DNA of 64,000 bases. Origin: Dyadobacter sp. CECT 9275. Lineage in GTDB: Bacteria > Bacteroidota > Bacteroidia > Cytophagales > Spirosomataceae. The position numbers were made by a program, and so were the translations under genes. Location of the stretch: the NCBI RefSeq assembly GCF_907164905.1, contig NZ_CAJRAF010000004.1:372001-436000 (forward strand), given 5' to 3'. The notes beneath the pieces are model-generated. The model was not told the origin of the DNA, searched no databases, and saw nothing but the letters and a program-made list of their open reading frames with translations. Numbering within the stretch: the stretch's first letter is position 1; the number at the start of each line of letters is the position of its first letter. Shown in pieces: positions 1 through 64,000 of this stretch.

Positions 1-495
1 ACCCACTTATCCATCCCTCTAAGCTTGGTAGACCGGCTGAGCCAGCACCCCAATATTGTGGGCTTTAAGGATTCAGAAAGAAGTATGGAAAGACTGGAAA
101 CGTCGGTATCATTATGGAAAGAACGGACTGATTTTTCATATCTGTCGGGATGGGCGGCCATGTCACACAAAGCCATCGAACTTGGAGCGGACGGAATCAT
201 TCCAAGTACCGGGAACCTCACACCGCATCTCTATCAGGTCATTTACACATCCGGCGGAGGACATGAAGGCTGGCTGGCGCAGGAAAAGGCAGACAGGATT
301 TCTGAATTATACCAAAAAGACAGGACATTGAGCAGAGCGCTTCCTGTATTAAAAACCATGATGGCCGCATACGGGCTTTGCCAACCAGAAATGCTCCCGC
401 CAATGTACCCTTTAACCAGAGACGAACAACGAACCGTCCAAAGCCAGACCTTATCTCTTTTCGGAGATTTGAACCAAATAAACAGCATGAATTAA
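1..495 (+). CDS. Dihydrodipicolinate synthase/N-acetylneuraminate lyase family protein (3' part)
   Basis: The reading frame is open from base 1 to the stop at 493-495, so only the C-terminal 164 residues are visible and the true start lies outside the window. The motif VGFKDSE (Lys codon at 67-69) matches the Schiff-base lysine segment GIK(D/E) of the DapA/NanA class I aldolase family, a TIM barrel. The rest fits the C-terminal helical part of that family. Members cleave or form 2-keto acids by aldol chemistry. The next gene starts on the base after the stop, so the two are translationally linked. With PdxA and DUF1537 kinase neighbours, a sugar-acid aldolase or dehydratase role is more likely than lysine synthesis (inference). 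The substrate is unknown. Confidence 0.85.
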   Translation, partial: THLSIPLSLVDRLSQHPNIVGFKDSERSMERLETSVSLWKERTDFSYLSGWAAMSHKAIELGADGIIPSTGNLTPHLYQVIYTSGGGHEGWLAQEKADRISELYQKDRTLSRALPVLKTMMAAYGLCQPEMLPPMYPLTRDEQRTVQSQTLSLFGDLNQINSMN

Positions 496-1530
496 ATGAA
501 TGATCAAAGACCCGTTTTAGGGATCACCATGGGTGACCCTGCGAGCATAGGCCCCGAGGTAGCCGTGAAGGCACTGGCCAGAGAAGAGATTTATACCATC
601 TGCAGGCCATTGATCGTGGGAGATGCAAAAGTGATTGCGGACGCGATCCGTTTCTGTGGGCTGGATATTAAAGTAAACGCCGTTAAGTCGGTTGAGAAAG
701 CGGTATTCCTTTTCGGGCAAATCGACGTGTACGACCTGAACAACGTAAAGCTCGAAACATTAAAAAAAGGCGAGATGTCTGCCGCGGCAGGCGATGTGGC
801 GTTTAAGACCGTGGTCGAAACCATCAGACTTGCCATGGGAGGACAGGTTGACGGAACGGTGACCGGGCCGATCAACAAGGAATCCATACAAATGGCGGGG
901 CATCGTTTTTCGGGCCATACGGAGATCTACGCCCATTATACGGACACAAAGAAATATGCCATGCTGCTGGTGGAGAATGACCTGAGGGTTATCCATGTTT
1001 CTACGCACGTGTCGTTAAGAGAAGCCTGCGACCTCGTCAAAAAGGACCGGATACTGGATACCATTGAACTCATGCATGGCGCCTGCCGCCGGTTAGGCAT
1101 TGCCAGCCCTAAAATTGCAGTAGCCGGTTTAAATCCGCATGCCAGTGACGGAGGCCTGTTTGGCTGGGAAGAAAAAAACGAAATCATTCCTGCCATAGAA
1201 GAGGCTCTCAGCCGGGGTTATCAAGTAGAAGGCCCTATCCCTGCCGACACCCTGTTTCCTAAAGCAATCGGTGGCAGTTACGATGGCTGCGTAGTGATGT
1301 ATCATGACCAGGGACATATTCCTTTTAAAATGGTAGGCTTTTCCTGGGACAGTGAAACGAAGAAAATGAACAGCGTCAAGGGAGTCAATATGACCCTGGG
1401 ACTGCCTATTATCCGGACTTCCGTGGACCACGGGACGGCCATGGAAATTGCGGGAAAGGGCATTGCAAGCCCCGACGCCATGATCCTGGCGATTGAGTAT
1501 GCCGTCAGGCTTTTTAAGAATAAGGTTTAA
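496..1530 (+). CDS. pdxA: PdxA-family 4-phosphate dehydrogenase, probably PdxA2 (acid-sugar catabolism)
   Basis: This 344-residue protein has the full PdxA plan. GDPASIGPEV lies at about residues 13-22, GHTE at 140-143, and the metal-binding histidines are at 171 (STH), 215 (NPH) and 270 (MYHDQGH); RTSVDHGTA lies near 307. PdxA enzymes oxidise 4-phosphohydroxy-threonine with NAD and a divalent metal. The PdxA2 branch acts instead on D-threonate or D-erythronate 4-phosphate and yields dihydroxyacetone phosphate after decarboxylation. A DUF1537 kinase starts 14 bp downstream, and that pairing is the known hallmark of the PdxA2 pathway, so I favour catabolism over pyridoxal phosphate synthesis. 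The ATG at 496 follows the previous stop codon directly. The family call is firm; the substrate is inferred. Confidence 0.92.
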   Translation: MNDQRPVLGITMGDPASIGPEVAVKALAREEIYTICRPLIVGDAKVIADAIRFCGLDIKVNAVKSVEKAVFLFGQIDVYDLNNVKLETLKKGEMSAAAGDVAFKTVVETIRLAMGGQVDGTVTGPINKESIQMAGHRFSGHTEIYAHYTDTKKYAMLLVENDLRVIHVSTHVSLREACDLVKKDRILDTIELMHGACRRLGIASPKIAVAGLNPHASDGGLFGWEEKNEIIPAIEEALSRGYQVEGPIPADTLFPKAIGGSYDGCVVMYHDQGHIPFKMVGFSWDSETKKMNSVKGVNMTLGLPIIRTSVDHGTAMEIAGKGIASPDAMILAIEYAVRLFKNKV

Positions 1531-1544
1531 ATATACTAAACGGA

Positions 1545-2699
1545 ATGATAGCAGTTATTGCAGATGATTTTACGGGTGCGGCGGAAATTGGCGGTGTGGG
1601 TATCCGCCATGGGTTCAGTGTTGTCATAGAAACGAAGGTCGACAAAAACATATCAGCCGATATTCTCATCATTGCAACGGATACACGTTCTCAGACGCCC
1701 GAAAAAGCCGCAGATGTAACACAAAAAATCACTTCCGAACTGCTTGCACTGCACCCTGATTTTATCTACAAAAAAATAGATTCGATCTTAAGAGGTAATG
1801 TAGGGGCAGAATTAACAGCCCAGCTCATAACCTCCGGGAAACAAAAGGCAATGCTTGTCCCTGCCAATCCGCAATTAAACAGGACCATACGGGACGGTAT
1901 CTATTATTACAACGGTATCCCGCTCAATGAATTCAGCTTTACCAACGGGACATCAAACGCACGAACTTCTTCCCGAGTACTTGATCTTTTGGGAGAAGCA
2001 GTCCGGCCTTTCACGTCCGTAGTATCCATAGGCGACGCTTTACCGGAGAAGGGGCTCATCATAGGCAATACATCCGATACCGATGATCTTGACAACTGGG
2101 TCAGAAAAATTGATTCCCAAACGATTCCGGCGGGAGGATCCAGTTTTTTTGACGCCATTTTAAGAGCACATCCAAAACAGACTGCAAACCAGAAGATATC
2201 ACCGCTCCGGTTAGGCCCAAAAATGATGTACATATGTGGCAGTGCATTCGATAACAGCAGAATGTTGGTACAAAAGGCTCGGCAGGCAGGGCACGCCGTT
2301 GCTTATATGCCTGAAAATCTGCTTACAGATGACGGGCCAGATCACAGTTTGTTTGCCCGATGGAAAAACGAGATTTGTGACGGCCTGCAAAAAACTGGAA
2401 AGGTTATTGTCGCTATTGATAAAATCACCGGCGTACAGGAAAACGTTTCGTGTAAAATAAGACAGGCAGTTGCGACAGCAGTACAAAGCGTAATGAACGA
2501 AGCTGAGATCGACGAACTGATCATTGAAGGAGGAGCTACCGCATATGCTGTTACGCAAAAACTGGGATATACCCGGTTATATCCGGTCAATGAGTTGGGC
2601 CCTGGATCCATACGGATGAAAGTCAGAGAAAATGCAAATATTTTTTTAACCTTAAAACCAGGTAGTTACACTTGGCCGGATGTTATCTGGCCCTATTAG
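1545..2699 (+). CDS. Four-carbon acid sugar kinase (DUF1537 family)
   Basis: A 384-residue cytoplasmic protein opening with IADDFTGA (residues 5-12), the acid-sugar-binding signature of the DUF1537 kinases. The C-terminal nucleotide-binding half shows EGGATA (about 329-334) and a LKPGSY motif near the end. Known family members phosphorylate D-threonate, D-erythronate, L-threonate or related acids at C4, and a PdxA2-type dehydrogenase then oxidises the product. The gene begins 14 bp after the PdxA gene, which supports a shared transcript and pathway. The length is slightly below the usual 400-430 residues but both domains appear intact. Which acid is used cannot be read from sequence. Confidence 0.92.
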   Translation: MIAVIADDFTGAAEIGGVGIRHGFSVVIETKVDKNISADILIIATDTRSQTPEKAADVTQKITSELLALHPDFIYKKIDSILRGNVGAELTAQLITSGKQKAMLVPANPQLNRTIRDGIYYYNGIPLNEFSFTNGTSNARTSSRVLDLLGEAVRPFTSVVSIGDALPEKGLIIGNTSDTDDLDNWVRKIDSQTIPAGGSSFFDAILRAHPKQTANQKISPLRLGPKMMYICGSAFDNSRMLVQKARQAGHAVAYMPENLLTDDGPDHSLFARWKNEICDGLQKTGKVIVAIDKITGVQENVSCKIRQAVATAVQSVMNEAEIDELIIEGGATAYAVTQKLGYTRLYPVNELGPGSIRMKVRENANIFLTLKPGSYTWPDVIWPY

Positions 2700-2754
2700 A
2701 ACCAGCAGTCAGAGATTCCAATCAAACAACCCTTAGTTATACCAAACCAATAAA

Positions 2755-4074
2755 ATGAAAGCAAACGGAGAAGAAACGGTTTCACCGGGAGTTACCCGGA
2801 GGGATTTTATCAGAACGACTGGCGTCGGCATCATCGGCGCGCCTTACATCGCAAAAAGTGCATGGACGCGGACGGCTCCCAGTGATATGATCCGTCACGC
2901 GGTAATCGGGACGGGAGGCATGGGTCGCAACCATACCAAAACCTTCGGAAATATCAAAGGATGCGACCTGGTGGCAGTTTGCGACGTTGATCCCCAGCAG
3001 CTGGAAAAAGCAGTAAAAGATCTGCCCAATGGTGATAAGATAAAAAAGTATGCCGATTTCAGACAGCTCCTGACAGACAAAACAATCGATTCGGTCTCGA
3101 TTGCCTCGCCGGATCACTGGCACACGCCTATGGCGCTGTATGCCCTGATGGCCGGCAAACACGTATATGTGGAAAAACCGTGCAGCCATAACATCCGCGA
3201 AACCAACCTGCTAGTGAAAGCGTCCAAGGCTTTCAACAAATGTGTGCAACACGGTACGCAGCGACGCAGCAACGGAGCACATATAGAGGGGATGAAGCAG
3301 TTACGTAATGGTATCATTGGTAAAGTACATACCATTAAAGCCATTGATCACCAGCACCGCGAGGCCATCGGTCGCGCTGCGTCGGAGGCTCCTCCCAAAG
3401 GAGTGGACTATGACATGTGGCTTGGGGCTGCGCCAAAAGTACCATTTACCAAAAATCGCTGGCACTATACCTGGCGCTGGTTCTGGGATTATGGAAACGG
3501 AGATGCCGCAAACGACGGAGTGCATCAGATCGACGTAGCGGTTTGGGCACTGGGAGACCGCTATCCAAAACGTGTGATTTCTTCCGGCGGCCAATATTAT
3601 TACAACGACGACCACCAGACTCCGGATACCCAGACCACCATTTTTGAATATGACGACACGCAGATCATCTGGGAAATGAGGCTTTGGACACCCTACAACC
3701 TCGAAGGCCACGACAACGGAAACGTTGCCTATGGTACTGACGGTAAAATGGAGTTTGGCCGCAGCGGTGTGGTGGTGACGAAAGGAAAAGAACAGATCAA
3801 GATAGAATCACCTGTTGAGGTAGAGGCCATAATGCCTAACTTCCTCACGGCAGTGCGGGAAAACAACCCTGCAAAGCTCAATTCACCCATTGAGAGAGGT
3901 GCTATTGCTACCAATATGGCTATGCTGGCCAATATTACCACTCGCCTTGGCGCACCTTCCATTACCTACGACCCCATTAAACAAATCGTAAAATGCCCGG
4001 GGTTTGACGACAAAGCCAATGCCTTGCTGGGCCGCGAATACCGGAAAGGTTACGAACTTCCCTACAAAGGTTAA
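2755..4074 (+). CDS. Gfo/Idh/MocA family oxidoreductase, Tat-exported
   Basis: 439 residues. The N-terminus has a twin-arginine signal (TRRDFIRTTG at about 14-23, then a hydrophobic stretch), so the enzyme is probably exported folded with its NAD(P) cofactor. The Rossmann motif VIGTGGMG lies near 50-57 and the family EKP motif at 140-142, where the lysine is the usual catalytic residue. Such exported Gfo/Idh enzymes in Bacteroidota act on sugars or cyclitols in the periplasm. It follows the kinase after 55 bp and is probably co-transcribed with it. The substrate is unknown, but the operon suggests oxidation of a sugar derivative that feeds the acid-sugar pathway (inference). Confidence 0.9.
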   Translation: MKANGEETVSPGVTRRDFIRTTGVGIIGAPYIAKSAWTRTAPSDMIRHAVIGTGGMGRNHTKTFGNIKGCDLVAVCDVDPQQLEKAVKDLPNGDKIKKYADFRQLLTDKTIDSVSIASPDHWHTPMALYALMAGKHVYVEKPCSHNIRETNLLVKASKAFNKCVQHGTQRRSNGAHIEGMKQLRNGIIGKVHTIKAIDHQHREAIGRAASEAPPKGVDYDMWLGAAPKVPFTKNRWHYTWRWFWDYGNGDAANDGVHQIDVAVWALGDRYPKRVISSGGQYYYNDDHQTPDTQTTIFEYDDTQIIWEMRLWTPYNLEGHDNGNVAYGTDGKMEFGRSGVVVTKGKEQIKIESPVEVEAIMPNFLTAVRENNPAKLNSPIERGAIATNMAMLANITTRLGAPSITYDPIKQIVKCPGFDDKANALLGREYRKGYELPYKG

Positions 4075-4114
4075 ACACTCATACCCCGTTAACTAAAACT
4101 TGAACAACCATATC

Positions 4115-5116
4115 ATGAAAAAAAAACAAACGATACTGTCCGGCCTGAGAAAATGGATCGGAGTGACCGCATATTTGTCTGTTGCTATGCTATTTTACAA
4201 TCCGTTGGCAGCTCAGCAGTCAAAAAAGGGCACTAAACAACCTGTTGTTGCATTTGAACAAAAGCCGGGTGAACTGACAATCACCATAGGAGGAAAACCC
4301 TTCGCAAGTTATGTATACGAAGACCCAAAAATATCGCGGCCCTATTTTGCCCATGTGAAGTCGGCCTGTGGTGTTCAGGTAACACGTAACTATCCTCCCC
4401 AGCAGGGAGACCCTCAGGATCACTCCACTTTTCATCCCGGAATATGGCTCAGCTTTGGGGATATCAACGGAAATGACTACTGGAGGCTCAAGGCAAAAGT
4501 GGAACACGAAATGTTTGTGGAACAACCCGAAGGAGGAGCAGGAAAAGGTACTTTTACGGTAAGAAACTACTATATGAGTACCGACGGCAAAGACCGGGTA
4601 CTGGCAGAACTCGTGAAATATACGATTCTGGTAAGGCCTACCGGCACATTGCTGCTGACTGACAGCAAATTTTCTGCGGAAGCCGGCGATTTTGCCTTCG
4701 GCGACCAGGAAGAAATGGGACTTGGCGTAAGAGTGAATACGAAGTTCTCTGTACAGTATGGCAAAGGACATATAACCAATGCCGAAGGACGGAAAGACGG
4801 GAAAGAAACCTGGGGGAAATCATCCGCCTGGGTTGATTACAGTGGCCTTGTCGACAACCAGTATGTGGGGGTGGCCATCATGCCTGACCCCAAAAATTTC
4901 CGTCCCAGCTGGTTCCATACCCGGGACTACGGTTTAATGGCTGCAAACGCCTTTGGCCGCGATGCAATGAAACAGGGTGAAAAAAGCTCGGTGGTGGTGA
5001 AAAAGGGAGAAACATTCAGGCTGGCCTATGGGGTACTGATTTATTGCAAACCCAATGGTGAAAAAGTGAACATAGCGGGTGCCTATCAGGATTATTTGAA
5101 AGTAATAAAGGAGTAA
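4115..5116 (+). CDS. DUF6807 (PmoA-like) family secreted protein
   Basis: I take the ATG at 4115 as the start; the frame also allows TTG at 4100, but the ATG directly precedes the signal peptide (MKKKQTILS..., hydrophobic core, cleavage near AAQQ). The mature part of about 300 residues has the conserved HSTFHPGIWLSFGDINGND segment and the SAWVDYSG and RDYGLMAANAF segments of the DUF6807 family. Databases often mislabel it methane oxygenase PmoA; there is no relation to methane monooxygenase. DUF6807 genes repeatedly sit beside Gfo/Idh genes in Bacteroidota and Planctomycetes, as here (41 bp gap). The fold is probably a beta-sandwich of the galactose-mutarotase type and a sugar-related role is likely, but no activity is established. 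Confidence 0.8.
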   Translation: MKKKQTILSGLRKWIGVTAYLSVAMLFYNPLAAQQSKKGTKQPVVAFEQKPGELTITIGGKPFASYVYEDPKISRPYFAHVKSACGVQVTRNYPPQQGDPQDHSTFHPGIWLSFGDINGNDYWRLKAKVEHEMFVEQPEGGAGKGTFTVRNYYMSTDGKDRVLAELVKYTILVRPTGTLLLTDSKFSAEAGDFAFGDQEEMGLGVRVNTKFSVQYGKGHITNAEGRKDGKETWGKSSAWVDYSGLVDNQYVGVAIMPDPKNFRPSWFHTRDYGLMAANAFGRDAMKQGEKSSVVVKKGETFRLAYGVLIYCKPNGEKVNIAGAYQDYLKVIKE

Positions 5117-5134
5117 CCAGAATTTCGTAAATGT

Positions 5135-6616
5135 ATGTCTATGAAGAATTTCATCACCGGAATAATTTGCTTCTACCTGCTTTTTCCTGCGAAATCATTT
5201 GCACAAAAAAAGGACTACCTTTTTTATGTAAAAGAACATTGTGACCAGCTCATTGCTCATGGCAAAGATGTATACGGTGATAAAAAATCGGATATGCTAG
5301 CCTCCATCATCGACACACGGGACATGAGTGTACCCAAGTGGAAGGTTCCTCCTACCCAGGGTACCCGCGGGTCAGACCGTGCCGTAGGAGGAAGTAATTA
5401 TTATCACGATGTGCAAACGATAACAGTGTTAAATTCCTTAACAAAACTTACCGGAGACGCTAAATACAAGTCTGCCGCAACCCATTACACCAATGATTTT
5501 TTAACCCTTTGCCAAAATCCCTACACCGGACTTCTGGGCTGGGGAGAACATCTGTACTATAATTTTTATGCAGATTCAGTAAGGGAAGGAGATCTGGACC
5601 AGCCTGGACTTTACCTGACACATGAGTTCATCGAAAATACTCCTCCCTGGCCAAATTTGTGGGAAATGGATTCGGCTCGAACTACCCGCGCCATCATCGG
5701 GGTGAGAGGACACTTCCGGTCACCGGTAACCCAGAGCTTTCTTTACAACCGCCACGCGAGATGGAATAAAATACTGAAACCCGAATACCGTGGCCTGGAA
5801 CAATATCAGGACGGCGGCCAAGCCTGGATCAAACATTCCGGTTTACAGTGTTATTCCTTTACTTTTCTTTATAAAAAAACCGGCAATCCGGAGTGGAAAA
5901 GATGGGCAGAAGGAACCGGTAAACTTTTCTGGAAATACCGCAATCCGGAAACAAATCTTACCATCAGCTGTATTGATGACCCGCGCCCAAGCGGCATGTA
6001 TGCCAATATCAATTCCATGGGATTGTTGAGCTACTATCTGCTGAAATCATGGCAGGTAGATCCCCGCTTTGCTCATTTCAGAAAACAGGCAGAAACAATG
6101 CTAAAATCCGTGGAAAAATACTCCTGGGACAAAGCCAGAAGCGGGTATGTCACAGAGCTGCAACTAGACGGCACCGTGTTTAACAAGGAACTCGTTAACG
6201 TTGTGGAAACAGGATATGGCAATGCGGACATCCTGCTTTTTGGCAGGATAGCCGCCTATTTTTATAAAGTTACGGGTGATAAGGCCTATCTGGAAATGGT
6301 AAAAAAGATCTCCGCTATGTTGCTGAAACATTCGTGGCCCGACACCTTCGTAGTGAACAGCCTTGCCAGTGCACTTCAGTTTTCCATGGATGCATATGAA
6401 GTGACAGGCGATACCAGACTTCTTGATCTGGCCGGAAAATACGCAGATACCGGCATCAATAAACTATGGAGCGGGAAGTTGTTTGTTCGTGAACCCAAAG
6501 ATCCTTATTATGAGGCAAAACTTGGAACGAGTGATCTGGTAGCCGGCCTGCTGCGCCTGCATATGATCCAGAACTCCAGATCAGCAGATGCAGGTCTCTT
6601 GTTATGGTCGTTGTAA
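5135..6616 (+). CDS. Secreted (alpha/alpha)-barrel protein, putative glycoside hydrolase or lyase
   Basis: 493 residues starting MSMKNFITGI with a Sec signal ending near SFAQ. The body is helical, with recurring segments such as TKLTGDAKYKSAA, KKTGNPEWKRWAEGT, YKVTGDKAYLEM and YEVTGDTRLLDLAGKY. These resemble the inner-outer helix hairpins of (alpha/alpha)6 barrels seen in AGE epimerases, unsaturated glucuronyl hydrolases and several polysaccharide lyases. No catalytic motif lets me choose between these. It is the last gene of the operon, 18 bp after the DUF6807 gene, and its export suggests that it releases a sugar that the upstream enzymes oxidise. The family is not recognised with certainty. 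Confidence 0.6.
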   Translation: MSMKNFITGIICFYLLFPAKSFAQKKDYLFYVKEHCDQLIAHGKDVYGDKKSDMLASIIDTRDMSVPKWKVPPTQGTRGSDRAVGGSNYYHDVQTITVLNSLTKLTGDAKYKSAATHYTNDFLTLCQNPYTGLLGWGEHLYYNFYADSVREGDLDQPGLYLTHEFIENTPPWPNLWEMDSARTTRAIIGVRGHFRSPVTQSFLYNRHARWNKILKPEYRGLEQYQDGGQAWIKHSGLQCYSFTFLYKKTGNPEWKRWAEGTGKLFWKYRNPETNLTISCIDDPRPSGMYANINSMGLLSYYLLKSWQVDPRFAHFRKQAETMLKSVEKYSWDKARSGYVTELQLDGTVFNKELVNVVETGYGNADILLFGRIAAYFYKVTGDKAYLEMVKKISAMLLKHSWPDTFVVNSLASALQFSMDAYEVTGDTRLLDLAGKYADTGINKLWSGKLFVREPKDPYYEAKLGTSDLVAGLLRLHMIQNSRSADAGLLLWSL

Positions 6617-6660
6617 CGAAATCCTACCAGGAAACAATTTGATTTAAGGTGTTTGCAAAG

Positions 6661-6997
6661 ATCTGCGGGTTAAATATCTCCCGCGGATCTCCGCTGATTC
6701 CTAACTCGCTGATCACCGCTAAAACTCTTCTGCGAAAATCTGCGGAGTAAAATCCTACAAATCTGCGGGTTAATATTTCCCACAGATAAACGCTGATTCC
6801 TTACCCGCTGATCAACGCTGAAACTCTTCTGCGCAAATCGGCGGGATGAAATCTTACAAATCGGCCGGGTAAATATCTCCCGCGGATAAACGCTGATTCT
6901 TTACCCGCTGATCAACGCAGATACTCGTCTGCGGAAATCTGCGGATTAAAATCCTGTAAATCTGCGGGTAATATTTCTCACGAATTTCTTAACTTGT
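6661..6997 (+). repeat. 100-bp tandem direct-repeat array, about 3.3 copies
   Basis: Units begin at 6661, 6761, 6860 and 6960 with ATC(T/G)GCGGGT or a close variant, giving a 99-100 bp period. The fourth copy breaks off after about 20-30 bases. Within each unit ATCYGCGGG is followed after about ten bases by CCCRCRGAT, an imperfect hairpin, and CGCTGAT/CGCAGAT words face ATCTGCG words further on. One more diverged copy in the same orientation lies beyond the next gene (7449-7531), so the GxxExxY gene sits between copies. The spacing is far too long and uniform for CRISPR, and no spacers are present. Confidence 0.85.
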
Positions 6998-7015
6998 CAC
7001 CAAACACTATCACAC

Positions 7016-7411
7016 ATGATGACTACAAACGAACTTTCCTACGAAATCCGAGGCTGCATTTTTAATGTCTACAACAACCTTGGCCCCGGATTGCTTGAAT
7101 CTGCATACGAAGCAGCTCTTGCATATGAATTACACAAGAAAAACCTCTCGTTTGCCAGGCAAGTAGGCTTGCCGATGGTATATGAAGAACTTAGTCTGGA
7201 AATCGGGTATCGCCTAGATATTTTGGTTGAAAATAGAATCATAATTGAGATTAAATCGGTTGAAACGTTATTAAATGTCCACCATAAACAGATCATCACA
7301 TACCTCAAATTATCAGGATTAAAGCTGGGTTTGCTGGTAAATTTCAACTCCGATGACATTTCAAAATCCATTTTCAGGAAGGTAAATGGATTTCAGGATT
7401 TCACGGACTAG
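7016..7411 (+). CDS. GxxExxY protein (PD-(D/E)XK-like superfamily)
   Basis: 131 residues. The signature G25-x-x-E28-x-x-Y31 is present as GLLESAY. A nuclease-like core follows: D68 in YRLD, then E78-x-K80 in IIEIKSV, then QIITYLKLSG. This is the PD-(D/E)XK arrangement to which Pfam assigns the family (PDDEXK_3). The biological role of the family is not known. The gene stands alone on the + strand between an intact helical-barrel gene and decayed sequence, and 100-bp repeats flank it in the same orientation on both sides. That suggests a cassette that moves or is maintained with the repeats (inference). The start is the first of two adjacent ATGs; no clear ribosome-binding site is seen. Confidence 0.9.
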   Translation: MMTTNELSYEIRGCIFNVYNNLGPGLLESAYEAALAYELHKKNLSFARQVGLPMVYEELSLEIGYRLDILVENRIIIEIKSVETLLNVHHKQIITYLKLSGLKLGLLVNFNSDDISKSIFRKVNGFQDFTD

Positions 7412-7448
7412 TGGGCAGCGCAAAAGGTTTACCTGCAAGTAACCGCAG

Positions 7449-7531
7449 TTTTTTCTCCGCGGAAATCTGCAGGCTAAATCTGTAATATCTGCGAGCAACC
7501 CTTAGTTAAATTCCCACGGATAAACGCAGAT
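7449..7531 (+). repeat. Diverged copy of the 100-bp repeat downstream of the GxxExxY gene
   Basis: The words CCGCGGAAATCTGCAGG, AATATCTGCGAGC and CCCACGGATAAACGCAGATT align in order and orientation with the end of one array unit and the start of the next (compare 6929-6970 and 6880-6900). Identity is visibly lower than among the upstream copies. With the upstream array it brackets the GxxExxY gene. Confidence 0.7.
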
Positions 7532-7541
7532 TGTTCTGGTA

Positions 7542-7572
7542 GGGCGGGCGGCTGCTTAGAATCCGCCCGCCC
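7542..7572. other. Perfect GC-only hairpin (10-bp stem)
   Basis: GGGCGGGCGG at 7542-7551 and CCGCCCGCCC at 7563-7572 are perfect inverted repeats around an 11-base loop. No T-run follows on either strand, so it is not a textbook intrinsic terminator. It lies at the downstream edge of the repeat-flanked GxxExxY locus. Confidence 0.6.
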
Positions 7573-8117
7573 CGGCTTTGGTATATATCTCCCTCATTTA
7601 AAATCTTCAAGTTTCCGTTGGTCATGCCAATATCTTTATTGAGTATGCCACAGTCGGCCGCCACGATCACATTTCCGAAGCACATTTAACTCCCAACTCC
7701 TCATCTCCTTAGTAAGTAGCCCTTCCCCCCGGACGGATCAAATACACCCGGCGACCGGTTTATTGAAACTTCATACAACTCCATTTTACCCTGATCGTCT
7801 TTCATTTATGGTAGATAGACTTTACAAGAAGTGTCCTCAGCCACCATGTGACCATCCTGGAAGCCCTGCCGGACATAGATTTTGACAAGGCTCAACATGA
7901 AATGGAAGCACATCTGGAACATGTCAAAGACAGTATGAAGAACGTAAATGAAGTAAAACGGAGGATGTAGGAAAGGGTGAGGTAAAGCACAATCTTCATA
8001 TTCCTACTTTGCGTCGGTATCCCAGCTCCATACTGCATCCTCTTCAATTCGAAATACACTGGCATACAATTTGCCACAACTTGCTACAAGCAAGAATCAA
8101 CTTAATTCATAAAACCA
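7573..8117. other. Gene-free region with decayed coding fragments
   Basis: No intact gene is seen here. Three short coding-like fragments remain. On the minus strand, about 7706-7808 reads from an ATG to a stop as a 33-residue peptide (includes MELYEVSINRSPGVF). A second minus-strand stretch, roughly 7570-7685, reads as GNVIVAADCGILNKDIGMTN. On the plus strand, 7813-7968 ends in a charged helix (MEAHLEHVKDSMKNVNEV). I do not recognise any of them. With the frameshifted kinase that follows, the stretch looks like a graveyard next to the repeat array. A short heptamer-like string (TTTAACTCCCAACTCC) lies near 7686-7701. Confidence 0.4.
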
Positions 8118-9150
8118 TGGAAGAGATAACAATCATAACCACCTCAACGGAGGTAACGAACAGCTATCAGATCGATATCGTTTTTCACGAGGTCATCATT
8201 CAGACTTTAAGATCGGACCGTGACATCCGGGATCTGATTCACAATTCCAGTTCCCTGTATGATGCCGGAAACGCTTCTCCTGTCAGCTTTCTGTTGCTTC
8301 CCTACACTTGGATGAAGGCCCTTCTTTGAGTATTATCGTGACTGACCTGACATTTCAGAAGGAAATTCAGCGACTGTTAAAGGAAAGTAACAAGTCACTT
8401 GAAGAAATAAATGCTGAACTGGAAACGAGCAATCATGAACTTCAGCAATTTGCGTCCATAGCCTCCCACGACCTACAGGAGCCTTTGAGAAAAATACTGA
8501 TCTTTTCCACGATGCTCCGCGACAAGCAGCAGCATGAACTTTCGGAAAACAGTTTATCCTTTCTTGGCAAAATCATTGCATCCTCCCAAAGAATGCGGAC
8601 CATGATCAGCGATATCCTGAGTTATTCGCGATTGCCAGGAAACACGGACGAATTTGAGATCACGAACCTGGCTGAGGTAGTGACGGAGGTATTGGACGAT
8701 TATGAAATTTTAATCAGTGAAAAAAAGGCGACTATCATCATTGGTACATTACCCGAAGCGGAAGTGAACCGTGGACAAATCCGCCAGGTGTTTCAAAATC
8801 TGATCAGCAACTCGCTGAAATTTTCCCGGCCGGACGTTCCCCTTATGGTTGAAATAACAAGCAGGGAAAACCCAAAAATCGAAGTTACACCTAAAAAAGA
8901 AGGTCTTGTCCGTACCTGCTCCATAGAGATTTCGGATAATGGAATCGGATTTGACGAATTGTACAGCAAAAAAATATTTACCCTTTTTCAGCGTCTGAAT
9001 ACCAAGGATAAGTATGAGGGTTCCGGTATAGGACTTGCCATTGCTAAAAAAATTATGGACCGTCACAATGGAACCATTTCGGCTTCCGGAAAAGAGGGAC
9101 ATGGAGCCAGGTTTACCATCACCCTTCCCCTCCGACGGTCCGGCCGCTAG
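8118..9150 (+). pseudogene. PAS-type sensor histidine kinase, frameshifted and N-terminally truncated
   Basis: The frame from ATG 8118 reads to about 8290 (ending ...LYDAGNASPV) and then runs out of homology and stops at 8329. The kinase continues one frame over from about 8290 (SVASLHLDEGPSLSIIVTDL). That second frame has an upstream stop at 8260 and no ATG before the catalytic region; its earliest start would be TTG 8308. The kinase part itself is complete: a coiled linker, HisKA motif ASHDLQEPLRK (His codon 8467-8469), N-box NLISNSLKFSRP, G1 DNGIGF and G2 GSGIGLAIAKKI. I read it as the C-terminal half of a larger sensor kinase that lost its sensor part and took a one-base shift near 8285-8292. 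A programmed shift or TTG initiation is possible but less likely. Confidence 0.7.
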
Positions 9151-9174
9151 AAATACTTCTTCTCCGGCTACCGT

Positions 9175-11817
9175 CTATTCCGATTTCAGACTCTTTACAG
9201 GATTCCTTAAAGCTGCTTTTACACTTTGAAAACTGATTGTAAGCAAAGCCACCCCTAATGATAATCCGCCCGCCAGGGCAAAAACCCGCCATTCAATAGC
9301 TACCCGGTTAGGATAAGATTCCAGAAAAGTTTTCATGGCATACCAGGCTAATGGTGAAGCAATGACAAAGGCAACCACCACCAGTTTAATGAAGTCGCCT
9401 GATACGAGGCGGACAATCCCTGAAACAGTTGCCCCCAGTACTTTCCGTACCCCTATCTCCTTGGTGCGCTGCGTTACTACGAAGGATACCAGGCCAAATA
9501 ACCCCAAGCTCCCGATGACAATTCCGACACCTGCAAAAAGCTTAAGAAAATTGGAAAGCTTGCGTTCACTTGCATAAAAGTTATTTATATCATCTTCCAG
9601 AAACCGGGGAGCATAATAGTTATTGGGGAAGAGCTCTTTCCAGTGTTGTCCGATATGCTCCAGTGCCTCGGCTTTTTTACCGGGGTCGATCCGGATGCTT
9701 GCCAGCTGGAAATTCCAGGCACCGTAAAGGAACACGTGCGGCATTGGTTTATTCCTTAAATCCTCTGAATAATAATCCTTTACCACCCCAGCAATCATAC
9801 ACTTTGTACCCCATATTTCCATCTTTTGTCCCAGCGCCCTTTCAGGATCACCAGCGCTTAAATCTCTGGCTGCCATTTCATTCACCACTACATTGACATT
9901 TTCAAAATCAGTTCCCAGGCCAACCGTCGTATCAGCAGAAGTAAGTTTGCGCCCTGCTACGAGTGGAATATGGAAAAAATCGAAATAATTGGTATCTACA
10001 TGCTGAATCCTGAAAGTCTGCTCTCCGTCCGCAAAATTGGCATGCTTCACATTGCCCCACCAATGGTTCCGTTCACTTGCCGGCGTTGTGAGTCCAAAGG
10101 TTACCTCCCTTATTTCCGGATACTGTTTCAGCTCCTGCTGGAACCGTTCCCGCAAATTAGTTCCCCGATCCGGCATGGCCACGGTAATAATGCCGCTTTT
10201 CTCAAAGCCAATATTGGTTTCATAAAAATAACGGATCTGGTTAATGCCCAGCAGCGTACAGATGACCAGAACCTGGGCAATCACAAATTGCAGAACAACC
10301 AAGGTGGAACGAAGCGAAATACCCCTGGCAACGGGGGTAAATAACCGATTCTGCAATGCCCTCACGGGCTGAAATCCGGACAGGACGATGGCGGGATAAA
10401 ACCCTGCCATACAAGTAACGATCATGCCCAAAAGCAGCAGGAATACAAATGTCCCCAATTCCCAGACCTGGGCTTGGTCTGCCTGCGTATTCAGTAATTC
10501 GGAAGAATATCGGATAAGCTGGCTGGCAAACAGCGCTCCCAATATAATAGCCAGATAAACCAGAACGGCCGTTTCTCCAAAAAACTGGGCAATCAGCTGG
10601 CTCTTCGCACTGCCCAGAATTTTACGCATGGCTATTTCTCTACTACGTTGAATGGCTTGAACTGTGGCAAGATTAATGAAATTTACACAGGCAATAAATA
10701 CCAGGAAAACTGCAATACTCATCAATGTATATAATATCCATTCCGGCGTGGAATAATTAAACGGATCTTTCCCGGTGTCAAAATGCATTTCTGAAAGTGG
10801 CTGCAATTCGTAAGTCACCACTTTACTTTCCTGCTGATGCAGCTTTGCCATAGCCGTGAGGCCTTTGTTTACAGGTTCCGGCGAACTCCCCTCCTTTAAA
10901 AGTACCAGCCCCTGGTTCATGGAATCCCCTCCCCCCCATTGTGCTTCATTTTTATATTCAGGACTGATTTGCCTGAGGGTTTCCCAGGAAATGACCATCT
11001 GAAGAGGAAATTCAGTATTAACCGGCATCTTATGAAAAATCCCCGTTACGGTCAGATCCACCTGGTTATTATACCGGAAAGTTTTTCCCAACGCATCACC
11101 ATGGAACAATTTATCTGCCGTTTCCTCATCGATAATAACGTTACCAGGCGCCAGTAAAGACTGCTCCGGCCGCCCCGAAAGCCATTTGATATCCAGTATT
11201 TTAATTATTTCGGGATGTGCAAAAAAGATATTTTTCTGATTAAAAATTTGAGTACCTACTTTGATACTTGTCGGGTTGGAGCCATAGATGTTCACCGCAG
11301 CTTCTACACCTGGAAACTGTGTATTGAGCGCTTTGGTAACTCCCTGATGCACATGCGATTGGGGCTCCCCAAATTTATCAAGCGATGTAACGCGGTAAAT
11401 CCTGTCGGCTTTGGGATGAAAATTGTCGAAGCTGTATTCAAACCTTACGATCCAGAATAACGTAATCGCTACCCCAAGGCCCAAAGTGAGGCCCGCCAGA
11501 TTGATAAAAGTATAAAGTTTGTTCTTCCGCAGGCTGCGCAAGGCAATCTTAAAATAATTACTGATCATGACCGGATGTATTGGATTGGGTTGATGGTATA
11601 ACTCTTTTCTTTTGCGACGGCGCACAAACGGCGGCAAAACCGACAGTAAGCTAATGAAGTACTGTGTGTTAGCGAACGCTCTTCCATGCTGCGATAACCA
11701 GGAATCATAAAGTTCCTCCAGGTCACCCTGCACCTCTTCCAGTGTTTCCTCCGGGTGGAGCCAAGCCAGGATACTCACTGCCCACCGGGGAGGTTTGTTT
11801 TTCTTCGGTACGTTCAT
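9175..11817 (-). CDS. FtsX/MacB-like ABC transporter permease with N-terminal prefix domain
   Basis: 880 residues. The first 80 or so (LHPEETLEEVQGDLEELY) form the small permease-prefix domain common in Cytophagales. A first transmembrane helix (FINLAGLTLGLGVAITLFW), a large periplasmic MacB-type domain, an FtsX block of three helices (SREIAMRKILGSAKSQL), then a second periplasmic domain and a second FtsX block (TKEIGVRKVLGATVSGIV) follow. No ATPase is encoded beside it. The start codon overlaps the stop of the upstream PadR gene by four bases (ATGA, 11814-11817), so the two are translationally coupled. Such pairs usually respond to envelope stress or export a peptide or antibiotic; here that is inference only. 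It converges on the kinase remnant with a 24-bp gap. Confidence 0.92.
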   Translation of the reverse strand: MNVPKKNKPPRWAVSILAWLHPEETLEEVQGDLEELYDSWLSQHGRAFANTQYFISLLSVLPPFVRRRKRKELYHQPNPIHPVMISNYFKIALRSLRKNKLYTFINLAGLTLGLGVAITLFWIVRFEYSFDNFHPKADRIYRVTSLDKFGEPQSHVHQGVTKALNTQFPGVEAAVNIYGSNPTSIKVGTQIFNQKNIFFAHPEIIKILDIKWLSGRPEQSLLAPGNVIIDEETADKLFHGDALGKTFRYNNQVDLTVTGIFHKMPVNTEFPLQMVISWETLRQISPEYKNEAQWGGGDSMNQGLVLLKEGSSPEPVNKGLTAMAKLHQQESKVVTYELQPLSEMHFDTGKDPFNYSTPEWILYTLMSIAVFLVFIACVNFINLATVQAIQRSREIAMRKILGSAKSQLIAQFFGETAVLVYLAIILGALFASQLIRYSSELLNTQADQAQVWELGTFVFLLLLGMIVTCMAGFYPAIVLSGFQPVRALQNRLFTPVARGISLRSTLVVLQFVIAQVLVICTLLGINQIRYFYETNIGFEKSGIITVAMPDRGTNLRERFQQELKQYPEIREVTFGLTTPASERNHWWGNVKHANFADGEQTFRIQHVDTNYFDFFHIPLVAGRKLTSADTTVGLGTDFENVNVVVNEMAARDLSAGDPERALGQKMEIWGTKCMIAGVVKDYYSEDLRNKPMPHVFLYGAWNFQLASIRIDPGKKAEALEHIGQHWKELFPNNYYAPRFLEDDINNFYASERKLSNFLKLFAGVGIVIGSLGLFGLVSFVVTQRTKEIGVRKVLGATVSGIVRLVSGDFIKLVVVAFVIASPLAWYAMKTFLESYPNRVAIEWRVFALAGGLSLGVALLTISFQSVKAALRNPVKSLKSE

Positions 11818-12152
11818 AATGAGCTAAGCTGCATAAAATGGGGAGGAACCAGATCCCAAAGCTGGCCCCGCAACGTCCAGATGTCCTGCAAGGCGCGGCT
11901 CCCCAGAGAGGTCACAACAAAAATCCTTTTACGCCTTCCGCCCCGTTCTGCTGTTGCACCGCCAAGGCGTGAGACTAAAAACCCTTTTTCTTCGAGCCGG
12001 ATCAATGTATTATGAACCGTACCGAACGTTACCTTACGCCCTGTATGCTTTTCAAGCTCCTGATTGATAGAAACGCCGTATGCGTCGCCGTCCAGAATAG
12101 CAACCGTCAGGAGTACAATTTCTTCGAACTCTCCCAGATATGTTCTTCTCAT
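11814..12152 (-). CDS. PadR family transcriptional regulator
   Basis: 112 residues, a winged-helix protein: MRRTYLGEFEEIVLLTVAIL, then GVSINQELEKHTGRKVTFG, LIRLEEKGFLVSRL and the wing RRKRIFVVTSLGSRAL. This is the PadR N-terminal domain with a short C-terminal part, the size typical of the Cytophagales regulators that precede a permease gene. It overlaps the permease gene by four bases, so it probably represses its own operon until a ligand binds. No palindromic operator could be identified with confidence in the 12153-12260 leader. Confidence 0.9.
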   Translation of the reverse strand: MRRTYLGEFEEIVLLTVAILDGDAYGVSINQELEKHTGRKVTFGTVHNTLIRLEEKGFLVSRLGGATAERGGRRKRIFVVTSLGSRALQDIWTLRGQLWDLVPPHFMQLSSL

Positions 12153-12512
12153 TTAACTGAGTTGGTATTAGTATCTATTTTATCGTACAAATAGCCTGCC
12201 ATCAGCACGAACCGTACTTAATTACCTATATATCAAACAATTAATTTAAACCTCTAATTAAACTATTGTCCGGTTTTGAACAAGTTCTGTTCGGCGCCGT
12301 ACAGCCTCCGGTTATTGGCCATCCTATCAAAGCCGGGAGCATGCATGCTCATTTTAGGCTTAAAAACCCCGTCCGTTTGCCTGACATCATGCAACTTGAT
12401 CAGCAGAAGCTTATCTTCAAATGTTTGTTCCTTCCAAACACCCCGGGCATAGATTTTTAGTAGTATTTTCTATCATTTTGATGTAACATCAGGTATCTAA
12501 ATATTAGAGAAT
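12153..12512. other. Intergenic region between divergent padR and ku genes
   Basis: About 360 bp that must hold both promoters. The half near padR is AT-rich (ATATATCAAACAATTAATTT near 12227-12246). The middle contains a minus-strand stretch, 12263-12469, that reads like protein (includes IKLHDVRQTDGVFKPKMS and RRLYGAEQNLFKTGQ before a stop) but has no ATG until well inside. It may be the remnant of a small gene. I do not recognise it. No terminator is apparent. Confidence 0.4.
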
Positions 12513-13286
12513 ATGAGAGCAATATGGTCAGGGGCTATCGGATTTGGTCTCGTAAATATCCCGGTCAAACTTTTCAGTGCTGTCCAGAATAGCGAACTCG
12601 ACCTGGATATGCTGGATAAAAAGGATAGCGCTAATATCCATTTCCAACGTGTGAATGCTAATACCGGCAAAGAGGTGAAATGGGAGAACATTGTACGCGG
12701 TTACAAGATCGAAGATCATTACGTGGTACTCACGGATGAGGATTTTAAAAAAGCCAGTCCTGAAAAATCAAAGATGATCGAGATAGCGGAATTTGTCAAT
12801 GAAAAAGATATTGATAGTATTTACTATGAAACGCCTTACTATCTCCAGCCCGAAAAATCGGGTTTTAAAGCTTATGGTCTGCTCAGGGATGCATTAAAAA
12901 AATCAGGAAAAGCCGGGCTCGGAACTTACGTTTTAAGAAACCGGGAAAGCCTGGTATTGATAAAACCGGCAGGTAATATATTGATATTAAACAAGATAAG
13001 ATTCCAGGATGAGATAAGACCTTTAGACGAAATCAACGTGCCGGAGTCCAAAACCAAGCCCGAAGAAATTAAAATGGCGGTTCAGTTGATTGAACAACTC
13101 ACTACCGATTTTGACATATCCAAATACAAGGATACCTACACCGAAAAGCTGCTTAAATTAATAAAAGCCAAAGCAAAAGGTAAGAAAACCGTTGCTCCGA
13201 AACTGGAAGTAGTACATTCCCGGAGCCGTGATCTAATGGAACAATTGAAAGAAAGTCTGCAATCATCTAAACGTAAGGCGTCCTGA
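12513..13286 (+). CDS. ku: Ku protein, bacterial non-homologous end joining
   Basis: 257 residues beginning MRAIWSGAIGFGLVNIPVKLF, the hallmark N-terminus of bacterial Ku. The beta-barrel ring domain continues with the IHFQRV, GYKIEDHYVVLTDEDF and FVNEKDIDSIYYETPYYL segments. A lysine-rich tail (KLIKAKAKGKK and SSKRKAS) ends the protein, as in many bacterial Ku proteins where it aids DNA binding and ligase recruitment. Ku homodimers thread onto double-strand ends and bring in LigD. The stop overlaps the next start by one base (TGATG), so Ku, PE and POL form one translationally coupled operon. Confidence 0.97.
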   Translation: MRAIWSGAIGFGLVNIPVKLFSAVQNSELDLDMLDKKDSANIHFQRVNANTGKEVKWENIVRGYKIEDHYVVLTDEDFKKASPEKSKMIEIAEFVNEKDIDSIYYETPYYLQPEKSGFKAYGLLRDALKKSGKAGLGTYVLRNRESLVLIKPAGNILILNKIRFQDEIRPLDEINVPESKTKPEEIKMAVQLIEQLTTDFDISKYKDTYTEKLLKLIKAKAKGKKTVAPKLEVVHSRSRDLMEQLKESLQSSKRKAS

Positions 13287-13885
13287 TGTCACTGATCACT
13301 TATAATAAGAAGCGGAATTTTGAGGATTCCCCCGAACCCAAAGGCAAGAGTGAAAATGAGAATCTGTTCAGGTTTGTGGTGCAGCGCCATGATGCCACAC
13401 ACCTTCACTATGATTTTCGGCTTGAACTTGGCGGGGTACTCAAAAGCTGGGCTGTCCCCAAAGGACCTTCCATGAACCCGGAAGACAAGCGGCTGGCCGT
13501 AGAAGTGGAAGATCATCCGGTGAGTTACATAGGTTTTGAGGGGCAGATTCCGGAAGGAAATTATGGAGCTGGCAGTGTGGAAATATGGGATGAGGGTATT
13601 TTTTTTCCAGTGGATGAAGACCTCGAAAAAATCAGTGAGACAAAAGCCTTGCGGGCGCTGAAGAAAGGAGAATTGAAGATTTTCTTGAAAGGCCAAAAAC
13701 TGGCGGGTGGTTTTGTATTAGTAAAAATGAAAAAGGATGAAAAAAACTGGCTCCTGATCAAACACAAAGATGATTTTTCTATAGATACCAAATTTGACAT
13801 CGAAAAAGGCCGAAAAAAATCTGCTGCTAAAAGTAAAGTCAAAAAAGGAAGTTCAGAAAAAGTCAAAACCACCGATAAGCCATGA
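13286..13885 (+). CDS. LigD-type 3'-phosphoesterase (PE) domain protein, stand-alone
   Basis: 199 residues made almost entirely of the PE domain. RHDATHLHYDFRLE places H35, H41, D43 and R45 where the Mn-dependent PE active site of Pseudomonas LigD has H42, H48, D50 and R52. DHPVSY supplies H77 and EGNYGAG follows. PE domains remove 3'-phosphates and 3'-ribonucleotides to prepare ends for joining. Residues from about 165 form a lysine/serine-rich tail (KSAAKSKVKKGSSEKVK), likely a linker or DNA-binding tail. In many bacteria this domain is fused into LigD; here it is a separate gene that overlaps ku by one base and the POL gene by four. Confidence 0.95.
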   Translation: MSLITYNKKRNFEDSPEPKGKSENENLFRFVVQRHDATHLHYDFRLELGGVLKSWAVPKGPSMNPEDKRLAVEVEDHPVSYIGFEGQIPEGNYGAGSVEIWDEGIFFPVDEDLEKISETKALRALKKGELKIFLKGQKLAGGFVLVKMKKDEKNWLLIKHKDDFSIDTKFDIEKGRKKSAAKSKVKKGSSEKVKTTDKP

Positions 13886-14787
13886 AAGTAAAACCAGAAC
13901 TGACAAACAGAGAGAAGATTTACTGGCCTGATGACAACATCAGCAAAGGAGACTTGCTGGATTACTATGAAAGCATAGCGGATGTGATTGTACCCTACCT
14001 GAAAAACCGGCCTATGTCCCTCAAAAGAAATCCTAATGGCATTAATGAGGAGGGATTTTTTCATAAGGATGCAGGTGATCTGGCACCAGCGTGGATGAAA
14101 ACTGCCAGCGTTTATTCCGAATCGACGGAGAAGTATATCAATTATCTGCTTTGTAATGACAAGAACAGCCTCCTATTCATTGCCAATCTGGGTTGTATAG
14201 AAATGAACCCGTGGAATTCCACAATTAACAAACCGGAACAGCCAGATTATATTGTCATGGATATTGATCCCTCCGAAAAAAATACGTTCGACGAAGTAAT
14301 TGATGTTGCGCTGGAAATCAAAAATATTCTGGATGAGATGGATATTAAGGGTTACTGCAAAACCTCAGGATCTTCCGGTCTGCATGTATATATTCCCTTT
14401 AACAAAAAATACACTTACGAAGAAGCCAAAGATTTCTCTCATTTTATAGCAACAGTAGTAACCGAACGATTACCAAAACTAACTACCCTGGAAAGGTCTT
14501 TATCCAAACGTAAAAAGAATAAGATTTATGTAGATTACCTTCAGAACCGCCGCGGGCAGACATTAGCTTCAGCTTACAGCGTACGCCCTAAACCCGGAGC
14601 CACTGTATCAGCCCCGCTGAGCTGGGAGGAAGTAAGGCATGGTCTTAGCCCCAAAGATTTTACCATTAAAAATATGGCCCAGCGGATCAGGGAGAAAGGC
14701 GATATCTTCAAAGGTATCCTGGGGAAAGGCATCAACATGGAAGCGGCACTGAAGCGCATGGAAGCCTTTCACCAACCATCTTCGTAG
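13882..14787 (+). CDS. ligD: LigD-type polymerase (POL/primase-like) domain protein, stand-alone
   Basis: 301 residues matching the LigD POL domain (archaeo-eukaryotic primase fold). The metal site is visible as D127-I-D129 in IVMDIDPSE and a third acidic residue D218 in IYVDYLQN. KTSGSSGLHVYIPF (160-173) is the nucleotide-binding segment. POL adds ribo- or deoxynucleotides at breaks during end joining. It starts inside the PE gene with an ATGA overlap. There is no ATP-dependent ligase domain (no KxDG nucleotidyl-lysine motif) in this protein or anywhere else in the window, so the sealing enzyme must be encoded elsewhere. It converges on the PQQ dehydrogenase gene with a 7-bp gap. Confidence 0.95.
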   Translation: MKVKPELTNREKIYWPDDNISKGDLLDYYESIADVIVPYLKNRPMSLKRNPNGINEEGFFHKDAGDLAPAWMKTASVYSESTEKYINYLLCNDKNSLLFIANLGCIEMNPWNSTINKPEQPDYIVMDIDPSEKNTFDEVIDVALEIKNILDEMDIKGYCKTSGSSGLHVYIPFNKKYTYEEAKDFSHFIATVVTERLPKLTTLERSLSKRKKNKIYVDYLQNRRGQTLASAYSVRPKPGATVSAPLSWEEVRHGLSPKDFTIKNMAQRIREKGDIFKGILGKGINMEAALKRMEAFHQPSS

Positions 14788-14794
14788 TGTTTGA

Positions 14795-16963
14795 TCAAGG
14801 GATCTTATAAGCCACAATAAATCCCGAAGGATTGGTTTTATTCCCTCCTACTGACACAGCAACGTATTGTTTCCCTTTCACCATGTAGGTACATGCGGTA
14901 GCGTTCGCCACCCCCGGAAGTGCACTCTGCCAAAGCAGTTTACCATCGCTTTTGTCAAAAGCACGGAATTTACTGTCGCGCGTGCCTCCGATAAAAACCA
15001 GCCCGCCGGCTGTCACAATTGGCCCGGCGGAGCCTTCCTGTCCGGTTTCAGGGCCTCCCTTTTCCTGCCTGGCTTCATCATTTCCGAGCGGGATCTGCCA
15101 TTCATAATCACCAGTACTCAGGTTGATGGCGTTCAAAGTTCCCCATGGAGGCTTAATAGCTGGGTTTCCATTCGGATCACGAAAATGGCCATAGGCCGTC
15201 AGATTCAGGTATTTATCGGCTCCGGCTTTAGTTTGTCCGGTTTCCATTTTGGTAACCTTGGACGAGTTCTGTTCTCTTTCGTATAAAAAAGCAACAATGC
15301 CTTTTTCCTTGCCCTTTATCACGCTTGCGAAAGCGGGCATTTTCCCGCCCCCCTTTTTGATCTTGTCCAGTGCAGCTTCCCGCGTCATGCGGTTGCGGAG
15401 GCCGATCAGCGAAGGGTAGGTAGGCTCATCACCGTTTTTATCCTTCCCGTGACAGCTCACGCAATAGGTCATGTAAATGGATTTCCCCTGCTCAAAAACC
15501 GTTTGATTTTGTGTCTCCTTTTCAACATCCACTTTCTGCATGGATTCAATCTCCGGCGAGTCATTCGACTTCACAAAAAGTACATGGCTGGCAGGATCGT
15601 AGGCCGCTCCCCCCCACTCCGCTCCGCCACGGGTGCCAGGTAACATCAGTGTACCTTTGAGGTCGGGTGGTGTAAACAATCCTTCATACCGCATGGATCG
15701 GAATTTTTTCAGTATAGAGTCATGGCCAGCCGCTGTGTAATGGGTCAGGTCTGCCTCCGTCATGATCTGCCTTGCAAAAGGCTTGGGCTTTAGAGGATAT
15801 GGCTGGGTGGGCCATGACTCTTCTCCCGGAATATGCGAAACCGGTACTTTTCGCTCTTCAATCGGAAAAAGAGGCTCGCCCGTAACGCGGTTAAAAACAA
15901 ACACAAAACCATGTTTGGTGACTTGCGCAACCGCATCAATTTCTTTGCCGTCCCTCACCACCGTCACCAGATTGGGCGGTGCGGGCAGGTCGTAGTCCCA
16001 CAGGTCATGATGGACGATCTGATAATGCCAGATGTACTTACCTGTAGCCGCGTCGAGCGCCACGACACTGTTTCCGTATAAATTGCTTCCTTTTCTGTCC
16101 GCGCCATAAAAATCATAGGAAGGTGATCCCAGCGCCAGGAATACCATGCCACGTTTGATATCCAGGCTCATACCGGCCCAGTCATTCACTCCCCCTGCAT
16201 ATTTATGAGCATCCGGAGGCCAGGTTTCATAACCAGGCTCACCTGGAAGGGGTATGCTGTGGAACGTCCAGACAAGCTTACCCGTGCGGCAGTCATAAGC
16301 TCGGATATACCCAGGCTGCGCACCATAGAGTTCCGACACCTCCGCACCCATAATCAAAAGATTTTTGAAAACAATACCAGGAGAGGTGGGGATTACCGAA
16401 ATGGATTCGGGATCATCCCTTAAGCCCACATTCATACTCACTGCTCCGTTTTTTCCAAATTCCGGGATCGGCCTGCCCGTCCGGGCATCCAGCGCAAACA
16501 ACTGGTCGCCGCCTGTAACCAGAATTCTCTTATCTTCCGCATCTTCCCAGTAGGTAACCCCGCGGCTCACCCCTCCTCCTTCAGCACCGGCAAAAGGATC
16601 AAATGACCAGATCTGTTCGCCGGTTTCGGCGTTTACAGCATACACCCAGTGCTTGGCGGAGGTTGCATACATCACGCCATCCACAATAATAGGATTACAT
16701 TCACTGCTTCCGGGGCGCCCGGTTGCCGCCATGTCTTTGAGTGAAAAGGTCCATGCGGGTTGCAGCAGACCTACGTTTCCGGTGTTGATCTGGCTCAGTT
16801 TTGAATAACTTGTACTTTCCGCATCCGCCTTGTAGATACTCCAGGTACGGTCATCATCCTGGCGGGTCTGGTAGCCCACAAAAAGAACGAATGCAACAAC
16901 AGGAATTAAAATCACGAAGGTTTTGAACCTGATTTTTTTCAGCACTCTTGTATTAAATATCAT
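14795..16963 (-). CDS. PQQ-dependent dehydrogenase with inserted cytochrome c domain
   Basis: I choose ATG at 16963 (MIFNTRVLKK), directly before an N-terminal membrane helix (TFVILIPVVAFVLFVGYQ); the frame extends to 17062, which would overlap the upstream gene. The 722-residue product has quinoprotein propeller repeats (ALDAATGKYIWHYQ, AFDKSDGKLLWQ), and a heme c motif C501-V-S-C504-H505 sits in an insertion before the last blades. This is the exported PQQ glucose/alcohol dehydrogenase type in which electrons pass from PQQ to an on-board heme. It closes the operon that starts with an ECF sigma factor and SusCD, so it probably oxidises the imported or surface-bound substrate in the periplasm. 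The substrate is unknown. Confidence 0.88.
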   Translation of the reverse strand: MIFNTRVLKKIRFKTFVILIPVVAFVLFVGYQTRQDDDRTWSIYKADAESTSYSKLSQINTGNVGLLQPAWTFSLKDMAATGRPGSSECNPIIVDGVMYATSAKHWVYAVNAETGEQIWSFDPFAGAEGGGVSRGVTYWEDAEDKRILVTGGDQLFALDARTGRPIPEFGKNGAVSMNVGLRDDPESISVIPTSPGIVFKNLLIMGAEVSELYGAQPGYIRAYDCRTGKLVWTFHSIPLPGEPGYETWPPDAHKYAGGVNDWAGMSLDIKRGMVFLALGSPSYDFYGADRKGSNLYGNSVVALDAATGKYIWHYQIVHHDLWDYDLPAPPNLVTVVRDGKEIDAVAQVTKHGFVFVFNRVTGEPLFPIEERKVPVSHIPGEESWPTQPYPLKPKPFARQIMTEADLTHYTAAGHDSILKKFRSMRYEGLFTPPDLKGTLMLPGTRGGAEWGGAAYDPASHVLFVKSNDSPEIESMQKVDVEKETQNQTVFEQGKSIYMTYCVSCHGKDKNGDEPTYPSLIGLRNRMTREAALDKIKKGGGKMPAFASVIKGKEKGIVAFLYEREQNSSKVTKMETGQTKAGADKYLNLTAYGHFRDPNGNPAIKPPWGTLNAINLSTGDYEWQIPLGNDEARQEKGGPETGQEGSAGPIVTAGGLVFIGGTRDSKFRAFDKSDGKLLWQSALPGVANATACTYMVKGKQYVAVSVGGNKTNPSGFIVAYKIP

Positions 16964-17037
16964 AATGGGAATGGTTGCACTCGGTACAGGGAAAAGGATT
17001 CTGCCTGTAAATCTTACTTTTACCATTTCACGGTTAT

Positions 17038-17997
17038 TTACTGAACGGCTTGTCTTACCCATTTCACCAGGGCACTATTTCCGGGTATGGGTTTGATACC
17101 CGCAGGTAATCTGGCCAGCAACCAGGTTGTTTCCCAGCAGAAAGATTTGCCCGGCAGCAATTCCAGATAGGGACCCTGATGCTCAATTTCAACATATCCC
17201 TGATTGGTCTTCGTTACTTCACTGGCAAAGAGTTCCACCTCTCCCTCCTTTGGCGCCGTCATTTCCGGAGAAACATCCCTGAATTTCTTGATGAGCACAA
17301 CATCCTTGTTTACCTGTGCCAGCCAGCCTTCCGCGCCATCGGCGTAGATCTGACGGTCACCTTTTACTGGAAGTTTTTCCTTTTGGTACAGATACCAGAA
17401 TATACCGTCATGAACAGATGTTGAGGCAAGCAATCCGCCTCGTGCTTTGTTTTTCCCAACAGGAAAAAAAGCCAGCCCATTGGTTTTGACGCGGGTAACC
17501 TCCCAGGGAGCAAGTTTTGTTGTTTTGCCCGAAAAATTGGTAACGCGGTATTTGATCAAAAAAGAACCACTGCCAATATTTCCAGAAATCTCCTTGGAAA
17601 CCACACATCCCGACAATGGGTCTATACTGCTGATGAGCTTTATAACATTTCCAGTTAATGCAACAGCATACGGCCGGTTGTCGATTGCGGCGGATGGTGG
17701 CCAGTGCCAGTCACTTTGGGGGCTCAACCAGAAAGTTGAGCCCCAGTTAAAATCATTGATGGTACTGTCGGTAAGAAAATTGACGCCGTCAATCAGAAAC
17801 GAGGTAATTCTGGCCCCTCTGGCAGGATCAATTTCCATCACCTTATTACCAACAGATATCCTGTACCTGCCATTGATCTTTTCCGGTATGGCGTTACTCT
17901 CATCCTGTGCCCGGATTTCGCAGAAAGGCATCAGTAACAGACAAACAACCAGGAAGATCTGAATATGCCTTGCACCCGATAAATTAATTCCAGTCAT
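17038..17997 (-). CDS. DUF4380 family secreted protein
   Basis: The open frame begins at 18129, but ATG 17997 (MTGINLSGARHIQ) gives a proper signal peptide (IFLVVCLLLMPFCEIRAQ) and overlaps the SusD stop by only 14 bp, so I use it. The mature part of about 290 residues has the segments GARITSFLIDG, GSTFWLSPQSDWHWPP and VTNFSGKTTKLAPWEVTR, typical of DUF4380, a mutarotase-like beta-sandwich family. Function is not established for the family; binding or epimerising a sugar is a reasonable guess. It sits between SusD and the PQQ dehydrogenase on one transcript, which ties it to periplasmic sugar handling. Confidence 0.75.
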   Translation of the reverse strand: MTGINLSGARHIQIFLVVCLLLMPFCEIRAQDESNAIPEKINGRYRISVGNKVMEIDPARGARITSFLIDGVNFLTDSTINDFNWGSTFWLSPQSDWHWPPSAAIDNRPYAVALTGNVIKLISSIDPLSGCVVSKEISGNIGSGSFLIKYRVTNFSGKTTKLAPWEVTRVKTNGLAFFPVGKNKARGGLLASTSVHDGIFWYLYQKEKLPVKGDRQIYADGAEGWLAQVNKDVVLIKKFRDVSPEMTAPKEGEVELFASEVTKTNQGYVEIEHQGPYLELLPGKSFCWETTWLLARLPAGIKPIPGNSALVKWVRQAVQ

Positions 17998-19555
17998 TTG
18001 ATACATCTGCGGCCAGTTCTGCATTTGAATTTCTTTCCGCAATCGGAATGGGAAGCAGTATATGTTTATCCAGAAAAGGATACTGTCCGGGACCTTCAGG
18101 ATGTTCTGCATTGAGTACTTCCCTGGCAATTCCCCAGCGGTTCAGATCAAACCATCTGGACTGCTCCCCTGCCAGTTCAATCCGGCGTTCTCTCCGCACG
18201 ATGGTGCGTGCTTCAGACTGCGAAACGGATACCGTATAATTTTTGGCCATCACATCCGGCCGGTTCCTCACCTGGTTCACATAACCGATTCCCTTGGCAA
18301 CATCCGGGCTGGCTTTTTCAATGTAGGCCTCGGCAATCATCAGCAGTACATCTGCATAGCGCATCACGTGGGTGTTGATCCCACTCATAGGCGCCTCTGT
18401 GTATTTCTGAAATTCGTAGGGTTCATATTTCCGGTAACGGTTACTGTAAAAATCAAACGGATATTTGATCGCACCAGTACTGCAGAAATCACAATACTCC
18501 ACATCGCCGCCATTGGCAGCGCTACCGTAATAAGTATATCCGGCACGAGGATCTATATACCCCGCCGCTCCACTGGCAGGATCTGCATAGGTATGAGCCG
18601 CCACAAGTGCATTTGAAATCGTTACGTTTTCCCAGTCGTTGAAACCATATTCCTGGGCGCGCCCGGTATGAAATGTTTTTCCATCCTCACCTTCCTGCCC
18701 CCCAAACATGTAGTACTGCGTGTTGGACGTGGTATACACATGGTTTACCGCAAAAATTACTTCCGGACTGTTAATGTTGTCCTCACTGAAAAGGTGATCG
18801 TAACTTGGGTCCAGCACATAGGTATAGGGTGCAGCGGTGAGCTTGGTAAGCTCCGCAAGGGCCAGGTCGTATTTCTTTTGGAACAGATATGTTTTACCCA
18901 GAAACCCAATGGCAGCTCCCTTCGTTGCGCGCCCTTTTTGATCAGCACTGTAAGCCACCGGCAGATCAGGAATCGCAAGGGTGAATTCATTTTCCACCAC
19001 TTTCCAGACTTCTTCTACCGAGGCCCGGGGCGACGAATTCACTTTGGATTCGTCATAGGTCATTTTCAACGGTACCCTTCCCCAGTTTGTTACCAGATTG
19101 AAGTATGCGAAACCACGCAGCCAGTGGGCCTCGGCAATATACTGTGCTTTCAGGGTTTCTTCGCTTGCGTCGGCGGGCGTCCAGGTTTCCATCACTTTAA
19201 GTGACAGGTTTGCCCGAAAAATCATGCGGTATAATGATGACCAAAGTCCCACTATATCTTCGTTATTATTGGTATAGCTGTAATCGGTCAGCTGAAGTTC
19301 GGTACCCACCAGGGCACTTGATCTTTCTGCCTCGTTGGCCAGCAGGTCAAAAATGAAATACCATTCCCTGGCCATCATGCCCGTATGGCTAAAAACGGCG
19401 TAAGTAGCCAGCACAGCTTCATTAAACTGTGTTTTGGTTTTAAAATACGTTGCGTCAGTATAGGTATTCTCATTTTTTACGTCGAGCAGACTATCGCTGC
19501 AGGCCGACGTTAACAGCATTGTAAATAGAAGTAATTTTATCCTTTTCATTTTCAC
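17984..19555 (-). CDS. SusD/RagB family outer-membrane lipoprotein
   Basis: 523 residues. The lipobox LLTSAC puts the lipidated cysteine at C19. The rest follows the SusD plan: an N-terminal TPR-like scaffold (FNEAVLATYAVF, AEAHWLRGFAYFNLVTNWG, a signature SusD segment) and the C-terminal RagB/SusD block (ADVLLMIAEAYIEKA, VNQVRNRPDV, RRERRIELAGEQSRWFDLNRWG). SusD caps the SusC barrel and captures the ligand at the cell surface. The gene follows SusC after 25 bp. The ligand cannot be read from sequence. Confidence 0.96.
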   Translation of the reverse strand: MKMKRIKLLLFTMLLTSACSDSLLDVKNENTYTDATYFKTKTQFNEAVLATYAVFSHTGMMAREWYFIFDLLANEAERSSALVGTELQLTDYSYTNNNEDIVGLWSSLYRMIFRANLSLKVMETWTPADASEETLKAQYIAEAHWLRGFAYFNLVTNWGRVPLKMTYDESKVNSSPRASVEEVWKVVENEFTLAIPDLPVAYSADQKGRATKGAAIGFLGKTYLFQKKYDLALAELTKLTAAPYTYVLDPSYDHLFSEDNINSPEVIFAVNHVYTTSNTQYYMFGGQEGEDGKTFHTGRAQEYGFNDWENVTISNALVAAHTYADPASGAAGYIDPRAGYTYYGSAANGGDVEYCDFCSTGAIKYPFDFYSNRYRKYEPYEFQKYTEAPMSGINTHVMRYADVLLMIAEAYIEKASPDVAKGIGYVNQVRNRPDVMAKNYTVSVSQSEARTIVRRERRIELAGEQSRWFDLNRWGIAREVLNAEHPEGPGQYPFLDKHILLPIPIAERNSNAELAADVSNDWN

Positions 19556-19580
19556 GCCTGTTTAAAGCTTTATATTCTGA

Positions 19581-22500
19581 TTAAAATCCAACCTGCACGC
19601 CAAACATGAAAGTTCGTGGCTGAGGTACCTGGCCTGTATCTATTCCTCTTCCGAAAATGAAGTTTCCACTCCCGGTCACCTCGGGATCATATCCCGAATA
19701 GCGGGTGAAAGTGAAAAGATTCTGCGCCGTCACATACACCCTCAGACTGGATAGTACACTGGCCGTTAACAGCTTGATCTTTGCAGCTGGAACGGTATAT
19801 CCCAAAGTCATGTTCCTGATTCTGGCATAGGCACCGTTTTCCACAAACCAGGAAGAATTCCTCAGGTTGGCAGCAGTTCCGTAATTCTGGCCTGCGCGGG
19901 CAATGTCTGTAACGTCTCCCGGCTGTTGCCAGCGGTCGAGTACGGTTGTTTTGGTATTAAAAGGAAGTGCAACGCCTTCCAGATAATATTTGGTACCATT
20001 GATGATGTCCACGCCGGCAAGGCCCTGCAGACCAGCCATAAAGTCGAAGTTTTTATAATTAAGATTGATGTCCATTCCGTAAGTAAATTTCGGGATAGGG
20101 CTGCCCAGAAAAGTCTGGTCAGAAAGGGTTACCTGCCCATCTCCGTCCACATCTTTAAATATCCGGTCGCCAGGCAACAAACCCGCCTGATATACAGCTG
20201 CGGGGTCACCCGACTTCTCTCTGGCCATTGCATTGTACTTTTCAATATCTGCATTGTCAATCGCGATATGATCATACACATAACCATAAAAAGAACCAAT
20301 GGGCTGCCCCACCTCTGTACGTGACATAGCAGGAACCGAATAAAATGCCCCGTTAATAATCGGCACCGCACCCTGAGTACCCAGAGACGTTACCTGATTT
20401 TTGTTATAGGAAGCATTGACATTCACACTGTAGGTTAGGTCTCTGGTATTACCATTGTAACCAAGCGTGAGCTCAAACCCTTTATTAAAAGCTGATGCCG
20501 CATTGATCAGCTGGCTGCTGGACGCCCCGCTCACTCCACCATAGCCTGTCGACAACGCCACCGGTACGTCCACCAGGAGGTCCTTGTTGGTACGGTTGTA
20601 ATAACCCGCACTCAGGCTAAAACGGTTGTTAAAAAAGGTGGCGTCCAGGCCAACATCTACTGTTGAGGTCTCCTCCCATTTCAGATTTGGGGTTGAAGGG
20701 ATTGCCACCGTGGCACCATTTGCCAGCGTTTCGCTCCCGCCCAATGGATATACCACACTGTTACCAGAACCGGTCCAGACGGTGGACTGGTAAGAAAATC
20801 CAGCTATGTTGGAGTTCCCGGTTTTCCCCCAACTGGTGCGGAGCTTCATATCCGAAATAAAGGGAAGCTTCTTCATGAATTTTTCTTCTGAAATCCGCCA
20901 GGCAAGCCCCGCCGATGGGAAATAGCCTACCCTGTTGGCCTCGCTGAAAAGAGAAGTTGCATCGCGGCGGCCTGTGAGGGTAAGTATGTATTTGTCTTTA
21001 TAATTATAATTTACCCGTGCGAAATAGGAGATAAATCTTGAATTGGAATTAGCATTACCCGAACTGAAATTGACCGTCTTGGCAACTCCAATCTGATGAA
21101 TCTCCTCGTTGGCAAAGTTACTTCCCACCAGGCCCACCGATCTGGACAAATAACCATCCCTGTAGGAATTACCGGCCGTTATGCCAAATCCATGATCCTT
21201 TAACTGCTTGTTATATGTAAAATAGTTTTCCAGGATATAACTTAGATTGTAGCCGTACCCTTCTGAAATCTGGCTCTGAGTAACCAGCTGATTTCCAGCG
21301 TATGTGGGATTATAAGAGTAGTTCTGGTTAAAGTTATAAGTTCCTCCAAACTGTGTACGGAATTTAAGCCCCTCCAGGATATCCAGCTCTCCAAACAATT
21401 GGAGATAGTTATTAAGGCTCCGGTTTTTGGTATCGTACAAATTAGGAACAATCAGCGGGTTCTGTGAGTCATTACCATCCCGGGCACTGGTGGCAATACC
21501 ATATCCTCCAAGTAAGTTGGTTGGGTCCAGCACCGATATATACGGCGGCATCCGCAAGCCATTGAGGATGTTAGCCGTCTGGCCGTCGGTAACCTGATAA
21601 CGGATATTAAGCTGCTGGCCAAGCTTTATTCTCTTTCCGACGTATTCTTCAATATTGAAGCGCAGGTTAGTCCGTGTAAAATCCATGTCTACGACCTGGC
21701 TTTCCTGTTTGGTAAAACCTGTTGAAAAACTGTAATTAACATGCTCCGTTCCTCCACCAATGTTAATATGATGTTCTGTCATTTTTGCGGTCCTGAACAT
21801 CTCCTTTTGCCAGTCTGTTTGCGTAATATTCGCTTCCGGTGTGGCCAGGCGCGGAGGCAGCGGCTGACCGTAATTGGTATACCACTCTTTTACAAGATCG
21901 GTATACTGCTGTGCGTTGAGCATGTCAAACTGCTTCCATGGCCTGGACAGGCCCACATATCCGTTGTAGGTAATGCGTGGCTTACCATTTTTAGGAAGCC
22001 TTGTGGTCACCACCACAACCCCGTTGGCTCCCTGCGCACCATAAATAGCAACCGACGAAGCATCTTTTAAAACACTGATATATTCAATATCATAGGGACT
22101 AAGAGAATTAAACATGGTAACGTCGCTCTGGATACCATCAATTACATACAATGGTGAAGCACTGGTAAAGGATCCTGTACCTCTCACCACGATCTGCGCA
22201 CCTGAGCCAGGTACCCCGCTGTTGTTAATAACCTGTACTCCGGCAATTTTACCCTGCAGCAACTGAGAAGTATTACTCACACCAACGTCCCCGAAATTCT
22301 TCCGGGAAAGTACGCCCACAGAACCTACCAGGTCTTTCCGTGATTGCTCCCCATACCCTATCACCACTAGCTCATCCAGTGCATTCACATTTTCGAGCAG
22401 TACTACGTCAATCACAGTTTTAGTTCCGACAGGTATCTCCTGACTCTTGAACCCCACAAAACTGAACAGCAGAACGGCTTCTTCATTATCGACAGAGAGC

Positions 22501-23078
22501 TGATAATTTCCTGCAAAATCAGTGATGACCCCTTTGTTGGTTCCCCGTACCACGATACTCACTCCGGGCAGGCCCTCTCCTTTTGAGTCCAGTACTTTCC
22601 CCTTCACCCCGATTTCCACTGAAGCCGTTACCGTAACATTTCCTTCGGCCACACTGCTCGGGCTGAGTACTCTCACATCATTGTCAGGCCTTTTTGCTTC
22701 TTTGTGTTCCTCTGCCGATGGCCTTTTCGCCGAGGTTTTCATGATCAGATAGGTCCCCTTTCCTGATTTTTTAAATTCAAGGTTATTCGGACCGAGTAAT
22801 GCCTCCAGTTTTTTCTCCAGCTTCACATTGTGCGGATCAGTATTTGGATATACCGAGATTCCCTGGACGCTGGATTCTTCAAAAACAATATTGACCTGAT
22901 ATTTTCTTCCCAGTTCCAACAGGACATCTTTCAGTCTTTGCGTTTCAGAAATAGGCTGACTATACGTCTGTGGCCGCATTGTCTGCTGAACAAATGCAAC
23001 ATTCTGTGCCATACTGACACCCCCGAGCAACAGCGCCATCGGAATCAGCGCTGCTCCTTTAAGTATTGGTTTTGACAT
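19581..23078 (-). CDS. SusC/RagA family TonB-dependent transporter with STN signalling domain
   Basis: 1165 residues. After the signal peptide comes a secretin/TonB short N-terminal (STN) domain (about 45-115, VLLELGRKYQVNIVFEE). Then comes a CarboxypepD_reg-like beta-sandwich (about 155-235, GKVLDSKGEGLPGVSIVVRG), a plug (VVIGYGEQSRKDLVGSV, IVVRGTGSF) and a long beta-barrel ending in an aromatic residue (MFGVQVGF). The STN domain is what lets a transporter contact a FecR anti-sigma factor, and a FecR gene lies one base upstream, so ligand binding outside can switch on the ECF sigma factor. Transport is energised by TonB/ExbBD encoded elsewhere. Confidence 0.96.
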   Translation of the reverse strand: MSKPILKGAALIPMALLLGGVSMAQNVAFVQQTMRPQTYSQPISETQRLKDVLLELGRKYQVNIVFEESSVQGISVYPNTDPHNVKLEKKLEALLGPNNLEFKKSGKGTYLIMKTSAKRPSAEEHKEAKRPDNDVRVLSPSSVAEGNVTVTASVEIGVKGKVLDSKGEGLPGVSIVVRGTNKGVITDFAGNYQLSVDNEEAVLLFSFVGFKSQEIPVGTKTVIDVVLLENVNALDELVVIGYGEQSRKDLVGSVGVLSRKNFGDVGVSNTSQLLQGKIAGVQVINNSGVPGSGAQIVVRGTGSFTSASPLYVIDGIQSDVTMFNSLSPYDIEYISVLKDASSVAIYGAQGANGVVVVTTRLPKNGKPRITYNGYVGLSRPWKQFDMLNAQQYTDLVKEWYTNYGQPLPPRLATPEANITQTDWQKEMFRTAKMTEHHINIGGGTEHVNYSFSTGFTKQESQVVDMDFTRTNLRFNIEEYVGKRIKLGQQLNIRYQVTDGQTANILNGLRMPPYISVLDPTNLLGGYGIATSARDGNDSQNPLIVPNLYDTKNRSLNNYLQLFGELDILEGLKFRTQFGGTYNFNQNYSYNPTYAGNQLVTQSQISEGYGYNLSYILENYFTYNKQLKDHGFGITAGNSYRDGYLSRSVGLVGSNFANEEIHQIGVAKTVNFSSGNANSNSRFISYFARVNYNYKDKYILTLTGRRDATSLFSEANRVGYFPSAGLAWRISEEKFMKKLPFISDMKLRTSWGKTGNSNIAGFSYQSTVWTGSGNSVVYPLGGSETLANGATVAIPSTPNLKWEETSTVDVGLDATFFNNRFSLSAGYYNRTNKDLLVDVPVALSTGYGGVSGASSSQLINAASAFNKGFELTLGYNGNTRDLTYSVNVNASYNKNQVTSLGTQGAVPIINGAFYSVPAMSRTEVGQPIGSFYGYVYDHIAIDNADIEKYNAMAREKSGDPAAVYQAGLLPGDRIFKDVDGDGQVTLSDQTFLGSPIPKFTYGMDINLNYKNFDFMAGLQGLAGVDIINGTKYYLEGVALPFNTKTTVLDRWQQPGDVTDIARAGQNYGTAANLRNSSWFVENGAYARIRNMTLGYTVPAAKIKLLTASVLSSLRVYVTAQNLFTFTRYSGYDPEVTGSGNFIFGRGIDTGQVPQPRTFMFGVQVGF

Positions 23079-23079
23079 A

Positions 23080-24075
23080 TTAAGGAATTTTAGAAGTAGA
23101 CAGTTCTATAAAATGATCTTTTTGAGTAATTTCTATCTCAAGTAATTCGGACAAAATCTGAAGCAAGTCGTCTGCCTGTTCAGCCTTAAAAATTCCGGCA
23201 ATGCGCCGTTTTGCCAGTAACGTATCTGCTATACGTACGTCCACATCAAACTGTTCTCGGATCTGTACGGCCACTTCGGAAAGCAAGGTATTATTAAAGT
23301 AAAAAGTCCGCTGTTTCCATGCTGCATAAGGCCGGGGATCCGCTGCCTCAGTCATTTTGAAGTCACCTTTATTATTGGCAACAAACAGGTTTCCGGGCTT
23401 CATATATAGCTGCTTGCCTTCCGGAAGCTGGAGTTTCACTTTACCATTTTTGAGGTATACCCTTTTGCCTCTGTCTCTTGAAAAAGCGATGAACTCGGTA
23501 CCAAGTACTTCAATCTGGTAGTTTTCGCTCATACTTACAATGAACCTGTCGTTGCGGGAAGTGTGTGTAACGTTAAATTCTGCTTCCCCGCTGAGAAATA
23601 CTTCGCGGCTGTCATCTCCAAACCCGAACCGGGGAACCAGGAGCTGGGAATTTCCGTTGAGCAAAACCTCCGTCCCCTCCGGTAAAGTGTAGGCAACCGT
23701 TTTACCAGGCAGGGATTCCAGCGTTTCATACCATATCTGTTTCCTGAAAACGTATCCCCCGAAAATGGCTGTACAGGCAACCGCCGCCACCCACAACCAT
23801 TTGTTGATAGGGCTGGCAAATGCTGGTTTTTCCGAAATTGAAAGGCTTGTAGCGGGCACGCTTTTCCCCTTTCTGATATGATGGTAGTTCAAAAGGGCCT
23901 GGTCCAGTTCGGGCTGGAACTGCGGATGGGTACTTTCCCATTCGTCCAGGTAACGATAATAAGTATCCTGATTACGAGTGTCTTCCATCCACTCCTCTAT
24001 CAGCTTACGCTGGATCGAGGTTGTTTTACCGTCAAAAAAGTCAAATAAAAGTATCTTAATGAGTGATTCCTTCAT
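23080..24075 (-). CDS. FecR family anti-sigma factor
   Basis: 331 residues. A cytoplasmic N-terminal part of about 90 residues (LFDFFDGKTTSIQRKLIEEW) binds the sigma factor. One membrane helix follows (INKWLWVAAVACTAIFGGYVF, about 90-110), then the periplasmic FecR domain (TLPEGTEVLLNGNSQL, VFLSGEAEFNV) and a C-terminal DUF4974-type domain (TFYFNNTLLSEVAVQIREQF). The last is the part that touches the STN domain of a TonB transporter. It lies between the sigma factor gene (55 bp) and susC (1 bp), the standard order of a Bacteroidota surface-signalling unit. Confidence 0.95.
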   Translation of the reverse strand: MKESLIKILLFDFFDGKTTSIQRKLIEEWMEDTRNQDTYYRYLDEWESTHPQFQPELDQALLNYHHIRKGKSVPATSLSISEKPAFASPINKWLWVAAVACTAIFGGYVFRKQIWYETLESLPGKTVAYTLPEGTEVLLNGNSQLLVPRFGFGDDSREVFLSGEAEFNVTHTSRNDRFIVSMSENYQIEVLGTEFIAFSRDRGKRVYLKNGKVKLQLPEGKQLYMKPGNLFVANNKGDFKMTEAADPRPYAAWKQRTFYFNNTLLSEVAVQIREQFDVDVRIADTLLAKRRIAGIFKAEQADDLLQILSELLEIEITQKDHFIELSTSKIP

Positions 24076-24130
24076 GTGATTGCTAATAAAGAGAACATTA
24101 AACGATTCGGGGCGAGAGCTGAATCATGGG

Positions 24131-24781
24131 TTAGTTTAAGAGTAAAAGCAGGCTCAGTATCCAGTACACCGCCAATTCCTTTCGGAGGCGTGCCAGTGCC
24201 CTGCTCACCAGGGCCTCTACAGCTTTTGAACTGATCCTAAGTTCGGCGGCTATCTCTTCATATTTTTTGCCTTCCACCCGCTTAAGCAAATAAGCTTTCC
24301 GGCATTGCGGAGGCAGGTTACCAATGATGTTCTCAATTTTCTGGTGAAGTTCAGTGAACTGGAGGGCCTCGTCGGGGTTCAGCACATCGGCTGGCTGATC
24401 ATCTCCTTCCTCCGTATGTATATATTTGACCTGCCACTTAAGATAATTATAGGAACGGTGTCTTACCGATTTATACAGGTAGGCCCTGTAAGAGGTATTC
24501 ACCTGCTTATAAAGCTGCTTTTGCCAGAAAACCGCAAATATTTCGGATACAATGTCTTCCGCTACCTCCCTGGAATGGACAAACCGGATCGCATGGTTGC
24601 AAAGGTTAACATAATATCTCCTGAAAAGCAGCTCACAACCTTTATCCGGATCGCTCTCGAACTGCGCTCTGAGAAGCCACTCATCGTCGGTAACCCTGGT
24701 CCCGGCGTTTGATTCTGCCGGAGTGTCCGAACTTCGTCCCTGTGGAATTTCGTCAGGATCGTACAGTGGAAATGCAGTCAT
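24131..24781 (-). CDS. ECF RNA polymerase sigma-70 factor
   Basis: 216 residues. Region 2 is at about 50-115 (CELLFRRYYVNLCNHAIRFV, SREVAEDIVSEIFAVFWQ) and region 4 at about 150-205 (IIGNLPPQCRKAYLLKRVEG, YEEIAAELRISSKAVEALVS). The protein ends in a hydrophobic tail (YWILSLLLLLN) unusual for a sigma factor but seen in several Bacteroidota FecI-like proteins. It heads the minus-strand operon sigma-FecR-SusC-SusD-DUF4380-PQQ dehydrogenase and most likely activates that operon when FecR is relieved. Confidence 0.95.
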   Translation of the reverse strand: MTAFPLYDPDEIPQGRSSDTPAESNAGTRVTDDEWLLRAQFESDPDKGCELLFRRYYVNLCNHAIRFVHSREVAEDIVSEIFAVFWQKQLYKQVNTSYRAYLYKSVRHRSYNYLKWQVKYIHTEEGDDQPADVLNPDEALQFTELHQKIENIIGNLPPQCRKAYLLKRVEGKKYEEIAAELRISSKAVEALVSRALARLRKELAVYWILSLLLLLN

Positions 24782-24951
24782 AGGAATGTGGTTACAAGTG
24801 CTCAGCGTCGCTTACAACCACCAGACAATAATGTAGTAATATTCCCTATACCACAAATAATAAAATACCAAAATTCTTTTAAACAGAATATAATAACAAG
24901 AAAAATGGCTATTTACAAAATAAAACAAATTACCCGGACAACAAAAATACA

Positions 24952-24988
24952 CCTCCTGAAAATGCCGTCGCGACGGTTTTTCAGGAGG
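24952..24988 (-). terminator. Hairpin downstream of the DUF2911 gene
   Basis: CCTCCTGAAAA (24952-24962) pairs with TTTTCAGGAGG (24978-24988), and the centre CCGTCGCGACGG is itself palindromic. Read on the minus strand, the stem is followed by TGTATTTTTGTTG, a fair T-rich tail, about 65 bp after the DUF2911 stop. It would also insulate the sigma factor operon. Confidence 0.65.
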
Positions 24989-25053
24989 CGGAGCCCAGGG
25001 ACACAGGTGCCCTCATAATAGGAACAAATGAAGACTATCCTTCCGGTGTTTTG

Positions 25054-25560
25054 TTATTTCACTGTAAAATCAACCTGAAGATTCTCCCATAGGATCGAAA
25101 TCAAACCGTTGCTGGAAGCTTTGATGAGCATCTTTTCGTGAAACTCTCCGGATTTTTTAGAAGGTACTGCCACACGCAAAACATCCTCGTCCTGTTTGTA
25201 GCTAAACGCGCCCCATTTAATTCCCTTGTTGATGATAATCGTCCATTCCTTTTCGCCCGGAATGGTAAAAAGTGCATACTTACCTTTTGGTACCGTTTTT
25301 CCCTGCAGCATTACATGATCAGAAAACTCGATGGTGGTTGTTTCATTTGCACCTGTGCGCCAAACCTCGCCGTATGGTACTAGCCCACCCCAGATCTTCC
25401 TGCCTTTCACCGATGGCTGGCTGTAATCTACAGTGATGGTTTTCCCATCAACGGTCGCCTTGGCAACGGCTGGTGGGCTTGGACGGCTTCCTTTATCTCC
25501 CTGAGAAAATGTCTGCATGCCAACTAGCATTAAACCGAAAAACAACAATGCTTTTTTCAT
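25054..25560 (-). CDS. DUF2911 domain-containing secreted protein
   Basis: ATG 25560 (MKKALLFFGLMLVGMQTFSQ) starts a clear signal peptide; the frame runs on to 25635 but adds only an unlikely leader. The mature part of about 148 residues is a single DUF2911 domain: VDYSQPSVKGRKIWGGLVPY, WRTGANETTTIEFS and GKYALFTIPGEKEWTIIIN. DUF2911 proteins are common single-gene secreted proteins in Bacteroidota and no function is established. It stands alone between a terminator and the divergent isomerase gene. Confidence 0.88.
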   Translation of the reverse strand: MKKALLFFGLMLVGMQTFSQGDKGSRPSPPAVAKATVDGKTITVDYSQPSVKGRKIWGGLVPYGEVWRTGANETTTIEFSDHVMLQGKTVPKGKYALFTIPGEKEWTIIINKGIKWGAFSYKQDEDVLRVAVPSKKSGEFHEKMLIKASSNGLISILWENLQVDFTVK

Positions 25561-25639
25561 ACTTTTTACCCGTTTTGAATGAAGGAAATTATTGAAGCAA
25601 ACAAAATGAGAAAACGCAGGAGATGTTACCGTCATCCCA

Positions 25640-25671
25640 TTGGCTGCTATCCTCTCATTACCTTAGATTTG
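25640..25671 (+). promoter_or_regulatory. Candidate Bacteroidota promoter for the isomerase-like gene
   Basis: TTG at 25640-25642 and TAGATTTG at 25664-25671, separated by 21 bases, fit the -33 TTG / -7 TAnnTTTG pattern of Bacteroidota. Transcription would start about 100 bp before the ATG at 25777. Confidence 0.5.
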
Positions 25672-25776
25672 TATTTATTAATGCAATAATATAAAATATC
25701 AACCAGCAATACTCCCTCCATTACCACCTGACCGAATACCTATAAATGCAACAACCTTTTAAATTTACATTATCTG

Positions 25777-27216
25777 ATGAATAAGCAAAATAAATTCCCT
25801 TTAAAAATCGGGCTTTTCGGGATAGGGCTGGAGGCATACTGGGAGCAGTTCGACGGGCTGGAAGAACGGCTAAAAGGTTATGTGCGCCTTGTGGAAGAGA
25901 AACTGGCCGGTTTTGGAGCGGAAATCGTCAATCTGGGATTGATTGATACCCCCGAAAAAGCGCTTGAGGCCGGGCACGATTTCCGCCGGGCAGATGTGGA
26001 TCTTATCTTTCTGTATGTAACAACCTATGCCCTGTCTTCCACGGTACTGCCGGTTGTTCAACGGGCCAAAGTACCGGTTATCGTGCTAAATCTTGCGCCT
26101 GAAGCCGCTATTGACTACGACCGGTTTAATGCACTCGGAAACCGGACGCAAATGACCGGCGAATGGCTTGCTTTTTGTTCCGCATGCCCGGTACCCGAAA
26201 TTGCAAACGTTTTCAAACGTGCAGGCATACCTTTTTATCAGATAACGGGCGTGCTGGATGACGACCCGGAAGCCTGGACCGCCATCAGCGAATGGATCGA
26301 GGCGGCGAAAGTAGCTAACATCATGTACCACAACCGACTTGGTGTACTGGGAAACTATTACGGCGGCATGCTGGATATCTATTCCGACCTCACCCGGCAT
26401 TGCGCCGTGTTTGGTGGACACATCGAAATCATGGAAGTAGATGAGCTTTCCGCTATTCGGCAGGAAGTCTCTGATCTGGAAGTTCAAAGTATGCTGGATG
26501 AATTCAAAGAAACCTTTGATATTCAGGATGATTGTTTACCAGCCGAACTTGAACGTGCCGCCAGGACAGCAGTTGCGCTCAATACCCTGGTAAAAAAACA
26601 TGACCTTGGATCTATGGCCTACTATCACAAGGGTACCGGAAACTTACCCAACGAAGACACAATGACATCGGTGATTCTTGGTAATTCCCTGCTGACTTCC
26701 GCCGGAATCCCTGTTGCCGGTGAATATGAAATCAAAAATGCCCAGGCTATGAAGATCATGGACAGTTTTGGAGCAGGAGGCTCATTTACTGAATATTATG
26801 CCATGGATTTTACCGACGACGTAGTTCTTATGGGCCACGACGGTCCCGGACATATCGCCATTGCACAGGGTAAAACCAAAGTACGCCCGCTGTATGTTTA
26901 TCACGGAAAGGTCGGAAAAGGGCTTTCCGTTGAAATGAGCGTAAAACACGGCCCCGTCACGCTCTTGTCCGTAGTTGAAACTGCTGACGGAAAGATATTA
27001 CTGCTTGTTGCCGAAGGAGAATCAGTACCGGGTCCTATTCTGGAAATTGGTAACACCAATAGCCGTTACAAGTTTTCTATCGGCGCCCGCCGATTTGTGG
27101 AAGCATGGAATAGTCATGGCCCCGCGCATCACTGCGCAGTGGGCCTGGGACATATTAGTTCAAGAATTAAAAAACTGGGGCAGCTATTGGGAATAGAAAC
27201 TGTGATCGTATGTTGA
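25777..27216 (+). CDS. L-fucose/L-arabinose isomerase family protein
   Basis: 479 residues, cytoplasmic, no signal. The N-terminal segments GLFGIGLEAYWEQF and DLIFLYVTTYALSSTVLPVV and the later GTGNLPNEDTMTSVILGNS match the isomerase fold shared by L-arabinose isomerase (AraA) and L-fucose isomerase (FucI). Candidate metal ligands are the glutamate in GEYEIKNA and histidines in GHDGPGHIA and SHGPAHHCAVG. It is not a close AraA, and no kinase or epimerase of arabinose use is beside it, so the natural sugar is uncertain. It has its own promoter-like element and is followed by a good terminator, so it is probably monocistronic. Confidence 0.85.
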   Translation: MNKQNKFPLKIGLFGIGLEAYWEQFDGLEERLKGYVRLVEEKLAGFGAEIVNLGLIDTPEKALEAGHDFRRADVDLIFLYVTTYALSSTVLPVVQRAKVPVIVLNLAPEAAIDYDRFNALGNRTQMTGEWLAFCSACPVPEIANVFKRAGIPFYQITGVLDDDPEAWTAISEWIEAAKVANIMYHNRLGVLGNYYGGMLDIYSDLTRHCAVFGGHIEIMEVDELSAIRQEVSDLEVQSMLDEFKETFDIQDDCLPAELERAARTAVALNTLVKKHDLGSMAYYHKGTGNLPNEDTMTSVILGNSLLTSAGIPVAGEYEIKNAQAMKIMDSFGAGGSFTEYYAMDFTDDVVLMGHDGPGHIAIAQGKTKVRPLYVYHGKVGKGLSVEMSVKHGPVTLLSVVETADGKILLLVAEGESVPGPILEIGNTNSRYKFSIGARRFVEAWNSHGPAHHCAVGLGHISSRIKKLGQLLGIETVIVC

Positions 27217-27280
27217 CCAGATAAGCTTTCAACAGTCCAGATATTTTTTATTTTTTTAACAGAATACATCCTGTAAAATC

Positions 27281-27320
27281 AAAGGCTGGCCTGGAACATT
27301 CATCCCGGCCAGCCTTTTCT
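27281..27320 (+). terminator. Intrinsic terminator after the isomerase-like gene
   Basis: AGGCTGGCC (27283-27291) and GGCCAGCCT (27307-27315) form a perfect 9-bp stem around a 15-base loop, followed by TTTTCT on the plus strand and preceded by AAA for the minus strand. Confidence 0.85.
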
Positions 27321-28398
27321 GCCATTAAAAAACCATTCAAATCAATTTCAAAATCGATATATACTGCTCGCAATTTTATAAAAATTTATTTAAAAATAAG
27401 TCTACATAAAAGATAATAAATTTTCTAATGCATGTGCGTTAATAAAAGCATACAAAATGATCCTATGAAAAATTAACGATGGGAATCTCATTTGAATTTC
27501 TATTTCCGGATAAATTTCAGTGAAATTTTCTACAAAAAACATTACGTATACCTATATAAGTGATTAAATCCTGATCATTTACAGAATTCAAAATATCATC
27601 AGGAGAAGCTCCGCCAGAGCAGTAATAATTGCCATACTTCTACAAATAGAAGCCTAATATAGAATTTATATCAAAAATATTTACTACAAAAAACATAATT
27701 AATTCTATAATAAAATAGAATATATTTTTTATAAATTTTGGTGACCCGCTGATACAATAAAAGTCTAAACGCTTTATTGAAATGTAGAATAGCGTTTAAT
27801 TTATAAAAAAAAGTGTTTAATTTGAACTCTGTTAATAGCTTAAAAGCAGAAGAGAAAAAAATAGAATCAGGATCATCATTATTCAACTGAACGAATAAAG
27901 TAATACTTCTTCTTTTTATAAGTAATCCGGTGGGGTTTCTGCAATAAATTTTAAAATAATTAGTACACAGATAAAAGTTTTTTACTTTATTTATCCATAG
28001 GTAACTATATATATTAAAATTTGTGCGCAATAGTCATCTCCAGGCAGTAAAAAATAGAATTTTAAAAATTTTATCGTTTCAACTCTATTTCAGGCATGTG
28101 CTAACCATTATTTATAAAATGGTCCATTTAAGATACAACTGTGACCATGGCCGGTCTATTAAGATATATTTAAAAAATTCCAATGATTTATGTCATACTA
28201 TTGTAATAATAGATGGCATGAAATATATGCAGCGGTTAGCATGGTAGGCTAACCTGTAAGTGGGTATGATATTCTTTTAAGGTCTCAACTTTTTAATTAC
28301 AAAATCAATTCATGAACACTACTACCAAGCTTTTTTTAACAACAAGTCCGATGCTTGATCATTAACTTTTATTTACTACCACACTTATTCACGTTATT
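27321..28398. other. Long AT-rich gene-free region
   Basis: By eye this stretch is much lower in GC than its neighbours, with lines such as 27361-27420 only about one-fifth G+C. The open frames that cross it (27671-28030 on minus, 28023-28247 on plus) are rich in Lys, Asn, Tyr, Phe and Ile as chance frames in AT-rich DNA are, and match nothing I know, so I do not call genes. Two small inverted repeats are visible: TAAACGCT/AGCGTTTA around 27767-27798 and GGTTAGC/GCTAACC around 28234-28254. The last 150 bp should hold the promoter of the sensor kinase at 28399. Confidence 0.6.
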
Positions 28399-31300
28399 AT
28401 GAAAACGCTTTATGTAATTTTCTTCCTGGCCGGAATTTTAAGTTCCGGTTACGCGCAAACGGGTATCGAATACGATCGTTCCAAATTTAACCTTACCCAG
28501 TATACGGACGAAAACGGACTACCTCAAAACACCATTAAAAGTATTGCCGCTGACGAAAATGGCTTTATATGGCTCTCTACTGAAAACGGGCTGGTAAGGT
28601 TTGACGGACAACAATTTTACATTTTTGACAAATCCAATCTTCCGCTGACTACCAACAGTTTCTTTTCTCTGAAGCCCCGAATCGACATAAACCAGGCATA
28701 TACCCGATTCTCCATAAAAAAATCGGATTCAACGGAAAGAAGGTATCCTAAAATTCCCTTGGTCGCCGGAATCGATGATAACGTGGCATATATGATAGAA
28801 GCCGGACGTATTGTTAGGCATCCCACATACACCCAAATGATTAAAAAACTACCATACATGGAGGCTGGAAAAGACTCCACATATATAGCCGCCAGCCTTT
28901 CATTTGAAAACAAATCGGTACGCCCTCCAAAGCACTACATCATCATGGTCCCTGGTGAAAAAGGATCCTTTTACGTATGCCATCCGGATAAAATTGAATT
29001 TTACGCTTTGTGGAAGAAAAAATTTGAGGTAACCATGAATCGTAAAAAACTGACAGACTTTTTTACGATCGGAAACCAGCTCTTTTATTTGGAGAACGAG
29101 GGAAAAATTACCCGCGTAGGCCAGCACATTGTCTCCACGACCGTTTTAGAGGGCGATATCCTACTACATCCTGGATACAGGGACAAAAAAAACGATATGC
29201 AGCTTATCTGGAATAGTGCGAGTGACCAAGCGTTTATCTACCTGGACAAAAATCTGTATGCAGTCAGAGTTATTAGCACCGGAAGAATATACACAACCAT
29301 GGAAATCAACGATTTAGATTTCATATCAAACGGTATCGCTTACGTATATTATGATGAATTTAACCAGCGCTTTTTCCTGGCCAGCATTACCAAAGGTTTG
29401 CTGATACTAACAAAACGGCCGTTTCAGACAGTCAGATCCGAACTGGGTATTACGGAGAATATTTTTTATGCTCAAACGCCATTTGGTCCAGACGCGGTAC
29501 TCAGTCCTCTTGGCGTGGTTGCCGGCCTTACCACTCCATCCGACCGCCCCAAGTTACCGGCATTCGCCAAAAATATGGACTGGGACCGATACAGTATCCT
29601 GACGGACAAAAGGGGACAGATATGGACTAAGGAATTAACACGTGTACTGTGCTTTAACGGCAACGGGACCGAAAAAATGGCAGTATGGGATATAGGCGAC
29701 CAAGTCAGCCAGTTGTATGAAGGACCGGATGGGATCATCTGGATCGGCACCCAAAACCGTGGGCTCTATAGTATTGCCAAGGCCGGAGCAGCCCCAAAGC
29801 AAAGATTCAACCTTGACAAAGGAGCTGGTGTATCCTATATCATGCAGGAATCCAAAAATGTGTTATGGGTGGGAACGAATAAGGGCTTGTACCGTCTGTA
29901 TACTGCAACAGGCAAAAAGGAGCCCATCAAGGGTACTGAAGGGATGTATATCAGGAGTATTTATATCCACCCCGGCAAACAGGCACAGGTATGGTTTTCG
30001 ACCTATGAAAATGGGTTTCATTTATATCAAGGTGAAAAACTCACCTCCTTTCCCCTGGACCAGAACAAATATTTGGCCGCAACCCACTGCATTGTGCTGG
30101 ATAAGAAGGGTTTTTTCTGGATGCCTACCAATCATGGGCTCTTCCAGATCTCTCATCAGGACCTATTGAACTATGCTCGTAAACCCTTCGACCTTTACTA
30201 TCAGTTTTATGATAAAAGTTATGGTTTTGGAACCAATGAATTCAACGGAGGATGCCAGCCCTGTGCTTTGAGGCTGGCAAACGGATACCTCTCACTACCT
30301 TCGCTTGACGGTCTGGTGTGGTTCAATCCCGAAAAAATAAATCCAGATACGCCTGGCAGAACCATCATAGCAGATCGGTACGGGGAAAAAGGCGAAGTTA
30401 GGACTTTCTCATCGGATACACTGACACTTCCCCTTGACCCTGAACAGGTGGTGATTTATTTTGCTACGCCCTATTTTGGCCATAAAGCCAATCTGCAGGC
30501 TTCTTATTCATTGGTTGAAAACGGCAATGAACGACTTACGCAGAGCTGGCTTCCGGTGATCGGCGGCAGCAAGAGTATCCAGCTTGGTAATATTAAATCG
30601 GGCACTTACCTGCTTACCATCCGGTTAGCCAATGGTTTTGGCACCAGCAATTACACCTATAAAAAAATAAGGATCATTGTTCCGCCACACTGGTACCAAA
30701 CAGTATGGTTCAGAGTTTTTTGCGTATTCATTATTTTAATGGCAATCTTCATTTACTTCAGGCTTCGTGTCCGCTATTTGAAAAAAATGAATCAGAAACT
30801 GGAATTGGCCATCACCACAAGGACCGGCGAACTTCAGCATACGCTGAACGCTCTGAGAGAATCGGAAAATGAGCTTTCCAGACAAATGCATATCCAGTCG
30901 CGACTGGTGGCCTCCATTTCACATGATGTAAAAACACCGCTCAAATTTGTACGTTCCGCATCCAGAAGAATGTCTAATATCATCCAGCAAAAGGATTTCG
31001 AGTATGCCTCCGAAATTAACGCAACCATAGAAAACACCATTAGCGGCATGTACGACCTGATGGTGAACCTGACAGGCTTTATTAAAACACAGGTATACGG
31101 CGGTACTGTAAAACTGGAACCGGTTAACCTGTATAACCTGGTGGCATTAAAGATAAACCTTTTCAGTACCGTCATCCAGGAACATAATAATATAATTCTC
31201 AATGAAGTACCCAAAACACTCTCAACTGAATCACACGCTCATTTGCTTTCTATTGTTTTACATAACCTGCTCGACAATGCGAATAAATACTGCCGGAACG

Positions 31301-31608
31301 GGCAGATAAGAATTTATTCCTATTTTGAGAAAAGTATGCTTCGGCTGATTATTTCCGACTCCGGACCCGGAATGCCTGCCCCCCTTACCCAGTGGCTTAA
31401 TACGCCTCCTGCATTTGATCATATTGATAACCTGAAGAATCTGTCGGGCCAGTTTGGAGGCCTAGGACTTATTATTGTAAAGGAAATCTCCTCGTTACTT
31501 CACATAAAAATACTGGTTGAAGTCAACAATGGAACCAAAATCCACTTGATATTCGAAAACTTCCCCACAGATAACCTGCCGGAGAACAATGCATTTCATC
31601 TTAATTAA
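28399..31608 (+). CDS. Two-component sensor histidine kinase with propeller sensor domain
   Basis: 1069 residues: a signal peptide (to about YAQ20), then a periplasmic sensor made of reg_prop-type blades (DENGLPQNTIKSIAADENGF, IWLSTENGLVRFDG, GPDGIIWIGTQNRGLY, NVLWVGTNKGLYRL). A Y_Y_Y domain follows (about 690-755, ending YTYKKIRIIVPPHWYQT). A membrane helix lies near 770-790 (VFCVFIILMAIFIYF), and the cytoplasmic kinase has phospho-acceptor His842 in SISHDVKTPLKF and HATPase motifs NLLDNANKY, DSGPGMP and GGLGLIIVKE. Unlike the Bacteroides hybrid systems it has no receiver or AraC output. A response regulator is encoded convergently just downstream and may be its partner. Confidence 0.93.
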   Translation: MKTLYVIFFLAGILSSGYAQTGIEYDRSKFNLTQYTDENGLPQNTIKSIAADENGFIWLSTENGLVRFDGQQFYIFDKSNLPLTTNSFFSLKPRIDINQAYTRFSIKKSDSTERRYPKIPLVAGIDDNVAYMIEAGRIVRHPTYTQMIKKLPYMEAGKDSTYIAASLSFENKSVRPPKHYIIMVPGEKGSFYVCHPDKIEFYALWKKKFEVTMNRKKLTDFFTIGNQLFYLENEGKITRVGQHIVSTTVLEGDILLHPGYRDKKNDMQLIWNSASDQAFIYLDKNLYAVRVISTGRIYTTMEINDLDFISNGIAYVYYDEFNQRFFLASITKGLLILTKRPFQTVRSELGITENIFYAQTPFGPDAVLSPLGVVAGLTTPSDRPKLPAFAKNMDWDRYSILTDKRGQIWTKELTRVLCFNGNGTEKMAVWDIGDQVSQLYEGPDGIIWIGTQNRGLYSIAKAGAAPKQRFNLDKGAGVSYIMQESKNVLWVGTNKGLYRLYTATGKKEPIKGTEGMYIRSIYIHPGKQAQVWFSTYENGFHLYQGEKLTSFPLDQNKYLAATHCIVLDKKGFFWMPTNHGLFQISHQDLLNYARKPFDLYYQFYDKSYGFGTNEFNGGCQPCALRLANGYLSLPSLDGLVWFNPEKINPDTPGRTIIADRYGEKGEVRTFSSDTLTLPLDPEQVVIYFATPYFGHKANLQASYSLVENGNERLTQSWLPVIGGSKSIQLGNIKSGTYLLTIRLANGFGTSNYTYKKIRIIVPPHWYQTVWFRVFCVFIILMAIFIYFRLRVRYLKKMNQKLELAITTRTGELQHTLNALRESENELSRQMHIQSRLVASISHDVKTPLKFVRSASRRMSNIIQQKDFEYASEINATIENTISGMYDLMVNLTGFIKTQVYGGTVKLEPVNLYNLVALKINLFSTVIQEHNNIILNEVPKTLSTESHAHLLSIVLHNLLDNANKYCRNGQIRIYSYFEKSMLRLIISDSGPGMPAPLTQWLNTPPAFDHIDNLKNLSGQFGGLGLIIVKEISSLLHIKILVEVNNGTKIHLIFENFPTDNLPENNAFHLN

Positions 31609-31630
31609 TAAGAGGCAGGCTCAATATCAA

Positions 31631-31671
31631 AATAACAGAGCCGGCAGCGAAATACTGCCGGCTCTGTTATT
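31631..31671. terminator. Bidirectional terminator between kinase and response regulator genes
   Basis: A perfect 17-bp inverted repeat, AATAACAGAGCCGGCAG (31631-31647) and its complement (31655-31671), with a 7-base loop. A/T-rich ends on both sides let it serve both convergent genes. Confidence 0.9.
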
Positions 31672-31694
31672 TACCCTCAGTTACGAGACCAAAG

Positions 31695-32327
31695 CTATTG
31701 TGTATATTGTTGCTTTTTCTTGAAGAGATCGATCACGTTTGTCACGTTCATTTTCTGAAATATTCGTAATTTGTGCGTGCTGATCGTAGTTACTTTCAGT
31801 TCCAGTTCCTCGGCAATTTCTTTTGTCCATTTTCCTTCCAGCAACATTTCCATTATTTGAATCTCTCGTTTTGTAAGCGATTCCATCGGGTTGCTTCCCA
31901 AGGGTGTATTGTCTGAAAAATTGGTAATTACAACTTCCCAAAATTCGTTGCTGAAATATTTCTTTTTAGCCAGAACGGTTTCTATAGCCGTAAGCATTTC
32001 TTTTTCTTCCGAACTTTTAGAAATGAATCCGTTGGCTCCCGCCTTGATATAGGAAACGGCATGTGTCTTTTCATCCCGGCCGGTGTAAACCAGAATAGGA
32101 AGGGTATTATGTTTCATGCGCAATCCCCTAATCATACCTGCATTTCCACCACCCGGAATATTGATATCCATGATTGCCAGAGATAATTTCTTACGCGCAA
32201 CAATTTCAACAGCCTGTGCAAATGTTGCAGCCTTGTGAACGATTGTCTCCGGTATATTATCATGGATCAGCATTTCAATTCCCATACTGACAATGGGATG
32301 ATCTTCAACAATAAGAATTTCTTTCAT
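31695..32327 (-). CDS. NarL/FixJ-type response regulator
   Basis: 210 residues. The receiver domain spans 1-120 with acidic pocket E8/D9, phospho-acceptor D54 (LAIMDINIPGG), the T/S switch in VYTGRDE and a conserved Lys in FISKSSEEKEM. The LuxR-type HTH occupies about 145-205 (LTKREIQIMEMLLEGKWTKE, TTISTHKLRIFQKMNVTN). It is transcribed toward the sensor kinase gene and the two share a terminator, so partnership is likely but not proved by an operon. The leader upstream of 32327 is AT-rich and holds its promoter. Confidence 0.93.
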   Translation of the reverse strand: MKEILIVEDHPIVSMGIEMLIHDNIPETIVHKAATFAQAVEIVARKKLSLAIMDINIPGGGNAGMIRGLRMKHNTLPILVYTGRDEKTHAVSYIKAGANGFISKSSEEKEMLTAIETVLAKKKYFSNEFWEVVITNFSDNTPLGSNPMESLTKREIQIMEMLLEGKWTKEIAEELELKVTTISTHKLRIFQKMNVTNVIDLFKKKQQYTQ

Positions 32328-32681
32328 GAGGGTGTCCGCTACTGGTGTTTGTATATTTATTTATAGTTAAAATTAAAATTATTCAAATTAAATAATGTAA
32401 CTACTTTAACACTTACTTAAAACTATTAACACATGATTTAAAATCTTTACGGACTGGATTCTGCCTTTCAATTCACCCCAAGCATATTAATTTGAATCTG
32501 GTAACAGGTGATGATCTCAACAAAAGTAATTTCGTTATTCAATAATTTTGTAGTTATTCTATTTAAAAAAAATAGAAATCTTTCTAATACTAAAATGAAC
32601 AGGAAAGCGCGGGAGAGGCGGGTTACTTTTGCCATGTGCAAAGTCCCGGCCGGATTTCAAAAGTAGTCCGCGCATACGGGA
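32328..32681. other. Intergenic region between divergent regulator genes
   Basis: The part next to the response regulator (32340-32460) is AT-rich and the rest is mixed. I see no gene and no strong hairpin. The plus-strand end of the whole gap (to 32809) carries the GTATAC box and promoter element listed separately. Confidence 0.5.
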
Positions 32682-32696
32682 TTGTATACTCCTACT
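32682..32696 (+). promoter_or_regulatory. TTGTATAC box upstream of the TPR regulator gene
   Basis: TTGTATACTCCTACT matches the box at 34809-34823 upstream of the globin gene in 14 of 15 positions. Here it lies 74 bp before the -7 element of the TPR/HTH gene. GTATAC is a perfect palindrome, as expected of a protein-binding half or full site. Which regulator binds is unknown. Confidence 0.45.
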
Positions 32697-32769
32697 CTGT
32701 GAGAACTACGTTAACTAAATAGTGTCCCGTTCTTTTTTACAGTATGCGGCTTTGCCTTATAATTTCTTC

Positions 32770-32777
32770 TATATTTG
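32770..32777 (+). promoter_or_regulatory. Candidate -7 element of the TPR/HTH regulator gene
   Basis: TATATTTG fits the Bacteroidota TAnnTTTG element and lies 32 bp before the ATG. A TTG at 32752-32754 is closer than the usual 19-21 bp spacing, so the -33 element is doubtful. Confidence 0.4.
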
Positions 32778-32809
32778 GCGGAACCTAAATCTAATGGCGG
32801 ATTCGTCTC

Positions 32810-34585
32810 ATGAAAATCAGTATTTCTCTTTTGTTTCTGCTTTTTACAGCACCCGTTTTCGCGCAATCTTCTAAAATCGATAGTCTGGAAAATCTTCTGC
32901 GGAAATCTTCGGAAGACACCTCCCGGGTGAACCTCCTGGTGGACCTGGCCATGGAGTACTGGGCATCTGCACCAGAAAACACCATCCATTACTCTGAAAA
33001 GGCATTACAGTTAGCACAGAAACTAAATTACCTCCGGGGCCAGGCGAGAAGTTACCAGGGAATTGCGGTTTATCACTGGCAAAAATCGGATTACATTTCT
33101 TCCATTGCCACTTATAAAAAGGGTAAAAAGACATACGAACAAATCGGAGATAAGGCAGGGATAGCCAAAATCCTGTCAGGAATGGGGCTCGTATATGGTG
33201 AACAGGGCAACTATACCGAAGCGCTGGACCATTATCTCCAGGCCGTTGCCATTTTCCGTGAACTGGGGTATCAGAGCGGAATCGCTGGCACGCTGAACAG
33301 CATCGGAAACGTGCATAAAAACCAGAAGAATTTCGAAGAAGCACTGGCTTCCTACACGCAGGCTATGGCGATATGGACCAAAACCGGAGACCAAAAATCG
33401 ATGGCGGGCTACTACATCAATGCAGGTTCTATTTACTGCAAACAGAAAAAATACCCCGAGGCAATAGCCAGCGCTAACAAGGCGGTCGGGATATTTGAAA
33501 AATTAAAAGATTCCAACGGTCAGATTATCTGCCATAATAACCTGGGCGAAACCTATTTCCAGCAAAAAGACTACACCCATGCCCTGGCTGAGTACCAGAA
33601 AGCACTGGAAATCAATGAGCAGTATCAAAGTAAAAAGCTGATGATAAGCTCCTATAATGGTCGCGGGAACGTACTGGCTGCTTTGAACCGGTTCTCGGAG
33701 TCTGTGGACAGTTACAAAAAAGCAGCAGATCTTGCAGTGGGGATGGGATTACGCCCACAGTTGCAACGGTCATACGAGGGATTGGCTACCGTGTATGGTT
33801 CCAACAAAGATTATAGCAACGCTTTTCACTACCAAAAACTTGCTGCCACGTTAAAGGATTCGATTTTCAATGCCGAAAACGCAAATAAAATCGCCAATCT
33901 GAGGGTCCATTACGAAACGGAACAAAAGGAAATCGAGATAAAACTTTTAGAAAAAGAAAAAGACCTTGGTTATGCAACGCGTAATACGGTGGCCCTAGGC
34001 CTGGCCGCCGGACTTATCCTTGTTGTTCTTGCCTTCAACAGACAGCGCCTGAAAGTACAGAAAGAAAATGAACTACATCAGATACAAAAAGTACTGGCTG
34101 AGACTGAGCTGCGCAATCAGAAGGAGAGAGAACTGCAATTGCAAACCGAACTCGAATTCCGCAATAAGGCGCTTACGACACATACACTGAATCTGATCCA
34201 GAAAAACAGTATCCTCGAAGAGATCAGACAAACGGTTTCGCTGGCACTTAAAAGCGGACAAAAAGATGAAAATACGCCCATGTTTAGCAGACTCATCAAT
34301 CTGATCGATTACAGTTTCAACCTGGATAAGGATTGGGATGAATTTAAAATGTACTTTGAAGGAGTTCACAAAGATTTTTTTTCTAAGCTTAAAACTGCGT
34401 ATCCCGAATTAAGTGCTGGGGAACTCAGGCTCTGTGCGCTGGTCAGACTCAACCTTAACCTGAAGGAAGCGGCCACGCTGTTAAACATTTCCCCCGACAG
34501 CGTTAAAACCGCCCGCCACCGGCTACGCAAAAAGCTTAACCTTCCCGAAGAAAGTAACTTAGCCGATTACCTGATGTCCATTTAA
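32810..34585 (+). CDS. TPR-containing membrane regulator with LuxR-type HTH
   Basis: 591 residues. A signal peptide (LLFLLFTAPVFAQ) precedes six or so tetratricopeptide repeats (about 40-360; for example GQARSYQGIAVYHWQKSDY, AGIAKILSGMGLVYGEQGNY, AGTLNSIGNVHKNQKNFEEA). A membrane helix (VALGLAAGLILVVLAFN, about 395-411), a coiled coil rich in Glu/Gln/Lys, and a C-terminal HTH (LSAGELRLCALVRLNLNLKE, ISPDSVKTARHRLRKKL) follow. This is a one-piece transmembrane regulator: periplasmic TPRs sense, and the cytoplasmic HTH binds DNA from the membrane. The architecture is common in Bacteroidota, but the targets are unknown. The shared box upstream of this gene and of the globin gene makes the globin a candidate target. 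Confidence 0.88.
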   Translation: MKISISLLFLLFTAPVFAQSSKIDSLENLLRKSSEDTSRVNLLVDLAMEYWASAPENTIHYSEKALQLAQKLNYLRGQARSYQGIAVYHWQKSDYISSIATYKKGKKTYEQIGDKAGIAKILSGMGLVYGEQGNYTEALDHYLQAVAIFRELGYQSGIAGTLNSIGNVHKNQKNFEEALASYTQAMAIWTKTGDQKSMAGYYINAGSIYCKQKKYPEAIASANKAVGIFEKLKDSNGQIICHNNLGETYFQQKDYTHALAEYQKALEINEQYQSKKLMISSYNGRGNVLAALNRFSESVDSYKKAADLAVGMGLRPQLQRSYEGLATVYGSNKDYSNAFHYQKLAATLKDSIFNAENANKIANLRVHYETEQKEIEIKLLEKEKDLGYATRNTVALGLAAGLILVVLAFNRQRLKVQKENELHQIQKVLAETELRNQKERELQLQTELEFRNKALTTHTLNLIQKNSILEEIRQTVSLALKSGQKDENTPMFSRLINLIDYSFNLDKDWDEFKMYFEGVHKDFFSKLKTAYPELSAGELRLCALVRLNLNLKEAATLLNISPDSVKTARHRLRKKLNLPEESNLADYLMSI

Positions 34586-34630
34586 AAGACGGATCATCGG
34601 GATCACTTATCCATAAAATCGCATGGAAAC

Positions 34631-34675
34631 CAGCCCATTTTCACCGGGATACCCTGTGAAAATGGGCTGTATTTT
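34631..34675 (+). terminator. Terminator after the TPR regulator gene
   Basis: CAGCCCATTTTCAC (34631-34644) pairs perfectly with GTGAAAATGGGCTG (34656-34669), loop 11 bases, followed by TATTTTGG. The T-run is short, so termination may be partial. Confidence 0.7.
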
Positions 34676-34765
34676 GGCGCCCGCGAAAGTAAACGACCCC
34701 AGGCGACCATTTGAATAAACACTGTTTTCTGCCCGTTAAGGCACTTTTCAAGCCCATTCGTAAGC

Positions 34766-34823
34766 TTGTATACCTTTTGTATACCTGCTTTTCGGAGGCG
34801 TCCACTTCTTGTATACCCCTACT
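34766..34823 (+). promoter_or_regulatory. Cluster of three GTATAC boxes upstream of the globin gene
   Basis: GTATAC occurs at 34768-34773, 34779-34784 and 34811-34816, each preceded by TT and followed by C. Spacings of 11 and 32 bp place the sites about one and three helical turns apart, on the same face. The last box continues as TTGTATACCCCTACT, nearly identical to the box before the TPR regulator gene. They lie upstream of the TAGGTTTG element at 34849-34856, where an activator would bind. The rest of the 34676-34930 gap holds nothing else I can name. Confidence 0.5.
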
Positions 34824-34848
34824 AATAGGAACAGCCTTCTGCCGGGCT

Positions 34849-34856
34849 TAGGTTTG
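34849..34856 (+). promoter_or_regulatory. Candidate -7 element of the globin gene
   Basis: TAGGTTTG fits TAnnTTTG and lies 74 bp before the ATG at 34931. No TTG is seen at -33, consistent with a promoter that needs an activator. Confidence 0.4.
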
Positions 34857-34930
34857 CATTATCCAGTCAAAACAGCACAACCGGTGCCGTTGCCGGACAA
34901 CATTATTCTGACCATCATTATAAAACACCC

Positions 34931-35374
34931 ATGACGTACCGTGATATTCTAATCATCAAAAATTCGTGGAGCCATATTCTGAGGCATCCCGAAAATGCCG
35001 GAGCTCTATTTTATAGCAAACTTTTTGCCCTGGATCCCGGTCTCAGGCCCTTGTTCAAGAACGACCAGGAAAAGCAGGAGAAAAAAATAATGGATATGCT
35101 CACCTTTCTGGTGGCACATCTGCAAAACGTGCCCAGCATTCAGCATGAAATAGATGCTCTGGCCCGGCGCCATGCACACTATGGTACGCTCCCGGGACAA
35201 TATCAAACAGTGGGTACTGCCCTGCTTTGGATGTTGGAACACAGCCCTGGTGAATTATGGAATGACGAAACAAAAGAAGCCTGGAGCAGCTTGTACGCGG
35301 TCTGGTCCCGCTCTATGATGAAGGTATCCAACGGAGTAGCTGATGAGCAGTCCACAAAAGCAAACAAAGATTAA
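34931..35374 (+). CDS. Single-domain bacterial globin
   Basis: 147 residues with the pattern of Vitreoscilla-type haemoglobins: NSWSHIL, ALFYSKLFALDPGLRPLF (Tyr28 in the B10 position), LVAHLQNV, then ARRHAHYGTLPGQYQTVG, where His81 is the likely proximal haem ligand, and WSRSMMKVS near the end. There is no FAD/NAD reductase domain, so it is a single-domain globin that binds oxygen or nitric oxide and needs a separate reductase. A triple GTATAC element upstream suggests specific control. The following gene starts 86 bp later and may be co-transcribed. Confidence 0.88.
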   Translation: MTYRDILIIKNSWSHILRHPENAGALFYSKLFALDPGLRPLFKNDQEKQEKKIMDMLTFLVAHLQNVPSIQHEIDALARRHAHYGTLPGQYQTVGTALLWMLEHSPGELWNDETKEAWSSLYAVWSRSMMKVSNGVADEQSTKANKD

Positions 35375-35460
35375 ACAACCCAACCGGAGGAAACCCTGCC
35401 TCGGTAAACGATCCACATACAATACTCAACTGATAGCAGAAGACTTTACATGACCATATC

Positions 35461-36303
35461 ATGGCCGAAATTTTAAGATTTTTAAAACTTTTTGTTTTTA
35501 ACTCGATTGGAAAAGAGCAGAATACGGCAACTTCCGGGCTTCTGGAGATAGACCGCCACCTTGAACAAAAGAGCTATTGGAACTGGCTGATAAGCGGTGG
35601 CAGCAGAAAAATATCAACCGCCTATTTTGTAGTAAAACATAATCGCAAAAACATTGTACTACCCGAAGAAAACAGCCCCGTCCCGTATTTCTGGCAGGCG
35701 TTGTTTCTCAAAGATACGCCAAAACCAACCGTGCTTGCAGCTTCGAAAAATATGTACCTCATAACCGATGAAGGCGAAACGGCTGCGGTGAAAAAAGTGA
35801 ACCGCCGTGGGGATAACTTCAATACCTATCAGTGGCTTGATGGCGAAAACGGGCAGCCTATGCAAAAAAAGGAAATACATACGATGGAGGAAAGCCGTTC
35901 CATACGGACCATCGCGGGGGGCAGCTATCTGCTCATCGGTACAAATGTGATATTGAATGTTCAGACGCTCGACCTCTATCATTTCGACGTCAGCAGTCCG
36001 CAGAGCCCCCATCAACTCACCGGGTACCAGATTTTTGATTCACGTGCGGTGGGTTTGTCACCCGGTAAATCGCAAATACTTTTCACGGGTTACCGCAGAA
36101 ACACCAAAACCCAGGCCTCGGAATATGCTTTAATCGCTATCGACTTTTGTGAAAATTCTGCTTATACAGTTCCGTTTGACCGGAAAGATACCAACTTCTT
36201 TTCGGTATGGGACGCAACTTATAAATGGGTCGACACCTATTTCGAATGGTCTAGAGATACCTCTGGAAAGGAAATTTTAATATTAAAAAATGCCATACCT
36301 TAA
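35461..36303 (+). CDS. Hypothetical protein, possible propeller-like fold
   Basis: 280 residues, no signal peptide and no membrane helix; the N-terminus is MAEILRFLKLFVFNSIG. The protein is beta-rich, with phrases that look like WD/propeller strands (SKNMYLITDEGETAAVKKVN, GGSYLLIGTNVILNVQTLDL, SPGKSQILFTGYRRNTKTQA). I do not recognise the family. It lies 86 bp after the globin gene and converges on the GMC gene with a 25-bp gap. It may share the globin transcript, which would link it to oxygen or NO, but nothing in the sequence shows that. Confidence 0.7.
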   Translation: MAEILRFLKLFVFNSIGKEQNTATSGLLEIDRHLEQKSYWNWLISGGSRKISTAYFVVKHNRKNIVLPEENSPVPYFWQALFLKDTPKPTVLAASKNMYLITDEGETAAVKKVNRRGDNFNTYQWLDGENGQPMQKKEIHTMEESRSIRTIAGGSYLLIGTNVILNVQTLDLYHFDVSSPQSPHQLTGYQIFDSRAVGLSPGKSQILFTGYRRNTKTQASEYALIAIDFCENSAYTVPFDRKDTNFFSVWDATYKWVDTYFEWSRDTSGKEILILKNAIP

Positions 36304-36328
36304 AAATCATCTCTCGCTGCTTCGCTTC

Positions 36329-38041
36329 TTACAAATGCCCCTTCCTCATTTCACCAACGGCATGATCTACGGCTCTGGCCGTGAGCGCCATGTAGGTAAG
36401 CGAAGGATTTTGGGTGGCCGTAGAGGTCATGCAGGCCCCATCCGTTACGAATACATTGGCACAGGCATGCAACTGATTCCATTTGTTGAGAAGCGACGTT
36501 TTGGGGTCTTTTCCCATTCTCACGCCCCCCATCTCATGGTTTTCGCTGCCAGGGTTTCGCCGGGTATCAGACGTTTTGATGTTAGTAAATCCCGACTTAT
36601 CCAGCATTTCACTCAATTGTTCGTAGAAATCCTGTACCATTTTCATATCATTATCGTCAAATTCCACTGACATCCTTAGTTGCGGAATGCCCCAGGCATC
36701 GGTCAATGAGGTATCCAGCCTCACCGAATTACTTTCCTTGGGTAACGTTTCCCCCATCATTTGAGCGCCCATGGTCCAGCCTTCTTCACTAGGTTTGAAC
36801 AGATTTTCCTTCAGTATCTGCCCAATCCCCTCCTGCGGACTTCCCATTTTTGAGGCCGAAAAAGAGGCCGCATAACCACGTAAAAAGTCAGTTTCCTGTT
36901 TGAAAACGTTCCGGAACCGAGGAATATAGGACCCATTCGGTCTGCGCCCGTCAGTGGTATATGCATGGAAACCATCGTAATCTGCGCTCACCCTTCCCCG
37001 GTAATTATGAAACCCGATGAATTTTCCCATCAGCCCGTTGTCATTTCCCAAGCCGCTGGGGAACCGGCCTGACTTTGAATTCAACAGAATCAGATTGGAA
37101 TTAATGGCAGACGCATTCAGAAAAATGATCCTGGCATAGTATTCCGTCATTTCCTTCGTCAGCGCATCTACTACCCTCACACCTGTGGCCTTTTTTCTTT
37201 TTTCATCATAAATAATGGAATGTACCACGGAATGGGGCCGTAGGGTAAGTTTTCCGGTTTTCTCCGCCCAGGGTAAGGTGGAGGAATTAGTACTGAAATA
37301 TCCTCCGAAAGGACATCCACGCTGGCACATCACCCTGTGCTGACATTTGGCCCGTCCCTGCTCCAGATGAACGGGCTGCGGTTCGGTGATATGTGCCGCT
37401 CGTCCGATAATGATCGGACGTGTATGGTTGTAGTGTTTTGCTACCTGTTCGCTAAAATGCTTCTCAACACAACTCATTTCATGCGGCGGCAGAAACTCTC
37501 CGTCCGGAAGCTGAGGAAGCCCATCTTTATTACCGGAAATACCTGCGAATTTTTCTACATAACTATACCAGGGAGCAATGTCCTTATACCGGATGGGCCA
37601 GTCTACCGCAAATCCGTCACGCATGGGTCCTTCAAAATCAAAGTCAGACCAACGCTGCGTCTGCCTGGCCCATAACAGCGACCGCCCTCCTACCTGATAT
37701 CCCCGCATCCAGTCAAAAGGCTTATCCTGAACATAAGGGTGCTCGGCATCCTTTACCACAAAATGCATGGCATCCTCCTTGAAAATATAATGTTTGCTGG
37801 CGATCGGGTTCTGCTGCCGCATAGCCAGGGAAGGTTGTCCCAGATGCTCAAACTCCCAAGGCTGCATGTGGGTGGTAGGATAATCCACAATATGCTTTAC
37901 GTCACGGCCGCGCTCCAGCACAAGGGTCCTCATCCCCTTTTCCGTCAACTCCTTTGCAGCCCAGCCCCCACTGATTCCTGTACCGACGACGATCGCATCA
38001 AAAGTATTTTGTTTTGACGAATCAATATTAAAATAAGACAT
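36329..38041 (-). CDS. GMC family oxidoreductase
   Basis: 570 residues. The FAD-binding motif VVGTGISGGWAAKEL lies at about 18-32 and ends in VLERG. A cysteine-rich segment (CQHRVMCQRGCPFGGYFS) and the C-terminal GMC block (HEMGGVRMGKDPKTS, VTDGACMTSTATQNPSLT) follow. This is the bacterial branch of glucose-methanol-choline oxidoreductases related to the large subunit of gluconate 2-dehydrogenase; such proteins oxidise sugars or sugar acids. No small subunit or cytochrome gene adjoins it, so the usual partner (a gluconate dehydrogenase subunit 3-like protein) is missing here. No signal peptide is present; export with a Tat partner is possible. Confidence 0.92.
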   Translation of the reverse strand: MSYFNIDSSKQNTFDAIVVGTGISGGWAAKELTEKGMRTLVLERGRDVKHIVDYPTTHMQPWEFEHLGQPSLAMRQQNPIASKHYIFKEDAMHFVVKDAEHPYVQDKPFDWMRGYQVGGRSLLWARQTQRWSDFDFEGPMRDGFAVDWPIRYKDIAPWYSYVEKFAGISGNKDGLPQLPDGEFLPPHEMSCVEKHFSEQVAKHYNHTRPIIIGRAAHITEPQPVHLEQGRAKCQHRVMCQRGCPFGGYFSTNSSTLPWAEKTGKLTLRPHSVVHSIIYDEKRKKATGVRVVDALTKEMTEYYARIIFLNASAINSNLILLNSKSGRFPSGLGNDNGLMGKFIGFHNYRGRVSADYDGFHAYTTDGRRPNGSYIPRFRNVFKQETDFLRGYAASFSASKMGSPQEGIGQILKENLFKPSEEGWTMGAQMMGETLPKESNSVRLDTSLTDAWGIPQLRMSVEFDDNDMKMVQDFYEQLSEMLDKSGFTNIKTSDTRRNPGSENHEMGGVRMGKDPKTSLLNKWNQLHACANVFVTDGACMTSTATQNPSLTYMALTARAVDHAVGEMRKGHL

Positions 38042-38310
38042 TTTCTACATTTATGATTTGGCAATCCGGTAATATCCTGAATGACTTTCTATTTACAAAG
38101 ACGATAATTTGATGAGATACTCCCGGATACACGGAATTTAGAACAAAAAAATTTGAAAATCACGATCACCCGGGCGCTTGCTTCGGTATCGGAAAATTCT
38201 GGCGGGTACAGGTCTGAAACATCCATCCCGAAACATACTTTTTAATCCACTTATAATTAACGACCTTGCCTGCTGCTTCAACATTCGACTTAAAATAACG
38301 AATCCTGATC

Positions 38311-39078
38311 ATGGAGGTAAATAAAGAATTAAGGCTTGCAGTACTGATCGATGCAGATAACGTACCCTATGCAAACATAAAAGGGATGCTGGAAGAAATT
38401 GCCAAATACGGCACGCCAACCTTTAAGCGGATATACGGCGACTGGACCAAGCCCACCCTTTCGGGATGGAAAACCGTTTTGCTGGAAAATGCCATAACGC
38501 CCATTCAACAGTATAGTTATACCTCTGGCAAAAATTCATCGGATTCGGCGCTGATCATTGATGCGATGGATATTCTGTACACAGGAAGGGTCGACGGCTT
38601 TTGTATTGTTTCCAGTGACAGCGACTTTACACGGCTCGCCACCAGGCTAAGGGAAGCCGGTATGCTGGTCTTCGGGATCGGGGAGCGAAAAACGCCGTCA
38701 CCTTTTATCGCTTCATGTAACAAATTCATCTACATCGAAATACTTAAAAAGGAGCCCAAACCGGAAGTTCCTGCCAAAAAAACGGCTAAAAACAAACCTT
38801 TGAAGGAGGAGGCACCAGCCGCCCCGGTGGTCGCTAAAATTGATGAACGCCTTGTTAAATTGATATCTGACAGTATCAATGACATAGCAGAAGAAGACGG
38901 CTGGATTTTCCTGGGCGTTTTAGGAAGTATGATCCTTAAAAAACAGCCTGATTTTGACTCCCGCAATTATGGTTATAAAAAATTGCTGGACCTTATCCGC
39001 CATATTCCGGAGATAAGTATCGAAGAACGCATGAGCGCCAAGGGTAACATGCCACACTTTTATGTAAAAACGAAATAG
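38311..39078 (+). CDS. NYN domain ribonuclease-like protein with C-terminal LOTUS/OST-HTH domain
   Basis: 255 residues. The NYN (PIN-like) nuclease domain covers about 8-145, with acidic residues D14 and D16 in VLIDADN, D78 in KNSSDSALIID, and D103 and D105 in VSSDSDF, the typical metal site. A Lys/Pro/Ala linker (148-175) leads to an OST-HTH/LOTUS domain (178-253, LVKLISDSINDIAEEDGWIF, GYKKLLDLIRHIPEISIE). LOTUS domains bind RNA, notably G-rich or structured RNA in eukaryotes. The pair suggests an RNA-targeting nuclease. It has its own leader and no operon partner; its role in bacteria is not known. Confidence 0.92.
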   Translation: MEVNKELRLAVLIDADNVPYANIKGMLEEIAKYGTPTFKRIYGDWTKPTLSGWKTVLLENAITPIQQYSYTSGKNSSDSALIIDAMDILYTGRVDGFCIVSSDSDFTRLATRLREAGMLVFGIGERKTPSPFIASCNKFIYIEILKKEPKPEVPAKKTAKNKPLKEEAPAAPVVAKIDERLVKLISDSINDIAEEDGWIFLGVLGSMILKKQPDFDSRNYGYKKLLDLIRHIPEISIEERMSAKGNMPHFYVKTK

Positions 39079-39181
39079 TCAGCAGAACAGTAACTCACAA
39101 TACCTGCTGACTTATTAAGATGCGGACTTACCGGATAAGCCGGAAACAAAATTTTTATACTGAAATAGTAATCATTATCTG

Positions 39182-39964
39182 ATGAATCGACTCGTAAGAA
39201 ATCTCAACAACGTTGTCTTAGGCTTTGGTATCTCTTTACTGGCCCTTCCGGCTCTACATGCCCAGGTGGGTGTAGGTACTGCTCCGATCAAGGGCGCCGT
39301 AGTATATATGGACGGAAGCCGCAAAATGCTGGATGAAAAATGGACTTACTGGGAAGGCCCTCGCCTAAAGGCTACGCTTCCCATCAAATGGACCGTCGTT
39401 CCCGATCCGGTGGACAAGGGAACCGTCATCAATTGCAACGACCCCGCTTCGGCCGGTGGGCTGTATGGCTCAGCGGATATCGTGACGAATAAACAATTCC
39501 GTGATTTTCGGGCACATGTTGAATTTCTGATTACCAAACCCGGGGGGAACAGTGGTGTCTACCTGCAAAACCGCTACGAGATCCAGGTATTGGATGGTGA
39601 TACCACGTCGCATGGTATGGCCGCTGTGATCAACGAGTCCAGATCGCCATACTATGCCTACAACGGCATAGGAAAATGGAACTCCTATGACATTGTTTTC
39701 CGTGCAGCACGGTTCAAGGAAGGAAAGCTCGTGGAACAACCCATGGTTACCCTATATTTTAACGGCAAAAAAGTCCACAAAAACCACCAGATCAAGCAGG
39801 TATGGGGAGGCCGTTTCTCAGGAATGGACGGAGGAAATAACGGAGGGAAAGGCATAACGGACACTCCGGGGGGGCTTAAACTCCAGTCGGAGGGACATGA
39901 CGTGCTGTACAGAAATATCTGGATCAAGGAATTGGACCTTAAAAAAGCGGATACCGATTTTTAA
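39182..39964 (+). CDS. DUF1080 (3-keto-disaccharide hydrolase domain) secreted protein
   Basis: 260 residues with a signal peptide ending near LHAQ. The single jelly-roll domain carries the family segments ADIVTNKQFRDFRAHVEFL, GGNSGVYLQNRYEIQVLD, YNGIGKWNSYDIVFRAARF and GGLKLQSEGHDVLYRNIWIK. Members are concanavalin-like hydrolases; a few cleave 3-keto-glycosides produced by Gfo/Idh or PQQ-type oxidation. The gene is alone between short non-coding stretches. A role in breaking oxidised glycosides fits the oxidoreductases in this window, but no direct link is visible. Confidence 0.9.
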   Translation: MNRLVRNLNNVVLGFGISLLALPALHAQVGVGTAPIKGAVVYMDGSRKMLDEKWTYWEGPRLKATLPIKWTVVPDPVDKGTVINCNDPASAGGLYGSADIVTNKQFRDFRAHVEFLITKPGGNSGVYLQNRYEIQVLDGDTTSHGMAAVINESRSPYYAYNGIGKWNSYDIVFRAARFKEGKLVEQPMVTLYFNGKKVHKNHQIKQVWGGRFSGMDGGNNGGKGITDTPGGLKLQSEGHDVLYRNIWIKELDLKKADTDF

Positions 39965-40351
39965 TTTGCTGAATATTCTGAATGAAACCCGGGTGATGTG
40001 TCTGAAATGATGCTGAATTCGGGTTTTGCTTTAAATAAGCCTGGCAAAGTAAACTTATTCATAACAAGGGATGAGGCAGGTTGCTGCACCGGCGCATCCC
40101 AGCACCGGTTAGTCCGCGTCGGAGGTTCCGCCCTGATCATCTATAAATTGCTAAAAAAGGCAATTAAAACAATATCGATAGGCTTGTAGGAATAAATTGT
40201 AACCATAAGCAACAAATCTGATAATTGTTTCCTATTTTTATGATGGAAAACAGGAAAAAGGCTGCTATCTTGGACCATCCAAAGTGCTATTACCACACAT
40301 TCGTAGATTTGTAATCAAACATTTGTACGCTCACTATAAAAATGATTTGAA
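39965..40351. other. Intergenic region upstream of the thioesterase gene
   Basis: A weak hairpin AAACCCG (39985-39991)/CGGGTTT (40020-40026) after the DUF1080 gene may act as a poor terminator. TAGATTTG at 40304-40311 fits a -7 element for the thioesterase gene, with no clear -33 TTG. A 63-codon frame (39998-40189) has no family resemblance and I do not call it. Confidence 0.4.
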
Positions 40352-40804
40352 ATGTTAAACATTGATGAAGAAAAAGACAAATTTGTCTTTAACATGAAGC
40401 TCGACATCCGTTGGAGCGATATGAATCACATGCATCACGTGAATAATGCGGTGTATCTTACTTTCTTTGAACAGGGACGGATATATTACCTGCTGAAGGC
40501 ATTCAGGTGGAACTGGAAAGAAAAAGGCATCATTCTCAGCAGTGCACATATCGAATACCTGAGGCCCATACTTTTCCCCGACCCCGCCCGCATTTTCGTC
40601 AGGACCTCAAAAATAAGCAGCAATACTTTTACCATTGATTACATGATCACCAGTATTGTACAAGACAAAGAGGAGATCAACACAACCGGCTGCACAACAA
40701 TGGCATTGTTTGATTACAAAACGAGCTCCACCATGCCTATTTCAGAAGAATTCCTTGAACAAATTAAAACTTACGAGAGAGGGAGCTCTCAGGTATTGAT
40801 CTAG
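40352..40804 (+). CDS. Acyl-CoA thioesterase, hotdog fold (4HBT-like)
   Basis: 150 residues. The 4HBT signature is RWSDMNHMHHVNNAVYLTFF, with catalytic Asp23 and the HVNN turn. The hotdog strands end in TTGCTTMALFDYKT. Cytoplasmic homologues hydrolyse medium- or short-chain acyl-CoA or acyl-ACP. The SDR gene starts 38 bp later on the same strand, so an acyl-CoA or polyketide-like substrate might pass between them, though both families are broad. Confidence 0.88.
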   Translation: MLNIDEEKDKFVFNMKLDIRWSDMNHMHHVNNAVYLTFFEQGRIYYLLKAFRWNWKEKGIILSSAHIEYLRPILFPDPARIFVRTSKISSNTFTIDYMITSIVQDKEEINTTGCTTMALFDYKTSSTMPISEEFLEQIKTYERGSSQVLI

Positions 40805-40842
40805 TTGATATAAAGAACGTTGGCATTATTTTGGTTTCTTAA

Positions 40843-41625
40843 ATGAAAACGATATATGTCATGCTAAAGAACAAATTCAACTTAAAAGGAAAAAACGCCC
40901 TTGTCACGGGATCCAGCCAGGGCATAGGGAAAGCTATTGCGCTGGCGCTGGCTGAGTACGGTGCCAGAATCATACTGCATTACAGGGGTGATAAGACAGA
41001 CGCAGAAAAGGTAGCGCGGCAGATAAAAAAATATGGAAACGGTGTGAATATCCTGCAAGCCGACTTCTCCCGGCCCAAGGCAGTGGCAGGGTTATATAAA
41101 AAAGTAAGTGCTTTGGTAGATCACTTGGATATCCTGGTGATCAATGCGTCTCTACAGCTTCCTGTTGACTGGCTCGAAATTAGCGCTAAAGAGATTGATC
41201 TGCAGGTTACAACCAATTTCAGGGCCACTTTACAAATGATGCAGCGGTTTGCTCCTGCCATGATAGAGAAACAATGGGGACGAATAGTAACCATCGGAAG
41301 CGTTCAGCAGGAAAGGCCTCATCCGCTCATGGCTGTTTATGCCGCAACAAAATCCGCCTCGTTAAATCTGGTACAGAATATTGCATCCCAACTGGCAGGC
41401 AAGGGTGTGACGGTCAACAACCTTGCGCCCGGTGTCATCGACACGCCCCGCATTAAGGAAGAACTGCCACCAATAGATGAGAAACTGCTGAAGAAAATGG
41501 ATATTCCGATGGACCGGACCGGCATGCCAGAAGAGTGCGCAACAGTCGCTTTGCTTTTATGTTCGGATGCCGGCAGTTATATCACCGGCCAGAACATATA
41601 CGTTGACGGGGGAATGTCTTTATAA
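40843..41625 (+). CDS. Short-chain dehydrogenase/reductase (SDR), FabG-like
   Basis: 260 residues from ATG 40843; an internal ATG at 40861 (MLKNKFNLKGKNALVTG) would also give a normal SDR start. The NAD(P) motif TGSSQGIG, INAS (in place of NNAG), catalytic Ser in IGSVQQ and Tyr/Lys in YAATK are all present, and the end GQNIYVDGGMSL is typical. It is a classical SDR that reduces a ketone or oxidises an alcohol; the substrate is not readable. It is followed by a bidirectional terminator. Confidence 0.92.
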   Translation: MKTIYVMLKNKFNLKGKNALVTGSSQGIGKAIALALAEYGARIILHYRGDKTDAEKVARQIKKYGNGVNILQADFSRPKAVAGLYKKVSALVDHLDILVINASLQLPVDWLEISAKEIDLQVTTNFRATLQMMQRFAPAMIEKQWGRIVTIGSVQQERPHPLMAVYAATKSASLNLVQNIASQLAGKGVTVNNLAPGVIDTPRIKEELPPIDEKLLKKMDIPMDRTGMPEECATVALLLCSDAGSYITGQNIYVDGGMSL

Positions 41626-41668
41626 ACAACGGAGGGCAAAAAGGATCTTCTGCCCTCCGTTGTTTTAC
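41625..41668. terminator. Bidirectional terminator between SDR and PQQ sugar dehydrogenase genes
   Basis: AACAACGGAGGGCA (41625-41638) pairs perfectly with TGCCCTCCGTTGTT (41651-41664), loop 12 bases, with T-rich flanks on both strands. The minus-strand gene's stop codon (41665-41667) abuts the stem. Confidence 0.85.
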
Positions 41669-42942
41669 TTCTTGTAAGTAATCTTGAATATGGTTCCGTT
41701 CAGGTCATCCGAAACATAAAGCGCCCCGTCAGGTCCCTGCGCCAAGCCGCAGGGACGGTGCTGAATAGGCCCGGTTGGCTTGACAAGGTCGGTTCCTGCA
41801 AAGTTGTCCGCAAAAATTTCCCACTTACCCGCCTTGCCATTCACAAAAGGAACAAAGGCTACCAAATAACCCTTCTTCAGCTCTGGCGACTGGCTGTGAA
41901 ATGCGATGAAAGCTCCGTTTTTGTATTTAGCCGGAAACATGTTACCTGTGTAAAACATCAGTGCATTGGGCCCCAGATGCGCAGGAAATGCCGCTACGGG
42001 GTTGATAGCCTTCTCTCCGCCAGTCTTTTTCCCGTCACCGCCATATTCTGGTGCCAGAATTTTCTTGTTTTGAAAATGGTCATAATAGATATAGGGCCAG
42101 CCGGCATCGTCTCCTTGTTTCAACTTGTATAATGCCTCTGCCGGCAGCTCTGCACTTTGTTTTGGGGTATAATACTGAGGAAACATATCATCAAATTTTC
42201 CGCGCCCATGCGAAGTAGCATAGAGGGAATTGGTTTTATTATCCCAGTTAATTCCTACGGCATTTTTCACTCCCGTGGCATACCGTTGCCCATCCTTAAA
42301 TGTCTGGTTCCGTTTCTCCGCGCTGAATTTCCAAATCCCCCCGGCCGAATCAAGTATAGTACATGGCGACATACCGGTACCTTTTCCCGCTTCGCGACAG
42401 TTGTCACTGTAAGAACCTACCGTTACATATAGGTTGGACTGATTATCCAGCGTCAGCGGTTTTGCGTTATCTCTCCCCTTGTCAACCAGCCCCGCCACGA
42501 TTTCCTCAGGATTTTCAAGGTCGATGATTTCTTCTTTTTCATTCAACCTATATCTGAAAACTCCGGTATTGGAAGAGCTGTACAGGTAACCGTTTTTGAT
42601 AGCTATCCCCGTTCCTGGGTAACCCGCAAACATTTTTTTCTCATCCAAAACACCATCTTTATCGGTGTCACGGAGCATATACATGCCGTGCCCATCTTTC
42701 AGCTTCGATAGTTTCACAAAAATATCCCCGCTTTTATTAACTGCTATGTGCCTGGTGGCGCCCAGGTCTGTGGCCAGAATGGTTGCGGTGAATCCTGCGG
42801 GAAGTTTTATTTCTTTGGCATCCACATTTTTACCCGGCCCGGCAACACCGTCCGTTTTGATGGAGGTGCCCGAAAACGCCAGGCCCGCCACTGCACTTGC
42901 CATAACTACGTATATGGCTGCTTTTGATAATGATCTCTGCAT
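41665..42942 (-). CDS. PQQ-dependent sugar dehydrogenase-like secreted protein (GDH-B/sorbosone type)
   Basis: 425 residues with a signal peptide (MQRSLSKAAIYVVMASAVAG). The body is a six-bladed propeller of the soluble glucose/sorbosone dehydrogenase class: IKLPAGFTATILATDL, RHIAVNKSGDIFVKLS, RDTDKDGVLDE (a calcium-loop-like DxDxDG), YATGVKNAVGINWD and RPCGLAQGPDGALYVSDD. These enzymes oxidise aldoses with bound PQQ and calcium in the periplasm, but many family members are untested. No cytochrome domain is attached. It is apparently monocistronic. Confidence 0.88.
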   Translation of the reverse strand: MQRSLSKAAIYVVMASAVAGLAFSGTSIKTDGVAGPGKNVDAKEIKLPAGFTATILATDLGATRHIAVNKSGDIFVKLSKLKDGHGMYMLRDTDKDGVLDEKKMFAGYPGTGIAIKNGYLYSSSNTGVFRYRLNEKEEIIDLENPEEIVAGLVDKGRDNAKPLTLDNQSNLYVTVGSYSDNCREAGKGTGMSPCTILDSAGGIWKFSAEKRNQTFKDGQRYATGVKNAVGINWDNKTNSLYATSHGRGKFDDMFPQYYTPKQSAELPAEALYKLKQGDDAGWPYIYYDHFQNKKILAPEYGGDGKKTGGEKAINPVAAFPAHLGPNALMFYTGNMFPAKYKNGAFIAFHSQSPELKKGYLVAFVPFVNGKAGKWEIFADNFAGTDLVKPTGPIQHRPCGLAQGPDGALYVSDDLNGTIFKITYKK

Positions 42943-43193
42943 TATACTGATTAGAGTTTAACGATTAATTTTAACTGACCTTGCTTGATTGTATTACGTC
43001 AAAAGAAACAAAAAGGCACATTGTTACTCCATTTATACGGTCATTTATTTAAAAGAACCAATTGGAATGGTTTTTTAAATCATTCTCCGAAATCCTGATC
43101 ATTGTCATAGTTTCGACTGTAAATGATTCCGAATTTGACCAAATGATACCGGATGAGCATGAATACTCCAATCACCATTTAAACCATAAAGTT

Positions 43194-43520
43194 ATGAAAC
43201 CAGGAGAAGACGACGACGATATATATGACGATGACCTGCCCGGAAATTATCCGGCTTCGGAAGATATTTTCAATCAGGGACTGATTGAAGAGGATATCGA
43301 CCCCGAAAATACCGAAAGAATAAAATCCAGAAATCCCGACCCCGAAGCATGGAATGAGAAAAGTTTCCCCTATGACATGGTGGGCGATGATCTGGATATC
43401 CCCGGTGCGGAACTGGACGACGAGGACGAACTCATTGGCCGCGAGGATGAGGAAAATAACTATTACAGCCTCGGTGGCGACAATCATGAAGACCTGGAAG
43501 AGCACCAGGAAACAGAGTAA
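43194..43520 (+). CDS. Small, highly acidic conserved protein
   Basis: 108 residues from ATG 43194 (MKPGEDDDDIYDDDLPG); an upstream frame to TTG 43062 exists but its composition is unlike the rest. About 40 of 108 residues are Asp or Glu, in runs, with short aromatic breaks (YDDDLPGNYPASEDIFNQG, NPDPEAWNEKSFPYDMVGDD, EENNYYSLGGD). It is probably disordered and cytoplasmic; no signal, no helix. Similar acidic small proteins occur in Cytophagales, but no function is known to me. It is followed by a strong terminator, which supports a real gene. Confidence 0.7.
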   Translation: MKPGEDDDDIYDDDLPGNYPASEDIFNQGLIEEDIDPENTERIKSRNPDPEAWNEKSFPYDMVGDDLDIPGAELDDEDELIGREDEENNYYSLGGDNHEDLEEHQETE

Positions 43521-43550
43521 ACTTGCTGATTTTATAAAAACCACACACCT

Positions 43551-43588
43551 GAACCGAGGCTCCCATCTGCGAAGCCTCGGTTTTTTTT
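43551..43588 (+). terminator. Strong intrinsic terminator after the acidic protein gene
   Basis: ACCGAGGCT (43553-43561) pairs with AGCCTCGGT (43573-43581), followed directly by a run of eight T. Confidence 0.92.
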
Positions 43589-43680
43589 GGCCCGCCAAAA
43601 ATGGGTATCCGTCTTGTTTTAAAATAAATTTAATAATACTGTGAATATTCGTAAACATTTTAACTAATTACTAACTCGCC

Positions 43681-43712
43681 TTGTTTTCACCCTATTGCCT
43701 GGAATATATTTG
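43681..43712 (+). promoter_or_regulatory. Candidate Bacteroidota promoter for the GH2 gene
   Basis: TTG at 43681-43683 and TATATTTG at 43705-43712, separated by 21 bases, fit the -33/-7 pattern. The start would be about 25 bp before the ATG at 43745. Confidence 0.55.
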
Positions 43713-43744
43713 CTCTAAAATCACTTCTATTCCAATTAATTTTC

Positions 43745-46378
43745 ATGAAACTTCCCCTGTTTCCAATAACGCTCATTTTTCTATTCCTGAGTACCTTAGC
43801 AAAAGGACAAACCGGATATGAACTTAATACCGGCTGGTTGTGCAGCCCCATCGGGTCACAGAAAGCTGCCGGGCCAGCAATCAGTAATCCCACATTTCCA
43901 TTAACAGGCTGGCAAAATGCAGTGGTACCCGGAACGGTGCTGACTACCATGTTGCACAATAAGCAAATTCCGGATCCTTTTTATGGCCTGAACAATGAGA
44001 AGATTCCTGATATTTTTAATACCGGCCGCGATTATTATACCTATTGGTTTGTAAAAGACTTTAAAGAAACTGCTCAATCGGGAGAGGAGGTCTGGTTACA
44101 CTTACGAGGGGTTAATTACATTTCGGATGTATACCTGAATGGTAAGAAACTCAATAAGGAAACGCATTACGGGATGTTCCTCCGGCAAACGTATAACATC
44201 ACTTCTTTACTGAAAACAAAAGGAGTTAACCGGCTAGCGGTCATCGTTTACCCTCCAGACCCCGTTGGTAACGCCAATGGAGGACAAGGCGGCGACGGAA
44301 CAATTGCCCGGAATGTATCACACCAGTATGCTGCCGGCTGGGACTGGATACAGCCCGTGAGAGACCGTAATACCGGCATCTGGGACAAAGTAATTATCGA
44401 AAAAACAGGCAAAGTCAACATAAACAACCCGCACATTGTAACACGGGTACCGGGTAAGCGAAATCCGGAAGGGCCCCAGGAACCGGCCACCATCCGGGTT
44501 ACCGCTGAACTGGAAAATCCGGGTACCACGTTGGTAAAAGGTACACTGCAATTTCTGATCGACGGACAAAAAATAACAAAAGAAGTCTCCTTAAAACCAA
44601 AAACAACGGAGGAAATCAGTCTGCCGGACATAACCCTGAAGAATCCAAAACTTTGGTGGCCCAACGGTTATGGAAAACAAGACCTGTATCCTGTGAGCCT
44701 GCAATTCGCCACCAGTGGCCAGATTTCGGATACCGAGAAAATGAAAATTGGTGTCAGAGAAATACAGGCCGATTGGAACGCAGTGACCCGCAGCAAACAA
44801 ATTTCAGTCAACGGACAACGCGTTTTTATCAAAGGCGGGAACTGGATCATTTCTGATGCCATGCTCCGGTTTTCGGACCAGCGCTACAATGCGGAAGTAC
44901 GTTTTCACCGGGACATGAACCTCAATCTGCTCAGGATCTGGGGCGGCGCACTTACCGAAAGACCCGAATTTTATGAAGCGTGTGATACTTACGGGATTCT
45001 GGTGATGCAGGACTTCTGGGGTTCAGGTGACTGCAACGGGCGCTGGCTTGACCCTATGAAAGCCGACGACCAGTGGACGCGCAGGAAATACCCTGATGAT
45101 CACGCTCTTTTTCTACGTTCCGCTGCCGACCAGATCAAAATGATCCGCAACTTTCCATCACTGGCCATGTGGTGCGGAGGAAATGAGATTACCCTGCCAG
45201 AAGACATTATGCTTCCCCTGCGCGACTCCATTCTCCCAAAACTGGATGGTACCCGGTGGTTCGTTGATTATTCCAATTCGGACGATATGTCCTTCAATTT
45301 CCTGGGAGGTAACGGCGACGGGCCTTATGGTATTCAGCCACTTACAAAATTCTGGAATTACAGAACCTGGCCCTTCAATTCAGAAATCGGTTCGGTGGGT
45401 GTCGGTGATGTAGAATCTCTCGAACGTTTCCTTCCAAAGGAAAATCTGATCGCGCCTTCATATTCCTCCGAAACCCAAAGAGAAAAGGTAGATTCGGTCT
45501 GGGATTACCACAAATACATAGGCTACGGTAAATACATTGACCCCTACGGTAAGCCTAAAAACGTAAAGGATTTTGGCAGAAAAGCACAGCTGGCCAATTA
45601 TGACCAGTACCGGGCGCTGATGGAAGGTTTCAGCTCCCACATGTGGGACTGGTATACTGGAGTGATTATTTGGAAAACGCAAAACCCCTGGACGGCCCTC
45701 AGAGGGCAGATGTATGATTATTACCTGGACCCCAATGCTTGTTTGTATGGTTTGCATTCGGGAAGTGAGCCATTGCATGTTATGTACAATCCGGCCGATT
45801 CTACAGTTGCCCTGATCAACAATACATTTAAACACGAATATGACCTGATGCTTGTGATGAAGACCATCGATATACAAGGAAATGAGAAAAGCCTTGGACA
45901 GGTATTTGTAGAAATTGGCCCATCCACTACACGGATGATCATGTCCATCCAGGAGCAAATCAGAGAAATTGCTAAAAAAGAGGGCGTTTTTCTTTCACTG
46001 AGGCTGCTCAATCTTAAAAAGGAGGTTGTGAGTGACAACCTTTACTGGCTGCCGGATTCACAAGGAGAATATTCGGGCCTTAAAAACATGAAGGAGGTGT
46101 CCGTCACAACAAAAATCAGGAAAATCGGAAAAGGGCAAATCGAAGTTACCTTGTCCAATCCGGCAGATAACCCGGTTGCATTCTTCAACCGACTTTCCGT
46201 TGTTGATTCACAATCCAAAAAGCGGATTCTCCCGGTTTTTTATTCCGATAACTACGTTTCCGTTTTACCAGGTGAAAACAAAAAAGTAATACTGGATTAC
46301 CCGGAAGATCAAACCTCCGCCCCAATGCTTTCACTGGAAGGATGGAATGTACAGGAACAATTTTTTGATATCCAATAA
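43745..46378 (+). CDS. Glycoside hydrolase family 2 protein (exo-beta-glucosaminidase/mannosidase-like)
   Basis: 877 residues with a signal peptide (to about AKGQ). GH2 domain order is intact: sugar-binding jelly roll (about 30-215; YYTYWFVKDF, WLHLRGVNYISDVYLNGKKL), Ig-like domain (225-330), TIM barrel (340-620) and C-terminal Ig-like domains. The acid/base is Glu481 in MWCGGNEI. The arrangement QYAAGWDWIQPVRDRNTGIWD resembles CsxA-type exo-beta-D-glucosaminidases and beta-mannosidases rather than LacZ. The enzyme is exported. The precise sugar is inferred, not shown. An AGE-family epimerase gene follows 230 bp later behind a terminator. Confidence 0.92.
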   Translation: MKLPLFPITLIFLFLSTLAKGQTGYELNTGWLCSPIGSQKAAGPAISNPTFPLTGWQNAVVPGTVLTTMLHNKQIPDPFYGLNNEKIPDIFNTGRDYYTYWFVKDFKETAQSGEEVWLHLRGVNYISDVYLNGKKLNKETHYGMFLRQTYNITSLLKTKGVNRLAVIVYPPDPVGNANGGQGGDGTIARNVSHQYAAGWDWIQPVRDRNTGIWDKVIIEKTGKVNINNPHIVTRVPGKRNPEGPQEPATIRVTAELENPGTTLVKGTLQFLIDGQKITKEVSLKPKTTEEISLPDITLKNPKLWWPNGYGKQDLYPVSLQFATSGQISDTEKMKIGVREIQADWNAVTRSKQISVNGQRVFIKGGNWIISDAMLRFSDQRYNAEVRFHRDMNLNLLRIWGGALTERPEFYEACDTYGILVMQDFWGSGDCNGRWLDPMKADDQWTRRKYPDDHALFLRSAADQIKMIRNFPSLAMWCGGNEITLPEDIMLPLRDSILPKLDGTRWFVDYSNSDDMSFNFLGGNGDGPYGIQPLTKFWNYRTWPFNSEIGSVGVGDVESLERFLPKENLIAPSYSSETQREKVDSVWDYHKYIGYGKYIDPYGKPKNVKDFGRKAQLANYDQYRALMEGFSSHMWDWYTGVIIWKTQNPWTALRGQMYDYYLDPNACLYGLHSGSEPLHVMYNPADSTVALINNTFKHEYDLMLVMKTIDIQGNEKSLGQVFVEIGPSTTRMIMSIQEQIREIAKKEGVFLSLRLLNLKKEVVSDNLYWLPDSQGEYSGLKNMKEVSVTTKIRKIGKGQIEVTLSNPADNPVAFFNRLSVVDSQSKKRILPVFYSDNYVSVLPGENKKVILDYPEDQTSAPMLSLEGWNVQEQFFDIQ

Positions 46379-46514
46379 CTGAGCTGCTGAACAATTGGGT
46401 GTAAAACTGCTTTTATAGAGCGAGATACTTCATTTCAGGGTTCTGTAATACCTTTTAAATTTCTGATCAGGTGAATACTGTAAAATATTACGTACTTCTC
46501 CGACCTCAGTGTGC

Positions 46515-46548
46515 GAGGCTGGCCGGTTGGTCAGCCTCTTTTCATTTT
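46515..46548 (+). terminator. Terminator after the GH2 gene
   Basis: GAGGCTG (46515-46521) pairs with CAGCCTC (46532-46538) around a 10-base loop and is followed by TTTTCATTTT. Confidence 0.75.
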
Positions 46549-46609
46549 AATACTCCCCTGCCAGTAACTTTACTCCGTCCTACACTTTTGTGATAAAATC
46601 CTGTATCAC

Positions 46610-47788
46610 ATGACTCCATTTACTGCTGAGGCATTCAAAAAGGAATTTAAGAGTATCCTGAGTTATTGGGAAAAATATAGCCCTGATACCCAGCAGGGAG
46701 GCTTTTACGGCCGGGTAACCTACGACAACAGGCCTGCTCCGGAGGCCGCACGTTCTGTCGTTTTAAATAGCCGGATACTGTGGACCTTCTCCCTGGCCCA
46801 CCGGCTTTTAAAAGAACACAAGTACTTAACCCTGGCCGACAGAGCTTATCAGCAGATTGTGAAGTATTTTTTTGATCCGGAGTTTGGCGGTGTATACTGG
46901 TCGGTTAATCCGGACGGCACACCCGGTGATGCGCGTAAACAGATATATGGCAACGCTTTTGCACTCTACGGGCTCAGTGAGTATTATCGCATTACCAACT
47001 ATCCGCCCGCGCTTCTCAAAGCAAAGGAGATTTATAGCCTGATCGAAAAGCACGCTTTTGATAAAATCAACGGAGGCTACCGCGAGGCGTTTGCCCGCAA
47101 CTGGGCTGCAACGGATGATTATATTCTGAGCAAAAGCCCCTGGATAAAAAGTATGAATACACACTTGCATCTGGTGGAAGCCTATACCAACTTATACAGC
47201 GTATGGCCGGACAAAATGCTCAAAAAACAAACAGCAAATATGCTGACGGCCATTCAGACACATATCATTAATCCTGAAACCAGCCGCATGCAGCTTTTCT
47301 TTGACCAGGACTGGAAACCCAAAGACAATATTATCTCCTATGGCCATGATATCGAAGCCTCCTGGCTTCTATTTGAAACCGCAGAGATATTACATGATAA
47401 GAGTCTGATCGAAAAATCCAGACAGATTTCGATAAAAATGGCCGCCGCTGCTGCTACAGGGCTTGGCTCTGACGGAGCTCTCGCCTATGAATTCGATCCC
47501 AAAACACGCCATACCAACACCGAACGCAGCTGGTGGGTACTGGCGGAGCAAATGGTAGGTTTTTATAATGCCTATCAGCTGACAAAAGATTCCCGATATA
47601 AGGTTATGTCACAAAAAAGCTGGGCGTATATTAACGATAAGTTGATAGATACCAAAAACGGCGAGTGGTATGGCTCCGTAAAGGAGGACGGTACACAGGT
47701 AAAAGGCGACAAGATCAGCTTTTGGAAATGTCCCTACCATAACGCCCGTGCCTGCGCCGAGATGTGGCGTCGGATTGAAAAAGCATAA
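46610..47788 (+). CDS. Cellobiose 2-epimerase-like enzyme (AGE family)
   Basis: 392 residues, no signal, so cytoplasmic. It has the (alpha/alpha)6 barrel of the N-acylglucosamine 2-epimerase family and the residues expected of cellobiose 2-epimerase: H185/H187 in NTHLHLVEAY, H246 and E249 in SYGHDIEASW and H377 in WKCPYHNARA. Such enzymes convert beta-1,4-linked disaccharides ending in glucose to the mannose form, in mannan use. A GH2 mannosidase-like gene precedes it, which fits beta-mannan breakdown, although a terminator lies between them. Confidence 0.9.
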   Translation: MTPFTAEAFKKEFKSILSYWEKYSPDTQQGGFYGRVTYDNRPAPEAARSVVLNSRILWTFSLAHRLLKEHKYLTLADRAYQQIVKYFFDPEFGGVYWSVNPDGTPGDARKQIYGNAFALYGLSEYYRITNYPPALLKAKEIYSLIEKHAFDKINGGYREAFARNWAATDDYILSKSPWIKSMNTHLHLVEAYTNLYSVWPDKMLKKQTANMLTAIQTHIINPETSRMQLFFDQDWKPKDNIISYGHDIEASWLLFETAEILHDKSLIEKSRQISIKMAAAAATGLGSDGALAYEFDPKTRHTNTERSWWVLAEQMVGFYNAYQLTKDSRYKVMSQKSWAYINDKLIDTKNGEWYGSVKEDGTQVKGDKISFWKCPYHNARACAEMWRRIEKA

Positions 47789-47798
47789 TTTTTAAGTA

Positions 47799-47855
47799 AG
47801 CAGTAGGCAGTATAGAGTAGGCGGTTCAGCTAGGTACCGCCTACTCTATACTGCC
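47799..47855. repeat. Heptamer repeat (AGTARGC type) leading into a 20-bp inverted repeat
   Basis: From 47796 the sequence reads AGTAAGC-AGTAGGC-AGTATAG-AGTAGGC, a 7-bp periodic string. Its last 20 bases (47806-47825) are perfectly complementary to 47836-47855 around a 10-base loop. It sits between the convergent epimerase and cytochrome genes, so it can act as a bidirectional transcription stop. A related string is at 61125. Confidence 0.75.
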
Positions 47856-47864
47856 CACCGCCAA

Positions 47865-50042
47865 CTAATTAATAAACATCTCATCCACCAGTAAAAGTGC
47901 TTTTTTCCCCTTATTCCGGTGCCAATCCGGGATTGAGTTCAAAGGTTTCGCTACTATTTTCAACCAGGTAACCTGCTGTGGCTTAAAGTTACCCGCCGTC
48001 ATTTTCAGTGATGGCCTATCTCCTTTTGAGGGCAGAGCCGCCTTAAATTTTGTTAACAATTTGAGCTGTGTGGGATCGTTCCCGCCCCAAACCTCAACTA
48101 CATCAGGGGGGAAAATGCCGGTATCTTCCTCGATCATGTAATGCAGGCCTACAGATGAAATGGTTACCGGTTGTTTAAACCCGGATACCAGCACCATGTC
48201 ATTGTCACGAACACCGGCCCAATTGTTTGCCCAGGCCGGGTTGTTCGCTCCAATTGCACCCAATTTTCCATCAAAAAATGTATGTGCCCCTTCCGCCTGG
48301 TGTACACGGTTCAGTGGAAGCAACAGCCTGACACTATCGGGGATGTAGGTATTTTTTAGAAAGTCAAAAATAATGGGTACACTGCCATACCACCCTTTCT
48401 TAAACGCACGGGCTGTTATCTGGGTGTTCTGATGAATATCCATGTGACTGAATACCGGAGCATTTAAGCTATCGGGGATGGTACCATCTGTGGTATACCT
48501 TATTTCCACACCTTTGATCGGATGCCGTAATTGTACGGAAATATTCTTGTTAAAAACCATGGATGGATTCTTCACCTGCGGCGGATTGAGCTGCAAAGGA
48601 TTTTTGCCGTCATCTTTAAAACCTCCGATAAAGGTTATCTGCACATTGGCCTTTCTGAGTTTCTCAATGTCCTCAGTTGCAAGCCCGGTGTCCCACAGCG
48701 TAACGGTTTTCAAACCTTTTAACTGGTTAATCTGAGCAGAAAGATCCTGATAACTCACCTTTGTACCCGACAAAGTAAGGCTGTGCAGATGTTTCAAGGG
48801 AGCGAGTGCTTTTAAGCCGCCCGCAGTAATATCTGTAAAATTGAGATCCAGCCTGCGCAGGTTTTCAAACTTCGCTATGATGCTCAGATCGCTGTCTTTT
48901 ACCGGCATCTTGTTGAGGTTCAAAGAGATAATCTGCTTCTTAATATCTTCAAGTTCCTCAAGCTGGCGGGAGGTGTATGCATTCCTGTTATAGATATTTA
49001 CGGCGAGAGCAGGAGATTCCCGGGCAAGCGGTAATATGGTCCGGTAATCTGTATTGAGTTTGGCAACGGTTTCCTCATCGGCCGGCGAAAAATCGTACTC
49101 CTCCTGCTTCGTCGTTGCGGGTTTCAGATAACTCGTTGCCAGTACTCTCAATGAATCACCATTTGCAAGGTCTGTGACCTTGAGCTTAAAATCAGCGTTA
49201 TTCCTTACCCATAGGGCAAGCAGCGATACCTCCTGAGCGGTAAGCTGGGTTTTTCCCGAGGGAGGCATATGTTCCTTCTCCTCCATCGGCAAATGGATCC
49301 TTTCCAGTAACAGGCTAATCTGCGGGTTTCCGGGAACGAATAATTTACCCGATTTCCCTCCTTTCAGTATGGACTGCATATCCGTCAGCATCAGTTCTCC
49401 TTTCAGCTTATCCTGATTATGACAGCTCACGCATTTCTGCTCAAAAATAGGCTTTATCACATGTTCGTAAACTTTGGCCTGCTCCACCGGAACGGCCGCC
49501 ACAGCAGATTCCGATGCCAGTGGTTCTAATATAAAATTAGCGCCGTGCGTAAGTGCTGCACCGTAATGTCCCGTCACCACAAGACCGCCGATACACAGCA
49601 GCGAGACAGCCTGAGCAACCTTACCGCGATACCAGGCCTTGTTCCTAAACCAATATATGACAGACCCTAAGAAAAATATTCCGGCTCCGGTCCATTTATG
49701 CCACAAAAGAGTGGAGCCCGAATAACCATCTTCCCTGGATAAAAACAAACCCATGATGACAGTTATGCCTGCCAGGATAACACCGGATAGAAGCAGGTTC
49801 TGCAAAAATGCGAGATAGTAAGGATTACTTTCATTTTCCGGCCTAAACCTGAATAACCCCATCAGCATGGCTATAAAAAGCATGACGATCGGAAAATGGA
49901 GGATCAGCGGATGCAGACGGCCAACGGATTGTAACCAGGCCGGAAGCACCAGTTTATCTTCAAAGAAAAGTATGAAAGCAATAAAAATATTTAAAACAAA
50001 TAATAACTGCTCCGCAAAAGTCCGGATTCTGTAATTCATCAA
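47865..50042 (-). CDS. Membrane c-type cytochrome with leucine-rich repeats and FN3-associated domain
   Basis: 725 residues. The N-terminus holds five membrane helices (DUF2231-like; about 11-30, 44-66, 78-100, 115-133, 143-162). A planctomycete-type cytochrome c domain follows, with C204-x-x-C207-H208 (QKCVSCHNQ) and the MPP motif in HMPPSGKTQLTAQE. Leucine-rich repeats lie at about 390-470 (LRRLDLNFTDITAGGLKALA). Then come a chitobiase/FN3-associated segment (IRYTTDGTIPD) and a beta-rich C-terminus. The combination suggests a membrane redox protein with a ligand-binding outer part. It is the last gene of a three-gene minus-strand operon, 63 bp after the DUF1501 gene. Function unknown. Confidence 0.85.
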   Translation of the reverse strand: MMNYRIRTFAEQLLFVLNIFIAFILFFEDKLVLPAWLQSVGRLHPLILHFPIVMLFIAMLMGLFRFRPENESNPYYLAFLQNLLLSGVILAGITVIMGLFLSREDGYSGSTLLWHKWTGAGIFFLGSVIYWFRNKAWYRGKVAQAVSLLCIGGLVVTGHYGAALTHGANFILEPLASESAVAAVPVEQAKVYEHVIKPIFEQKCVSCHNQDKLKGELMLTDMQSILKGGKSGKLFVPGNPQISLLLERIHLPMEEKEHMPPSGKTQLTAQEVSLLALWVRNNADFKLKVTDLANGDSLRVLATSYLKPATTKQEEYDFSPADEETVAKLNTDYRTILPLARESPALAVNIYNRNAYTSRQLEELEDIKKQIISLNLNKMPVKDSDLSIIAKFENLRRLDLNFTDITAGGLKALAPLKHLHSLTLSGTKVSYQDLSAQINQLKGLKTVTLWDTGLATEDIEKLRKANVQITFIGGFKDDGKNPLQLNPPQVKNPSMVFNKNISVQLRHPIKGVEIRYTTDGTIPDSLNAPVFSHMDIHQNTQITARAFKKGWYGSVPIIFDFLKNTYIPDSVRLLLPLNRVHQAEGAHTFFDGKLGAIGANNPAWANNWAGVRDNDMVLVSGFKQPVTISSVGLHYMIEEDTGIFPPDVVEVWGGNDPTQLKLLTKFKAALPSKGDRPSLKMTAGNFKPQQVTWLKIVAKPLNSIPDWHRNKGKKALLLVDEMFIN

Positions 50043-50105
50043 GCTCGAAAAAATTGAAAGATTAGGGTTTAGACCTGTTATGTTTTGTTTAATTCGGAAT
50101 ACCCG

Positions 50106-51557
50106 CTAACTGATAATACCCGGTACTACTTTCCCCGATATGTCCGTGAGCCGATACCTACGGCCCAGGTGTTTAAACGTCAGTTTCTCGTGATTCAGTC
50201 CTAACTGATGAAGTACCGTAGCCTGGAAATCATGTACATGAACAGGATCTTTGGCAATGTTATAACCAAGTTCATCCGTTTCACCATAAACGATCCCCGG
50301 TTTGATCCCGCCGCCGGCCATCCATATTGTAAAGCAGCGCGGATGATGGTCGCGGCCATAATTCTCGGGCGTTAACTTACCTTGCGTGTAACTGGTCCGC
50401 CCGAATTCACCGCCCCAGATCACCAAGGTTTCATCCAGCAATCCGCGTTGTTTAAGGTCTGTCACCAGCGCCGCCGATGCCTGATCCACATCCATAGCCT
50501 GTTTGGTGATTTCAAACGGAAGATTACCATGCTGGTCCCATCCCTGGTGGTAAAGCTGTACAAAACGGACCCCATTTTCCGACAGTTTTCTGGCAAGCAA
50601 GCAGTTTGCCGCATAGGTTCCGGGAACAAGGCAGTCGGGACCATATAGTTTAATAATATCGTCCGATTCTTTCGATAGGTCCATCACTTCCGGAACAGCC
50701 GTCTGCATGCGGTAAGCCATTTCATACTGCTTAACCTTAGTAGTAATTTCCGGATCACCAAACTCCTTGTATGATATTTCATTGAGTTCCGAAATCTGGT
50801 CCAGCATATCTCTCCGCTCTTTCCTGTCCATTCCTTCAGGATCGCGGAGGTATAGCACCGGATCTTCTCCTTTACTGAACTGTACTCCCTGATGCACTGA
50901 ATCCAGAAAGCCATTGGACCACAGCTTGGAATAGACACCCTGCCCGTTACCCACACCACGGGAAAGCAATACGGTGAAATTTGGTAAATTTTTATTTTCA
51001 TTGCCCAGCCCGTAGCTCAGCCACGAACCCATACTTGGTCTGTTACCCTGCTGTGAACCGGTCTGCAGAAAGGTAAGGGCGGGGTCGTGGTTGATTGCTT
51101 CGGTGTACATAGATCTTATGATACACAGATCATCCACTATTTTCGAAGTATAGGGCAGCAAGTCGCTCACCCATGCACGGGACTGGCCGTATTGCTGAAA
51201 GTTAGTGAACGAGCCAACGAGAGGAAAGGAAGCCTGGTTGGCTGTCATGCCTGTCAGACGCTGGGTTCCACGCACAGAAGGCGGAATCTCCTGACCGAAC
51301 ATCTCCCTCAATTTCGGTTTATAGTCAAACAATTCCTGTTGAGATGGTGCTCCGTTTTGAAAGAGATAGATAACCCTTTTTGCCTTTGGAGCAAAATGCG
51401 GAATACCTGGAGCCAGCGAATCATCTGCACCGCCGCTTTTAAAAAGGTCCGGCATCAAAAGAGAACCCAGGGCCACACTTCCCAACCCGAGACTCATTGA
51501 CGACAAAAATCTTCGCCGGTTAAAATTAAATCCATGTTCCAGAATCTCCTTTTCCAT
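50106..51557 (-). CDS. DUF1501 domain protein, Tat-exported
   Basis: ATG 51557 (MEKEILEHGFNFNRRRFLSS) is preferred over the earlier in-frame start at 51584, since the twin-arginine signal then lies close to the start (NRRRFLSSMSLGLGSVALGS). The 483-residue product has the DUF1501 blocks: PKAKRVIYLFQNGAPSQQEL, GNGQGVYSKLWSNGFLDSVH, RLLARKLSENGVRFVQLYHQ-like text, GWDQHGN, GGEFGRT and DHHPRCFTIWMAGGGIKPG. This alkaline-phosphatase-like fold resembles sulfatases. DUF1501 genes nearly always pair with DUF1549/DUF1553 cytochrome genes in Planctomycetes, as here. The enzyme activity is unknown. Confidence 0.9.
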   Translation of the reverse strand: MEKEILEHGFNFNRRRFLSSMSLGLGSVALGSLLMPDLFKSGGADDSLAPGIPHFAPKAKRVIYLFQNGAPSQQELFDYKPKLREMFGQEIPPSVRGTQRLTGMTANQASFPLVGSFTNFQQYGQSRAWVSDLLPYTSKIVDDLCIIRSMYTEAINHDPALTFLQTGSQQGNRPSMGSWLSYGLGNENKNLPNFTVLLSRGVGNGQGVYSKLWSNGFLDSVHQGVQFSKGEDPVLYLRDPEGMDRKERRDMLDQISELNEISYKEFGDPEITTKVKQYEMAYRMQTAVPEVMDLSKESDDIIKLYGPDCLVPGTYAANCLLARKLSENGVRFVQLYHQGWDQHGNLPFEITKQAMDVDQASAALVTDLKQRGLLDETLVIWGGEFGRTSYTQGKLTPENYGRDHHPRCFTIWMAGGGIKPGIVYGETDELGYNIAKDPVHVHDFQATVLHQLGLNHEKLTFKHLGRRYRLTDISGKVVPGIIS

Positions 51558-51582
51558 AATCTTTATTTTTCGCCTACGGCCC

Positions 51583-51613
51583 AATTCTTAACTTTTAACT
51601 CTTAACTTCTAAC
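51583..51613. repeat. Short heptamer repeat (AGTTAAG type)
   Basis: On the minus strand the leader of the DUF1501 gene reads GAAGTTA-AGAGTTA-AAAGTTA-AGAATT, four units of a 7-bp word. It fills much of the 65-bp gap between the two operon genes. Related heptamer strings occur elsewhere in the window (47796, 61125, 7686). Confidence 0.7.
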
Positions 51614-51622
51614 AACTCCCTC

Positions 51623-53938
51623 CTAAGACTTCGTAATCGTCTCCTCAAGGTTATATATGGTTGATATCACCCGCATCATGGATGCCAGTGTTTTTTTATC
51701 CATATTTTTTGTGAGCGGATACTCCCCTACAGCAATCATTTTTGCAGCCGCCTGATCGGTCATACTTTTGAGCTGTTTGTCGTAATAGGCGGTCAGGATA
51801 TCCAGTTCCTTTTCGCTCGGTTTACGGCATACAATGAGACGAAATGCTTTGGTAATTTTCTCTTTCGAATCCGTCTTCTCATCCAGCAAACGGGCAGCCA
51901 ATACCCTTGACGCTTCCAGTACCGCAGGATCATTCATCATTACCAAAGCCTGTAACGGGGTATTTGTCTTTAATCGTTTTACCTCGCACAAATCCCTATT
52001 GCTCGCGTCGAAAATACTCATGGTAGGAGGCGGAACCGTACGTTTGATCAGCGTATACATCCCTCTCCGGTATAACTTAGAACCATGGTCCTGTACATAC
52101 ATCGACAAAAGGCCACGCCCCGAAGTAGCACCTTCCCAAAGACCCGCGGGCTGATAAGGCTTCACACTGGGACCGCCTATGGTTTTTACAAGCAATCCGC
52201 TGCTGGCCAGTACGAGGTCTTTAATATACTCCGCATCAATATGATACCTTGAAGAACGTGAAAGAAATACATTTTCGGGGTCCGCTTTTAACTTATCCGG
52301 AGATACCAGCGCCGACTGACGATACGTGGCAGAAGTTACCAACTGCCTGACAAGCCTTTTAATATCCCAGTTGTGTTCCATGAAATCCACCGAAAGCCAG
52401 TCAAGCAAGGCAGGATGTGATGGCAGTTCTCCCTGCATTCCGAAATCTCCGGAGGTTTTAACAATACCCCTTCCGAAAAACTCCTGCCACATTTGGTTCA
52501 CAAAAACCCTTGACGTCAGAGGATTCTGTTTGTCAAACAACCATTGAGATAACCCCAGACGGTTTTTAGGATATTTATTACTGAAAGGTAAAATGGCTTT
52601 GGGAGTTCCTGCCTCCACCTCGTCGCCGGGGGCATCATACACGCCCCGTTTCAGAATATAAGTTTTACGCAAGGTATCCAGGTCTCCCATTACCGAAACG
52701 ATCAACCGGTTGGTATCTGCTTTGTTCACGAAGGTGAGGATGTTTTTCACATCATCATCGCTGATTTCCATCAGGGGCTTTTTGGCATAGGTTTCGGGCC
52801 CGCCGATAACCGACTCTATCCCCACTTCTCTGACATTGTTAAAAAATGCGAATAGCTGGTAATACTCCTTTTGCGAAACCGGGTCATACTTATGATCGTG
52901 GCAGTGGGCACATTCCACTGTCATACCCAAAAACGCCTTCCCAAAAAGATCATTACGGTCGGTTACGTAGGAAATGCGGTATTCCTCCGGAATCACCCCA
53001 CCTTCCTCGGTAATTTTATGATTCCGGTTAAAACCAGTTGCCAGTAATTGTTCCTTGGAGGCATTGGGCAGCAGGTCCCCGGCGAGCTGCCAGGTCACGA
53101 AATCATTGTAATGCATATTTTTATTGAAGGCGTGGATCACCCAATCGCGCCAGGGCCATTGTGTCCGGTATCCATCGTCCTGATATCCGTGCGAATCGGC
53201 ATAACGGGCAACATCCAGCCAGTGAACAGCCATTTTCTCACCATAAGCAGGATTTTTAAGCAACTGGTCCACCGCCCTTTCATATGCATCCGGCCTGTTA
53301 TCGGCCAGAAAATCATCCATCATTTTCAGGGTTGGGGGCAATCCCGTCAGATCCAGGCTAACCCTCTTCAAGAGTCTTTCCTTATCTGCTTCCTCATTTG
53401 GGGATAGATCCTTTTCCTGCTGTTTGGCCAGGATAAAATAATCTATTTCATTTCTGGCCCACTCTGCATGATCCACTTCGGGAACAGCTGGTTTCTTGGG
53501 AGCCACAAACGCCCAGTGCTTCTCATATTTGGCACCCTGTTTAATCCATTTCTCTATCAGCGAAATCTCCCTCTGCGATAGCTTGAGATTGGATTCAACC
53601 GGAGGCATTATTTTGGTTGTATCCTCGGTGGTGATGCGAAGATATACCTGCGACAATTCAGGTTTACCAGCAATAAGGGCATGTGCAGATGGATTTTCTT
53701 TAAGGGCCTTAAATGCTTCTTCCGCAATATCAAGCCGAAGTCCCGCTTCCCTTTTGTTTTCATCGGGACCATGGCACGTAAAACACTTGTCCGAAAGTAT
53801 AGGCCTTATATCAAAATTATAGGTCACTTCCTTTGGAAGCCTGGCCTCGGTTGTTCCCTGACTTGAACTGTTACTACAGGACTGGAAAAGCGTAATGGCC
53901 ACCAGCATTACAATACTAAACAAAACCGACTTTAACAT
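51623..53938 (-). CDS. PSD1-type protein: cytochrome c plus DUF1549 and DUF1553 domains
   Basis: 771 residues; a lipoprotein signal places the lipidated Cys at C21 (LFQSCSNSS). A planctomycete cytochrome C domain follows with C52-x-x-C55-H56 (KCFTCHGPDENKREAGLRLD) and MPPVESNLKLSQREI. DUF1549 (about 165-370) contains a second CxxCH in ECAHCHDHKYDP and the HWLDVARYADSHGYQ block. DUF1553 (about 480-740) contains FVNQMWQEFFGRGIV and TNTPLQALVMMNDP. This PSD1 architecture is abundant in Planctomycetes and linked there to polysaccharide use, but no reaction is known. It heads the operon with DUF1501 and the LRR cytochrome. Confidence 0.92.
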   Translation of the reverse strand: MLKSVLFSIVMLVAITLFQSCSNSSSQGTTEARLPKEVTYNFDIRPILSDKCFTCHGPDENKREAGLRLDIAEEAFKALKENPSAHALIAGKPELSQVYLRITTEDTTKIMPPVESNLKLSQREISLIEKWIKQGAKYEKHWAFVAPKKPAVPEVDHAEWARNEIDYFILAKQQEKDLSPNEEADKERLLKRVSLDLTGLPPTLKMMDDFLADNRPDAYERAVDQLLKNPAYGEKMAVHWLDVARYADSHGYQDDGYRTQWPWRDWVIHAFNKNMHYNDFVTWQLAGDLLPNASKEQLLATGFNRNHKITEEGGVIPEEYRISYVTDRNDLFGKAFLGMTVECAHCHDHKYDPVSQKEYYQLFAFFNNVREVGIESVIGGPETYAKKPLMEISDDDVKNILTFVNKADTNRLIVSVMGDLDTLRKTYILKRGVYDAPGDEVEAGTPKAILPFSNKYPKNRLGLSQWLFDKQNPLTSRVFVNQMWQEFFGRGIVKTSGDFGMQGELPSHPALLDWLSVDFMEHNWDIKRLVRQLVTSATYRQSALVSPDKLKADPENVFLSRSSRYHIDAEYIKDLVLASSGLLVKTIGGPSVKPYQPAGLWEGATSGRGLLSMYVQDHGSKLYRRGMYTLIKRTVPPPTMSIFDASNRDLCEVKRLKTNTPLQALVMMNDPAVLEASRVLAARLLDEKTDSKEKITKAFRLIVCRKPSEKELDILTAYYDKQLKSMTDQAAAKMIAVGEYPLTKNMDKKTLASMMRVISTIYNLEETITKS

Positions 53939-54376
53939 ATGCTGTTCTTCTCAATTATTACATCTTTTAACGTTTGATTTTATTAAAAAATGCACATTTA
54001 TTAGTAATATTCCTCATTAAAATGCCGTCAACTATCCTGCTCTGTACTGGTTGAATTTAAAATCAGCGATTTTCCGGCCTACTACAGATGAAAGACGGGC
54101 ACGCTTTATTCTACTGTTTTTACCTGTTTCAGGCGTTCCGGAGCAAAAGCCGAACGATAATTTCATTTGAATAGATCCTGAAAAAATGGCAGTTCCAACG
54201 CTTGCACGTTTTATTGCCGCACTGATCTCCAATCCTTGCTTTTACACAGGGCCGTTTTAGGGGGCGCAAATCATTAATCCCTGATTATTTCTCGCAGACC
54301 GACATTTTTTACATTCAAGTGCAGGCAGGTTCCGTAATTTTACACAACTTCGCAATCTTACCGACTCTTATTGCTG
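53939..54376. other. Intergenic region between divergent PSD1 and DUF819 genes
   Basis: About 440 bp that must hold two divergent promoters; AT-rich at the PSD1 end. A 66-codon minus-strand frame (54032-54232, TTG start; ends ADFKFNQYRAG) looks weakly coding but matches nothing I know, so it is not called. No strong hairpin is seen. Confidence 0.45.
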
Positions 54377-55615
54377 ATGATTCATAATGATGCCGCTATT
54401 CTGGGCCTGCTGATGGTAGTTCTTGCCCTGATTTTTTATACAGCCTCCCTACCTGGCAACTTCGTTCAACGCTTTTACACAGTTATCCCTCCACTACTGC
54501 TTTGCTATTTCATTCCCGGGATTCTTAATTCTTTCGGATTTATTGATGGTACCGGTTCGCAATTGTATCCGGTGGTTTCCAAATATTTTCTTCCTGCCTG
54601 CCTGGTTCTCTTCACACTGGGGATGGACTGGCGGTCACTGGGAAAACTTGGTCCCAAGGCACTGATAGCCATGCTTTCGGGTACTGTGGGGGTAATGCTT
54701 GGCGGGCCGCTGGCGTTGTGGATGGTGGGGATGGTCAGTCCTGAAACCGTTGCCGGCCAGGGAGCTGACGAAACCTGGCGTGGACTGGCGACCATTGCCG
54801 GAAGCTGGATTGGCGGAGGCGCCAATCAGACTGCCCTGCGGGAAGTATTCAAACCGAGCGATCAATTATTTTCACAGGTTATAGCCGTTGACGTACTTGT
54901 TGCCGAGCTATGGATGGCAGTTCTGATTTACGGCGCGGGTATCTCCAGAAAGATAGATCATCTGCTAGGTGCTGACGACCGACAAATTAGCGAGGTACAG
55001 GATAGTATGCAGGCAGAGCTGGTTTCCAATCAGCGTATTCCTGCCATGCGCGATTATATTTACCTGGCAGCCGTGGGTTTTGGAGCAACCGGATTATCTC
55101 ACCTGCTGGCTGATATGATCGTACCCTACCTGTCGGAGCACTATCCCGGCCTTCAAAAATTCAGTCTTACCTCGTCGTTTTTCTGGGTGGTAGCCATCGC
55201 TACTTTGGTAGGTATCTTTTTATCGGCCACGCCACTCCGTAAGCTTGAACACTTGGGTGCATCCAAACTGGGTACCGTATTCCTCTACGTCCTGATTGCC
55301 ACCATTGGGATGCAAATGGACCTGAAAGCCGTAGCCGGAAATCCCGGTTTATTTGCCATTGGCTTTCTGTGGATCGTAATCCACGCACTGATCCTCATTG
55401 GCGTCTGCAAGTGGCTAAAAATCCCGTTTTTCTTTCTGGCTGTTGGAAGCCAGGCGAATGTAGGCGGGTCTGCGTCTGCCTCTGCAGTGGCGGCTGCCTT
55501 CCACCCCGCTCTGGCGCCTGTCGGTGTTTTACTTGCGATACTTGGCTATGCCATAGGTACTTATGGTGGTTACGTCACGGCGCTTATGATGCAATGGGTA
55601 AGCCATCAGTTATAG
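54377..55615 (+). CDS. DUF819 family integral membrane protein
   Basis: I use ATG 54377; TTG 54371 is also in frame. 412 residues, almost entirely hydrophobic, with ten or more membrane helices (for example LLMVVLALIFYTASL, ALIAMLSGTVGVMLGGPLALW, GTVFLYVLIATIGMQMDLKA). The conserved SWIGGGANQTALREVF and VGSQANVGGSASASAVAAAF segments sit in the two halves and are the DUF819 signatures. This arrangement suggests a secondary transporter with inverted repeats. The substrate is unknown. The next gene, ytxJ, starts about 150 bp later. Confidence 0.9.
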   Translation: MIHNDAAILGLLMVVLALIFYTASLPGNFVQRFYTVIPPLLLCYFIPGILNSFGFIDGTGSQLYPVVSKYFLPACLVLFTLGMDWRSLGKLGPKALIAMLSGTVGVMLGGPLALWMVGMVSPETVAGQGADETWRGLATIAGSWIGGGANQTALREVFKPSDQLFSQVIAVDVLVAELWMAVLIYGAGISRKIDHLLGADDRQISEVQDSMQAELVSNQRIPAMRDYIYLAAVGFGATGLSHLLADMIVPYLSEHYPGLQKFSLTSSFFWVVAIATLVGIFLSATPLRKLEHLGASKLGTVFLYVLIATIGMQMDLKAVAGNPGLFAIGFLWIVIHALILIGVCKWLKIPFFFLAVGSQANVGGSASASAVAAAFHPALAPVGVLLAILGYAIGTYGGYVTALMMQWVSHQL

Positions 55616-55767
55616 AAGAATATATCCTGTATTGCAACGAACTGAATATAAAAAAACATGATAATACCCGCTCGGCCAGTAAGATGAACCAATTTCATTT
55701 GGTTTTAGGTTTACTAGTCTGACCACGTCTTAAAAACAAAAACTTAACTTAACGGATCCAAATCGGC

Positions 55768-56106
55768 ATGATGAATTGGGTAAATATTACGGCTGAAAAA
55801 GAAGTTGAAGCCATTAAAAAATCTGAAAATTTCTCTATCATTTACAAACACAGCCCCCGGTGTATGACAAGCCTGATGGCTTACCGACGCCTGAAAATGG
55901 AGGTCAATGCTGCTCCCGACGCCAATGTACCTATTTATATCGTGGATGTGATCAGCAACCGGAGAGAATCCATGGCCGTGGCAGAGGCATTCGGGGTACC
56001 GCATGAATCTCCGCAAATACTGCTGATCAAAAGCGGAGAATGTATATTTGACACTTCACATGAAGATGTATCGTTGCAAGAACCTCTGAGCAGGATTGTC
56101 GTTTAA
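55768..56106 (+). CDS. ytxJ: YtxJ-type bacilliredoxin-like protein (DUF2847)
   Basis: 112 residues with a thioredoxin-like fold. The active-site region is YKHSPRCMTSLMAYRRL, with a single cysteine (SPRC, Cys32) as in monothiol bacilliredoxin YtxJ. The remaining segments YIVDVISNRRESMAVAEAFG and GVPHESPQILLIKSGE fit the family well. YtxJ removes bacillithiol mixed disulfides from proteins; bacillithiol is made in Bacillota and in some Bacteroidota. The start has two adjacent ATGs; MNWVNI from the second is equally possible. Confidence 0.9.
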   Translation: MMNWVNITAEKEVEAIKKSENFSIIYKHSPRCMTSLMAYRRLKMEVNAAPDANVPIYIVDVISNRRESMAVAEAFGVPHESPQILLIKSGECIFDTSHEDVSLQEPLSRIVV

Positions 56107-56210
56107 TGGCAGTATGCCCCACGCTTAGGAAATTAGAGGCTTCTCCCCAATCTCTTGGGTAAAAATGCAAGGTTTCCCTGTTTTAGTTTCATATCAACCG
56201 GAGACAGAGC

Positions 56211-57350
56211 ATGTTAAGAAGAGATTTTATCAGGAATACGGGAACATTGGCACTGGCCGGTTCGGTTGCTACGCCGTTTATGGATTTAGATAAACAGCCT
56301 GCAAAAAACAAACTGCCTAAATGGAAAGGGTTTAATCTGCTCGATTTCTTTTCTCCTGATCCTGGAAAAGGCAGGAAGCGTACCACAGCCGAACAGTTGA
56401 AATGGATGAGCGACTGGGGTTTTGATTTTGTCAGAATTCCAATGGCCTATCCCGTTTATCTAAAATTTGACAGAAGCCGCAATATTAACCCGGAGGAGGT
56501 ATACCATATTGACCAGCAGGCGGTTGATAAAATTGATGAACTTGTGCGGCTCGCACAACAGCACAACCTGCACGTAAGCCTGAACCTGCATCGTGCGCCA
56601 GGATATTGTGTTAATGCCGGATTTCATGAACCCTATAATCTCTGGACCGACCAGGCCGCACTGGATGCTTTTTGCTTTCACTGGAACATGTGGGCGAAGC
56701 GTTACAAAAATGTATCGGCTACCAGGATCAGCTTTGACCTTGTAAACGAGCCAAGTATGCGTGCAGATATGAACGATCAGCATTCCAAACGTAGTTCAGT
56801 TCCGGGGGAGGTATACCGAAAGGTGGCTATGGCTGCTTCGGCGGCCATCAGGAAGGAAAATCGCCAGCATCTGATTATTGCGGACGGGAATGATGTAGGA
56901 TCCAGCGTGATCCCCGAAATCGCAGATCTGGACATTGCCCAAAGTTGCCGCGGATATCACCCAGGGATCATTTCACATTACAAGGCTCCGTGGGCCATGA
57001 AGGATGTCAACAACGTACCCGATCCTAAATGGCCTGGCCAGGTAGGCAACCAGTATTTAAGCAGGGAAATGCTCGAAAAATTTTACAAACCCTGGATAGA
57101 CCTGGTCAATAAAGGCGTCGGTGTGCATTGCGGAGAGTGCGGATGTTGGAACAAAACACCGCATGATGTGTTCCTGGCCTGGTTTAATGACGTACTGGAT
57201 ATCCTGACCTCCAATGGCATAGGTTTTTCCCTCTGGGAATTCTCCGGCGATTTCGGGGTACTGAATTCCAACCGTTCTGATGTGGCTTATGAAGACTGGC
57301 ACGGCCACAAGCTCGACAGAAAACTGCTGACGCTCATGCAAAAGTACTAA
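56211..57350 (+). CDS. Glycoside hydrolase family 5 (cellulase-like) protein
   Basis: 379 residues. The N-terminus MLRRDFIRNTGTLALAGSVA is a twin-arginine-like signal. The TIM barrel carries the GH5 catalytic pair: acid/base Glu180 in DLVNEPS and nucleophile Glu309 in GVHCGECGCW. NLHRAPGYC and FSLWEFSGDFGVLN also match the family. It is probably an exported beta-glycanase. Its substrate class is not readable, but the nearby GH2 and cellobiose epimerase-type genes point toward mannan or glucan. It converges on the thioredoxin-like gene with a 6-bp gap and no terminator. Confidence 0.9.
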   Translation: MLRRDFIRNTGTLALAGSVATPFMDLDKQPAKNKLPKWKGFNLLDFFSPDPGKGRKRTTAEQLKWMSDWGFDFVRIPMAYPVYLKFDRSRNINPEEVYHIDQQAVDKIDELVRLAQQHNLHVSLNLHRAPGYCVNAGFHEPYNLWTDQAALDAFCFHWNMWAKRYKNVSATRISFDLVNEPSMRADMNDQHSKRSSVPGEVYRKVAMAASAAIRKENRQHLIIADGNDVGSSVIPEIADLDIAQSCRGYHPGIISHYKAPWAMKDVNNVPDPKWPGQVGNQYLSREMLEKFYKPWIDLVNKGVGVHCGECGCWNKTPHDVFLAWFNDVLDILTSNGIGFSLWEFSGDFGVLNSNRSDVAYEDWHGHKLDRKLLTLMQKY

Positions 57351-57356
57351 GTGTTG

Positions 57357-58817
57357 TTATGGCGTTTTAGCCGGAATACCGGCCAAAGCCTTTTCTATCT
57401 TTTCTGAAGCATTCTGGCTTGGGCGGCTTGCAAAATTCTCAATAATATTTCCATCTGCGCCAATGAGTGTATAGTGCGGGTATACACTGATTTTATATTT
57501 GCTCTCCAGGGTTTCACGCCAGGCAGGATTGGCAATCAGGTTGATCGTTTTCAGGTTATACTTATCAATGGCGGCCAGCCACTTTTTTCGGTCGGTATCG
57601 ATACTGATACTGATGATACGGACAGGCTGGCCCCGGAATTTTTCCACCATTTTATTTTCAAAAGGCATTTCATGAATACAGCCACCGCAGGATGAAAACC
57701 AGAAGGACAAATAAACGACCTCACCTTTAAACTGGCCCAGCGAGACCAATGAATCCCGCTGATCAGCCAAAAAAAATGTCGGCGCTTTGTCGCCTTTTTT
57801 TAATGATCTGACCTGGCTTTCACATTTGGCTAATAAGTAAGCTACAAGATATTTGTACCTGTCGTTTACCTGTAATTCTGATAGCTGCCGGGCAGTATTT
57901 TCGGGAGCACCCAGTATTCCGCCTCCTGCCTGCCAGAGCTGGAAATAAGTGACCAAATCCTTCCCCAGGTAACGTTTAGCTGTTGCCCTTAGCTCATTTT
58001 CCCCCACTGTTGTGTGGGCTGCGCCTTTGGCTTTCATATAAATAAATGCTTCCAGGAAATTCAGATAGTCGTATTGATAGAAAGCACTGGTGTCTTGGAT
58101 GGCCAGCTGATCCAGAAAACTCAGGTAGGTTACTGGGATGGTCTGAGTTTTCTTCTGGTAATCAATCTGATAACTGATTGCGTATAATCTCAGCCGGGCA
58201 TCCGAATAGCTGATAGAAGCGGACTCATACGTTTTGAACCAGTACGGCAGCCTGTGTGTCTCCTGATACCTGCTCCAGAAGCCGGCTTCGGCATGGTGAA
58301 GGCTGTCAATTTTCGTTTTGAACATTTTCAGGTCTTCTGCCTGTCCACAGGCATTCAGGGCGAGTTGTGCAGTTTCTATGGGAAAAGCATGTTTTTTAGC
58401 CAGATAATAAGCTTGTATTTCCTGATTTTTCCCCTGAAACTGAATACTACTGTACGGATCGGAAACATTGGGATCCTCGGTTAAAATCACCCCCACAGTA
58501 TCCCCCGGAACCAGCAAGAGCCTTAACTTAAATCCGTTAAGTGTCAGAAACACCGTATTTTCGACATTTTTTACGGGACATGAAATGGACAATGTTCGTC
58601 TGTTGTGATGCAGAGAGTCCTTCATGTGGGTAATCTCGTGCTGAGGAAAGGAGTGAAAAATATCCAGTTCCACCGGAAAATCTGCATTCAAAAGCGTATA
58701 CCCTATCTGCAGTGTAGCATTACCCGTCAGGTCTGGAAGTTGAGTGATTGAATTTTGCGCCTGTATGTTACTAAATACCGACAGCAGCAATAGTACCGTA
58801 TAAAAAAGCCTCCCCAT
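57357..58817 (-). CDS. TlpA-like thioredoxin-fold protein with long N-terminal domain
   Basis: 486 residues with a signal peptide (LLLLSVFSNIQAQ). The N-terminal 330 residues include a DUF4369-like beta-sandwich start and a helical middle part. The thioredoxin domain follows at about 345-480: KAPTFFLADQRD, then FWFSSCGGCIHEMPF with the active-site pair C377 and C380 (CGGC), and YPHYTLIGADGNI with the cis-proline-region PHYT. TlpA proteins reduce periplasmic disulfides, for example in cytochrome c maturation. That fits a window with several c-type cytochromes, but the pairing is inference. Confidence 0.9.
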   Translation of the reverse strand: MGRLFYTVLLLLSVFSNIQAQNSITQLPDLTGNATLQIGYTLLNADFPVELDIFHSFPQHEITHMKDSLHHNRRTLSISCPVKNVENTVFLTLNGFKLRLLLVPGDTVGVILTEDPNVSDPYSSIQFQGKNQEIQAYYLAKKHAFPIETAQLALNACGQAEDLKMFKTKIDSLHHAEAGFWSRYQETHRLPYWFKTYESASISYSDARLRLYAISYQIDYQKKTQTIPVTYLSFLDQLAIQDTSAFYQYDYLNFLEAFIYMKAKGAAHTTVGENELRATAKRYLGKDLVTYFQLWQAGGGILGAPENTARQLSELQVNDRYKYLVAYLLAKCESQVRSLKKGDKAPTFFLADQRDSLVSLGQFKGEVVYLSFWFSSCGGCIHEMPFENKMVEKFRGQPVRIISISIDTDRKKWLAAIDKYNLKTINLIANPAWRETLESKYKISVYPHYTLIGADGNIIENFASRPSQNASEKIEKALAGIPAKTP

Positions 58818-58960
58818 GATTCAAAGGATCAATTGAACGTTCATAGTATTTCAACAAAACTAAGGTACAAGTTATTTAACTATTTTTTTAGGTATCTTAA
58901 ACTTATATTAAAATTTACAGAATAACTGGCCTGATTTTGAAGGCAGAAAGTATTCCATTC

Positions 58961-61087
58961 ATGCTATTTCAACCTACCTCTCAATTTCGATCGTTCAGGT
59001 TTTATCCTGTACTGCTAACCGGCCTTGCCTTGTCAATCGGTTGGGGCATCCGTGGAAATTTTGGCCATGAATACGGCGCCGCTTTTGCAGGGTGTTTGGC
59101 CGCACTTACGGTATCCTTGGTTTCGGGCCGGGAAGACTGGCGCGGCAGAGTATTATATTTTGGCTTCTTTGGAGCTTTGGGATGGGGTTTTGGTGGTTCC
59201 ATGTCCTACATGCAGGTGATCGCATATACCCAGAGCGGGCATTGGCCGTCGCAGTGGTATGGTTATTCCTGCCTATTTCTGATCGGCTTCCTATGGGCGG
59301 CCCTGGGAAGTATCGGCACGGCTCTTCCGGCAGTTGCAGACAAAGAAACACTTGTCGGACTTTTTCGTCCTATAGTGTTTGTATTTGCTGCCTGGTTTAT
59401 TCAGGATCTCGTGGAGGATCCTCTTTCCAATTTTCTGCAATCCCAAATCCAGTTTGATCATACCTGGTCCCGGCACAAGAGCCCGTTGTACTGGTTTGAT
59501 GCAGATTATTTTGCTGCCTTTTTTGCTCTGGCCGGGTTAGGTATTTTTGATTTGACGGATCGTAAGGAAAAAAATACATTTTGGTTGCCTGTTTTCATTT
59601 TGGGTGGCGCGCTCTTGGGGTTCGGAACCCAGCAATTGTTGCAAACCAGCGGGCTGGATAAATCCCTGGCATCTTTGCTCACCTACAAGCTGGGAGATGT
59701 AACTTACATGCAGGCAGGAAGTAATATGCCTGCATTTGATCCCGACAACTTTTTAAATAACTGGCCGCAATGGTTTGGTGATTATCCTCAGCATATTGGC
59801 TGGGTAGCTGGCATTGTTGCAGGAATTACGGCTTATTTTATCAGATATGGAAAATTCAGGAGCGGAGCTTCACTGCTGGTTTGTATGGCGTCAGGATGGA
59901 TACTGAGTTTTTTATTGTTTCCTGTTCTGGGAAGCCTGTTTTTTACAAATATCGGAGGTTTACGAATGACTCCTCCGCGGGGTGACGACTGGGCGGGTAT
60001 CCTAGGTGTTTTCATCGGAGCCGTTGTATGGCTTAAGCGCTACCGTTTTGATGCCGTGCTCTACGCAGGCCTGGTGGGCGGTACCATTGGTGGGCTGGGC
60101 TTTTCTGGCATTCAGTGGATCAAGCTGTGGCTCACTTCATGGGGTAATCCCCAGGTTTTGTTGGGAAAAGGAATGGATGGGGCTAGCCCGCTTTTCCAAC
60201 AGACGGTCCTCGCCTGGGCCGACTGGCAGCAGCAAAACTGGCATAGCTTTCTCGAACAAAGTTATGGTTTCGTCAACGGCATTGCAATCGCCGTGGCTAT
60301 TGGGCTCCTGAGACAGCAGCAAATTCTACCAGGCCGCAGTACTCTGCCCGGTGTAAAACTGTACCGGGAAAGCACTGCAAAAGCTATTGCTGTCTTTTTT
60401 ATCCTGCTCGCGATACCCTATGTGAATCTTTTCAAAAATGTCAAGGAATGGAGTGATCGGCTGGGTCCCGAAAACTGGCAGGTAATAACCCGGATGCCCG
60501 ACGGATCCGAACAGGCAGTAGCCGCACACTGGGATGTACCCTATATTGGCCGGTTTCCAGGAGTTGACTTCCTAAGTTTTACTGCCGAAACCTGGTACCG
60601 GGTGACCTGGGTTTTACTGGTGATTCTATTTGTCAAAGTAATAAGAAGACACAGGGAGGAACCCCTGTCTTTCCTCCCCGCCAGCTGGCTGGGCAGAGGC
60701 CAGTTGGTTTTTCTGATGCTGCTGTGGCTGATGATCATGGGTAATTTTGAAAGGGCGCTGGTCGGCTGGGGTTCATCCCGCCTGTTGACCGAATGGGTGA
60801 TCACGGTGAATGCCATGCTGGCAACTTACTTTATCCTCACGGTTCCAAGAGAAAAGCAGGATACATTTGCCGTTACCGCACCCATAGGAAGGGTGGCTTT
60901 AAAACGCGCTTTTTTTACGTTGATACTGGTCTTTCTGATTTCCCCTCCCGTTTTATTTGTTACTAACCGGATGATTTACCACTATCCGGAATATGCCAAA
61001 TTGGACAAGGCCCACATTCACATGCGCTTTGGTCCCGATGCCGACTGGCGCGCCAAGCCAATTCTCAAAAATGAAGAACATAAATAG
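58961..61087 (+). CDS. Large multi-pass membrane protein of unknown function
   Basis: ATG 58961 (MLFQPTSQFRSFRF) is chosen over TTG 58937. The 708-residue product has more than a dozen hydrophobic segments (for example VLLTGLALSIGWGIRGNFGH, LYFGFFGALGWGFGGSMSYM, WVAGIVAGITAYFI, IPYVNLFKN). Glycine-rich motifs GWGIRGNFGHEYGAAFAG and GWGFGGSMSY recur near the N-terminus. One soluble loop (about 490-550, ENWQVITRMPDGSEQAVAAH) may be periplasmic. I do not recognise a family with known function; a transporter or polymer-handling membrane enzyme is possible. It is followed by a bidirectional hairpin. Confidence 0.75.
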   Translation: MLFQPTSQFRSFRFYPVLLTGLALSIGWGIRGNFGHEYGAAFAGCLAALTVSLVSGREDWRGRVLYFGFFGALGWGFGGSMSYMQVIAYTQSGHWPSQWYGYSCLFLIGFLWAALGSIGTALPAVADKETLVGLFRPIVFVFAAWFIQDLVEDPLSNFLQSQIQFDHTWSRHKSPLYWFDADYFAAFFALAGLGIFDLTDRKEKNTFWLPVFILGGALLGFGTQQLLQTSGLDKSLASLLTYKLGDVTYMQAGSNMPAFDPDNFLNNWPQWFGDYPQHIGWVAGIVAGITAYFIRYGKFRSGASLLVCMASGWILSFLLFPVLGSLFFTNIGGLRMTPPRGDDWAGILGVFIGAVVWLKRYRFDAVLYAGLVGGTIGGLGFSGIQWIKLWLTSWGNPQVLLGKGMDGASPLFQQTVLAWADWQQQNWHSFLEQSYGFVNGIAIAVAIGLLRQQQILPGRSTLPGVKLYRESTAKAIAVFFILLAIPYVNLFKNVKEWSDRLGPENWQVITRMPDGSEQAVAAHWDVPYIGRFPGVDFLSFTAETWYRVTWVLLVILFVKVIRRHREEPLSFLPASWLGRGQLVFLMLLWLMIMGNFERALVGWGSSRLLTEWVITVNAMLATYFILTVPREKQDTFAVTAPIGRVALKRAFFTLILVFLISPPVLFVTNRMIYHYPEYAKLDKAHIHMRFGPDADWRAKPILKNEEHK

Positions 61088-61110
61088 CTTATCAGATTCA
61101 TGTGGTTAGG

Positions 61111-61209
61111 AGCAGGCAGTTTTTAGTAAGCAGTACCCCGTTTACAACCAAGGCTATATGAAGCTGAACGAGTGTACGTTAGCTTACTTTGCACTAAAAA
61201 CCGCCTGCT
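61111..61209. terminator. Long imperfect hairpin between convergent genes
   Basis: AGCAGGCAGTTTTTAGT (61111-61127) pairs with ACTAAAAACCGCCTGCT (61193-61209) with one mismatch, and AGTAAGC/GCTTACT extend the stem inward. The loop is about 50 bases. It lies between the membrane protein gene and the AhpD-like gene and can stop transcription from both sides. The string AGTAAGC-AGTA is the heptamer word seen at 47796. Confidence 0.6.
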
Positions 61210-61220
61210 AAAACAATCCT

Positions 61221-61661
61221 CTATTCAATTTGCTGATGCGTACTGACAGCAATCCTGTTCCATGCATTTATGGTCACGATAGCCATAATGATTTGTGCGA
61301 TTTGCGTTTCCGTAAAAAATTTCGTGGCCTGCTGATAGGTTTCCCCTGTCAATCCCTTCTGATGAATAAGCGTGATTTCTTCAGTCATGGCCAATACCGT
61401 TTGCTCCTCTTCCGTAAAGAATTTTGTTGCCTCCCGCCAGGCGCTCAGCAAAAAAATGCGTTGATAGGTCTCCCCGTTTTTGATCGCATCTTTGGTATGC
61501 ATGTCGATACAATAGGCACAATTATTTATTTGGGAAGCCCTGATCTTTATGATTTCCTTTAAAGATTTAGAAATTTCGGCCTTAGCCAGGTATCCTTCCA
61601 AACCATACATTGCCTTGAACGCCAGCGGTTCCGTGGCATTTATACTGATACGTTTTTCCAT
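61221..61661 (-). CDS. Carboxymuconolactone decarboxylase/AhpD-like protein
   Basis: 146 residues, all helical. The AhpD active-site pattern C48-A-Y-C51-x-x-x-H55 (INNCAYCIDMHTKDA) is present, and KEIIKIRASQ precedes it. The C-terminal half (FFTETQIAQIIMAIVTINAW) completes the fold. Such proteins act as alkylhydroperoxidases reduced by dithiols; several are induced under oxidative stress. A Crp/Fnr-type regulator gene lies 68 bp upstream on the same strand and may control it, an arrangement often seen in Bacteroidota. Confidence 0.92.
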   Translation of the reverse strand: MEKRISINATEPLAFKAMYGLEGYLAKAEISKSLKEIIKIRASQINNCAYCIDMHTKDAIKNGETYQRIFLLSAWREATKFFTEEEQTVLAMTEEITLIHQKGLTGETYQQATKFFTETQIAQIIMAIVTINAWNRIAVSTHQQIE

Positions 61662-61729
61662 TGTCCTGAATGATTAATCTTTGATGATACAAAGTTGGTC
61701 AAACGGTTTGCGGAAAAACTTAAACTGGT

Positions 61730-62419
61730 TTAAGAAATGCTTTTTCTTCGAATTTCACTTAAATATTCCGGTGTGAAACCCAGGTAGGAGGCAATCAGAT
61801 ACTGCGGTACGCGTTGCAGGAATTCGGGCTGGCTCCGGCGGAAGAAATGGTACAATTCTTCCCGCGAATGTTCGTATTGAAACTTAATCCGCATTTGTGC
61901 GGCGGCGTATGCCTTTTGGTAAATGTACCTGAAATACTTCTCCATAGCTGGATGTGCTTCCAGCATCTTATCGTGAGCATCCCGGTAAAGAATTAATACC
62001 TGCGTATTTTCAACCGCCTGGATATAGAATTCCGTAGGCGCCTGATTGAGGTAAGAAAAAGTTTCCGTCATCCACCAGTTTTCAATGGCGAATTCGGTGG
62101 TTTGCTCCCCCCCTTTTTCGTTGATAAAAAACTTCCTTAAAATACCTTGCAGCACAAAATACTGGGCCTTGCAGATTTGCCCTTCCAAGAGAATATTCTC
62201 CTTCTTTTTTAGAGTCTGAACCTGAAAATAGCCAATGATGTCAGCGAATTCACGATCACTGATGTTTACGAATTTATGGATATGGTTTCTGAACTGTTCC
62301 AGGATAGTACGGTTAGCTGAACAATCGGAGGCACGGCAGCTGAACAATCGGGTATATGAACAGTCAGTTATCCGAAAACCTCGGGCCAAATTAAACACAA
62401 TTGCTGACAGAAATAGCAA
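61730..62419 (-). CDS. Crp/Fnr family transcriptional regulator, start uncertain
   Basis: The cyclic-nucleotide-binding domain fills about 45-140 of the open frame (HIHKFVNISDREFADIIGYF, GQICKAQYFVLQGILRKFF) and the short winged helix is at the end (RVPQYLIASYLGFTPEYLSE). This is the Bacteroidota type, which usually lacks cAMP contact residues. The frame opens at TTG 62419 but its first 40 residues are cysteine- and arginine-rich and unlike the family. Homologues begin near LEQFRNHIHKF, where no ATG exists. So either a non-ATG start is used or the 5' end is damaged. The leader contains two 14-bp direct repeats (62315-62328 and 62338-62351). Confidence 0.8.
   Translation of the reverse strand: MLFLSAIVFNLARGFRITDCSYTRLFSCRASDCSANRTILEQFRNHIHKFVNISDREFADIIGYFQVQTLKKKENILLEGQICKAQYFVLQGILRKFFINEKGGEQTTEFAIENWWMTETFSYLNQAPTEFYIQAVENTQVLILYRDAHDKMLEAHPAMEKYFRYIYQKAYAAAQMRIKFQYEHSREELYHFFRRSQPEFLQRVPQYLIASYLGFTPEYLSEIRRKSIS
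62315..62351 (-). repeat. Pair of 14-bp direct repeats at the 5' end of the Crp/Fnr gene
   Basis: AGCTGAACAATCGG occurs at 62315-62328 and again at 62338-62351, 23 bp apart, just where the family's conserved N-terminus should begin. They could be operator sites for autoregulation or a small local duplication that disrupted the start. Confidence 0.55.
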
Positions 62420-62652
62420 AGTCTCATCAATTTACCCAAGTAACTGCCAGCATCCCGATTTCCTGATATTGCAAATTTCGCCAGCTTTCGGAAAACAGGT
62501 GTAGTCAAAAGTCGCCATGTTGTAGCTGAAAGTCAGAATACTGGGAAGAAGTATCTATTCAATATCAATATGCCGTGCAGGCGGGACGGCGGATTTTGAG
62601 TATACTTGCCACTGCAAGCAACTTTAATTCTATTCCGAATTATTTAACCATA

Positions 62653-64000
62653 ATGTTTTACAAGATCATCTTACCTTTTTGTGGCTTACTTTCAGCCTTT
62701 GTACTCACTCCCTGTGCCGTGGCCGGTCAACAAGCCTCGGAATATCCTACAGATACCAAAACAATAGCACAGGGAAAAGAACTTTTTAACAACACCTGTT
62801 CTGCCTGCCACACCCTGGCAGACGACGGCATTGGCCCAAGGCTCGGCGGGGTAACTGCGGCGTTATCTAAAACGGCTCTCGTGGCGTTCGTTCAGGATCC
62901 ATCGAAGGTGATTTCCTCGGGCGATAAAAGAGCCGTGAACCTGCATAAGAAATATAAACAGCTGATGCCTGGTTTTAATTTTTTGAAATCCGCTGAAATC
63001 ATATCTATTCTTGCATACATAGACGTGGAAAGTCGTGCAGCCGGAATTAAGCCCCTGGTTGTAAACGAAGTAACGGAAGCTACCGCACCGCCGGTGCGGC
63101 TGATTGCTCCCGTAGCCAAGCCAGACCTGCGCATTGAGCTGGAAGATTTTATTCAGTTACCCGCCACGTCCGAGAAACCTCCCCTAACCCGCATTGCAAC
63201 CATGCGGCCTTTCCCTGCCCACGACGGAACCCTGTTTGTAAGTGACCAGCGTGGCATTATTTACCGGATTAAAGACCGCCAATACACCACATTCCTTGAC
63301 CTGAGGGAAAAAGTAGCGTCTTTCATCAATGTGACGGGGCTGGGAACCGGCCTTGGCAGTTTTGCCTTTCATCCTGAATATTTGTCAAACGGACTTATTT
63401 ACATCACCCATACAGAAACGTTTAAGGGCCAGAAGGCCGATTACGAGTATGCCGATTCCATTCGGGTGAAATTGCAGTGGGTACTATCGGAGTGGAAAAT
63501 GAACGACGTGCATAGCCCGACTTTTGAAGGTACTCGTCGTGAATTATTACGGATTAATGTTCCGGGAGATGTACATGGCGTACAGGATATCGGGTTTGAG
63601 CCAGGAATTTCAAAAGGTGAAGCAAACTACGGAAAACTTTTTATGGGAACCGGCGACGGCGGAGCTACCATAGGAAAACATCCCGAACTTGCCCATAACC
63701 TGCGTTCTTTCCTGGGTACCATTATTCGTATTGATCCGCTGGGGAACAACAGTCCGAACGGCCAATATGGTATCCCTGCCGACAATCCCTTTGTGAAAAA
63801 TCCTTATCCCGGAATAAGAAAGGAAATCTGGGCTTATGGATTCAGGAATCCGCATCGCCTGGCATGGGATAAGGTAAATGGTAAGTCGGTTATGTTTGAG
63901 GCAGAGGTGGGAGAATCCAATTTTGAGGAAATCAATATCATTCAGAAAGGCAAGGACTACGGCTGGAATGTCCGTGAAGGTGCGTTTGGTATCTTACACT
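62653..64000 (+). CDS. Secreted cytochrome c/PQQ-type sugar dehydrogenase (5' part)
   Basis: The frame is open from ATG 62653 to the window end (449 residues visible, incomplete). It begins MFYKIILPFCGLLSAFVLTP, a signal peptide ending near AVAGQ. A class I cytochrome c domain follows with C49-S-A-C52-H53 and MPGFNFLKSAEI carrying the likely Met ligand. After about residue 155 a glucose/sorbosone dehydrogenase propeller starts (TRIATMRPFPAHDGTLFVSD, GLGSFAFHPEY, GTGDGG, RIDPLGNNSPNGQYGIP, WAYGFRNPHRLAWD). The enzyme probably passes electrons from a quinone cofactor to its own heme. It is the third quinoprotein-type dehydrogenase in the window. Confidence 0.88.
   Translation, partial: MFYKIILPFCGLLSAFVLTPCAVAGQQASEYPTDTKTIAQGKELFNNTCSACHTLADDGIGPRLGGVTAALSKTALVAFVQDPSKVISSGDKRAVNLHKKYKQLMPGFNFLKSAEIISILAYIDVESRAAGIKPLVVNEVTEATAPPVRLIAPVAKPDLRIELEDFIQLPATSEKPPLTRIATMRPFPAHDGTLFVSDQRGIIYRIKDRQYTTFLDLREKVASFINVTGLGTGLGSFAFHPEYLSNGLIYITHTETFKGQKADYEYADSIRVKLQWVLSEWKMNDVHSPTFEGTRRELLRINVPGDVHGVQDIGFEPGISKGEANYGKLFMGTGDGGATIGKHPELAHNLRSFLGTIIRIDPLGNNSPNGQYGIPADNPFVKNPYPGIRKEIWAYGFRNPHRLAWDKVNGKSVMFEAEVGESNFEEINIIQKGKDYGWNVREGAFGILH

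Follow-up and report, generated by a model that had tools for sequence, protein, structure and literature searches.

Genes for predicted GxxExxY nucleases commonly lie between mirrored arrays of short words that go with the protein lineage

In REP/RAYT elements, a gene is flanked by palindromes that are cognate to its protein and also occur as solitary hairpins and in tandem clusters, as described in the accessible portions of two papers (PMC3116915, PMC8266576). The protein, RAYT (TnpAREP), is an HUH enzyme with a catalytic tyrosine. In 23S rRNA intervening sequences, an ORF of the S23 family (PF05635, four-helix proteins not known as nucleases) stands between inverted repeats, and the part of PMC4990558 available to us describes such terminal inverted repeats as being cut by RNase III. 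Here, we analyse a locus of Dyadobacter sp. CECT 9275, and its relatives, in which a gene of the GxxExxY family (PF13366, TIGR04256; names that carry no function) is embedded in repeats. As in REP/RAYT, the palindromes flank the gene, occur alone as hairpins, form a tandem cluster and match the protein lineage, the latter statistically over relatives. In contrast, the repeat consists of short words in an array rather than of one palindrome core, and the protein is a predicted PD-(D/E)XK enzyme with no HUH domain. Because the HUH transposase is absent, the GxxExxY unit is not a member of REP/RAYT. The likeness to intervening sequences is that an ORF lies between inverted repeats and that PF05635-type elements take the same leuC-leuD junction, whereas the GxxExxY unit is outside rRNA, has an unrelated ORF and uses different words.

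The stretch of DNA that was analysed, hereafter the window, is 64 kb long and comprises the following features at the locus.

6661-6982, plus strand: tandem array, 3.2 units of period 100 (Tandem Repeats Finder: 81% matches, score 416)
6661, 6760 and 6860, plus strand: starts of the units, which are direct copies; a partial unit follows at 6960-6982
6676..6775, plus strand: first unit in the hairpin register (DNA fold z -4.9, RNA z -4.7)
6775..6874, plus strand: second unit in the hairpin register (DNA fold z -2.7, RNA z -3.0)
6875..6974, plus strand: third unit in the hairpin register (DNA fold z -5.9, RNA z -5.5)
7016..7411, plus strand: intact GxxExxY gene, 131 aa (PF13366, TIGR04256)
7428..7478, plus strand: diverged second half of a unit, directly 3' of the gene, 71% identical to 6900-6950
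7479..7535, plus strand: diverged first half of a further unit, identified by reading; 7512-7535 is 88% identical to 6878-6901

The hairpin scores compare the fold of the single-stranded DNA or RNA with that of shuffled sequence, with the register moved to 6676. The units starting at 6760 and 6860 are 75% and 84% identical to the one at 6661, and the only other Tandem Repeats Finder row in the window is nested within this array. In the unit 6676..6775, the words CGCGGAT and CGCTGAT on the plus strand are followed by complements (ATCTGCG). The pieces 3' of the gene have the same orientation as the 5' array. Since 6960-6982 matches the start of a unit and 7428-7478 its second half, the gene lies inside a fourth unit. 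An earlier sequence-only reading of this DNA had described direct 100-bp repeats before the gene, a diverged unit after it in the same orientation, inverted words within the units and a predicted PD-(D/E)XK gene inside the repeat; all of this is borne out. Close behind the unit remnants there is a separate G+C-rich inverted repeat of 15 nt with a 1-nt loop (7542-7572). The units are contiguous and 75-84% identical, without spacers, which rejects a CRISPR array. No Rfam match at E<=1 was found in 6400-7800, and we thus rejected a known structured RNA; a 23S rRNA intervening sequence was rejected on the same grounds, as well as for the protein-coding neighbours and an ORF that matches only PF13366.

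The window ORF matches PF13366 (E 3e-40, 137.7 bits against a cut-off of 22) and TIGR04256 (E 1e-41, 141.9 bits against a cut-off of 35). PF13366 is its only Pfam domain; neither an HUH/Y1 transposase domain nor PF05635 was found. Its structural model (pLDDT 93.8) has a PD-(D/E)XK fold, with the alpha/beta core and the D and E-x-K active site of this class, and the candidate active-site or motif residues are E28, Y31, D68, E78, K80, Q92 and Y96. On the strength of sequence and model, it is a predicted PD-(D/E)XK nuclease. The closest folds are those of DNA nucleases (Cas4, RecB/AddB, lambda exonuclease, Hjc), with which it shares the conserved D...ExK...QxxxY; Hjc is also of similar size (114 residues in 1gef, 131 aa here). 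The E and Y of the family motif are invariant in all 203 ungapped sequences of 204 aligned, the predicted nuclease site is invariant across 203-204 sequences, and a dN/dS of 0.086 indicates purifying selection. Of 194 genomes sampled from the order to which the window belongs, 117 have a GxxExxY gene, and the family extends to archaea and many phyla. We rejected phages and plasmids as the main route of this spread, given matches in none of 50,697 phage records and 4 of 72,556 plasmid records. An anti-phage defence system was rejected because none of the known defence families in PADLOC matched at E<=0.1.

Are flanking repeats a general property of these genes? We aligned the 200 nt 5' of each gene locally with the 200 nt 3' of it, in both orientations, and compared the result with 200 dinucleotide shuffles of the 3' flank (threshold p<=0.01). 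Among GxxExxY ORFs picked by profile, 153 of 201 pass (141 inverted, 65 direct), and so do 128 of 155 genes picked by motif (117 inverted, 55 direct). Only 10 of 313 control ORFs from the same loci (>=120 aa) pass, three of which are by reading themselves PF05635-like or GxxExxY genes. The difference between GxxExxY genes and controls is highly significant (p ~1e-73, Fisher's test, which ignores relatedness), and the shuffles and control ORFs together reject base composition as the source of the similarity. The co-occurrence of gene and repeat in relatives, which the earlier reading had proposed as a check, is found. PF05635 genes pass in 42 of 84 cases, and when the leuC-leuD series of the genus is left out the counts are 145 of 188 for GxxExxY and 40 of 76 for PF05635. 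The profile-picked set began with 218 GxxExxY and 85 PF05635 hits, reduced to 201 and 84 by removing identical proteins and short flanks; the 201 ORFs represent 196 loci (two hits each in L053, L083, L090, L099 and L233), and 10 of them belong to the leuC-leuD series. The motif-picked set left out 32 of 191 loci in which the motif search missed the gene and 4 with short flanks. In named species genomes (78 testable loci), 45 of 57 loci pass in Bacteroidota and 17 of 21 elsewhere, including 4/4 in Pseudomonadota, 2/2 in Planctomycetota, 1/2 in an archaeal phylum and 1/1 each in Nitrospirota, Spirochaetota and Chloroflexota. The 48 of 201 ORFs that miss the threshold include several with words on one side only, by reading. 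At the window gene itself, direct similarity is significant (0 of 200 shuffles as good) and inverted similarity is not (p 0.405), probably because the left flank holds whole palindromic units. Since inverted arms are commoner than direct ones among relatives (141 against 65 of 201), the 100-bp tandem array is a local form of a wider arrangement.

The arms are built of 7-nt words, the commonest being CRCRRAG, with variants that differ by locus (CACAGAG, CGCAAAG, CGCAGAT, ACAGGAT, CGCAATG and others). Within 180 nt of 188 GxxExxY genes, CRCRRAG occurs 9.9 times per kb, against 1.48 at 320-680 nt and 0.66 beside 76 PF05635 genes; a scrambled word gives 0.81 and 0.33 per kb. At least three words of the set were found at 135 of 188 GxxExxY loci, at 3 of 76 PF05635 loci and in 12 of 102 equally wide window pairs 520-700 nt off the GxxExxY genes. 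The vocabularies are nearly private to each ORF family. A k-mer nearest-neighbour classifier of GxxExxY and PF05635 flanks was uninformative (right for 182/188 and 16/76, respectively), a failure that we attribute to A/T-rich words and unequal numbers, and word counts were used instead. Successive words are spaced by 8-10 nt in 198 of 359 intervals, with a mode of 9. Plus-strand words dominate the 5' arm (146:50) and minus-strand words the 3' arm (196:61), i.e., the arms are mostly mirrored and the words point toward the gene on both sides. Such spacing and mirroring would suit an array of binding sites, and with the purifying selection on the protein they could mean that the words are operators for its own expression, with a nuclease serving in repair or defence and no bearing on mobility. 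We regard this as very unlikely: the words are found 3' of the gene as well as 5', and in gene-less palindromes, the state of one gene junction changes 13 times in a single genus, and the defence library gave no match. In three genomes (L225, L337, L338), the 5' word arm at leuC-leuD has, at one position, an additional G+C-rich stretch of ~14 nt resembling CGGCCGCCGCGCGG, perhaps another tiny palindromic insertion.

We then asked how words relate to proteins, using 182 proteins, of whose loci 40 were classed as 'none' and 17 as 'mixed'; tests on labelled loci leave these out and concern the remaining 125. Mapped on the protein tree, the word classes can be explained by 48 changes, whereas shuffled classes take 112 (none of 200 shuffles as low), and the window's class, WGAT, needs 6 against 30. 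For 91 of 125 loci, the closest protein from another genome and with unrelated neighbours belongs to the same class, against a mean of 33 and a maximum of 50 over 2000 shuffles. Class sharing rises with protein identity, from 9-19% of pairs at 25-50% identity to 13/13 at 80% or more, and pairs within one genome that are less than 60% identical share a class in 3 of 28 cases. Because the classes were chosen after reading the flanks, we added a class-free k-mer test, in which the effect is significant but small (rho 0.168, against a maximum of 0.071 in 300 permutations; rho 0.006 for control flanks 320-500 nt away). Among 181 proteins compared, the nine most similar to that of the window (63-74% identity) are all accompanied by words of the CGCAGAT type, with hardly any of other types, and none of them has neighbours in common with the window; they amount to seven independent sites, as four come from genus g39 and three of these have related neighbours. 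At 55-59% identity to the window protein the classes are mixed. Judging from these sequences, the word is tied to the protein more closely than to the host. The 40 loci classed as 'none' are themselves grouped on the protein tree (14 changes, compared with 36 after shuffling), which suggests that they may use further word families, e.g., AATCATAATCATC at L039. The association between a nuclease-like protein and mirrored arrays of words, linked to lineage, is general.

The junction between leuC and leuD allows following the unit within the window's genus. A leuC match was found in 47 of 48 genomes, and of these 47 loci one is unreadable, leaving 46 junctions. Twelve carry a GxxExxY gene between CACAGAG-type arms (L243 being read as GxxExxY), 13 a PF05635-type ORF, 13 are empty sites of 13-19 nt, and 8 hold a gene-less stretch of 42-115 nt, most with word remnants by reading. 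The PF05635-type state was set by a sequence motif, confirmed for L219 in Pfam (PF05635, 9e-36) and for G139 in the family search; the words in those read are of the CGGCTGTCGGC / GCCGACAGCC or the AAGCTTTAGGC type. On the leuC tree there are 13 state changes, or 14 if L243 is counted apart, and well-supported sisters differ (GxxExxY in G200 and PF05635 type in G230; likewise G216 and G199). In L233, a broken GxxExxY unit is nested inside outer words of the PF05635 type. At a second shared site, read from sequence as lying between an aminotransferase and a carbamoyltransferase gene, both arms have CGCAGAG-type or CGCAATGG-type words, depending on the genome. At a gene junction that stays fixed, the unit is gained and lost. 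No exact insertion end or target duplication could be read when leuC-leuD junctions in different states were compared between sister genomes or near relatives, and no transposition step, be it a target duplication or an excision product, was seen in the genomes compared. The earlier reading had suggested looking for empty sites: the 13 empty leuC-leuD junctions are such sites, but the window's own site yielded no clean filled/empty pair among the genomes compared. There, two sister genomes share the upstream gene and have neither repeat nor gene, and the downstream neighbours differ. The flank of L127 (Dyadobacter sp. 3J3) is nearly the same as that of L215, a locus of the genus set.

PF05635 ORFs lie between genes in 128 of 194 genomes of the order. 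We noted such intergenic ORFs at L219:2177-2536, L218, L221, L222, L232, L242, L245 and L266-L335; they are often flanked by word families of their own, e.g., AAGCACTAAGCACC or CATCGAACATCG. As this unrelated family shows the same arrangement (42/84), the nuclease may not be what moves the units. The shared architecture gives weight to another explanation, an RNA-level element like the 23S rRNA intervening sequences: the arms would pair in the operon transcript, RNase III would cut the stem, and the ORF, nuclease or four-helix, would bind or process the RNA, such that a nearly harmless element persists and spreads via RNA or recombination. This is consistent with the orientation of the genes, since both neighbours are co-directional with GxxExxY in 115 of 167 cases (both opposite in 17) and with PF05635 in 63 of 70 (both opposite in 1), with the known RNase III-cut inverted repeats of the intervening sequences, as far as the source cited above covers them, and with the replacement of one ORF family by the other at leuC-leuD. 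We nevertheless consider it unlikely, if a serious contender. Co-direction may reflect only the need for expression, the fold is closest to DNA nucleases, and in the leuC-leuD arms the words are conserved while the letters between them drift and, by reading, often fail to pair, which fits recognition of words better than pairing.

Palindromes also occur on their own. Hairpins without a nearby PF13366 match were found in G029, G114 and G176, and an array likewise in G064; a single near-perfect palindrome (L394) is present in G045, where PF13366 gave no match. In G114 there are at least four gene-less palindromes of the word type of the resident L197 gene. A scan of 603 kb surrounding 80 genes gave 20 word clusters at distances above 400 nt from the gene, eight of them less than 1 kb away, and at least two of the 20 (L080, L097) look like chance in coding DNA. 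Random samples gave 2 clusters per 400 kb in five gene-bearing genomes and 1 per 400 kb in four gene-free ones, a count too small to decide. When the best candidates per genome (up to four) were scored, genomes matching the CACAGAG palindrome had the gene in 11 of 13 cases, against 106 of 181 others (p 0.08), the matches in at least G114 and G091 including gene-side copies. At L247 (G064:C12:219359-220132), palindromic units bearing CACAGAG words, five in tandem, alternate with copies resembling the first codons of the neighbouring minus-strand gene.

These gene-less palindromes, one of which (G045, L394) comes from a genome where no gene was detected, and the arrangement common to two unrelated ORFs could also mean that the palindromes are host-spread MITE- or REP-like repeats moved by something else, with GxxExxY and PF05635 as captured passengers and the match of word and protein arising from spread in blocks. 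We find this improbable, since vocabularies so nearly private to an ORF family (135/188 against 3/76) speak against it, and the invariant nuclease site and low dN/dS would be odd for a passenger. The genome of the window (7.23 Mb in 4 contigs) gave no second array and no dispersed copies at BLAST sensitivity; the search with the array, suggested by the earlier reading, had a next match of only E 0.31. The only other trace of GxxExxY in it is a broken copy on contig C2 (G000:C2:2770046-2770305; L002, L003), in the same kind of place as an intact copy in G139 (L031). Word-like remnants lie beside the broken copy and, by reading, a carbamoyltransferase-like gene is next. The sequence-only reading had proposed a gene-repeat bond recalling REP/RAYT. 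This link and the comparison hold up, and more widely than one locus could show: flanking words are general and go with the protein lineage. Against the reading, similar repeats turn up at sites that lack the gene, no dispersed copies were found in the window's own genome, and the tandem array is only a local form.

The reading we prefer, to which we give even odds (a probability of about 0.5), is that the GxxExxY gene and its word palindromes form a selfish REP/RAYT-like unit, in which a Cas4/RecB-like PD-(D/E)XK nuclease replaces the HUH transposase. The nuclease would recognise its own word when this is exposed in a hairpin of single-stranded DNA or in an extruded cruciform, and would cut at that point; host repair or replication would then place copies of the palindrome, either alone or together with the gene, at other intergenic positions. 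Copies would settle by preference within operons, which allow expression of the gene, and the window gene would sit in the fourth copy of a palindrome amplified locally. A bolder version, which we put forward only tentatively, extends this to a widespread class of intergenic selfish units. A tiny ORF (GxxExxY or PF05635) would spread between mirrored arrays of a private word, the nuclease reading the word at a spacing of about one turn in a hairpin or cruciform, cutting, and copying itself and gene-less palindromes into operon junctions, where types of unit displace each other. If true, this would be a route of transposition without HUH, DDE, serine or tyrosine recombinases.

The literature searched, which included few subscription papers and preprints, contained no earlier description of the pairing of words and gene. 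The passages available to us that name GxxExxY do not mention repeats there, and six typical word strings gave a single chance match on an unrelated topic. The lineage-specific word provides a directly testable substrate for an orphan family of nucleases, and GxxExxY units could account for intergenic repeats of the CACAGAG, CGCAAAG and CGCAGAT types. The pairing suggests a mobile-element route that relies on a PD-(D/E)XK enzyme. Should PF05635 elements be organised alike, the 23S rRNA intervening sequences would represent one particular form of a far more widespread type of element.
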